Positions 1-38,487 of a stretch of 38,487 nucleotides of DNA are shown here, one piece after another. The DNA comes from Candidatus Nomurabacteria bacterium (GTDB lineage Bacteria > Patescibacteriota > Minisyncoccia > Phycocordibacterales > UBA9973). The notes beneath the pieces were generated by a model. It searched no databases, had not been told where the DNA came from, and saw nothing but the letters and a program-made list of their open reading frames with translations. The number at the start of each line of letters is the position of its first letter. The first letter of the stretch is position 1. The position numbers and the translations under genes are program-made. The DNA lies in the NCBI GenBank assembly GCA_003155695.1, contig PMDZ01000008.1:1-38487 (forward strand). The letters are read 5' to 3'.

Positions 1-3000
1 ATCATCAATCAATATGACCCGACTGTCTTTCCTCGTCTCCTTGGTGTTGAGAAAGCGATTGAGAATTTAAATAATCGTATAAATAATAATACAAATGACA
101 ACTTTAGTTCCCGTCAGATTGATGCTATCTATGACAGCTTAGGGAATACAATCGATAGTTCTTCAAGAAGAATCACCGAAGGTGGAACATTGAATGACTC
201 AATCCTAAACAGTCCAATTCTTAATAATGCCACTATCACCGGGACACTATCAGGTAATGCTGGCACTGTCACCAACGGAGTCTATACCTCTCGCACCATA
301 AATGGTCATCCTTTATCTTCTGACGTTACAGTTACCGCCTCCGATGTTAACCTCGGTAATGTCACCAATGAAAGCAAAGCAACGATGTTCACTTCACCAA
401 CATTTACTGGAACGGTCGAAATTACAAATCTTCCTACCGTGAATGGCGGAACTTTAACGACTGCGCTCAATCTTTCGGGAACTAATACCGGGGATGATGC
501 CGTCAACTCTCTCTACTCCGGTCTTGCTTCTTCAAAACAAGATGCATTGAATGGCACAGGTTTTGTAAAAATATCAGGAACAACTATTTCCTATGATAAT
601 TCAACTTATCTGACTACCAATTCTGCTTCCGGTACTTATCTTCCTTTAGCTGGAGGAACAATGACAGGAGGAATAACTAATTCTACTTCAATTAATCCTC
701 TTACAACTTTAGCTGAATCATGGATTGGTCCGTCTTCGACGAATGGTATTTATTTCAAAGATGGAAACGTCGGAATTACTACAACAACACCTGCGCAAAA
801 ACTCGATGTTGCCGGTAATGTAAATATTTCTTCTGGTTCTGCGTATATGTACAACGGAGTAAATATAATAAGAGCTCTGACAGCATCAAGCAACTATTTT
901 TTTGGTAATGGAGGTAACCTGACCATGACGGGTATTTATAATACTGCAGTTGGTAAATCTGCTTTAATTTCCAATACTTCAGGTTATCAAAACGTTGCTG
1001 TTGGAGGTGGCTCTTTATACGACAATACAACTGGTTATCTTAATGTGGGAATTGGTATTAATGTTTTAACCTATAATGATGTAGGTACTTATAATACAGG
1101 GATAGGGGCTAATTCACTTTATACAAATTCTGGAGGAAGTTATAACACCGCAGTAGGTACACATGCACTTTATTACAATACTACAGGAAGTTATAACACC
1201 GCAGTAGGTAATTATTCTTTAACTCATAATGTTACAGGTATTAATAATACAGCGATGGGTTATTATTCCTTTTTAGATTTAAATGAAGCAACAGGCACAG
1301 GAAATAATACTGCAATCGGTTACAACACAGGACGAGGTATAACTACCGGCATTAACAATACAATTATCGGAGCCAATGTAACTGGACTGGCGGCTGGTTT
1401 GTCGAACAGAATAATTATCGCCGATGGATCGGGGAACCAGAGGATATATGTAGACAATACCGGCCTCGTCGGCATCGGCACCACCACTCCAGCCTCACAT
1501 CTACAAATCGGAGGTAATCTCTCCGCCTCCTCTTGGACTACCACAGGTATAGCATTTGATTCAAATGCTGCCACTTACACAGATACAAGTACAGCAGCTG
1601 CAGGAACAGTCGCAGTCAGAACAGCCAACAGTTTCGGTGCCCCAACATTTGCCAGTACTAATGCTATTACTGTCACTGATGCCTTCTCCCTCTATGTTCC
1701 GAAACCAATTGCTGGAGCCAACACCACCATCACCCGCGCCAACTCCGCTTACTTTGAGGGGAATGTGGGGATTGGGACGACGAGTCCGGGGCGGTTACTG
1801 GAGGTCAATGGGATATCGCGTTTTGATGATAGAATATATCTTACCTCTAGTGAAAATGTCTCTTTGGCAGGGTCAGTATCAGATATTAAATTAAACGGAT
1901 ATAACACTGCTGATTCTGCCACCTACACCATTATGACACTTGTGAGGGGAAGTGGGGCTGGAAATACCGGCAACGTCGGCATCGGCACCACCACCCCAGC
2001 CTCACATCTACAAATCGGAGGTAATCTCTCCGCCTCCTCTTGGACTACCACCGGTATAGCTTTTGATTCAAACGCTGCCACTTACACAGATACAAGTACA
2101 GCAGCTGCAGGAACAGTTGCAGTCCGAACAGCCAACAGTTTCGGTGCTCCAACATTTGCCAGTACTAATGCTATTACTGTCACCGATGCCTTCTCCCTCT
2201 ATGTCCCGAAACCAATTGCTGGAGCCAACACCACCATCACAAATGCCAACTCTGCTTACTTTGAGGGGAATGTGGGGATTGGGACGACGAGCCCGGCAAC
2301 TTCATTACATATTGCAAGTACTAATAAAAATATTGGAGGTAATGTTTTTGGGAATGTGTACGTAGCAACAACTGATTCAGAAGCAATAGATAAAGGTGGT
2401 TCTATTTCATTTGGTGGAGTTTATACAGGAACTACCACAACACATTGGGCTGGTATTGCTGGTAAAAAAGAAAATAGTACTAACGGTCAATATGGCGGAT
2501 ATCTTAATTTCTATACAAGAGCAAATGGATTAGCTCCAGCCGAAGTGATGAGAATAACAAGTGCTGGCAACGTCGGCATTGGAACAACTACACCGACAGC
2601 TAATCTGCAAGTTGCACAAGTTACTGCAGGAGCAGGTACAGTGACTATCACCGGCAATACAACTTGTACCGGAACAGGAACACAATTCACAAATACATTC
2701 AAAGTCGGAGATAACATAATCATAACTGCAACATCTGAAACTCGGGCTATTAGTGCAATAGCTTCAGATACAGTTATGACAATTGCTTCGGCAACTAACA
2801 CTGTTGATTCAGCATACACACTTACTGGGGGAACAAGGTTTAGTGTATTGGGAAATGGTAATGTTGGAATCGGGACGACGACGCCGGGAAACAAATTAAC
2901 AGTTACTGGCGGTCATATAAATATTTCTGACGGTAGCTATGGTTACTTAATAGCTAATGATACTGCTCTAAGCAGAAATTCGGGGAATCTTAAATATGGA

Positions 3001-4416
3001 ACTGCGAGTAGCTATACTTCTCAAAGTTTTTTTATTTCCGGTGTGGAAAAAATGACAATTAATAGTTCTGGTAATTTAGGAGTTGGCACCACCACCCCAG
3101 CCTCACATCTACAAATCGGAGGTAATCTCTCCGCCTCCTCTTGGACTACCACCGGTATAGCATTTGATTCAAACGCTGCCACTTACACAGATACAAGTAC
3201 AGCAGCTGCAGGAACAGTTGCAGTCCGAACTGCCAACAGTTTCGGTGCCCCAACATTTGCCAGTACCAATGCTATTACTGTCACTGATGCCTTCTCCCTC
3301 TATGTCCCGAAACCAATTGCTGGAGCCAACACCACCATCACCCGTGCCAACTCTGCTTACTTTGAGGGAAATGTGGGGATTGGGACGACGACGCCGGGAA
3401 ACAAATTAACAGTTACTGGCGGTCATATAAATATTTCTGATGCCAGTTATGGTTACTTATTAGCTAATGATACTGCTCTAATCAGAAATGCGGGAAATCT
3501 TAAATATGGAACTTCGAGTAACTATACTTCTCAAAGTTTTTTCATTTCCGGTGTAGAAAAAATGACAATTAATAGTTCTGGTAATTTAGGAATTGGCACC
3601 ACCACCCCGACCACTTTCAAACTTCAAGTCGCTGGAGATGTCGGACCGGATGCCAACAATTCATACAATCTAGGTGCTGCCGGTTCCAACTGGGGTTGTC
3701 TATACTACAATGGTGGAACGCAAGGGACATGTGCGTCCGACCAAAGATTGAAAACAAATATCTCTGATTTGACATTTGGGACCGATCCACTTTCACAAAT
3801 TGCCAATCTCCGACCTCGTTCTTTCTCTTTCACCAGTGACCCAAATGCAAGTATGTACAACGGTCTCATTGCTCAAGAAGTGGAACAATTCGCTCCGGAA
3901 TTAGTCATCACCAACACCGATGGCTACAAAGCCATTAAGTATGGTGATATCCAGTGGTTAACCCTAGAAGCCATTAAGCAAATGAATCTAAAACTGGGCG
4001 ACCTCTCATCCCTTGATACAACATCCGACTCATCCCTCGGCTCACTCATTAAGAACTTCTTGGCGGATGTGGGGAATGGGATAGAGAAAATATTTGTCAG
4101 AGAAGTTAATACAGATACTCTATGTGTTTCGGATAGCACCGGAGCAAAGACTTGTATAAATAAAGCTGAGCTTGATAGTTTGCTTGCAGGCGCTGGAGCT
4201 TCAACATTGACACCAACACCAGTTCCACCAACACCAGATACAACACCAACACCAGAGTCACCATTGATACCACCTGTGGATGAAATTCCAACTTGTACAG
4301 ATACACAAACTTTGGTAGATAATGTTTGTGTAGACAAAATACCTACCTCTTCTCAAGATTCCAGTGAGACTCCGACAGAAACAGCACCAGTTGCCACTCC
4401 GGACGCAACACAATAA
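1..4416 (+). CDS. Giant repetitive surface/fibre-like protein with YadA-like head repeats, GNVGIGTTTP beta repeats and C-terminal peptidase S74 (intramolecular chaperone) domain; 5'-truncated by the window
   Basis: The frame is open from base 1 (IINQYDPTVFPRLLGVEKAIENLNNRI...), so the TTG at 190 is not the true start. Repeated G(N)VGIGTTTP motifs; NTAVG-type repeats ~925-1390; S74 motif CASDQRLKTNISDL...LIAQEVEQFAPELV; Pro/Thr-rich tail. Confidence 0.9.
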   Translation: MINQYDPTVFPRLLGVEKAIENLNNRINNNTNDNFSSRQIDAIYDSLGNTIDSSSRRITEGGTLNDSILNSPILNNATITGTLSGNAGTVTNGVYTSRTINGHPLSSDVTVTASDVNLGNVTNESKATMFTSPTFTGTVEITNLPTVNGGTLTTALNLSGTNTGDDAVNSLYSGLASSKQDALNGTGFVKISGTTISYDNSTYLTTNSASGTYLPLAGGTMTGGITNSTSINPLTTLAESWIGPSSTNGIYFKDGNVGITTTTPAQKLDVAGNVNISSGSAYMYNGVNIIRALTASSNYFFGNGGNLTMTGIYNTAVGKSALISNTSGYQNVAVGGGSLYDNTTGYLNVGIGINVLTYNDVGTYNTGIGANSLYTNSGGSYNTAVGTHALYYNTTGSYNTAVGNYSLTHNVTGINNTAMGYYSFLDLNEATGTGNNTAIGYNTGRGITTGINNTIIGANVTGLAAGLSNRIIIADGSGNQRIYVDNTGLVGIGTTTPASHLQIGGNLSASSWTTTGIAFDSNAATYTDTSTAAAGTVAVRTANSFGAPTFASTNAITVTDAFSLYVPKPIAGANTTITRANSAYFEGNVGIGTTSPGRLLEVNGISRFDDRIYLTSSENVSLAGSVSDIKLNGYNTADSATYTIMTLVRGSGAGNTGNVGIGTTTPASHLQIGGNLSASSWTTTGIAFDSNAATYTDTSTAAAGTVAVRTANSFGAPTFASTNAITVTDAFSLYVPKPIAGANTTITNANSAYFEGNVGIGTTSPATSLHIASTNKNIGGNVFGNVYVATTDSEAIDKGGSISFGGVYTGTTTTHWAGIAGKKENSTNGQYGGYLNFYTRANGLAPAEVMRITSAGNVGIGTTTPTANLQVAQVTAGAGTVTITGNTTCTGTGTQFTNTFKVGDNIIITATSETRAISAIASDTVMTIASATNTVDSAYTLTGGTRFSVLGNGNVGIGTTTPGNKLTVTGGHINISDGSYGYLIANDTALSRNSGNLKYGTASSYTSQSFFISGVEKMTINSSGNLGVGTTTPASHLQIGGNLSASSWTTTGIAFDSNAATYTDTSTAAAGTVAVRTANSFGAPTFASTNAITVTDAFSLYVPKPIAGANTTITRANSAYFEGNVGIGTTTPGNKLTVTGGHINISDASYGYLLANDTALIRNAGNLKYGTSSNYTSQSFFISGVEKMTINSSGNLGIGTTTPTTFKLQVAGDVGPDANNSYNLGAAGSNWGCLYYNGGTQGTCASDQRLKTNISDLTFGTDPLSQIANLRPRSFSFTSDPNASMYNGLIAQEVEQFAPELVITNTDGYKAIKYGDIQWLTLEAIKQMNLKLGDLSSLDTTSDSSLGSLIKNFLADVGNGIEKIFVREVNTDTLCVSDSTGAKTCINKAELDSLLAGAGASTLTPTPVPPTPDTTPTPESPLIPPVDEIPTCTDTQTLVDNVCVDKIPTSSQDSSETPTETAPVATPDATQ
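1468..1790 (+). repeat. Long intragenic repeat copy 1 (about 107 codons)
   Basis: Encodes VGIGTTTPASHLQIGGNLSASSWTTTGIAFDSN...SAYFEGNVGIGTTSPG; near-identical DNA at +507 and +1608. Confidence 0.93.
1975..2297 (+). repeat. Long intragenic repeat copy 2
   Basis: Near-identical to 1468-1790 by eye, in-frame offset 507. Confidence 0.93.
2869..3098 (+). repeat. Second intragenic repeat family, copy A (GNKLTVTGGHINISD...)
   Basis: Near-identical DNA recurs at +510 (3379-3608). Confidence 0.9.
3076..3398 (+). repeat. Long intragenic repeat copy 3
   Basis: Near-identical to 1468-1790 by eye, in-frame offset 1608. Confidence 0.93.
3379..3608 (+). repeat. Second intragenic repeat family, copy B
   Basis: Offset 510 from 2869-3098. 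Confidence 0.9.
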
Positions 4417-4418
4417 AA

Positions 4419-4967
4419 TTATTTTTTAATAGAAGTCATAAATTCTTTTTTTGTTTCTTCATCGACTTTATCGGTGACGATAATCATCATTTCGGTTGTC
4501 AGGCCCAAATCTTTTTTTATGTTCGTGAAAAGGTGCTCGTATGGGTAAATAGAAATCCAGACGGAATTTTTGATACAGATGAATCCGGCTTTCTTGAGCA
4601 GATAACGGAGAGCCTCCCGTTCATTTTTTCTTTCTTCAGGAAGGTCAAGGATAATGATTCTCCAATAACCGTCCCAATTGTTTGAGACGAGGGCAGTGTC
4701 ATCGTCTAGGACATTGCTGTTTAGACGCTTCTTGCCTTCGTCTGATAAGCGAAAGTATGGTTGATAATCCGATTGGAAGCACTCTATAAGGCCCATAGAT
4801 GCAAGGTTTTTGACGGAACGAGATATAGCATATTCCGAGGTGTTTTTAACGTCATGAGGCAGTTTTAAACTATTTTCAACCTGATTTTTAAGCGTTTCCA
4901 AAGAAACGGCTTGTTTTCCGGCCAAAGTTTTGAATATTGCCTTTTGAATTGAAGGTTTTTTCTTCAT
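4419..4967 (-). CDS. PaaX-like transcriptional regulator (winged helix + Cas2-like fold)
   Basis: N-terminal HTH-like region, then WRIIILDLPEERKNEREALRYLLKKAGFICIKNSVWISIYPYEHL...MMIIVTDKV, typical of the PaaX central Cas2-like domain; converges on the S74 gene with a 2-bp gap. Confidence 0.75.
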   Translation of the reverse strand: MKKKPSIQKAIFKTLAGKQAVSLETLKNQVENSLKLPHDVKNTSEYAISRSVKNLASMGLIECFQSDYQPYFRLSDEGKKRLNSNVLDDDTALVSNNWDGYWRIIILDLPEERKNEREALRYLLKKAGFICIKNSVWISIYPYEHLFTNIKKDLGLTTEMMIIVTDKVDEETKKEFMTSIKK

Positions 4968-4987
4968 TGCTTGAACATTATATCATA

Positions 4988-5003
4988 TGTATAATATTAT
5001 ACA
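4988..5003. promoter_or_regulatory. 16-bp perfect palindrome TGTATAATATTATACA; candidate operator
   Basis: Perfect self-complementarity read directly; 20 bp upstream of the PaaX-like start; contains TATAAT on both strands. Confidence 0.5.
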
Positions 5004-5026
5004 ATAGTTTAGTGGTCGCGAAATAC

Positions 5027-5055
5027 TTGTCAAAATAAAATAGTGGGTATATAAT
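5027..5055 (+). promoter_or_regulatory. sigma70-type promoter
   Basis: TTGTCA - 17 bp - TATAAT. Confidence 0.7.
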
Positions 5056-5061
5056 GCGAGA

Positions 5062-5200
5062 GTTAAAGATTTTTGAAACCATAAAATAGCTCTTCTCAAA
5101 ACACACGAATATTTCCTTGCTAGGAAATTTCTCTGCTCGGCCCAGTCGGCCTGCGCAAGTTGTTTCTCAAAGACTATTTTATTTATTCAAAAATCTGCAA
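5062..5200 (+). ncRNA. Candidate structured RNA or long 5' leader upstream of dnaK
   Basis: Closing arms AGATTTTTGAA-acc-ATAAAATAG (5067-5089) and CTATTTTAT-tta-TTCAAAAATCT (5174-5196) are perfectly complementary except for a symmetric 3-nt internal loop; inner hairpins ATTTCC/GGAAAT and GGCC-cagtc-GGCC; consensus promoter just upstream. Confidence 0.55.
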
Positions 5201-5325
5201 AAGTAAAATTTATTATCAAATTATTATTAATTTATCAAGCTACACAAATTATATTCTGAAAAAACTGTATGAGGGAAAGATCAGACACTTTTTCATAAAA
5301 TAATTTGTTCCGCTATAAAATATAT

Positions 5326-7218
5326 ATGGCAAAAATTATAGGTATAGATTTGGGTACGACAAATAGTGCGGTTGCAATCATTGAAGGAGGGCAACCGAAA
5401 ATAATAGAAAATATCGAAGGGGCTCGAACAACTCCTTCGGTTGTGGCTGTTGCCAAAAATGGTGACCGAATGGTTGGCCTGCTTGCAAAACGCCAAGCAG
5501 TGACGAATCCCGAGAATACGGTTTATGGTATTAAAAGATTTATCGGGCATTTATACGATGACCCGGAAATTCAGAAAGACGAGAAAACAATTCCTTACAA
5601 AATTCAGAAAGGTCCGACTGGCGGTGTGGAAGTCAAAATGGCTGACCAATGGTTACGACCGGAAGAAATCTCGGCAAAGATTTTAAGCAAAATAAAAGCC
5701 GATGTTGAAGCAAAACTGGGTGACAAAATTACTGAAGCAGTCATTACTGTTCCGGCATATTTTAACGATGCTCAAAGAAAAGCCACGAGAGATGCTGGCG
5801 TAATTGCCGGACTTGATGTTAAAAGAATAATCAATGAGCCGACAGCCGCGGCCTTGGCATATGGATTTAATACAAAGAAAAATGAAAAGATAGCCGTCTA
5901 CGACTTCGGTGGTGGAACTTTCGATATCTCGGTTCTCGAAGTTGGAGACGATGTTATTGAAGTCAAATCTACCGATGGCGACTCACACATGGGTGGTGAA
6001 GATATCGATCAGAAAGTTGTGAAGTGGATAGCCGATGAATACAAGAAAGAATCAGGTATTGATGTGACGAAAGATATGCTAGCACTTCAGCGTTTGAAAG
6101 AAGCAGCAGAGAAAACCAAGCACGAACTCTCTACAACCATGGAATCTGAAATAAATATTCCATTCATCACTTCCGATGCTTCCGGTCCGAAACATTTACT
6201 TTTGAAAATGACAAGAGCAACACTTGAATCACTTGCCGAAGAATATATCACTCGCTCAATAGAGATTACAAAAAGAGCAATTGAAGCCTCGCCATTTAAG
6301 ATGAATGAATTAAATGAAATAATTCTTGTCGGTGGGCAAACCAGAATGCCGGCTATATATGAGGCTGTTAAGAAATTATTTGGTCGTGAACCGAATCGTT
6401 CGATTAACCCGGATGAAGTTGTGGCCCTCGGTGCGGCTGTTCAAGCTGGGGTCCTGCAAGGTGATGTCCGCGATGTTTTACTTCTTGATGTTATTCCACT
6501 TTCTCTAGGCATTGAAACTCTAGGTGGAGTTGCAACTAAGCTGGTTGACCGCAACACCACGATTCCAAGTTCAAAGTCGCAGACATTCTCAACAGCAGCT
6601 GATAATCAGACATCGGTTGAAATTCATATCACTCAAGGCGAACGTCCAATGGCAAGCGATAACAAATCACTCGGTAGATTTATTCTGGATGGTATTCCGC
6701 CGGCACCCCGAGGCATGCCTCAAATTGAAGTGACTTTCGATGTTGATGCCAACGGAATATTGAATGTTAAAGCCAAAGATAAAGCTTCTGGTAAAGAACA
6801 ATCCATCCGTATTGAAGCCAGTTCCGGTTTGACTGATGCAGATATAAAGAAAATGCGAGATGAAGCTGAAACCCATGCCGAAGAAGATAAAAAGAAGAAA
6901 GAATTAGCGGACGAGAAGAATACGGCCGAAATGGTCATCTTCACTGCCGAGAAGTCACTCAAAGAATATGGCGATAAAGTTCCGGTGGAAACAAGAAAAT
7001 TGATTGAAGACAAAATAGCTGATGTAAAAACCGCAAAGAATGGTACCGATATGGAGGTAATAAAGAAGGCTATTGAAGGTTTGACGACCGAGCTTTCAAA
7101 AATTGGCGAGATAATGAACAAAGCCAATGCCGAGGCAGAAAAGCAAAATCCAACCCCGGAAAAACATAGCGACGAAGTCAAAGATGCGGAGGTGAAAGAA
7201 GACGGGGAGAAGAAATAA
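5326..7218 (+). CDS. dnaK: Molecular chaperone DnaK (Hsp70)
   Basis: [22 protein letters not shown]...; the track start at 5305 (TTG) adds FRYKIY; ATG at 5326 matches DnaK N-termini. Confidence 0.98.
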
Positions 7219-7221
7219 AAA

Positions 7222-8322
7222 ATGGCGAAAAATTATTACGAAATACTTGGTGTGGGGAAAGATGCTTCAAAAGATGAAATAAAAAAAGCATTCCATCAAC
7301 AAGCGCATAAATATCATCCCGACAAGAATAATGGCGATGATAAAAAATTCAAGGAAGTTAATGAAGCTTACCAGGTGCTTTCCGATGACCAGAAGCGCTC
7401 TCGCTTTGACCAGTTCGGCTCGGCCGACGGTGGAATGGGTGGCGGGAATTACAACGCTGGTCAAGGAGGATTTGGGGGAGGCTTCGGAGGATTCGATTTT
7501 TCCGGTTTTCAGAATGGCCAAGGTTTCGATATGGGAGACTTGGGCGATATATTTGGTGATTTTTTTGGCGGTGGTATGGGGCGAGGAACAAAAAATTCCC
7601 GTCGAGGGAGAGATATTCAGACAGAAATTGATTTAACTTTTTCCGAATCTATATTTGGAGTCAGTCGTAAAGTTTCGATTAATAAGCAAGCAACTTGCGA
7701 AGTTTGCAAAGGAACAGGTGGCGAGCCGGGAACGAAGATGAATACATGCAAGACTTGCGACGGCCAAGGACAGGTTCGTGAAGTTACTCGTTCTATTTTG
7801 GGCTCATTTTCGACGACAAAAATTTGTAATGAATGTCTCGGCACTGGGAAAATTCCATCAGAGAAATGCTCAAACTGCCACGGCGCCGGTGTACTGAAAC
7901 AGCAAAAAGAAATTGATTTGAACATTCCGGCCGGCATCAATAATGCCGAAATGCTGAAAATGTCCGGAGCTGGGGAAGATATCCAAGGCGGACAATCGGG
8001 AGATTTATTTATAAAAGTAAACGTTAAGCCTAATGAAATATATAAACGCGACGGTTTAAATCTGACTATGGATTTGCCGATAAAACTTTCCGAGGCATTG
8101 CTTGGAATTACATATAATTTAAAAACATTGGAGGGGAATAATATAGAAGTGAAAATTCCGGAAGGAATAAATCACAACGAGCTTCTTCGTGTCCGTGGCA
8201 AAGGTGTGCCATCCTCTCGTGGCCGTGGCGACATCATTCTCCGCATCCAAGTCAAAATGCCGTCCAAACTTTCCCGCCACTCGAAAGAGATAATCGAGGA
8301 ACTGAAAAAAGAAGGATTGTAA
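7222..8322 (+). CDS. dnaJ: Chaperone DnaJ
   Basis: J-domain YYEILGV...HPDK; Gly/Phe region; four CxxCxGxG zinc-finger motifs. Confidence 0.98.
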
Positions 8323-8344
8323 AAAAGTAATTTTGTTGTACAAT
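8317..8344 (+). promoter_or_regulatory. Candidate promoter for the 8375 ORF
   Basis: TTGTAA - 16 bp - TACAAT. Confidence 0.4.
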
Positions 8345-8374
8345 TTGGTTGTTACTAACTAATAAATAATATAT

Positions 8375-8989
8375 ATGGGAAATATTGAAAAAGGGTTGCC
8401 GGCTAAAGAAAAAAGAAAAAGTGAAAAATATAGATCAATTCCGAATGCAAGCAGTAATTGGGGAGAAGAAGTTAGAAATAATCACCCTGACCAGCTTCAC
8501 TCCGCTATATTGGGAAGAATCGAACATATTGCAAAAAGGATAGATACATATTTACCTCCTACTTCCGGTGGCGAAAACTTTTATAAAGTAGATCAAACTA
8601 TCGCTACTGATTTAGAAAATTCTGTTGTTGAATTAGCTGAATCATATTTAAAATCTGCCAGGGAAAAGTACTTCGGTGGAAAAATTTTCCCCGAGGATGA
8701 AAATCATTCTTACCCTTATGACACAATAAAGGCATTTGATGCAAAATTAGAGGAAATTCAAAGTTTGATTATTAATGCAGAACTTCCACTATCTAAAGAA
8801 AAAGAACATAAAATTCTGATAAATCCCGAAGCAAAAATCGATGCTGAAAAATACCGTGAATTATCAGAAGATGAAAAAAATGCCTTACACGAAGAGGGTA
8901 TAAGCATGTTAAAAAAAGCCACTGAGCAGATTAAAGAGTTAAAAGAAAAATTTGAATCGCAGCAACTTCTTGTTGAGTCCAAAAAATAA
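8375..8989 (+). CDS. Hypothetical protein, helical/charged
   Basis: 204-aa ORF with an upstream promoter-like sequence; no family recognised. Confidence 0.7.
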   Translation: MGNIEKGLPAKEKRKSEKYRSIPNASSNWGEEVRNNHPDQLHSAILGRIEHIAKRIDTYLPPTSGGENFYKVDQTIATDLENSVVELAESYLKSAREKYFGGKIFPEDENHSYPYDTIKAFDAKLEEIQSLIINAELPLSKEKEHKILINPEAKIDAEKYRELSEDEKNALHEEGISMLKKATEQIKELKEKFESQQLLVESKK

Positions 8990-9051
8990 ATATTTTAAAT
9001 TCTATAAAGAATATAAATTACCTAAATTAAAAGGGTATTTTTTGTTATCTA

Positions 9052-9080
9052 TTGACAATATGAATATTTACAAGTATTAT
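9052..9080 (+). promoter_or_regulatory. Near-consensus sigma70 promoter
   Basis: TTGACA - 17 bp - TATTAT. Confidence 0.75.
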
Positions 9081-9104
9081 GAAGAAAACTTAAATCAGAA
9101 TAAT

Positions 9105-9422
9105 ATGATTACAAAAGAAGAAAGAACAATTCTAGGTGCTAGTTTATCTAGTTTGCAGACTCTTTTGGAACAAAAAGGTCTGGGCTATGATTGCGAAGAA
9201 CAGATAATAAAAGCTGGAGATGAGCTTATTGTTGAAGAAGAGGAACCACTAAGAATAAATCACCCTGAATATAAATTTTGCAGTAAGGGTAAAAAGGGCA
9301 AAGCAGTTGGTGAAAAGAAACTCAATGATTTTATTCACTGGTTTATAAATGTGGAATTTCCTACAGAAAATAATGAAAACAGAACAGTCGGGTGCGTTGA
9401 TTATCATCTTCGTAAGGTTTAA
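9105..9422 (+). CDS. Hypothetical small protein (~105 aa); start re-annotated
   Basis: The track ORF starts at 8952, but a strong promoter lies inside it (9052-9080) and the next in-frame ATG is 9105 (MITKEERTILGASLSSLQ...). Confidence 0.6.
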   Translation: MITKEERTILGASLSSLQTLLEQKGLGYDCEEQIIKAGDELIVEEEEPLRINHPEYKFCSKGKKGKAVGEKKLNDFIHWFINVEFPTENNENRTVGCVDYHLRKV

Positions 9423-9436
9423 CCAAAAGTAAAATT

Positions 9437-9466
9437 AAAGGCTGGAATATTCCGGCCTTTTTTCTT
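9437..9466 (+). terminator. Rho-independent terminator
   Basis: AAAGGCTGGAATATTCCGGCCTTTTTT hairpin plus T-tract. Confidence 0.8.
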
Positions 9467-9492
9467 TACAAATTTCCGCAATCTGATACAAT
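9465..9492 (+). promoter_or_regulatory. Candidate speA promoter
   Basis: TTTACA - 16 bp - TACAAT. Confidence 0.55.
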
Positions 9493-9550
9493 ACTTTTTA
9501 TTACTATTATTATTTGTCACAGGCAGGTAAACAATGCTTGATGTAATGAG

Positions 9551-10936
9551 ATGACTAAACACTCAATTACTTCCAGAAAACTTTGGAAGTTAGGAATTAA
9601 TGATTTTAACACCCAGTATTTTGATTTCAATAAAGAAGGAGATTTAATAATTAAAGAAGGTCACAACATCTATAACGTTCGATACTTGGCCGAGAAATTC
9701 GGGACACCGCTCGAAATATTGATGCCTTTTGCCATTGAAGAAAGGTTGGAAGACTTCCTCGACTTGGCCACAGCTTTGTCAAAAAAGGTTGGTTTTAAAG
9801 GCAAATTCTTCTATCACTACCCGATGAAGGTCAACCAAAGCAAGGAAGTTGTTATGTCGGTTGTCGGTGAAAGTGCCCATCTCGAGACGTCTTCGTATAA
9901 CGAACTCTGGATGATAAAGAAAATGCTCGAACAAGAAACTTTCAATCCGAATATCCGTATTCTTTGCTCGGGACCCAAAACTGACAAATATATAAATCTC
10001 ATTGATGATCTTCAACATAAAGGAGTGAAAATTTTTCCTCTAATCGAGGGACCGAACGAATTGAAGTTTCTCCAGTATTCGAAATATGATGTCGGCATCC
10101 GGCTCGACGTTCCGGTCAAGACAAATTCCCGTTGGAATAAGCCGATTGACCGTTTTGGTTTTTCAGCAAAAGAAATTCTCAAAATGAGCTCATTCAAAAA
10201 TTTGAAAATTCTTCACTATCATATCGGGTCACAGATTGAAAGACTTTCGGATATTCTGGTTCCGATAAAATACGCCCTCGATGTTTACTTTAAGCTGAAA
10301 GAAAAGAATCCATCGCTTGATACACTTGATATCGGAGGTGGTATGCCTATTCCTTATATGAGGACCAAGGGCTATCCGGTTAACAAAATAATGGAAAAGA
10401 TTTTTCGGCTAATAAAAAAGGAATCCGAAAAAAGAGGAGTCCCGCATCCGAACATTGTTTGTGAGTGGGGACGGTATATTGTGGCTCCGGCTCAGATTAC
10501 GGTTTTTAAAGTCATTGATACGAAAGCTATTACTCATAAAGCAAGTCCGGCCAAGAAGTGGTATGTCATTGACGGTAGCTTCATGAATGATCTTCTCGAT
10601 ACTTGGGCTATCGAGCAGAAGTGGGCCATGTCTTCGGTCAACAATAAAAGAGATGGAAACTTGAACGAGGTATGGCTAGCCGGTTCTTCCTGTGACTCTG
10701 ATGATATCTACAAAGGGAAAAACGGAGTAGTTACTTTGCCGGATTATAATTCGAACAATGGCGATACTGAACCGATGTATTTGGTTGTTTATGATACAGG
10801 AGCATATCAGGATTCATTGGCGGCCAAGCACTGCATGCTTTCTTCCCCGATGAAAGTTGTTGTTGAAAATGGGCATATTGTTGTGGCTCGCAAAAGGGAA
10901 AGCCCCGACGATGTCGGGAAAAACTTCGGTTGGTAG
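9551..10936 (+). CDS. speA: Arginine decarboxylase, SpeA-like, PLP fold type III, short form (461 aa)
   Basis: FFYHYPMKVNQ PLP-Lys motif; GGGMPIPY; GSSCDSDDIY; YDTGAYQDSLA. Confidence 0.88.
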   Translation: MTKHSITSRKLWKLGINDFNTQYFDFNKEGDLIIKEGHNIYNVRYLAEKFGTPLEILMPFAIEERLEDFLDLATALSKKVGFKGKFFYHYPMKVNQSKEVVMSVVGESAHLETSSYNELWMIKKMLEQETFNPNIRILCSGPKTDKYINLIDDLQHKGVKIFPLIEGPNELKFLQYSKYDVGIRLDVPVKTNSRWNKPIDRFGFSAKEILKMSSFKNLKILHYHIGSQIERLSDILVPIKYALDVYFKLKEKNPSLDTLDIGGGMPIPYMRTKGYPVNKIMEKIFRLIKKESEKRGVPHPNIVCEWGRYIVAPAQITVFKVIDTKAITHKASPAKKWYVIDGSFMNDLLDTWAIEQKWAMSSVNNKRDGNLNEVWLAGSSCDSDDIYKGKNGVVTLPDYNSNNGDTEPMYLVVYDTGAYQDSLAAKHCMLSSPMKVVVENGHIVVARKRESPDDVGKNFGW

Positions 10937-11107
10937 AAACTAAAGAGATGGTTATAGATATAGAACTTACTTTAAATAGGTTTGGTTTTGGAAAGATGAG
11001 CGAAAACAAATTTCAGTTCTTTTGTTTTAGATTTTCTAAATGGAAAATACCGGGCAAGTATTCGATTTCATTTTAAATAAACTGGAAAGTTAAAGAAAAA
11101 TAGTATT

Positions 11108-12196
11108 TTATTTTATATATCCTTCTTTAACCAGAAGTTCGGCGTTTAGGATGCCGCCACCGGCGGCGCCACGAACTGTGTTGTGGGAAAGGGCGACGAA
11201 TTTGTAGTCGAATATCGGACATTCGCGGAGTCGGCCGACAGTTACAGCCATGCCTTTATCTGTATCGCGGTCTTTTTTGGGTTGTGGACGGTTTTCTTCT
11301 TCTTTGTAAATAATTGGAAATGTTGGTGCGAAAGGAAGTTTCAATTCTTGTGGTATTGATTTGAATTCATTCCAAATTTTAATTATTTCTTCTTTTTTGG
11401 GCTTCTTATCTTTGAATAAAATGTTTATAGAAGCAAGGTGTCCGTCAGTAACTGGGACTCGGGTACAAGTAGCCGATATTTTAATATCTTTATTTTTAAC
11501 AAATTTATTATTTACAATTTTACCTAAAATTTTAAGTGGTTCTTCCTCTGTTTTTTCTTCTTCACCACCGATGAACGGGATGACATTATCAATCATATCT
11601 AGACTCGCAACTCCGGGATATCCGGCACCGGAAACTGCCTGAAGAGTCGTAATCATTATCTTTTTAACAGGATAACCTGCTTTCATAAGAGCGTATACCG
11701 GAGTAATGTAACTTTGAAGACTACAGTTTGGTTTTACAACAATAAATCCCTTATCCCAGCCATGATTTTTTTGTTGGATTTTAATTATTTTTAAATGTTC
11801 AGAATTTATTTCCGGGATAAGCATCGGCACGTCATCTGTCCATCTGTTAGCTGATGCATTAGAAACGACAGGCATTCCCAATTTTGCATATTTTTCTTCA
11901 ATTTCTTTTATTAAATTTTTATCGCTTATTTCAAAAGCCGAAAATACAAAGTCGCATTTCTTGGCGGCATTCTCGACGTTTTCCACTTCCTCGACAATAA
12001 TTTTCTTAACGCCTTCCGGAATTGGTGTGTTCATATGCCAACGATTTTTCACAGACTCAGCATATGTAAGTCCAGCAGAATTTTTTGACGCGGCCAAATA
12101 TACCACCTTAAACCAAGGGTGATTCTCGAGTAAACTGATATATTTTTGCCCGACCATACCCGTTGCTCCCAATATTCCAACTTTAAATTTTTTCAT
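11108..12196 (-). CDS. asd: Aspartate-semialdehyde dehydrogenase (archaeal/fungal-type)
   Basis: GILGATGMVGQKYISLL; catalytic PNCSLQSY; QAVSGAGYPGVASLDMIDNVIPFIGGEEEKTEEE. Confidence 0.95.
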   Translation of the reverse strand: MKKFKVGILGATGMVGQKYISLLENHPWFKVVYLAASKNSAGLTYAESVKNRWHMNTPIPEGVKKIIVEEVENVENAAKKCDFVFSAFEISDKNLIKEIEEKYAKLGMPVVSNASANRWTDDVPMLIPEINSEHLKIIKIQQKNHGWDKGFIVVKPNCSLQSYITPVYALMKAGYPVKKIMITTLQAVSGAGYPGVASLDMIDNVIPFIGGEEEKTEEEPLKILGKIVNNKFVKNKDIKISATCTRVPVTDGHLASINILFKDKKPKKEEIIKIWNEFKSIPQELKLPFAPTFPIIYKEEENRPQPKKDRDTDKGMAVTVGRLRECPIFDYKFVALSHNTVRGAAGGGILNAELLVKEGYIK

Positions 12197-12223
12197 ATTG
12201 AATTTAGCGGAGTAGAAATGTTG

Positions 12224-12276
12224 TTTTCTTCATGGTCTGGCTCCTCGTCCTCCCTCATCCGAGGACCTGAAGAAAA
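12224..12276 (-). other. Intercistronic RNA hairpin candidate between lysC and asd
   Basis: Minus-strand TTTTCTTCA-GGT-CCTCG-(12-nt purine-rich loop)-CGAGG-AGCCAG-ACC-A-TGAAGAAAA; 9+3+5 bp pairing. Confidence 0.6.
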
Positions 12277-12297
12277 TAATATTTCGACGTAGCTTTA

Positions 12298-13647
12298 CTA
12301 TTTAATAAATTTCTTATACAAAGACCTGATAATGTTTTCAATTTTATCTGTCCTTATAACAGCCTCAAGGCGAGTGCAGTTTTTATAAAGGAAAGCACTG
12401 ATTTCCAAATCGGTTTTCAATTTGATTAACAAACTGTTGAAATCGTTGACGTATTGGACATTGAAGTTACCAACCAAAAAGACCATAGAGACAGGTTGCA
12501 TTTCAACACTGAAGACTTTCTTTTTTAATTCTTCGAAGACCTTGTTTGACGAACCGTTATTATTATCGGCAACGATTTGCAAGCTATAACGGGTATTGCT
12601 GATTAGAATGACATCAACTTTATTTTTGACGAAAGCTTGACTGACAATAGAGAGAAGCTCGTTACCTTTAATAATTTCATCGGTAATTATATATAATGTT
12701 AAATTTTTCTTATAGCTGACTATCTTTGCGCCTTTCTTTATACTTTTCTCTTCTCCGACAGTTGTTTTTAATTTGGGGTTAGCCAAAGATACTATCTCGA
12801 CGTTCGTTTTGAACAACTTTGCATATTGAATCGCTTTATCGTGAATTATTTTTCCGGCTTCTTCAGATTCCTGATAACTAACGAAGGGAATCGTTTTGGC
12901 TTCGGGGACAATTTTCGGGTCGGCCGACAATACACCACCGACATCTTTCCAGAGAATTACTTTTTCAGCTTTTGTTGCGGCACCGACAAAGCAGGCAGTA
13001 GTGTCTGTGCCACCGCGTCCAAGAGTTGTCGTCTCGCCATTTTTGGTTATACCGGTAAAGCCGGCAATGATAGGAATCTCTTTTATTCCCGACAATTTTT
13101 GTCTCAGGTTCTTTTCCGATAATTTATAATCAATATTGGCATTCCTGAAGTTATTATCGGTGACAATCGAAATTTCCTCAGCCAGCAATCTTCGGGTAGG
13201 AATGCTCATAAGATTAAAATAAAAGCTCAAAATTGTTGCCGAGAATTTTTCGCCGTAGGAAACGATTTTATCTTCCAGCATATCAAGCGATAAAACAGCA
13301 TTCAAATCAGTCTCCAATTCAAAAAATAATTTTTCCAATTCAATATGAATTTCCTCTCGCCATTCTTTGTTGAACCCAATGTCGGTTATTATCTTGCTAT
13401 GCGTTTTTTTGAGTTCAATTATAAAATTTTCTACCGAGAGACTAATTTCATTTTTTTTCAAGGGGGATTCGTTAAGTTTTGCCAAAAATGAAACCAAACT
13501 ATCGGTTATTCCTGGCATCGCCGAAACCACAACAATCGGAGAGTATCCACTTGCCAGTTGCTCTTTTAAACGTTTGGCGATTATCGGAATCAATTCCTTT
13601 TTGAGTATTCCTCCACCGAATTTGTTAACAATAATTTTTTTAGACAT
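12298..13647 (-). CDS. lysC: Aspartate kinase with C-terminal ACT region
   Basis: IIVNKFGGGILKK; LGRGGTDTTACFVGAATKAEKVILWKDVGGVLSADPKIVPEA. Confidence 0.9.
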   Translation of the reverse strand: MSKKIIVNKFGGGILKKELIPIIAKRLKEQLASGYSPIVVVSAMPGITDSLVSFLAKLNESPLKKNEISLSVENFIIELKKTHSKIITDIGFNKEWREEIHIELEKLFFELETDLNAVLSLDMLEDKIVSYGEKFSATILSFYFNLMSIPTRRLLAEEISIVTDNNFRNANIDYKLSEKNLRQKLSGIKEIPIIAGFTGITKNGETTTLGRGGTDTTACFVGAATKAEKVILWKDVGGVLSADPKIVPEAKTIPFVSYQESEEAGKIIHDKAIQYAKLFKTNVEIVSLANPKLKTTVGEEKSIKKGAKIVSYKKNLTLYIITDEIIKGNELLSIVSQAFVKNKVDVILISNTRYSLQIVADNNNGSSNKVFEELKKKVFSVEMQPVSMVFLVGNFNVQYVNDFNSLLIKLKTDLEISAFLYKNCTRLEAVIRTDKIENIIRSLYKKFIK

Positions 13648-13657
13648 AAGCAGTTTG

Positions 13658-13685
13658 ATTATATTATATATAGTATATAAATCAA
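13658..13685 (-). promoter_or_regulatory. lysC promoter (minus strand)
   Basis: Minus strand TTGATT - 16 bp - TATAAT, 10 nt before the ATG. Confidence 0.6.
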
Positions 13686-13696
13686 GCGCATATTTA

Positions 13697-13725
13697 TTGA
13701 CTTATAAGGGTACCAATAGTAAACT
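13697..13725 (+). promoter_or_regulatory. Promoter of the carboxyspermidine dehydrogenase gene
   Basis: TTGACT - 17 bp - TAAACT, 6 nt before the ATG at 13732. Confidence 0.55.
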
Positions 13726-13731
13726 TGAATC

Positions 13732-14976
13732 ATGTCAAAAATACTTGTTATTGGGTGCGGAAATGTCGGAAGTGTCGGTTTGCATAAGATGGCTCAATTT
13801 AGGGATGTATTTTCGGAGATTCATGTTGTCGGTAGAACTCCGGCTAAATGTGAGACTGTTCGGCTGTCTGTTCTGAAAAGATTCAAAACAAATTTGCATA
13901 TTCATATCGGCGATGTCGGGAAAGGTGACTTTTTTCTTAAATTGTTGAGAGAAGTAAAACCAAAATTGGTTGTAAACTGGGGAAGCCCTTATGACAATTT
14001 GGTTGTCATGGATGCTTGTCTAGAATATGGAGTGAACTATATCGATACAGCCTGTTACGAACATCCTGACAAATACGGTTTTTCATACAAATTGCAATTG
14101 GCTAAAAATGAGGCATACAAAAAGAAAAATTTATTGGCAATTCTTGGTTGTGGTTTTGACCCGGGAGTTTCTAATATCTTCTCGGCTTATGCGCGCGATT
14201 ATCTTTTCGATAAGATTGAAACGATTGATATCCTGGACTGCAACGGCGGTTCGAAAGATGAGAAAATAAAATTTGCTCCAAACTTTGATCCGGAAATAAA
14301 TCTTCGAGAGCTCATTTTACCCATTAAATTCTGGGAGAAAGGCAAATGGCAGAAAAGGATGAAGCTTATCGATGATGATGCGCCATTTTTTGAATTTAAT
14401 TTTCCTGAAGCCGGCAAATTTACGCCTTACTTAATGTACCATGAAGAACTCGAAACTATACCTACTCATATAAAGAGTCTTAAACGAATTAGCTTTTGGA
14501 TGACATTCTCAAAGAATTACCTGACATATTTACGAGTACTATATAATGTCGGACTGACTCGTATTGACCCGATAGATTTTAATGGTGAGAAAATTGTTCC
14601 GGTTAAATTCCTGAAGGCTATACTTCCTAAAGGCGAAGACTTTAATAGCGGTTATAAAGGTAAAACAAATATCGGCAATATCATTGTCGGAACAAAAGGC
14701 GGAAAAAGGAAAATTGTCTATATTTATAATGTTTGCGATCATGCCGAAGCGTTTAAAGAAACCGGAGGGAATGCTATCGGCTATACGACAGCCATTCCAA
14801 CAGTGACTTGTGCCAAGCTGGTGCTCGAAGGTAAATGGAGCGGTATCGGAGTCAAAAATACCGAGGACGAGTCACTTGATTCTAAAATATTCTTAAACGA
14901 AATGTCGAAAACCGGATTGACCTGGAAAGTGAAAATATTGAAAAATTTACCTTCAGCACTAAAAAAGAATTATTAA
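13732..14976 (+). CDS. Carboxy(nor)spermidine dehydrogenase (saccharopine dehydrogenase-like)
   Basis: KILVIGCGNVGSVGLHKMAQ Rossmann motif; GCGFDPGVSNIFSAYARD; immediately followed by nspC. Confidence 0.9.
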   Translation: MSKILVIGCGNVGSVGLHKMAQFRDVFSEIHVVGRTPAKCETVRLSVLKRFKTNLHIHIGDVGKGDFFLKLLREVKPKLVVNWGSPYDNLVVMDACLEYGVNYIDTACYEHPDKYGFSYKLQLAKNEAYKKKNLLAILGCGFDPGVSNIFSAYARDYLFDKIETIDILDCNGGSKDEKIKFAPNFDPEINLRELILPIKFWEKGKWQKRMKLIDDDAPFFEFNFPEAGKFTPYLMYHEELETIPTHIKSLKRISFWMTFSKNYLTYLRVLYNVGLTRIDPIDFNGEKIVPVKFLKAILPKGEDFNSGYKGKTNIGNIIVGTKGGKRKIVYIYNVCDHAEAFKETGGNAIGYTTAIPTVTCAKLVLEGKWSGIGVKNTEDESLDSKIFLNEMSKTGLTWKVKILKNLPSALKKNY

Positions 14977-16158
14977 ATGTCAAAAAATAATGAAAATATT
15001 TTTATAGAACCTTGGATAGATGAGGAAGGCTGGAATGCCGATAATTTTTCCGAAATTGAGACTCCGTGTTATGTTGTCAGTAAAAGTCATTTGGAAAAAA
15101 ATTTGAGAATTCTTTCTCAAGTCGAGAAAGATACCGGCTGTCATGTTTTGATGGCGCTCAAAGGTTTTTCGATGTTTTCGATGTTTCCCATGGCGCGGAA
15201 ATATATTTCAGGAACTGAAGCCAGTTCGGTGAATGAAGCACGACTTGGTTATGAAGAATTCGGTAAAGAAGTCCACGTCTTTTCGCCGTCCTACACGGAA
15301 GACAATATCAAAGAATATTTGAAGTACGCTAATCATTTGGTTTTCAATTCTTTCTCTCAGTGGAATAAATTTAAGGATATATGTCATAATAAAGTTTCTT
15401 GCGGAATCAGGGTTAACGTTGAACATCAAGAAGTTGAAAATCCGATGTATGACCCAAGTAGTTCCAACTCTCATTTTGGAGTGACAAAATCAAATTTCGA
15501 AGTTGATAACTTGGAAGGAATAGAAGGATTTCACTTTCATAATCTTTGTGAAAATGGTGCTGATGCACTCGAAAGAACACTTAAAGTTTTTGAGGAAAAA
15601 TTTGGTGAATTTTTGCCTCAAATGAAATGGGTAAATTTCGGTGGCGGTCACCATATTACCAGACGTGATTATGATTTGAATTTGTTAACCAAAATTATCA
15701 CAGATTTTAAAAAAAAATATCCTCATCTGGAAATTTACCTTGAGCCAGGTGAAGCTATAGCCTTAAATGCCGGAGTACTAATAGGTAGTGTTGTAGATAT
15801 TTTTTCAAATACAGCAGTTCTTAATGTCTCCGCAACCTGTCATATGCCCGATGTGCTTGAAATGCCTTATTTACCGACAATTCTGGGAGCTAAGACGGCT
15901 ATCGATGGTAGTGACAATGTTTATCGTTTAGTTGGGCCAAGTTGTTTGACCGGAGATGTTATCGGCAAATATTCTTTTTCAAAACCGCTTGTCATAGGAC
16001 AGAAAATTATTTTCCTCAATATGGCTATATACACAATGGTAAAAAATAATACTTTCAACGGAGTTAATCTTTCGGACATTGTAATTCTTGATAAAAACGG
16101 TAAGATTAAAATTATCAAAAAATTCGGTTATAAAGATTTTAAAAATAGGTTGTCATGA
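14977..16158 (+). CDS. nspC: Carboxynorspermidine/carboxyspermidine decarboxylase
   Basis: TPCYVVSKSHLEKNLRIL; ALKGFSMFSMFPMARKYISGTEASSVNEARLG; HFHNLCENGAD; VNFGGGHHITRRDY. Confidence 0.95.
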   Translation: MSKNNENIFIEPWIDEEGWNADNFSEIETPCYVVSKSHLEKNLRILSQVEKDTGCHVLMALKGFSMFSMFPMARKYISGTEASSVNEARLGYEEFGKEVHVFSPSYTEDNIKEYLKYANHLVFNSFSQWNKFKDICHNKVSCGIRVNVEHQEVENPMYDPSSSNSHFGVTKSNFEVDNLEGIEGFHFHNLCENGADALERTLKVFEEKFGEFLPQMKWVNFGGGHHITRRDYDLNLLTKIITDFKKKYPHLEIYLEPGEAIALNAGVLIGSVVDIFSNTAVLNVSATCHMPDVLEMPYLPTILGAKTAIDGSDNVYRLVGPSCLTGDVIGKYSFSKPLVIGQKIIFLNMAIYTMVKNNTFNGVNLSDIVILDKNGKIKIIKKFGYKDFKNRLS

Positions 16159-17198
16159 AAAATAAGATTCTTGAAGAAAAAATAAAAAATTTCAATCCAA
16201 ACGAAAATGGTCTGGCTTACCACGGCATATTTGGACTGCCTTTTGAAGCAGAAGAATCAAGAATGGTTCTTGTCCCGGTTCCTTGGGAAGCGACTGTTTC
16301 TTATGGGACGGGAACTGCAGAAGGGCCAAAGGCTATACTCGATGCATCCCAACAGATAGACCTTCATGACCATCTTTATCCTAATGGCTGGAAAAATGGT
16401 ATTGCCATGGCTGATATTCCGGCCAGCATTTTTTTCAAGAGCAAACAAACGAGAGTAAAAACGGAAAAGTATTTGGAAAAATTATATTACGGTAAACAAA
16501 TGGATAAAGAATTATTGAATGAAATAAATACTGATTGCTTGGAACTAAAAAATTATGTAGAAGAAACAACTAAAAAACTACTGAAAGAAGGGAAAATAGT
16601 CGGAGTTGTAGGAGGGGACCATAGCGTTCCACTTGGGTATTATGAAGCGCTATCAAAAAAACATAAGGATTTCGGTATTCTTCAAATAGATGCTCACGCC
16701 GACATGAGAGAAGCATACCAAGGTTTGGAATATTCTCATGCTTCAATTTTTTTTAATGCCTTAAAGATTAAAAATATCTCTAGAATTGTTTCTGTCGGAG
16801 TAAGAGATTTCAGTATTGAGGAACTTGAATTAATTACTAAAGAAAAAAAACGCATATCCCTTTTTACCGATTATGAAATAAAGAAAGCTATTTTCAACGG
16901 TGGGACATGGGCCAAAGAATGTGACAAAATAGTTAAAGAACTTCCTAAAGAAGTACATATTTCTTTCGACATTGACGGTTTAAACCCCAACCTTTGCCCC
17001 AATACTGGAGCCCCGGTTCATGGGGGCTTTACGATAGATGAAGTGGTATATCTTTTTGAAAAAATTATCGCCAAAGGTAAAAAAATAATCGGCTTTGATT
17101 TGTGTGAAGTTGCCAAGGGAGTAGGTGAGTGGGACGGCAACGTCGGTTCACGCGTTCTCTATAAACTCTGTTTACTGACACTAAAAAGTAATAAATAA
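16155..17198 (+). CDS. speB: Agmatinase / ureohydrolase family
   Basis: GGDHSVPLG; IDAHADMREAY; SFDIDGLNPNLCPNTGAPVHGG; ATGA overlap with nspC. Confidence 0.92.
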   Translation: MKNKILEEKIKNFNPNENGLAYHGIFGLPFEAEESRMVLVPVPWEATVSYGTGTAEGPKAILDASQQIDLHDHLYPNGWKNGIAMADIPASIFFKSKQTRVKTEKYLEKLYYGKQMDKELLNEINTDCLELKNYVEETTKKLLKEGKIVGVVGGDHSVPLGYYEALSKKHKDFGILQIDAHADMREAYQGLEYSHASIFFNALKIKNISRIVSVGVRDFSIEELELITKEKKRISLFTDYEIKKAIFNGGTWAKECDKIVKELPKEVHISFDIDGLNPNLCPNTGAPVHGGFTIDEVVYLFEKIIAKGKKIIGFDLCEVAKGVGEWDGNVGSRVLYKLCLLTLKSNK

Positions 17199-17227
17199 TT
17201 TTATTAAATATGATACAATAATATAAT

Positions 17228-18142
17228 ATGACATGGTTTTTTATCGCACTCGGAGCCCCATTTTTATGGGCTCTTGTAAATATTTCGGATAAATATCTGG
17301 TTGACAAATATTCCACTGGGCATCATGGTTCTGGCGGACTTGTTCTTTTTTCCAGCCTTATCGGCATTATTGTTTCAGGATTAATTGCTATATTTGTTAG
17401 CGGTGTTTGGAGTATCTCAATTTTAGATAAAATTTTACTTATCTTTGCAGGTTTTTTGACTATAATTTGGTTTATTACATATTTATATACTCTTGAAATA
17501 GAAGAAATCTCGGCTGTTGTGCCATGGTTTCTTATGATTCCAATCTTTGGGTATATTTTAGGATACTTCATTCTTGGAGAAACTTTAACGACTCATCAAT
17601 TGATTGGCTCTGCCATTACGATGCTTGGAGTGTTTTTTATCTCCATTGATTTTGTTGGTGAAAAAAGGAGAATAAAGATAAAACCTGCGTTGTATATGAT
17701 TTTTTCAAGTATGATGGTTGCGGTTGTCGGAGTTATTTTCAAATTTGTAACAATAGAAGGAAACTTTTGGGTTTCATCTTTTTGGGAATATTTAGGAATG
17801 GGAATCGTCGGAATTTTTATTTTTTTATTTATACCAAAATTTCGTAAAGAATTTATGTATATGAATAAAAAAGGAGGAATAAAAATATTTATACTGAATA
17901 TTGTTAGCGAATCAGTATCTACAATAGCTCATTTTCTTACAAATTTTGCGATACTTCTTGCTCCTGTTACAATGGTTTATCTTGTTGGAAGTTTTCAGCC
18001 AGCTATTTTGTTGTTCTTAACGATTATAGGAACTAAATTTTTCCCACATATTGTAGAAGAAAGTCTCCACCATAAAGTTTTGATCCCAAAAGCTATCGCC
18101 ATTATCATCATAATTGCCGGAAGTATATTCTTATTTATCTAA
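17228..18142 (+). CDS. EamA/DMT family membrane transporter
   Basis: About ten hydrophobic segments with a duplicated architecture; VPWFLMIPIFGYILGYFILGETLTTHQLIGSAITMLGVFFIS. Confidence 0.8.
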   Translation: MTWFFIALGAPFLWALVNISDKYLVDKYSTGHHGSGGLVLFSSLIGIIVSGLIAIFVSGVWSISILDKILLIFAGFLTIIWFITYLYTLEIEEISAVVPWFLMIPIFGYILGYFILGETLTTHQLIGSAITMLGVFFISIDFVGEKRRIKIKPALYMIFSSMMVAVVGVIFKFVTIEGNFWVSSFWEYLGMGIVGIFIFLFIPKFRKEFMYMNKKGGIKIFILNIVSESVSTIAHFLTNFAILLAPVTMVYLVGSFQPAILLFLTIIGTKFFPHIVEESLHHKVLIPKAIAIIIIIAGSIFLFI

Positions 18143-18162
18143 AAATGTGTTAATATATCTAT

Positions 18163-18540
18163 ATGCCTGAAGAAGTAAAACGAGAGCATAACTATTTCCT
18201 GTATATTTTGTTGGGAAGTTGTCTTATTGCCATCATTTCTTCTTTTTATTTTTTCTATTTCAAAAAAGACTACAATTTTATAGTGGAAGCCAGTTGTAAT
18301 CCCGAAACTGAGACCTGTTTTTATCGTGATTGCACTAATCCGGATGATTGTCCTCCGAATAATTTATCATATTATAATGAATACACTCTAAAAGCCAGAG
18401 ATTTTAAGTCATGCCTTAATGAAGACTGCACCTTAGCCTGTACGACTGGTGTTATAAATTGTGTCAAAACAGAATGTACGGAAAGCGATATAAGTGACGG
18501 AACATGTGTTGGGCCGTCTAATGATGATTCTAAAAACTAA
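18163..18540 (+). CDS. Single-TM, Cys-rich extracytoplasmic protein
   Basis: N-terminal TM (FLYILLGSCLIAIISSFYFFYF), then ten Cys in the ~80-aa exterior domain. Confidence 0.7.
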   Translation: MPEEVKREHNYFLYILLGSCLIAIISSFYFFYFKKDYNFIVEASCNPETETCFYRDCTNPDDCPPNNLSYYNEYTLKARDFKSCLNEDCTLACTTGVINCVKTECTESDISDGTCVGPSNDDSKN

Positions 18541-18542
18541 TT

Positions 18543-19355
18543 ATGATTTCAATAGGTGATTACAATAAAATAATGTCAGACAGAAATATCTTTAATCAGA
18601 TTGTTTATACACCATTATCCGAGGCACTTCGACTTTTAGACGAGAGGCAAAAAGATTCGGAGTTGATGGCAAAAGTGGAGAAATTATTAAAAGGGGATAT
18701 TCCTGAAGTGTTTAAAAATAAAAAATGCGGTATTTTTGCAAGGCAAATAGCAACTCCCAACAATGAAAGTTTGCGATTTTTATCAATCGCCAAAGAGCAT
18801 AATTTATATCCAATATTTTTTGAATTCCACGATGATAAATTCACACCAAATAATAATGTATTCAAACACTCTTTAGCTCAACTTTGTGTTCAAAAAAAAC
18901 TTGATTGTAATGGTAATGATTATTCTGAAAAGATTACTATTGTGGATTTTAACAAACATGGCGGGAAGAAATTTAAAAATATTAAAACATTATGGGCCGA
19001 ACCACTTGTTGATTTTCACAGAAAATTATTTGAGTCCAGTAGTTCAAATATAAAAGACTTTTGTTATTATGACGCTTCAGATTGGTATGAAAGAAATGGC
19101 AAAAAGGCTACCAACTACTATACTAATTTTTTAATGTTATTCATATGCCATGGAATATTATTTGAAAATTTCGAAACTTTAAAAAATAGTGAAGGAGATT
19201 TCACTCAAAATATTCTATTGCCATCATTAGAGAAAGTTATCAATCTTATCGGGATTAAACCAATAATCGTTCCACTTCAACCTTTGGATTTGGAAACTGA
19301 CAATTTTTGGCTTCATCACTTACCTGGTGTAAAGAAATTCATAAATAAAATATGA
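18543..19355 (+). CDS. Hypothetical protein
   Basis: 270-aa ORF packed between flanking genes (4-bp overlap with the histidine kinase); no family recognised. Confidence 0.75.
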   Translation: MISIGDYNKIMSDRNIFNQIVYTPLSEALRLLDERQKDSELMAKVEKLLKGDIPEVFKNKKCGIFARQIATPNNESLRFLSIAKEHNLYPIFFEFHDDKFTPNNNVFKHSLAQLCVQKKLDCNGNDYSEKITIVDFNKHGGKKFKNIKTLWAEPLVDFHRKLFESSSSNIKDFCYYDASDWYERNGKKATNYYTNFLMLFICHGILFENFETLKNSEGDFTQNILLPSLEKVINLIGIKPIIVPLQPLDLETDNFWLHHLPGVKKFINKI

Positions 19356-21049
19356 TTAATGAAATTATAAATACATGTTACATAAATGCGCAAACGACTC
19401 AAGTAGCTACTCGAGTTCTCGCTAGTTATTCGCATTTAATTCCGGTTATTTTATCTTTGTTTTTGGCAATTTTAGTGTTTATAAAAGCCAAATATAATTT
19501 ATTTTCAAAGATTTTTCTTGTTTTTGTAATTGCTTTTTCGCTTTGGTTAGTCGGCGACTTTATTGTTTGGACTTCAAATAATTATTATTTGATATACGCC
19601 TCATGGGCTCCTCTTGATTTTATTGAAATTATTTTTTATATTCTAGGTTTGTATTTTGTTTTAGTATTCGTTCAACAAGAAGATATTTCTATTTTTAAAA
19701 AGTCACTTCTGGCTCTCTTGGCTCTTCCTGCTTTTGTTATCGTAATTACAAAATCGTCTATTTTAGGCTTCAACCACCAGGCCTGTGAAGCAATTAGTAA
19801 TGATTCTCTAAGCACCTACAAACTTATTGTTGAAGGGGTATTATTGATCGTAATGCTTTATTATATGATTATTCCCTTTGTAAAGAAACTTACATCACAA
19901 AAGAAGAAAACTCACCTGATTATGATTGGTTCAATGTTTTTATTTCTTTCAATTTTTGCCGTGACAGAATATATAGCTTCTACTACCGGGTATTATGAAA
20001 TAAACCTTTATAGTTTATTTTTACTGCCAATATTTCTCTTTGTAATTATTTATGCCGTATTTGAGCTTGATATTTTTAATTTCCAAATGCTTGGGACGCA
20101 ATATTTAGTTGTGGGGTTGGTTGTTCTTGTTGTCGGTCAACTGTTCTTCGTTAATGGCACTGTTGACCAACTGCTTACCATATTAACTGTCGTTGTAACT
20201 GTCGGTTTAAGTATTCTTTTATATAGAAATTTAAAAAAAGAATCTGACCAGAGAGTTCGTATTGAGAAACTTTCCACAGATTTAGAGCAATCAAAATGGC
20301 GCATAGAGGAGGCTAATATGAAACTTGGCGATGCTAATGAAAGATTAAAAGGATTAGATAAATTAAAAACCGAATTCGTCTCTCTGGCATCACATCAATT
20401 GCGAAGTCCTTTAACAGCTATTAAAGGTTATGCTTCTATGCTTTCGGAGGGCGATTATGGGGAAATTAACCAGCAAGCCAAAGAAACAATCGACAGAATA
20501 ATGGAATCAAGCAACAATCTGACTTTGGTTGTCGAGGATTTACTGAATGTTTCCAAAATTGAATCGGGCGGTATGAAATACGAAATGGTTAAATTCGACT
20601 TCAGTGATTTGGTTAAGGAAACAGCCAAAGAACTTTCGATTACAGCCGAGAAGAAAGGCTTGAAATTAATTTGTAATATTCCGGATGATAAAAAATATAT
20701 AGTAAATGGAGATAAAGAAAAACTCAGACAGGTTCTGGTCAATTTGATTGATAACTCTATGAAATATACAAAGGAAGGTCAAATAGAAGTTGGCTTATCG
20801 GCTGATGGTAAGGGGAAAATTATTCTGTCTGTCAAAGATACCGGAGCGGGGATAACCAAAGAAGCGATTGAAACTCTGTTCAAAAAGTTTTCTCGTGGCG
20901 ACGGAGCCAAGTTGAACACTTCCGGTTCCGGTCTCGGCCTTTATTTGGTAAAAGAAATCGTCGAAGCCCACAAAGGCCGCGCCTGGGTAAAATCCGAAGG
21001 CCTCGGCAAAGGTTCAACTTTCTTTGTGGAGATGGACGAAGTGAAATAA
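19352..21049 (+). CDS. Sensor histidine kinase with N-terminal multi-TM (7TM-type) sensor region
   Basis: H-box SLASHQLRSPLTAIKGY; N-box VLVNLIDNSMKYT; VKDTGAGI; GSGLGLYLVKEIVEAHKG. Confidence 0.95.
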   Translation: MINEIINTCYINAQTTQVATRVLASYSHLIPVILSLFLAILVFIKAKYNLFSKIFLVFVIAFSLWLVGDFIVWTSNNYYLIYASWAPLDFIEIIFYILGLYFVLVFVQQEDISIFKKSLLALLALPAFVIVITKSSILGFNHQACEAISNDSLSTYKLIVEGVLLIVMLYYMIIPFVKKLTSQKKKTHLIMIGSMFLFLSIFAVTEYIASTTGYYEINLYSLFLLPIFLFVIIYAVFELDIFNFQMLGTQYLVVGLVVLVVGQLFFVNGTVDQLLTILTVVVTVGLSILLYRNLKKESDQRVRIEKLSTDLEQSKWRIEEANMKLGDANERLKGLDKLKTEFVSLASHQLRSPLTAIKGYASMLSEGDYGEINQQAKETIDRIMESSNNLTLVVEDLLNVSKIESGGMKYEMVKFDFSDLVKETAKELSITAEKKGLKLICNIPDDKKYIVNGDKEKLRQVLVNLIDNSMKYTKEGQIEVGLSADGKGKIILSVKDTGAGITKEAIETLFKKFSRGDGAKLNTSGSGLGLYLVKEIVEAHKGRAWVKSEGLGKGSTFFVEMDEVK

Positions 21050-21078
21050 AATTAATTTTATTTCATCGTACGTTTTGC

Positions 21079-21107
21079 TTGACTTTTTGTTGATTTAATT
21101 GTAATAT
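21079..21107 (+). promoter_or_regulatory. sigma70-type promoter of the NIS-like/hydrolase unit
   Basis: TTGACT - 17 bp - TAATAT. Confidence 0.65.
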
Positions 21108-21164
21108 GAATAAAATTATTATGTTGTTTGATAGCATAAATTTCTCAACTAAAACTATAAATCA

Positions 21165-22376
21165 ATGAAACTACATGAATTAAATTTTGAAAATCCATTT
21201 TATTCGTCTATTTATTGTGAGCGACATGTTAATGACTCAAAAGGTCGCTTTAATGAGTACTCGGAAGTAAATCCTATTTATGATCCGCAAGGATCTATGT
21301 CTCAAATCCAAGTACCATTTACTTGGATTAAAAAAGAAAATCTCGAAGTTTATCAGAGTAACCCATCACTGGAACTCTTATTAGATGTTTGCAGAGATCA
21401 AGAATATAAATTCTTTTGGCATCCTGACACTATTCGTTCGGCTTTTAACATTAATGGCTATGCATCTATGCAACCAACGAGTTCTACTAGAACAATGCTT
21501 TCAATGGATTCTCTGGCTTATTATGTAAAAAAGGATTTGGATAAAAAACATTTTCGTTTCGTTCGAAGATTGAAAAGAAGCTCAGTAATTCATAGTATAG
21601 AAATTTGTAATGAATTACGAACATTAGTATTTCAATTACCATCTGATTCGACTTACAGTTTTTTACCAGAATCTCTTGGTCTTGTTATCCTTAATGGGCC
21701 TTATGAAGAATCTGGCGTTCTCTTTAGGGAAACGAAACCAGCATCTGCTTCTAAAGATAAAAGGATTATTATACCTTATCATTCATTGTATGCTGATGAT
21801 CCTAATGATTTAGAATCAAAACCATTATTGATTCAATTGTGTGAAAAAAATTCACCCTTTGATCCACTTGGTTTCTTTCTTGAACATATAGTTGGTTACA
21901 TTCAAGATGCTTGGGTATTACTAGTTACTAAATTGGGTTTGTTGCCCGAATTACACGGACAAAACTCTTTAATTGAAATCGATGAGAATTTCTTTCCTAC
22001 AAGAGTTATCCATCGTGACTTTCAGGGTACTTATAGTGATTCCGAAATTCGTAGATCTCTTAATTTGAATGTTTTTAAAAAACACATTGTAGGAGAGGAG
22101 TATGGGACATCTAAAGCGTCTCAATATAGTCATGTTTACGACGGAATGATTGGACGATACTTATTATCAAGACTTACAAAAACATTTTGTGCTTATTATA
22201 AAAGTTTTGATTATAAAACAGTTTCGAGTGAAATTTCCCGTCGTTTTCATTCAATTCCAAACAACATAACTGATATGTTTCCGATTACAACCTATAAATT
22301 TGGTAATTCTGCGACAGAACAAGAGGGTAATGATGTGATCTTAGTAGATACAAAAGAACTACCAGATTTTCGTTGA
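21165..22376 (+). CDS. Divergent IucA/IucC-family (NIS synthetase)-like protein
   Basis: FFWHPDTIRSAF; QPTSSTRTMLSMDSLAYYVKKDLDKKHFRFVRRLKRSSVIHSIEICNELR; LLPELHGQNSLIEIDENFFPTRVIHRDFQG resembles the (E)aHxQNtll..d..P.r...RDf.g motif. Confidence 0.55.
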   Translation: MKLHELNFENPFYSSIYCERHVNDSKGRFNEYSEVNPIYDPQGSMSQIQVPFTWIKKENLEVYQSNPSLELLLDVCRDQEYKFFWHPDTIRSAFNINGYASMQPTSSTRTMLSMDSLAYYVKKDLDKKHFRFVRRLKRSSVIHSIEICNELRTLVFQLPSDSTYSFLPESLGLVILNGPYEESGVLFRETKPASASKDKRIIIPYHSLYADDPNDLESKPLLIQLCEKNSPFDPLGFFLEHIVGYIQDAWVLLVTKLGLLPELHGQNSLIEIDENFFPTRVIHRDFQGTYSDSEIRRSLNLNVFKKHIVGEEYGTSKASQYSHVYDGMIGRYLLSRLTKTFCAYYKSFDYKTVSSEISRRFHSIPNNITDMFPITTYKFGNSATEQEGNDVILVDTKELPDFR

Positions 22377-22409
22377 ATTTATTTGTTTTTAAATGTAAAA
22401 TAAGAATAT

Positions 22410-23189
22410 ATGAAAGAAAAATTAAAGACATCTGATTTTGGTATGGGTTTGACGGAGCTGTATATCTATGAGTCTACAAGCAAGACCAATAAGGTAATCT
22501 TACTTTTAAAGGGTATATATGGATACCACTTTGAGCTTGATGATTTTAAAACGGACTTACTAGGTCTTAAATGGGACCAATCGTTCATTAGATATTTTCT
22601 TCCATATGCTCATGTGGTGTGTGTAAATACCTCAAGACTTGATGGTTATGATCAAAATATTTTTTCTCAAAGACAAGATTCATTTGAAGGAAAAGATTAT
22701 AGTCAGGAAATAGATGATATCAAAATTGCTTTTAATAGAGCTCTTAAATTACTTTCTAATAACGGCCTGACAAATCCTAAAATCCATCTAATGGGAAAAT
22801 CATTTGGAGGTACAGTTTTTTTAGGAATGCCTGAAGTCGTTCAAAAGTCTACTTCAATTTCTATGTTTGGTAGTGGTTGCGGTAGAGATGAAAATACAAA
22901 AAGGCCATTACTTAGAACCTTACCAGATGAAGAAATCTTACTCAAAACAATAAAGGATTACAGGGGACTTTTCTCTTTCTATCATGGAGAACTTGATGAA
23001 ATTGTACCTATAGAATCACAAGAAAAAATTGTAAAGGCTAGCGGAGCAAAATTGACGAGCTTTATTACCATAAAAGGTGCTGATCATGAGTTTGAAAAAA
23101 TGTATGGTAAAGAAAGTTTAGAACCAGGAACCTTGTTGAGAAAAATGCTACTAAATAATATTTTGTTTAGTGATAATATAAAATTGTAA
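22410..23189 (+). CDS. Alpha/beta hydrolase (serine esterase-like)
   Basis: Nucleophile elbow HLMGKSFGGTVFLG; acid YHGELDEIVPIES; His IKGADHEFEK. Confidence 0.75.
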   Translation: MKEKLKTSDFGMGLTELYIYESTSKTNKVILLLKGIYGYHFELDDFKTDLLGLKWDQSFIRYFLPYAHVVCVNTSRLDGYDQNIFSQRQDSFEGKDYSQEIDDIKIAFNRALKLLSNNGLTNPKIHLMGKSFGGTVFLGMPEVVQKSTSISMFGSGCGRDENTKRPLLRTLPDEEILLKTIKDYRGLFSFYHGELDEIVPIESQEKIVKASGAKLTSFITIKGADHEFEKMYGKESLEPGTLLRKMLLNNILFSDNIKL

Positions 23190-23222
23190 AAACCTAGCAT
23201 AAAATATAAGTGCTAGGTTTTT
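23188..23222. terminator. Bidirectional rho-independent terminator
   Basis: AAAAACCTAGCA - 11 nt - TGCTAGGTTTTT, A/T tracts on both flanks. Confidence 0.9.
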
Positions 23223-24579
23223 TATATCCTTGAATTTTGAAACCAGTTTCGGTATCTTTTATTTCGTAGCCGAGAGAATTTATTTTCTTTCGGAGTTCGT
23301 CACTTTTTGCCCAATTTTTTTCTTGGCGGGATGTTTCGCGTTCTTTGGCTAATTGTTTGATTTCTTCAGGGATTGTTCCTTCTTCTTTTGTTTTGTCTAA
23401 ATCAAAACCAAATACTTTATCGAAATCCAATATTGTAGCTTTCTTGTCGGCATTGGGAATGGAATTATCTTTCAGCAATTCCCAGACAAGAGCCAAGGCT
23501 TGTGGACTGTCCAGATTATTATCCAGGTATTCCATAAAACGAGCTTTATACTCAGTACTAACTGTTCCAGTATCGTTTCCAAGAGCTATAACAGACTCTT
23601 TAAGGCGTGCTAAAGCTGTTTGTGAGCCCATAACAGTCTCAATTGTAAAGTTGGTCTTAGTTGAATAGTTAGATGTGTATAGCCACAAGCGGAAAGCAAT
23701 CGGGTCAACACCTTTCTTTATTAAATCTTCTAGTGTATAAAAGTTGCCGGCTGACTTGGCCATTTTAATTCCGTTAACCAGAAGGTGTTCGTTGTGCATA
23801 AAATATTTTACGAAACTTTTTCCAGTGGCGCATTCTGATTGGGCGATTTCATTTTCATGATGGGGGAAGATATTATCGACTCCGCCAGTATGTATGTCGA
23901 AACTTTCTCCGAGATTTTTCATACTCATAGCAGAACATTCTATGTGCCAGCCAGGGCGGCCTTTACCCAAATCTGTTTCCCAAAATACTTCTCCGTCATC
24001 CTCGGTCAAACCTTTCCAAAGGGCAAAATCTTGAGCATTTTCTTTTTCATATTCGTCTTTTTTAAGTCTACCTTCGGCATTTTCTTTCAAGTCGGAAAGT
24101 TTGAAATGAGAAAGTTTTCCATAGTCGACATCTTTGTGGATATTAAAATACACCGAACCATCGTCGGTTCTATAGGCGTAACCGGCATCTTCCAACTTCT
24201 TGATGAGTTTGACCATTTCGTCTATGTAGTCGGTGGCCTTAGTGTAAATATTAGCCGGCAATATATTCAAAGCGTCACGGCCCTTGAAAAATTCTCCGGT
24301 GTAGAATTCCGTAAGTTCTTTCAGGCTTTTGTTTTGTGCTTTGACTTCACGAATGATTTTATCTTCGACATCGGTAATATTCATCACGTGTTGGACTGTA
24401 TATCCGCTGTAGATTAAGAATCTTTTCAGCAAATCGGCAAAGACATAAGCCCGCCAATTGCCTATATGAGCATAATTATAAACAGTTGGCCCACAGGTAT
24501 ACATACCAACCTCTTTGGGATTAATAGGTTTAAATTCTTCTTTCTTTCTTGTTAATGTGTTAAATATATTTAAAGCCAT
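23194..24579 (-). CDS. cysS: Cysteinyl-tRNA synthetase
   Basis: MYTCGPTVYNYAHIGNWRAYVFADLLKR; GWHIECSAM; HTGGVDNIFPHHENEIAQSE; KMAKSAGNF. Confidence 0.98.
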   Translation of the reverse strand: MALNIFNTLTRKKEEFKPINPKEVGMYTCGPTVYNYAHIGNWRAYVFADLLKRFLIYSGYTVQHVMNITDVEDKIIREVKAQNKSLKELTEFYTGEFFKGRDALNILPANIYTKATDYIDEMVKLIKKLEDAGYAYRTDDGSVYFNIHKDVDYGKLSHFKLSDLKENAEGRLKKDEYEKENAQDFALWKGLTEDDGEVFWETDLGKGRPGWHIECSAMSMKNLGESFDIHTGGVDNIFPHHENEIAQSECATGKSFVKYFMHNEHLLVNGIKMAKSAGNFYTLEDLIKKGVDPIAFRLWLYTSNYSTKTNFTIETVMGSQTALARLKESVIALGNDTGTVSTEYKARFMEYLDNNLDSPQALALVWELLKDNSIPNADKKATILDFDKVFGFDLDKTKEEGTIPEEIKQLAKERETSRQEKNWAKSDELRKKINSLGYEIKDTETGFKIQGYKKPSTYILC

Positions 24580-25103
24580 ATAATTAGTATTATTGCCCCA
24601 ATGAGGATAAAAGACAAGATGATTAATAATTTCAACCTTTTCTTTTCACGTAAAATTTGTTTTTCGAGAATTTTGATTTTATCTTCATCGCTTGCCAATT
24701 GATTTTGCGAATTTACATACAAACTTTTTAATAAATGAGCGAACAGCAATTTATTGTTGTTTGTCCCAAATTTTTCTTCGGTGACAATGTCCAGCTCCAT
24801 TTCTTTCGAGAACTCTCCGAGTGCCTGTATTGGCTTATCGTGGATAACGATTATAAAATTATCATTAGCAATAAATATCAGTCTGTTACTTGTACTTTTA
24901 TCGGATAGGATTCGGGCAAGATTTAAATAAGCAAAAATATAACCCTGCTCCAGTCTTATTATATCCTCTTTTGGTTTTGATAATATCTCTTCCTTGATAA
25001 AAAGTGGAATATTATATTCTTCCAAAATATAGGCAACTTCTTCGTCGGAGGGCGATTCCAAATCTACCCAAGCCAACTCTTTGTGTTTATATTTTGATAT
25101 CAC
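24570..25103 (-). CDS. CorA-like N-terminal-domain protein with a single C-terminal TM; start re-annotated to GTG 25103
   Basis: LAWVDLESPSDEEVAYILEEYNIPLFIKEEIL...RLEQGYIFAYLNL; no GMN motif. The track start at 25166 lies upstream of a TATAAT (25111-25116) that sits 7 nt before the in-frame GTG. Confidence 0.6.
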   Translation of the reverse strand: MISKYKHKELAWVDLESPSDEEVAYILEEYNIPLFIKEEILSKPKEDIIRLEQGYIFAYLNLARILSDKSTSNRLIFIANDNFIIVIHDKPIQALGEFSKEMELDIVTEEKFGTNNNKLLFAHLLKSLYVNSQNQLASDEDKIKILEKQILREKKRLKLLIILSFILIGAIILIIWL

Positions 25104-25110
25104 AATGATA

Positions 25111-25140
25111 ATTATACTATTACGCTTGCAATTTTGCCAA
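25111..25140 (-). promoter_or_regulatory. Promoter of the CorA-like gene
   Basis: Minus strand TTGGCA - 18 bp - TATAAT. Confidence 0.6.
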
Positions 25141-25159
25141 CTTTTGTGTAATATGATGT

Positions 25160-25188
25160 TTGTCATTATAAATGTTTAAATATATCAT
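25160..25188 (+). promoter_or_regulatory. Promoter of rplU
   Basis: TTGTCA - 17 bp - TATCAT. Confidence 0.6.
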
Positions 25189-25208
25189 TTCGAAAAACAA
25201 AACAATTT

Positions 25209-25580
25209 ATGCCTAAAACTGCCAATACAACAGAAAAGAAAAATTTAAAAAGTACCGAAAGCAAAGAGTTTGCTGTCATTTTTACCGGCGGTAAGCAGTA
25301 CAAAGTGGCTGTTGGAGACGTGCTCAAGATAGAGAAAATTGAAGGGGACTTCAAACTAGGAGATAAAGTAATCTTTGACAAGGTTCTGCTTGTCGACAAT
25401 GGCGCCGATACGACAATCGGTACTCCCTATATAGCAAATGCTAAAGTCGAATCGTTATTTCAAAAACTCGGCAAAGGTAAGACCGTCAGTGTTGTTAAAT
25501 ATAAACAAAAAAGCAGATACCTAAAGAGAAATGGTCACCGTCAACCATATATAGAAGTTAAAATTTCTTCAATCAAATAA
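25209..25580 (+). CDS. rplU: 50S ribosomal protein L21
   Basis: EFAVIFTGGKQYKVAVGDVLKIEKIEGDFKLGDKVIFDKVLL...YKQKSRYLKRNGHRQPYIEVKI. Confidence 0.95.
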   Translation: MPKTANTTEKKNLKSTESKEFAVIFTGGKQYKVAVGDVLKIEKIEGDFKLGDKVIFDKVLLVDNGADTTIGTPYIANAKVESLFQKLGKGKTVSVVKYKQKSRYLKRNGHRQPYIEVKISSIK

Positions 25581-25608
25581 AAACAGCTTACTCGAGAGGC
25601 TGTTTTTA
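25579..25608 (+). terminator. Rho-independent terminator after rplU
   Basis: AAAACAGC-ttactcgagag-GCTGTTTTT. Confidence 0.85.
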
Positions 25609-25626
25609 AATTTGACTAATTACCTT

Positions 25627-25655
25627 TTAACTTATAAACTTAAAGTAAGTATAAA
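25627..25655 (+). promoter_or_regulatory. Candidate promoter of the 25682 ORF
   Basis: TTAACT - 17 bp - TATAAA. Confidence 0.4.
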
Positions 25656-25681
25656 TTGAATATCTATTAAAAATCCAAAAA

Positions 25682-25906
25682 ATGAGAAGGTATTTCTTTC
25701 TTTTTTGCAGACTAATAAATCTCATTTATGGGATACTTTGTATCTCAGTTGTTGTACGTAAATATCTAAACAACGAAGGTTATAATTTATATAATATAAA
25801 CCGCATTGGTGGAAAAGTATCATTTGTTTTTTTAGATAGTAAAAGGACAAACGGATATGTTTTTTTAGATAAAAGTACAATATACGAAGTTAAGAGACTA
25901 TGTTAG
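25682..25906 (+). CDS. Small hypothetical protein (74 aa)
   Basis: ORF with its own promoter-like sequence and a downstream terminator; N-terminal hydrophobic stretch. Confidence 0.45.
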   Translation: MRRYFFLFCRLINLIYGILCISVVVRKYLNNEGYNLYNINRIGGKVSFVFLDSKRTNGYVFLDKSTIYEVKRLC

Positions 25907-25907
25907 T

Positions 25908-25938
25908 AAAAAGCTTGGCTAAAGACCGTGCTTTTTTT
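25908..25938 (+). terminator. Rho-independent terminator
   Basis: AAAAAGC...GCTTTTTTT hairpin with T-tract, at the convergent junction with recR. Confidence 0.7.
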
Positions 25939-26557
25939 ATGCTCGGTTTTTGAGAGCGTTTTTAATGGTGTCACTGTCGGAGTACTCCAATTCAGTGCCA
26001 GTGGAAAGGCCGCGGCCTAGGGAGACAATTTTGAATTTATATTTTTCGACAAGTGGCGACATTTTTTCTCTCAAATACATATCGGTGTGTTCGCCTTGGG
26101 GGTTTAGAGATAAAGCAATAATAATTTCTTTAAGATTTTCTTTTTTAGCACGGCTCTCAACGGTAGTTATTAATTCTTTTATTCGAACAAAATTAGGAGT
26201 TTCTTTGGTAACAATTGGAACCAAACCCCCAAGAATAAAATACATGCCGGAATAATTTCTACTTTTTTTAATATTTTCATAATCGGCATCTTTTTCAACA
26301 ATCAAAAGGGAAGTCTTGTCAGTTCTCGGGTCTTTACACGTCTCGCATAATTGGTCGCCATCGATGTCTCTCTCGAAGAAGAGAAAACATGATGGACATT
26401 GGTGGATTAAATCCTTGATGGAGAGAATATTGTCTCCAAGTTCTTTGACATATGAAGGGTTTTTATGAAGAAGAAAGTAAACAAAGCGCCTGGCTTGTCT
26501 TTCGCCTATACCCGGGAATTCTTTAAAATGTTCTGCTAATTTGTCTATTGGGTTCAT
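25937..26557 (-). CDS. recR: Recombination protein RecR
   Basis: LAEHFKEFPGIGERQARRFVYFLL; CPSCFLFFERDIDGDQLCETC zinc finger; Toprim LLIVEKDADYENI; LGRGLSTGTELEYSD. Confidence 0.97.
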   Translation of the reverse strand: MNPIDKLAEHFKEFPGIGERQARRFVYFLLHKNPSYVKELGDNILSIKDLIHQCPSCFLFFERDIDGDQLCETCKDPRTDKTSLLIVEKDADYENIKKSRNYSGMYFILGGLVPIVTKETPNFVRIKELITTVESRAKKENLKEIIIALSLNPQGEHTDMYLREKMSPLVEKYKFKIVSLGRGLSTGTELEYSDSDTIKNALKNRA

Positions 26558-26558
26558 A

Positions 26559-27941
26559 TTAAAATCCTTCGATTTCTACTGCTGGCACGTTATAATCACT
26601 TAAATTTTTCTTATCCATCGACAAGAAAGTTGTCATCTTTTCGTCAAAGTAAAGTTCAATTTTTCCAACCGGACCATTTCTGTGCTTTTCGATTAGTATT
26701 TCGGCAATGTTTGTCTTTTCACTTTCATCTTTGCCCTTGTCTTCTCGATGAATGAACATCACCACATCGGCATCTTGCTCAATAGACCCTGAATCACGGA
26801 GATCGGAAAGTCGAGGTCTGCCACCACGGGATTCAACAGCACGAGACAACTGTGAAAGAGCGAGAACCGGCACGTTGAACTCTTTAGCCAAACCTTTCAA
26901 TGAACGCGATATTTCTGTCACTTGATTGACCATATTATCGTAATTTTTTGACGTTGACATCAATTGCAGGTAATCGACGATTATTAGACCCAGTCCATGC
27001 TCGGCACGAATGCGACGACAAACCGAACGCATCCTAATAATCGAGTTGCCTGCCAGATCATCAACGAAAATTGGAGCTTTTGATAAACGGTCGAGCGAAT
27101 CACGAATTTTAGAGAATTCATTCTCGGTCGAGAGTTTACCGGTTCTTAAATTCCAGGCATTAACTTTGGCTTCAGCCGCCAGCATTCTGTCGACTAATTG
27201 CTGAGTACTCATTTCCAAAGAAAAAATAACGGTTGGCGTTCCTTGTCTGAGAGCTGCTTGGCGCGCGATATCAAGAGCGAGGGTAGTTTTACCGACTGAA
27301 GGACGAGCAGCCAGGATTATCAAATCTGATTTTTGAAGGCCGGATAAATATTGATCAAGGTCATGAAATCCGGTTGGTATCCCGCGAAGCTCTCCTTTGT
27401 TCTCGTGAAGTTTCTCCAGACGTTCCCAGGCTTCAGGCAAACTATCTTTGAGGGAATGGAAGGCATGACCTCCGTCATTACTATTTATACCCATTATTCT
27501 TTTCTCGGCTTGGTCAAGAATATCGAAAACATCTTCGACTTCATCACGAAAACCAAGTTCCGAGATGTGGTCACCAGCTTCCGTAATTTTTCTTAGAATA
27601 TGTTTTTTGTTTACGACATCCGAATAATATTTTATATTTGTCGAAGCCGGGACAGAGTTTGTCAATTCACTCAAGTAGCTACTTCCGCCGATTTGGTCGA
27701 GAAGTCCTTTCTCTTCAAGCTTGTGAGAAACGGAAAGAATATCTATCGGCTCACCTTTGCTCGAAAGGTCCAACATTATTTTGTAAATTTGAGCGTGTTT
27801 TGTGGCGTAAAATGAATCACCATTGATTATGTCGCTGATTTCGTGAATTGCCCCGGGACGTAACATTATGGAACCGAGTATTGCACGCTCTGCATCAATG
27901 CTTTGCGGAGGGATACGAAGTTTTGTTTTTTTATCTGCCAT
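26559..27941 (-). CDS. dnaB: Replicative DNA helicase DnaB
   Basis: PPQSIDAERAILGSIM; LIILAARPSVGKTTLALDIARQ; IIVDYLQLM; SDLRDSGSIEQDADVVMFIHRED. Confidence 0.98.
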   Translation of the reverse strand: MADKKTKLRIPPQSIDAERAILGSIMLRPGAIHEISDIINGDSFYATKHAQIYKIMLDLSSKGEPIDILSVSHKLEEKGLLDQIGGSSYLSELTNSVPASTNIKYYSDVVNKKHILRKITEAGDHISELGFRDEVEDVFDILDQAEKRIMGINSNDGGHAFHSLKDSLPEAWERLEKLHENKGELRGIPTGFHDLDQYLSGLQKSDLIILAARPSVGKTTLALDIARQAALRQGTPTVIFSLEMSTQQLVDRMLAAEAKVNAWNLRTGKLSTENEFSKIRDSLDRLSKAPIFVDDLAGNSIIRMRSVCRRIRAEHGLGLIIVDYLQLMSTSKNYDNMVNQVTEISRSLKGLAKEFNVPVLALSQLSRAVESRGGRPRLSDLRDSGSIEQDADVVMFIHREDKGKDESEKTNIAEILIEKHRNGPVGKIELYFDEKMTTFLSMDKKNLSDYNVPAVEIEGF

Positions 27942-27948
27942 GCACCGT

Positions 27949-27954
27949 ATTGTA
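27949..27954 (-). promoter_or_regulatory. -10 element of dnaB
   Basis: Minus strand TACAAT 7 nt before the ATG. Confidence 0.45.
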
Positions 27955-28047
27955 GCACAATAGCAAAAGTCTCAAAGTTCATTATTTGGATAAATATGTG
28001 TGTAATATGTGCAAAACTATTCGTTATTTGGTATTATATAAGGACAT

Positions 28048-29019
28048 ATGAAAAAACGACTACTTTCGGGAATAAAACCATCGGGGACTATGCATTTGGG
28101 CAATTATTTTGGCGCTATTAAACAGTTTGTCGACATGCAGAATGATTATGATTCTTTCGTATTTATTGCTGACTTGCATTCTATTACAACAGTGCACAAT
28201 AAGGATGAATTATCAAAAAATATAATTAATATTGCTCTTGATTATTTAGCTTGTGGATTAGACCCAGAGAAAGTTTGCTTATTTAAACAATCGGACGTTG
28301 CTGAAGTTACAGAACTAACTTGGTATTTCAATTGTTTGACGACAGTGCCATATCTTGAGAGAGCAACTGCCTATAAAGATGCTAAAGCAAAAGGTAAAGA
28401 AGTAAACGTGGGTGTTTTTGATTATCCGATTTTGATGGCAGCAGATATTTTAATTTATGACAGTGAAGTTGTTCCTGTTGGACAAGACCAAAAGCAACAC
28501 GTTGAATATGCACGCGACACTGCACAAAAATTCAATAGTACTTTCGGTGAGACATTTAAAATTCCTGAAGCGTTAATCATGAAAGAAGTTGCAGTTGTTC
28601 CAGGAACAGATGGAAAAAAGATGAGTAAGAGTTATAAAAATACAATTCCACTTTTTGGAACAGATGAAGAAATCAAAAAAGCGGTAATGAAAATCGTTAC
28701 CGACTCAAAAGGAACCGACGAACCGAAAGACCCGGAGACTTGCAACATATTTAAACTACACAAACTTTTCTTAAATAAAGAAGAGCTTGCAACATTAAGT
28801 GATAGATATACCAAAGGTGGAATGAGTTATAAGGAATCAAAAGAAATGTTGCTTAGTGAAATACTGGATTTGATAAAACCAATGAGAGAAAAACGAGAAA
28901 ATTATTCCGAGGACCTTGATAATGTCCGCGCAATTTTGAAAAACGGAGCGAACAAAGCTAAAGTTATCGCTCTGGGAAAAATGAATATTATTCGTAATAA
29001 TGTAGGAGTAAAAATATAA
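28048..29019 (+). CDS. trpS: Tryptophanyl-tRNA synthetase
   Basis: RLLSGIKPSGTMHLGNYFGAI; DYPILMAADILIY; VPVGQDQKQHVEYARD; KKMSKSYKN. Confidence 0.98.
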   Translation: MKKRLLSGIKPSGTMHLGNYFGAIKQFVDMQNDYDSFVFIADLHSITTVHNKDELSKNIINIALDYLACGLDPEKVCLFKQSDVAEVTELTWYFNCLTTVPYLERATAYKDAKAKGKEVNVGVFDYPILMAADILIYDSEVVPVGQDQKQHVEYARDTAQKFNSTFGETFKIPEALIMKEVAVVPGTDGKKMSKSYKNTIPLFGTDEEIKKAVMKIVTDSKGTDEPKDPETCNIFKLHKLFLNKEELATLSDRYTKGGMSYKESKEMLLSEILDLIKPMREKRENYSEDLDNVRAILKNGANKAKVIALGKMNIIRNNVGVKI

Positions 29020-29022
29020 TTT

Positions 29023-29235
29023 ATGAAATACATTCTTTCTTTGATTCTTGTGATTTTGAATCTTATTAATGTCCCGCTCAATATGCTTTATATGAAAGTT
29101 CAAAAATGGTATTTGCCGATGTGGAAAAAAGACAAAATTATTTATTTTGCCTTTGCTCCTTTTTATTGGATTTTGGTTATCTTGACTTTTATATTCGGTT
29201 GGCCATGTGAAAAATTGCCGAATTTAATTCATTAA
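29023..29235 (+). CDS. Small membrane protein (70 aa, about two TM)
   Basis: Hydrophobic ORF tightly packed between trpS and aspS. Confidence 0.6.
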   Translation: MKYILSLILVILNLINVPLNMLYMKVQKWYLPMWKKDKIIYFAFAPFYWILVILTFIFGWPCEKLPNLIH

Positions 29236-29250
29236 TATTAGTATTTTAAT

Positions 29251-30600
29251 ATGACAAATCGTACTTACATCAAGGATTTAAATAAATTTATTGGGACTGA
29301 AGTTACAATCGCCGGATGGGTGGATGTTCGCCGCGACCAAGGGAAAATGATATTCCTCGATTTTCGCGATATGACCGGCAAAGTTCAAGGAGTGATTCTC
29401 CCTAGTTATATGGAAACACTGGAAATCGGAAAAACGCTACGCAGTGAATTTGTGGTCAAAGTAAAAGGCAACGTAAATGAAAGACCGGAGAAAAACAAGA
29501 AAGCCGGAGTTTTAAATGGCGAGCTTGAACTTGAAATAAAGGACATAGAAATATTGGCCGAAGCAACTCCACTGCCATTTGATATGTCTTTGAGCGGGTA
29601 CAATTTGGATTTGACTACCGAACTCGACAATCGAGCCTTGGTTCTCCGACAACCGAAAGTTCAAGCAATATTCAAAGTCAGCGAAACAATTATTGATTCT
29701 TTCCGTGAATTTATGAAGCAGAATATGTTTTTTGAATTTCAAGCCCCAAGTATTACTCCGGCAACAGCCGAAGGGGGAGCCGAAGTTTTCCAGATTGATT
29801 ATTTCGGGAAAAAAGCCTATTTATCTCAGTCGCCACAACTTTACAAACAAATTGTTATGTCGGCCTTTGAAAGGTGTTTTTCGGTCAATAAAGTTTTTCG
29901 TGCCGAACCGTCTTCGACAACTAGACATTTGACAGAAGTTGTATGTCTTGATGCCGAAATGGGATTCATCGAATCATGGCGTGATGTTCGCGACATGGCT
30001 GAAGAAACTGTCAGATATATATTAAAACAAGTGGAAACTAAAAATGCCGAGCATCTAAAATTGTTGGATGTCGAAATGCCAGTAATGATTGAAAAAACTC
30101 CGACATTATCATTGAAGGAAGTTCAAGATAAAATTTTTGCCGAGAATGGCCGTGATGTCCGAGGTGAAAAAGACACAAACCCGCAAGACGAGAGAGAAAT
30201 TTGTGAAATTATTAAAAAAGAAACAGGTTCAGATTTTGTTTTTATCTATGGCTATCCCACTCGTAAAAAGCCTTTTTATGTTTACCCAAATCCTGAAGAA
30301 CCTGAATTCAATGAAGGTACGGACCTTATCTGCCGTGGCGTAGAGTGGCTCTCCGGCGGGAGAAGAATAAATGATTACAAACAACTGCAAGAACATGTAA
30401 AACTTTGGGAAATGGATCCAAATAAAATTAAAATGTTTCTCGAAGCTTTCAAATATGGTGTTCCGCCGGAGGGAGGATTTTCTTTCGGTGCCGAGCGCAT
30501 AACCATGCAATTACTTGGATTGAAAAATGTTCGTGAGGCTTGTATGTTCCCGAGAGATATGAATAGAATCGATGAACGGTTGAGTGATGAGGGATACTAA
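29251..30600 (+). CDS. aspS: Aspartyl-tRNA synthetase, archaeal/eukaryotic-type (compact, no bacterial insertion domain)
   Basis: GTEVTIAGWVDVRRDQGKMIFLDFRD; AEGGAEVFQIDYFGKKAYLSQSPQLYKQ; FRAEPSSTTRHLTE; GFSFGAERITMQLLGLKNVREACMFPRD. Confidence 0.93.
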   Translation: MTNRTYIKDLNKFIGTEVTIAGWVDVRRDQGKMIFLDFRDMTGKVQGVILPSYMETLEIGKTLRSEFVVKVKGNVNERPEKNKKAGVLNGELELEIKDIEILAEATPLPFDMSLSGYNLDLTTELDNRALVLRQPKVQAIFKVSETIIDSFREFMKQNMFFEFQAPSITPATAEGGAEVFQIDYFGKKAYLSQSPQLYKQIVMSAFERCFSVNKVFRAEPSSTTRHLTEVVCLDAEMGFIESWRDVRDMAEETVRYILKQVETKNAEHLKLLDVEMPVMIEKTPTLSLKEVQDKIFAENGRDVRGEKDTNPQDEREICEIIKKETGSDFVFIYGYPTRKKPFYVYPNPEEPEFNEGTDLICRGVEWLSGGRRINDYKQLQEHVKLWEMDPNKIKMFLEAFKYGVPPEGGFSFGAERITMQLLGLKNVREACMFPRDMNRIDERLSDEGY

Positions 30601-30618
30601 TTCAAGTATAAATTTATA

Positions 30619-31395
30619 ATGTCAGAAGTAACAGAACAATATAAAGTAAAACAAGGAACTTTTGAGGGGCCGCTGGAGCTCCTCCTTTCGCTGATTGAAG
30701 ACAAGAAACTTTTTGTTAATGAAATATCGTTGGCCGAGGTTACGAATGATTATATTTCATATATTAAATCGCTCTCTGGAATCGAGACCGACAAGCACAT
30801 TGCCGACGTCTCATATTTTATTTTGGTGGCGGCGACTTTAATACTGATTAAATCAAAATCTCTTTTGCCCAATCTTTCTTTGACAGAAGACGAAACAGAA
30901 AAAATTTCCGACTTGGAAAACAGATTGAAATTATACAAAATTATCAAAAATGCCAGCATTGACATAAATAATAATTTTGGGACGAAAATAATTTTTATGC
31001 CGAATGAGCGCATCTGGAGTGAACCGATTTTTTCTCCAGACCCGCTTATAACCATAGGTAATATATCTTCATCGATGACTGATGTTCTGAACCATATACC
31101 GAAGAAAACCGAGAAGTTACCCGAAGTTGAGGTCAAAAAGATTATAAATATCGATGAAGTGATAAATAACTTAACAGAGCGAATACAAGGAGCGATGAAT
31201 CTGTCATTCAAGGAATTTACAGAGTCAAGCGGAGCGGAAAACAAGCAAGAGGCCAAAATCCATGTTATTATTTCATTCCTGGCTATGCTAGAATTAGTCA
31301 GAGAAGGCATAATAGACGTTATTCAGAACACGAACTTTGGAAATATTGAAATGAATTCACAACCATTAGCAACTAATACTAAAGTCAGAATCTAA
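30619..31395 (+). CDS. scpA: Segregation and condensation protein A
   Basis: YKVKQGTFEGPLELLLSLIEDKKLFVNEISLAEVTNDYISYI. Confidence 0.95.
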   Translation: MSEVTEQYKVKQGTFEGPLELLLSLIEDKKLFVNEISLAEVTNDYISYIKSLSGIETDKHIADVSYFILVAATLILIKSKSLLPNLSLTEDETEKISDLENRLKLYKIIKNASIDINNNFGTKIIFMPNERIWSEPIFSPDPLITIGNISSSMTDVLNHIPKKTEKLPEVEVKKIINIDEVINNLTERIQGAMNLSFKEFTESSGAENKQEAKIHVIISFLAMLELVREGIIDVIQNTNFGNIEMNSQPLATNTKVRI

Positions 31396-31398
31396 TCT

Positions 31399-31956
31399 AT
31401 GGAATTACAATCAAAAATCGAAGGATTGCTTTTTTATAAAGGCGAAGATATGCAAGTCAAAAAATTGGCGGAACTTTTAAATGCTTCAACGGAAGAAATT
31501 GAAGAAGCTTTAAAAAAATTGGAACAATCGCTTTCTGGACGTGGTCTTGTCCTTGTTCGCAAAGATGACTCTGTAATTCTTGGAATTACCAACGAATTGA
31601 GCTCTTTGATAGAATCAATCCGTAAAGAAGAGATTACGAAAGAGCTTTCAAAAGCATCGCTTGAAACACTGTCTATTGTTTTATATAAAAATGACCCGTC
31701 TACGCAGGCCGGCGTATCGCGCAGCGAAGTTGATTATATCCGTGGTGTAAATTCAAGTTTTATTCTTCGTAACTTACTTGTCCGCGGTTTAATTGAGAAA
31801 ATAATTGACTCAAAAGATAGTCGTCGTTTCCTCTACCGTCCGACTTTCGACACATTATCATTCATGGGAATAACAAACATCAGTCAATTGCCAAACTATA
31901 ATGAGGTAAAAGTTCAATTACAAGAAGTCCTTAAACAAGAAGAAAACAATGAGTGA
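31399..31956 (+). CDS. scpB: Segregation and condensation protein B
   Basis: ELQSKIEGLLFYKGEDMQVKKLAELLNAS; SLETLSIVLYKNDPSTQAGVSRSEVDYIRGVNSSFILRNLLVRGLIEK; follows scpA. Confidence 0.93.
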   Translation: MELQSKIEGLLFYKGEDMQVKKLAELLNASTEEIEEALKKLEQSLSGRGLVLVRKDDSVILGITNELSSLIESIRKEEITKELSKASLETLSIVLYKNDPSTQAGVSRSEVDYIRGVNSSFILRNLLVRGLIEKIIDSKDSRRFLYRPTFDTLSFMGITNISQLPNYNEVKVQLQEVLKQEENNE

Positions 31957-33007
31957 TTCTTTAAAAATTTTCTTACCGGCAGTCATAAGTTTTATTATTG
32001 GACTACTTTTGACACCTGTTGCGACACATTATTTTTATAAATATAAAATGTGGCGTCGAATTGGAAGAAGCAACAACATTCCGAACGAAAATTTAGGTAA
32101 ATTTAGTAAAATTCATGACGAGTCGGCAGAAATTTCCACTCCGCGCACCGGGGGAATGATAATTTGGTTTTCGGTAATTCTCTGTTTGGCTGTCGTTTGG
32201 TTGATTGATATTATCTTCCAAAATAGTTTGACAACCAAATTATATTTTATTAGTCGAAACCAAACATTGCTCCCATTCTTTACTTTAGTTGTTGCATCAC
32301 TTATAGGACTGGGAGATGATTTTTTGCAAATTTTCGGTCGCGGCAAATGGATTACCGATCCAATTGTTCTGCGCTACATCAAGATAGGAATTATTTTATT
32401 GCTTGGTCTTGTCATCGGATTATGGTTTTATGTAAAACTCGGGGTCACTCAACTTTACATTCCTTGGTACGGATTTATAAATTTAGGCTACCTTTTTATT
32501 CCTTTTTTTATTTTAGTCATGCTTTCACTCTGGTCGTCCAGTGTCATTGACGGGGTGGATGGCCTTTCCGGCGGAGTTCTCGCTTCAATATTCATGGCTT
32601 ATACCCTTATCTCTTTCTTCAATAACCAGGCGGATTTAGCAGCTTTTTGTGCTGTAATTACCGGTGGAATACTGGCTTTCCTTTGGTTTAATATTCCTCC
32701 TGCGCGTTTTTATATGGGAGAAACTGGAATGATAGGATTAACGGTGACCCTTTCGGTTATAGCATTTTTGACCAATACGGTTCTACTTCTTCCGATTATT
32801 GCATTTCCACTTTTCATTACATCGCTTTCAAATGTTATACAGATAGCTTCGCGAAAATTTCGTCACGGCAAAAAAGTTTTCCTCTTTGCTCCGCTTCATC
32901 ATCATTTTGAAGCCCTAGGCTGGCCCAAGTATAAAGTCACTATGCGTTACTGGATTGTTGGGATAATGACATCAATAATAGGAGTTATTATTTCTCTTAT
33001 TAGCTAA
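31949..33007 (+). CDS. mraY: Phospho-N-acetylmuramoyl-pentapeptide transferase (MraY)-like
   Basis: STPRTGGMIIW; IGLGDDFLQI; SSVIDGVDGLSGGV; ARFYMGETGMIGL; APLHHHFEALGWPKYKVTMRYWIVGI; next to ftsW-murG. Confidence 0.92.
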   Translation: MSDSLKIFLPAVISFIIGLLLTPVATHYFYKYKMWRRIGRSNNIPNENLGKFSKIHDESAEISTPRTGGMIIWFSVILCLAVVWLIDIIFQNSLTTKLYFISRNQTLLPFFTLVVASLIGLGDDFLQIFGRGKWITDPIVLRYIKIGIILLLGLVIGLWFYVKLGVTQLYIPWYGFINLGYLFIPFFILVMLSLWSSSVIDGVDGLSGGVLASIFMAYTLISFFNNQADLAAFCAVITGGILAFLWFNIPPARFYMGETGMIGLTVTLSVIAFLTNTVLLLPIIAFPLFITSLSNVIQIASRKFRHGKKVFLFAPLHHHFEALGWPKYKVTMRYWIVGIMTSIIGVIISLIS

Positions 33008-33008
33008 A

Positions 33009-34127
33009 ATGAAAAAAAGCAAAATAGACAAAATTTTTTTTGGAATTGTGATTACTCTTGTGGTGATAGGATTAGTCACTTTTACATCTGCGTCACTCGG
33101 GATACTTGCCAAAAGTGAAGCGAAGTTTTATGGGGTAATGTTCAGTCAATATATTTTCGGATTATTGGGAGGAATGGTAGCTCTTTATATTGGGTTTAGA
33201 ATTCCTTATAAATGGTTTAAAAAAAATTCTTTGATTTTGTTTATTTTATCCATTATTTTAACAGGGATTGTTTTGGTTCCAGGCATAGGGCAATCTCATG
33301 GAACTGGGGCTCACAGGTGGATAGATATATTTGGATTTTCTTTTCAACCGGTGGAATTTCTAAAGATTGGATTCATTATTTATTTTGCTGCCTGGCTTTC
33401 TTGGGCGAGAGAAAAAGTCAGAGACCCGATTTTCAGTATTTTACCCTTAGTCGTGATGCTAGGCATTATCGCTACAGTTTTGATTAAGCAACCGGACACA
33501 AAAAGCATAATTCTAATTACCATTACAGCCCTCATAATGCTATTCGTTTCCGGAGCACCAGTAAAATATATTTTGGGATTTCTAGGATTAGCAGTCATTG
33601 CCTTTATAATTTTGGTTTCTTTTAAACCATATTTGAAAGAGAGAGTAAATACATTTTTCAATCCAGGTGAGAATAGTCAAACTTCATCCTACCAATTGCA
33701 ACAATGCCTCATTGCTGTCGGTTCCGGTGGGTTTTGGGGTAGAGGTCTTGGTCAAAGTATTCAAAAATTTAATTATTTACCCGAACCTCAAGGAGATTCC
33801 ATTTTTTGTGTAATTGGGGAGGAGCTTGGCTTCTTGGGTTGTACTGTCGTGATATTGTTATTTATTGCTTTTGCTTTGCGGGGTTATCGTATTGCAATTC
33901 GGAATTCCCCTGATGCATTCGGTAAATTACTTGTTATTGGATTTATCACTATTATCACAGCCCAATCTTTTATGAATATCTCCGCAATGATAGGAGTTTT
34001 TCCACTAACAGGAGTTCCTCTTGTCTTTTTCTCACAAGGGGGAACGGCATTACTCCTTTCTCTTGGGATGATAGGAATTATCCTAAACATTTCCCAATTC
34101 CAAGGCAGACCGATGCTGGATAGATGA
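33009..34127 (+). CDS. ftsW: FtsW/RodA/SpoVE-family peptidoglycan polymerase
   Basis: GAHRWIDIFGFSFQPVEFLKIGFIIYFA; GSGGFWGRGLGQSIQKFNYLPEPQGDSIFCVIGEELGFLG; PLTGVPLVFFSQGGTALLLSLGMIGIILNIS. Confidence 0.96.
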   Translation: MKKSKIDKIFFGIVITLVVIGLVTFTSASLGILAKSEAKFYGVMFSQYIFGLLGGMVALYIGFRIPYKWFKKNSLILFILSIILTGIVLVPGIGQSHGTGAHRWIDIFGFSFQPVEFLKIGFIIYFAAWLSWAREKVRDPIFSILPLVVMLGIIATVLIKQPDTKSIILITITALIMLFVSGAPVKYILGFLGLAVIAFIILVSFKPYLKERVNTFFNPGENSQTSSYQLQQCLIAVGSGGFWGRGLGQSIQKFNYLPEPQGDSIFCVIGEELGFLGCTVVILLFIAFALRGYRIAIRNSPDAFGKLLVIGFITIITAQSFMNISAMIGVFPLTGVPLVFFSQGGTALLLSLGMIGIILNISQFQGRPMLDR

Positions 34128-34154
34128 AAAAAAATAAGCTATAATTATATACAT

Positions 34155-35291
34155 ATGAAAATATTACTTACAGGAGGGGGAACAGGGGGACATTTTTATC
34201 CTCTGATTGCGATAGCCGAAAAAATTATCGAAATTGCCGCTAAACAAAAAATTGTCGACCTCAAGCTTTATTATATGTCCGATTCTCCCTACAACAAACG
34301 TTTGCTTTTTGAGAATGATATAATTTTTGTCAAAGTTCCGGCCGGCAAAATGCGCAGGTATTTTTCAATCAAGAATTTTTTCGATTTTTTCAAAACAGCT
34401 TTTGGCGCCTTATCCGGCTTTATCAGTGTATATTTTATTTATCCGGATGTAGTTATTTCAAAAGGCGGATATGCTGCATTTCCAGCCGTGCTTGCGGCTA
34501 AACTTTTAAAAATTCCGGTTATTGTCCATGAATCAGATTCCTCCCCCGGTAGACTAAATGTCTGGACAGCCAAATTCGCTTTGCATGTGGCAATATCCTG
34601 GCCTGAAGCCGCAGAATATTTACCGAAAGGTAAAACAGTTTTGACCGGTCAGCCGATTCGTAATGAAATCTTGCACGGAGATTCAAGTGGAACAGCCCAC
34701 GAATTTTTCAAACTAAATTCTGATTTACCGATAATTCTTGTAATCGGTGGTTCTCTCGGGGCAAGAGTTATAAACGATATTGTCGTCGATACTTTGCCGG
34801 AACTTCTTAATCGTTATCAGATTATTCACCAAACCGGGGAGAAAAATATTGATGAAGTTTTATCCCGTTCCAAATTATTATTGGATAAAAATCCGAATAT
34901 TTCTAGATATAAAACTATGCCATATTTAAATAATTTAGCTACCCATATGGCCGCTGGGTGCGCCAATCTGGTAATTTCTCGTGCCGGCTCGTATATTTTT
35001 GAAATAGCTTCTTGGGGAATACCTTCAATTATTATTCCCATCCCAAGCTCAAATGGTGACCACCAGAGGAAAAATGCATACAACTATGCCAGAACCGGAG
35101 CCTGCGAAGTCATTGAAGAAGCAAATTTGTCCGCTCATTTATTTGTGGCGGAGATTGATAAATTATTTGCCTCAAAAGAAAAGTTTGCAAAGATGAAGGA
35201 GAACGCTCTAGCTTTTGCTTCACCTCTTGCCGCCGAGAAAATTGCTCAATCGGCTGTCGATATAGCCAATTCTCATCTAGAACTAATATAA
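34155..35291 (+). CDS. murG: UDP-GlcNAc:lipid I GlcNAc transferase MurG
   Basis: MKILLTGGGTGGHFYPLIAIAEKI; GYAAFPAVLAAKLLKIPVIVHESDSSPGRLNVWTAKFA; VIGGSLGARVIND. Confidence 0.97.
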   Translation: MKILLTGGGTGGHFYPLIAIAEKIIEIAAKQKIVDLKLYYMSDSPYNKRLLFENDIIFVKVPAGKMRRYFSIKNFFDFFKTAFGALSGFISVYFIYPDVVISKGGYAAFPAVLAAKLLKIPVIVHESDSSPGRLNVWTAKFALHVAISWPEAAEYLPKGKTVLTGQPIRNEILHGDSSGTAHEFFKLNSDLPIILVIGGSLGARVINDIVVDTLPELLNRYQIIHQTGEKNIDEVLSRSKLLLDKNPNISRYKTMPYLNNLATHMAAGCANLVISRAGSYIFEIASWGIPSIIIPIPSSNGDHQRKNAYNYARTGACEVIEEANLSAHLFVAEIDKLFASKEKFAKMKENALAFASPLAAEKIAQSAVDIANSHLELI

Positions 35292-35292
35292 A

Positions 35293-36777
35293 ATGGAAAA
35301 TATTACGAAAAAAAAAGTAGTGACTCGATTTGCCCCGTCGCCGACAGGATTCATGCATGTGGGCAATTTACGCACGGCTCTTTACACTTATCTTCTGGCA
35401 AAAAAAAATAACGGAACTTTAATCCTAAGAATAGAAGACACGGATAAAGAAAGAGAAGTGGCAGGAGCTACGGAACATATTTTGAAGGTTTTGAAATGGA
35501 TTGGTATAAGTTGGGATGAAGGACCTGACATCGGAGGACTGAATGCTCCATATACTCAGTCGGAAAGATTGGATTTATATAAAAAATACGCGGAAAAGTT
35601 AATAAAATATGGTTTGGCTTATCCTGACCCATATTCGGAAAGTGAAGTGGAGGAATTCAGAAAAAAAGCTGACGAAGAGAAGAAACCATTTCTTTTCAGG
35701 GAACACAGACCAATGACATTTGAAAAGTGGGACGGGACAAAACCGCTTCGCTTTAAAGTTCCAGAATTGAAAGTTTATCATTGGCACGATTTAGTTTTTG
35801 GAAATCTTTCAGCCGGACATGAGGCGTTGGATGATTTTGTCCTAATCAAAAGTGACGGGTATCCGACCTACAATTTTTGCCACGTGGTTGACGATATTGA
35901 AATGAAGATTACTCATGTTATTCGAGGACAGGAATATATTTCTTCAATTCCAAAATATCTTTCGCTATACGAAGGACTTCACGTTGACCCACCGGTTTTT
36001 GTTTGCTTACCCCATATTATGGGCAAGGATGGAATTAAAAAACTTGGCAAAAGAGATGGGGCAAAGGATTCTCTTGAGTATAAAGAAGATGGTTATTTAC
36101 CAGAAGCTATGGTGAATTTCTTGGCTCTTCTTGGCTGGCATCCAAGCGATGATAAGGAAATTTTTACCATGAAAGAACTGATAGAAGCTTTTGAGGTAGA
36201 GAGAATCCAGAAATCCGGCGCCCAGTGGAATGATGATAAATTGAATTGGATTAATCGTGAATATCTTAAAAAATTACCGACGAAAGAACAAGAAGAATAT
36301 GTTGAAAAATTTATTCCACGAAATTTAAAAGATTTACATGAATACAATAGAAATATTATTAATAAAATTACCCCGATTATTTTAGAGAGAATTAAAAATG
36401 GTAAAGATATAATAGAAATGGCAAAGAATGCTGAGCTCACATATTTCTTTGGAAAACCAAATTACCAGAAGGATTCACTATTCTTCAAATCTTCAAAAAT
36501 TTCACAAGAAAATAAATATGAAATTCTTTCTTCATATTTGGAAAAAACCATTTCTTTGCTATCAAATATCAAAGATTCCGATTTTAATAAAGAAAATGTC
36601 AAAAATACTATATGGTCATACTCCGAAGAAGTCGGACGGGGAGATATCCTTTGGCCGATGCGATACGCTTTATCCGGTGTGGACAAATCTCCTGACCCGT
36701 TTATTCTGGCTGAGATTCTCGGCAAAGAAGAAACTATCAATCGCCTGAACACGGCAATAAAAATATTAAAAATATAG
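35293..36777 (+). CDS. gltX: Glutamyl-tRNA synthetase
   Basis: VVTRFAPSPTGFMHVGNLRTALYTYLLA; LILRIEDTDKEREV; HVIRGQEYISSIPKYLSLYEGL; KKLGKRDGA. Confidence 0.97.
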   Translation: MENITKKKVVTRFAPSPTGFMHVGNLRTALYTYLLAKKNNGTLILRIEDTDKEREVAGATEHILKVLKWIGISWDEGPDIGGLNAPYTQSERLDLYKKYAEKLIKYGLAYPDPYSESEVEEFRKKADEEKKPFLFREHRPMTFEKWDGTKPLRFKVPELKVYHWHDLVFGNLSAGHEALDDFVLIKSDGYPTYNFCHVVDDIEMKITHVIRGQEYISSIPKYLSLYEGLHVDPPVFVCLPHIMGKDGIKKLGKRDGAKDSLEYKEDGYLPEAMVNFLALLGWHPSDDKEIFTMKELIEAFEVERIQKSGAQWNDDKLNWINREYLKKLPTKEQEEYVEKFIPRNLKDLHEYNRNIINKITPIILERIKNGKDIIEMAKNAELTYFFGKPNYQKDSLFFKSSKISQENKYEILSSYLEKTISLLSNIKDSDFNKENVKNTIWSYSEEVGRGDILWPMRYALSGVDKSPDPFILAEILGKEETINRLNTAIKILKI

Positions 36778-36797
36778 TATGTATAGTATAATGTAAA

Positions 36798-38075
36798 ATG
36801 TTAATGAAAAAATTAATATTTTATGTTGTTTTAATAGTATATTGTGTCTCCATTATTCCATTTCAGGCCTTGGCTTTAACTGCAAGTGAAGTGCAGAAAC
36901 AGATAGATGACACAAATAGCCAAATAGATGCTCTAAATAAAGAGATAAGTGCTTTATCGAACCAAATAACCGCTACCGGAGAGCAAAAAAATACTTTAAA
37001 TAATACAATCAAAGAACTTACTTTGACAAGGAACAAACTATTGAAAGAAAAAGACCAGACTCAAAAAAGTATAAATATTACAAATTTGGTTATACAAGAA
37101 ATCAGAGACAATATCAGCACCAAAGAAGAATCAATTCAAAAATCGGAGGCATCGCTCGAAGGAATGCTGTATTCGCTCTACCAGACAGAAAAATATTCTT
37201 TAATGGAAAAAGTCCTGTCACAAAAAAATTTGTCGGATTTCAGCAAGGAATATAATAACACTTTAACTATCAATGAAGATATAAAGAATTATATAAATGA
37301 ACTTTTGGGGCAAAAAAAACAGTTGTCGGATACTCAAAACCAAAAACTAGACGAACAAGCAAAACTGAATGAACTAAAAACAACTTTAACCGCCAAAGAG
37401 ACAGCCGTCTTGAATACAAAGAAAGAAAAAGATGCATTGTTGGCTGAAACTAAGAATAAAGAAGCATCTTATCAGAAAATGCTTGCGGAACAATTGAAAA
37501 GGAAAGAAGCTTTCGATAAAGTAATCCAAGATTATGAGGCTCAATTAAAATTTATTTTAAATCCAAAACTTTTACCTAAAGAAGGGTCGGGAGTTTTGTC
37601 TTGGCCACTCAGCTCTGTATTAATAACATCACCTTTTGGTCCGCGCTCGGGAGGATTTCATTATGGAGCGGATTTCAGAGCCCAAGTCGGAACTCCGGTC
37701 TTTGCCATGGCTGGAGGCGTCGTCGAGGGCACAGGAGATACGGATGTCGCTTGCAAAGGTGCATCCTTCGGAAAATGGGTATTTATAAAATACAACAATG
37801 GACTTTCAAGCACATTCGGACATCTTTCGGTTATCTCGGCTAAAAAAGGACAGACCGTCAAAGCTGGAGATATTGTGGCACTTTCCGGAAATACCGGCTA
37901 TTCCGAGGCTCAACATTTGCATGTTGCTGTCTATGCTTCCACCGGAGTTAAAGTTGATACGGTTCCAAGTAAAAGTTGTAACGGTAAAATATTTACCCAA
38001 CCGATAGCTGCACTCAGTGCTTATCTTAACCCGCTTTTGTATTTACCGAAAACTACAGCAAATATGTTTAAATAA
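36798..38075 (+). CDS. Coiled-coil M23 (LytM) peptidase / EnvC-like murein hydrolase
   Basis: Signal-like N-terminus; long coiled coil; GPRSGGFHYGADF (HxxxD) and HLHVAVY (HxH) metal-binding motifs. Confidence 0.93.
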   Translation: MLMKKLIFYVVLIVYCVSIIPFQALALTASEVQKQIDDTNSQIDALNKEISALSNQITATGEQKNTLNNTIKELTLTRNKLLKEKDQTQKSINITNLVIQEIRDNISTKEESIQKSEASLEGMLYSLYQTEKYSLMEKVLSQKNLSDFSKEYNNTLTINEDIKNYINELLGQKKQLSDTQNQKLDEQAKLNELKTTLTAKETAVLNTKKEKDALLAETKNKEASYQKMLAEQLKRKEAFDKVIQDYEAQLKFILNPKLLPKEGSGVLSWPLSSVLITSPFGPRSGGFHYGADFRAQVGTPVFAMAGGVVEGTGDTDVACKGASFGKWVFIKYNNGLSSTFGHLSVISAKKGQTVKAGDIVALSGNTGYSEAQHLHVAVYASTGVKVDTVPSKSCNGKIFTQPIAALSAYLNPLLYLPKTTANMFK

Positions 38076-38103
38076 TGACAGCATAAATTTTATATAGTAT
38101 AAT
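38075..38103 (+). promoter_or_regulatory. Promoter of the 38112 ORF
   Basis: ATGACA - 17 bp - TATAAT, 8 nt before the ATG. Confidence 0.6.
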
Positions 38104-38111
38104 TATTTTGT

Positions 38112-38426
38112 ATGAAAGATGATGAAAGAAAATCAAGATTACATATACACTTGGGAGGATTAATTATCCTGATAATAATTGTCTTAATTTTATTCAAAGT
38201 TGATATTGTGTCGAAAGTTCAGTCTCGACAGTTCCAGAAAAATGTCACTTATGTGGAAGAACAAGCGAAAACTTTTTGGCAAAATACAATTTGGAATCCA
38301 ATAAAAACAAAACTTGGAAATTGGTTTGTGGAAACAACAAATACCGAAATAAAGAAAATACAAGATAATTTTACAAAAAATATCTTGAAAACAACTGATA
38401 CCGGAGAAGAAAAGATTCAAAACTAA
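38112..38426 (+). CDS. Small single-TM hypothetical protein (104 aa)
   Basis: LGGLIILIIIVLILFKVDI TM; promoter and terminator flank the ORF. Confidence 0.7.
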   Translation: MKDDERKSRLHIHLGGLIILIIIVLILFKVDIVSKVQSRQFQKNVTYVEEQAKTFWQNTIWNPIKTKLGNWFVETTNTEIKKIQDNFTKNILKTTDTGEEKIQN

Positions 38427-38450
38427 ATCCCGTTTAAATGGGATTTATTA
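38425..38450. terminator. Hairpin terminator, probably bidirectional
   Basis: AAATCCC-gtttaaat-GGGATTT followed by a T-rich tract; convergent with a tRNA. Confidence 0.65.
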
Positions 38451-38455
38451 TTTTG

Positions 38456-38487
38456 TGCCCGAGGTGGGAATCGAACCCACATCCCTT
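38456..38487 (-). tRNA. 3' part of a tRNA (truncated by the window); possibly tRNA-Leu, no encoded CCA
   Basis: Minus strand AAGGGATGTGGGTTCGATTCCCACCTCGGGCA: T-arm GTGGG-TTCGATT-CCCAC, acceptor 3' strand CTCGGGC, discriminator A; isotype is a guess from the GCCCGAG acceptor. Confidence 0.85.

Follow-up and report, generated by a model that had tools for sequence, protein, structure and literature searches.

A predicted AdoMet-independent spermidine island with its own aspartate-semialdehyde supply in a CPR bacterium

Most amino-acid biosynthesis is missing from CPR and DPANN organisms. Why, then, does a CPR bacterium with a 773-kb genome keep aspartokinase and aspartate-semialdehyde dehydrogenase (Asd), and what do the polyamine-type genes beside them make? 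The stretch that we analyzed (the window; 38,487 nucleotides) is contig C12 of the source genome (G000), which is 95.7% complete. We consider it probable that these genes form a self-contained spermidine island that needs no AdoMet and in which putrescine is formed first. A short-form arginine decarboxylase (ADC) would convert imported arginine to agmatine, and a SpeB-type ureohydrolase would convert agmatine to putrescine. A private aspartokinase-Asd pair would turn aspartate into aspartate semialdehyde. A carboxyspermidine dehydrogenase (CASDH) homologue would then join putrescine and aspartate semialdehyde by reductive condensation, and a decarboxylase (CASDC) would convert the resulting carboxyspermidine to spermidine. 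If so, a bacterium with a tiny genome carries, side by side, the enzymes that lead from aspartate and imported arginine to spermidine, with a private aspartate-derived supply.

Layout and gene families of the island

An earlier note on this DNA had described six adjacent polyamine-related genes with nothing extraneous. We found exactly six ORFs from 9551 to 17198 and no other gene-size ORF between them. They do not form one operon. The speA-like gene (9551 to 10936, plus strand, 461 aa) stands alone upstream, and asd (11108 to 12196, 362 aa) and lysC (12298 to 13647, 449 aa) lie on the minus strand, divergent from casdh (13732 to 14976, 414 aa), casdc, or nspC (14977 to 16158, 393 aa), and a speB-like gene (16155 to 17198, 347 aa), all on the plus strand. 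Because the last three ORFs abut or share a 4-nt overlap, they probably form one operon. By ORF coordinates, lysC and casdh are separated by 84 bp (13648 to 13731), presumably the site of both promoters. Adjoining the cluster is an EamA-family permease gene (17228 to 18142, plus strand; Pfam EamA), which is kept in both congeners (59% in G224 and 40% in G088) and is a possible transporter for the spermidine pathway.

Synteny across related genomes had been proposed as a check, and the block proved syntenic with these two congeners from dnaK-dnaJ to a histidine kinase gene; on this ground we rejected contamination. We concluded that the gene island is real and is shared, except for a swap of SpeB, with one congener. 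Elsewhere in the window are genes for a 1408-aa protein with a Peptidase_S74 (endosialidase chaperone) domain (190 to 4416), a type usually found in phage tail or surface proteins, and for a PaaX-like/Cas2-like domain protein (4419 to 4967; Pfam PaaX_M).

Asd is of the archaeal/eukaryal type (PRK08664, 486 bits, cut-off 232; TIGR00978, 402 bits, also above cut-off). Aspartokinase scored 248 bits against TIGR00657 (cut-off 209), and a Pfam search found AA_kinase and no ACT domain in it. CASDC, of the carboxy(nor)spermidine decarboxylase family, passed its curated NCBIfam cut-off (TIGR01047, 472 bits versus 409); its best PDB match is 9eaf, the Clostridium leptum enzyme. The SpeB-like protein is a ureohydrolase (Pfam Arginase, 173 bits, cut-off 22) in which, judged by eye, the metal ligands are present. 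It falls short of the agmatinase cut-off (TIGR01230, 147 versus 174.3 bits), and its homologues in relatives are likewise just below it (L049, 163.1; L100, 174.1). We describe it as an agmatinase-family ureohydrolase and candidate agmatinase.

The SpeA-like protein is a short form without the long-form insertion, which is why it scored 178 bits, short of the cut-off of 369. Its best matches are biosynthetic ADCs (NF003763; PDB 3nzq and 3n2o), its alignment omits about 90 residues of E. coli ADC (392 to 482), and it carries the YPMKVNQ and CDSD motifs. In being ADC-like, of DAPDC size, and without the roughly 80- to 90-residue insertion, it matches the short alanine-racemase-fold (AR-fold) form already named ancestral ADC (PMC7857480). 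We concluded that it is this known form, with arginine as its predicted substrate. Short-form ADC occurs in about 14 of the 238 genomes of the class, some of which have no CASDH. At one locus (L154, in G023), it is found near a homospermidine-synthase-like saccharopine-dehydrogenase homologue; this is perhaps another triamine module that uses the short-form ADC.

All six families that one would expect for a complete triamine pathway independent of AdoMet and self-sufficient in aspartate semialdehyde are present, in keeping with the earlier note, and we infer their activities from sequence.

Consumers of aspartate semialdehyde

The earlier note had taken aspartokinase and Asd to be dedicated to polyamines rather than to lysine, threonine, or DAP. 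We found no DapA, homoserine dehydrogenase, or LysA in the source genome, which supports dedication. ADH synthase and SpeD family members were also absent from it. No AR-fold PLP decarboxylase was found in this genome beyond the cluster's two (SpeA and CASDC), and thus neither LysA nor an AR-fold ODC; since the genome is 95.7% complete, these absences are not absolute. With the searched-for clients absent, aspartokinase and Asd are left without a visible client except CASDH. As for the arginine with which the pathway would begin, no argininosuccinate synthase (ArgG) was found in the genome, so arginine must be imported. Synthesis of threonine, lysine, and arginine seems to be beyond the source bacterium.

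Few genomes of the class have Asd: it occurs in 9 of 238 when hits under ~25 bits are ignored (G000, G224, G055, G118, G225, G008, G112, G185, and G190). A consumer of aspartate semialdehyde can be identified in each of the nine: homoserine dehydrogenase in five (G008, G055, G112, G118, and G225), DapA in G185, and CASDH in two (the window genome and its congener G224). In the remaining carrier, G190, lysC-asd belongs to a shikimate operon, where the genes for ADH synthase and 3-dehydroquinate synthase II immediately precede it. The archaeal-type shikimate route starts from aspartate semialdehyde. Lysine, threonine, and DAP, the uses that the earlier note had listed, were therefore not the full set, since lysC-asd of G190 serves this route. 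As in the window, the pair lies beside a consumer, but the consumer there is ADH synthase (for aromatic amino acids) instead of CASDH. The G190 operon (L047:494-9595) comprises ADH synthase, 3-dehydroquinate synthase II, an AroD-AroE-AroK fusion, an AroA-AroC fusion, and lysC-asd at its end. The pairing of each Asd in the class with one identifiable consumer offers a rule for reading reduced genomes.

Asd is commoner in class genomes with CASDH (2 of 5) than in those without it (7 of 233; Fisher p = 0.012). A second, separate set comprised the 80 CASDH loci that best matched a pair of motifs. Of its nine CPR/DPANN loci, four have asd and lysC next to casdh, as does none of the 71 remaining loci (Fisher p = 8e-5); the four are from Paceibacterota (L049), Peregrinibacterium (L100), and Micrarchaeota (L051 and L058). 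Both p-values are too small because the tests ignore shared ancestry, and the recurrence of the linkage in distant groups is the stronger point. In two CPR relatives (L048 and L050), lysC-asd is found at a different genomic position, and no other aspartate-semialdehyde consumer was recognized near it. Counting against our reading, Asd was undetected in three CASDH-bearing genomes of another family that are 93 to 97% complete (G222, G161, and G196; loci L025, L027, and L029). In G161, murB directly follows casdh, with no casdc between them.

Some CPR and DPANN organisms thus keep aspartokinase and Asd apparently for one polyamine. If this is true, spermidine is something that they cannot reliably get from hosts.

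A divergent dehydrogenase clade

The CASDH homologue scored 323 bits against the carboxynorspermidine synthase model, below that model's cut-off of 800. Its only PDB matches (4ina, 8deb, 4rl6, and 8h4z) place it on the CASDH side and not with true saccharopine dehydrogenase; 8deb and the H. pylori entry are CASDHs, and 4ina and 4rl6 have been argued to be CASDHs (PMC10413350). It is 49% identical to 4ina and 44% identical to 8deb. The proposed catalytic residues are kept as E193 and H237-E238-E239 (E188 and H228-E230 in BfCASDH), corresponding to the published active-site motif of His-Glu-Glu plus Glu188 in BfCASDH numbering (PMC10413350).

In a tree of 88 CASDHs with sequences from the collection scan (its 80 best two-motif matches), the seven CPR CASDHs group as one clade (support, 100) whose stem measures 1.25 plus 0.62 changes per site. 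The stem was still 1.12 after S. meliloti, Paracoccus, and outgroup rows were added; unsampled CASDH lineages could break it. At about 30 positions that are near-invariant in the 81 other CASDHs, the CPR clade has a different, fixed state, and several of these positions are near the nicotinamide site. The partner CASDC, in contrast, is nested among ordinary CASDCs (stem, 0.12). The dehydrogenase mainly sets substrate choice, and the decarboxylase contributes little to specificity (PMC11999265). A divergent CASDH beside an ordinary CASDC therefore hints at a changed substrate, but the asymmetry could equally reflect an old subfamily that is unsampled. Given this divergence, the amine substrate is not readable from homology and may differ.

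We looked for diagnostic positions that separate agmatine-type from putrescine-type enzymes by cluster context and dropped them, as most differences tracked phylogeny. Four states of the CPR clade (G81, N86, D181, and V349 in BfCASDH numbering) also occur in the enzymes of S. meliloti and Paracoccus, which belong to the putrescine-using group. We did not use these four states as proof of putrescine use because they may be ancestral. A bolder proposal, which we regard as unlikely, is that the CPR dehydrogenases are a third functional type with a remodelled active site and a new amine preference. They would work with an ordinary decarboxylase and draw on a dedicated aspartokinase-Asd pair, and it is this pair that reduced-genome CPR and DPANN organisms would have acquired separately, as a plug-in supply for one product.

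Gene swaps in relatives and the order of steps

Congener G224 carries dnaK-dnaJ-speA-asd-lysC on contig C11 and lysC-casdh-casdc-AguB-AguA-eamA-HK on contig C39, with lysC split by the contig ends. Its CASDH is 85% identical to that of the window. AguB and AguA, both under their curated cut-offs, take the place of speB; this pair is a known two-enzyme route from agmatine to putrescine. In congener G088, dnaK-dnaJ-speA is followed by a deoxyhypusine-synthase/SpeY-like gene and then by speB-eamA-HK. The SpeY-like gene, a weak match (102 bits versus a cut-off of 450), replaces casdh, casdc, asd, and lysC between the same dnaJ-speA and speB. None of these four genes is at the G088 locus, and CASDH and Asd are absent from the whole genome. 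In another family, two otherwise similar clusters (casdh-casdc-murB-ADC-SpeY) have a short ADC in G222 and a pyruvoyl ADC (PdaD; 211 bits, above cut-off) in the same place in G196. The simplest account of all three swaps is that agmatine and putrescine are exchange points. The two swaps within one genus (SpeB versus AguA/AguB and the CASDH module versus SpeY) make the step order directly testable.

The ADC-AIH/NCPAH-CASDH-CASDC pathway of Campylobacter jejuni and Bacteroides likewise makes spermidine from arginine, independently of AdoMet and dependent on aspartate semialdehyde, with the same dehydrogenase and decarboxylase families. G224 has this type of gene set, but with a short ADC. The window differs from that pathway in its short-form ADC and SpeB-type ureohydrolase, in the aspartokinase and Asd of its own within the cluster, and in its separate CASDH clade. 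Published CPR polyamine clusters with pyruvoyl ADC/ODC, HSS, or SpeY show similar modular mixing of decarboxylases and triamine synthases (PMC10407285). The module in the window is instead casdh-casdc plus lysC-asd, a linkage that the available part of that paper does not mention. We concluded that the pathway variant is real, new, and well supported; the underlying pathway is already known.

The earlier note had the pathway run via carboxyspermidine, and this part of its claim holds less firmly than the gene content, because the same enzyme types can act in another order. In the carboxyaminopropylagmatine (CAPA) route, CASDH would join agmatine with aspartate semialdehyde, CASDC would yield N1-aminopropylagmatine, and the SpeB-like ureohydrolase would release spermidine last, with no need for free putrescine. 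The SpeB-like protein, which we read as the putrescine-forming enzyme, could also take this last step. The route is published for Synechocystis and shown for the Clostridium leptum, D. desulfuricans, and H. thermophila enzymes (PMC11999265). Those systems share four enzyme types with the window (ADC, CASDH-like, CASDC-like, and ureohydrolase); the window also has linked aspartate-semialdehyde supply genes, and its step order is not readable from sequence. Some CASDH/CASDC pairs prefer agmatine, ADC-encoding genomes tend toward CAPA, and ADC without ODC is the proposed genomic sign (PMC11999265). The window genome fits this, having an ADC, no other AR-fold decarboxylase except CASDC, and no SpeD-type pyruvoyl enzymes. 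Its CASDC is also closest among solved structures to that of C. leptum, a likeness that counts for little given the small part that the decarboxylase plays in specificity (PMC11999265). ADC genomes can also go via putrescine, since loss of N-carbamoylputrescine amidohydrolase severely lowers spermidine in B. thetaiotaomicron (PMC10135574). Under CAPA, AguB and AguA of G224 would have to act on aminopropylagmatine beside a CASDH that is closely similar to that of the window (85% identity), and in the CAPA source, as far as it was available, we found no mention of AguA/AguB for that route. The G088 arrangement of speA and speB around a synthase fits a putrescine-making pair, with the caveat that the SpeY-like call is weak. 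Congener synteny thus favors the carboxyspermidine order without proof. Because the swaps fit the exchange points and CAPA needs extra assumptions, we infer that putrescine probably comes first and regard CAPA as possible but doubtful.

Two further readings concern the product and the precursor. The altered positions in the CPR dehydrogenase, some of them near the nicotinamide site of the enzyme that mainly sets specificity (PMC11999265), would fit if it used another amine, such as 1,3-diaminopropane or a longer polyamine, and made norspermidine or a tetraamine. We think this very improbable: the neighboring speA and speB-type genes would supply agmatine or putrescine and not diaminopropane, and the catalytic residues are kept. 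The product of the island is most likely spermidine. It is similarly hard to credit that aspartokinase and Asd serve another pathway and were placed here by chance. The shikimate operon of G190 makes other clients possible, and our client searches covered homoserine dehydrogenase, DapA, and ADH synthase, a subset of the users of aspartate semialdehyde, which also include, e.g., diaminobutyrate aminotransferase; against this, these main clients are absent from the genome, and the linkage is seen again in separate lineages of CPR and DPANN. The spermidine island is most likely the only pathway that aspartokinase and Asd serve.

Between the histidine kinase gene and cysS, the window encodes a 403-aa protein that weakly matches IucA/IucC-FhuF (NIS siderophore synthetase; 21165 to 22376), followed by a 259-aa alpha/beta-hydrolase-like ORF (22410 to 23189). 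NIS siderophores often have polyamine backbones. In G224 and G088, the same two flanks are adjacent, without the pair.
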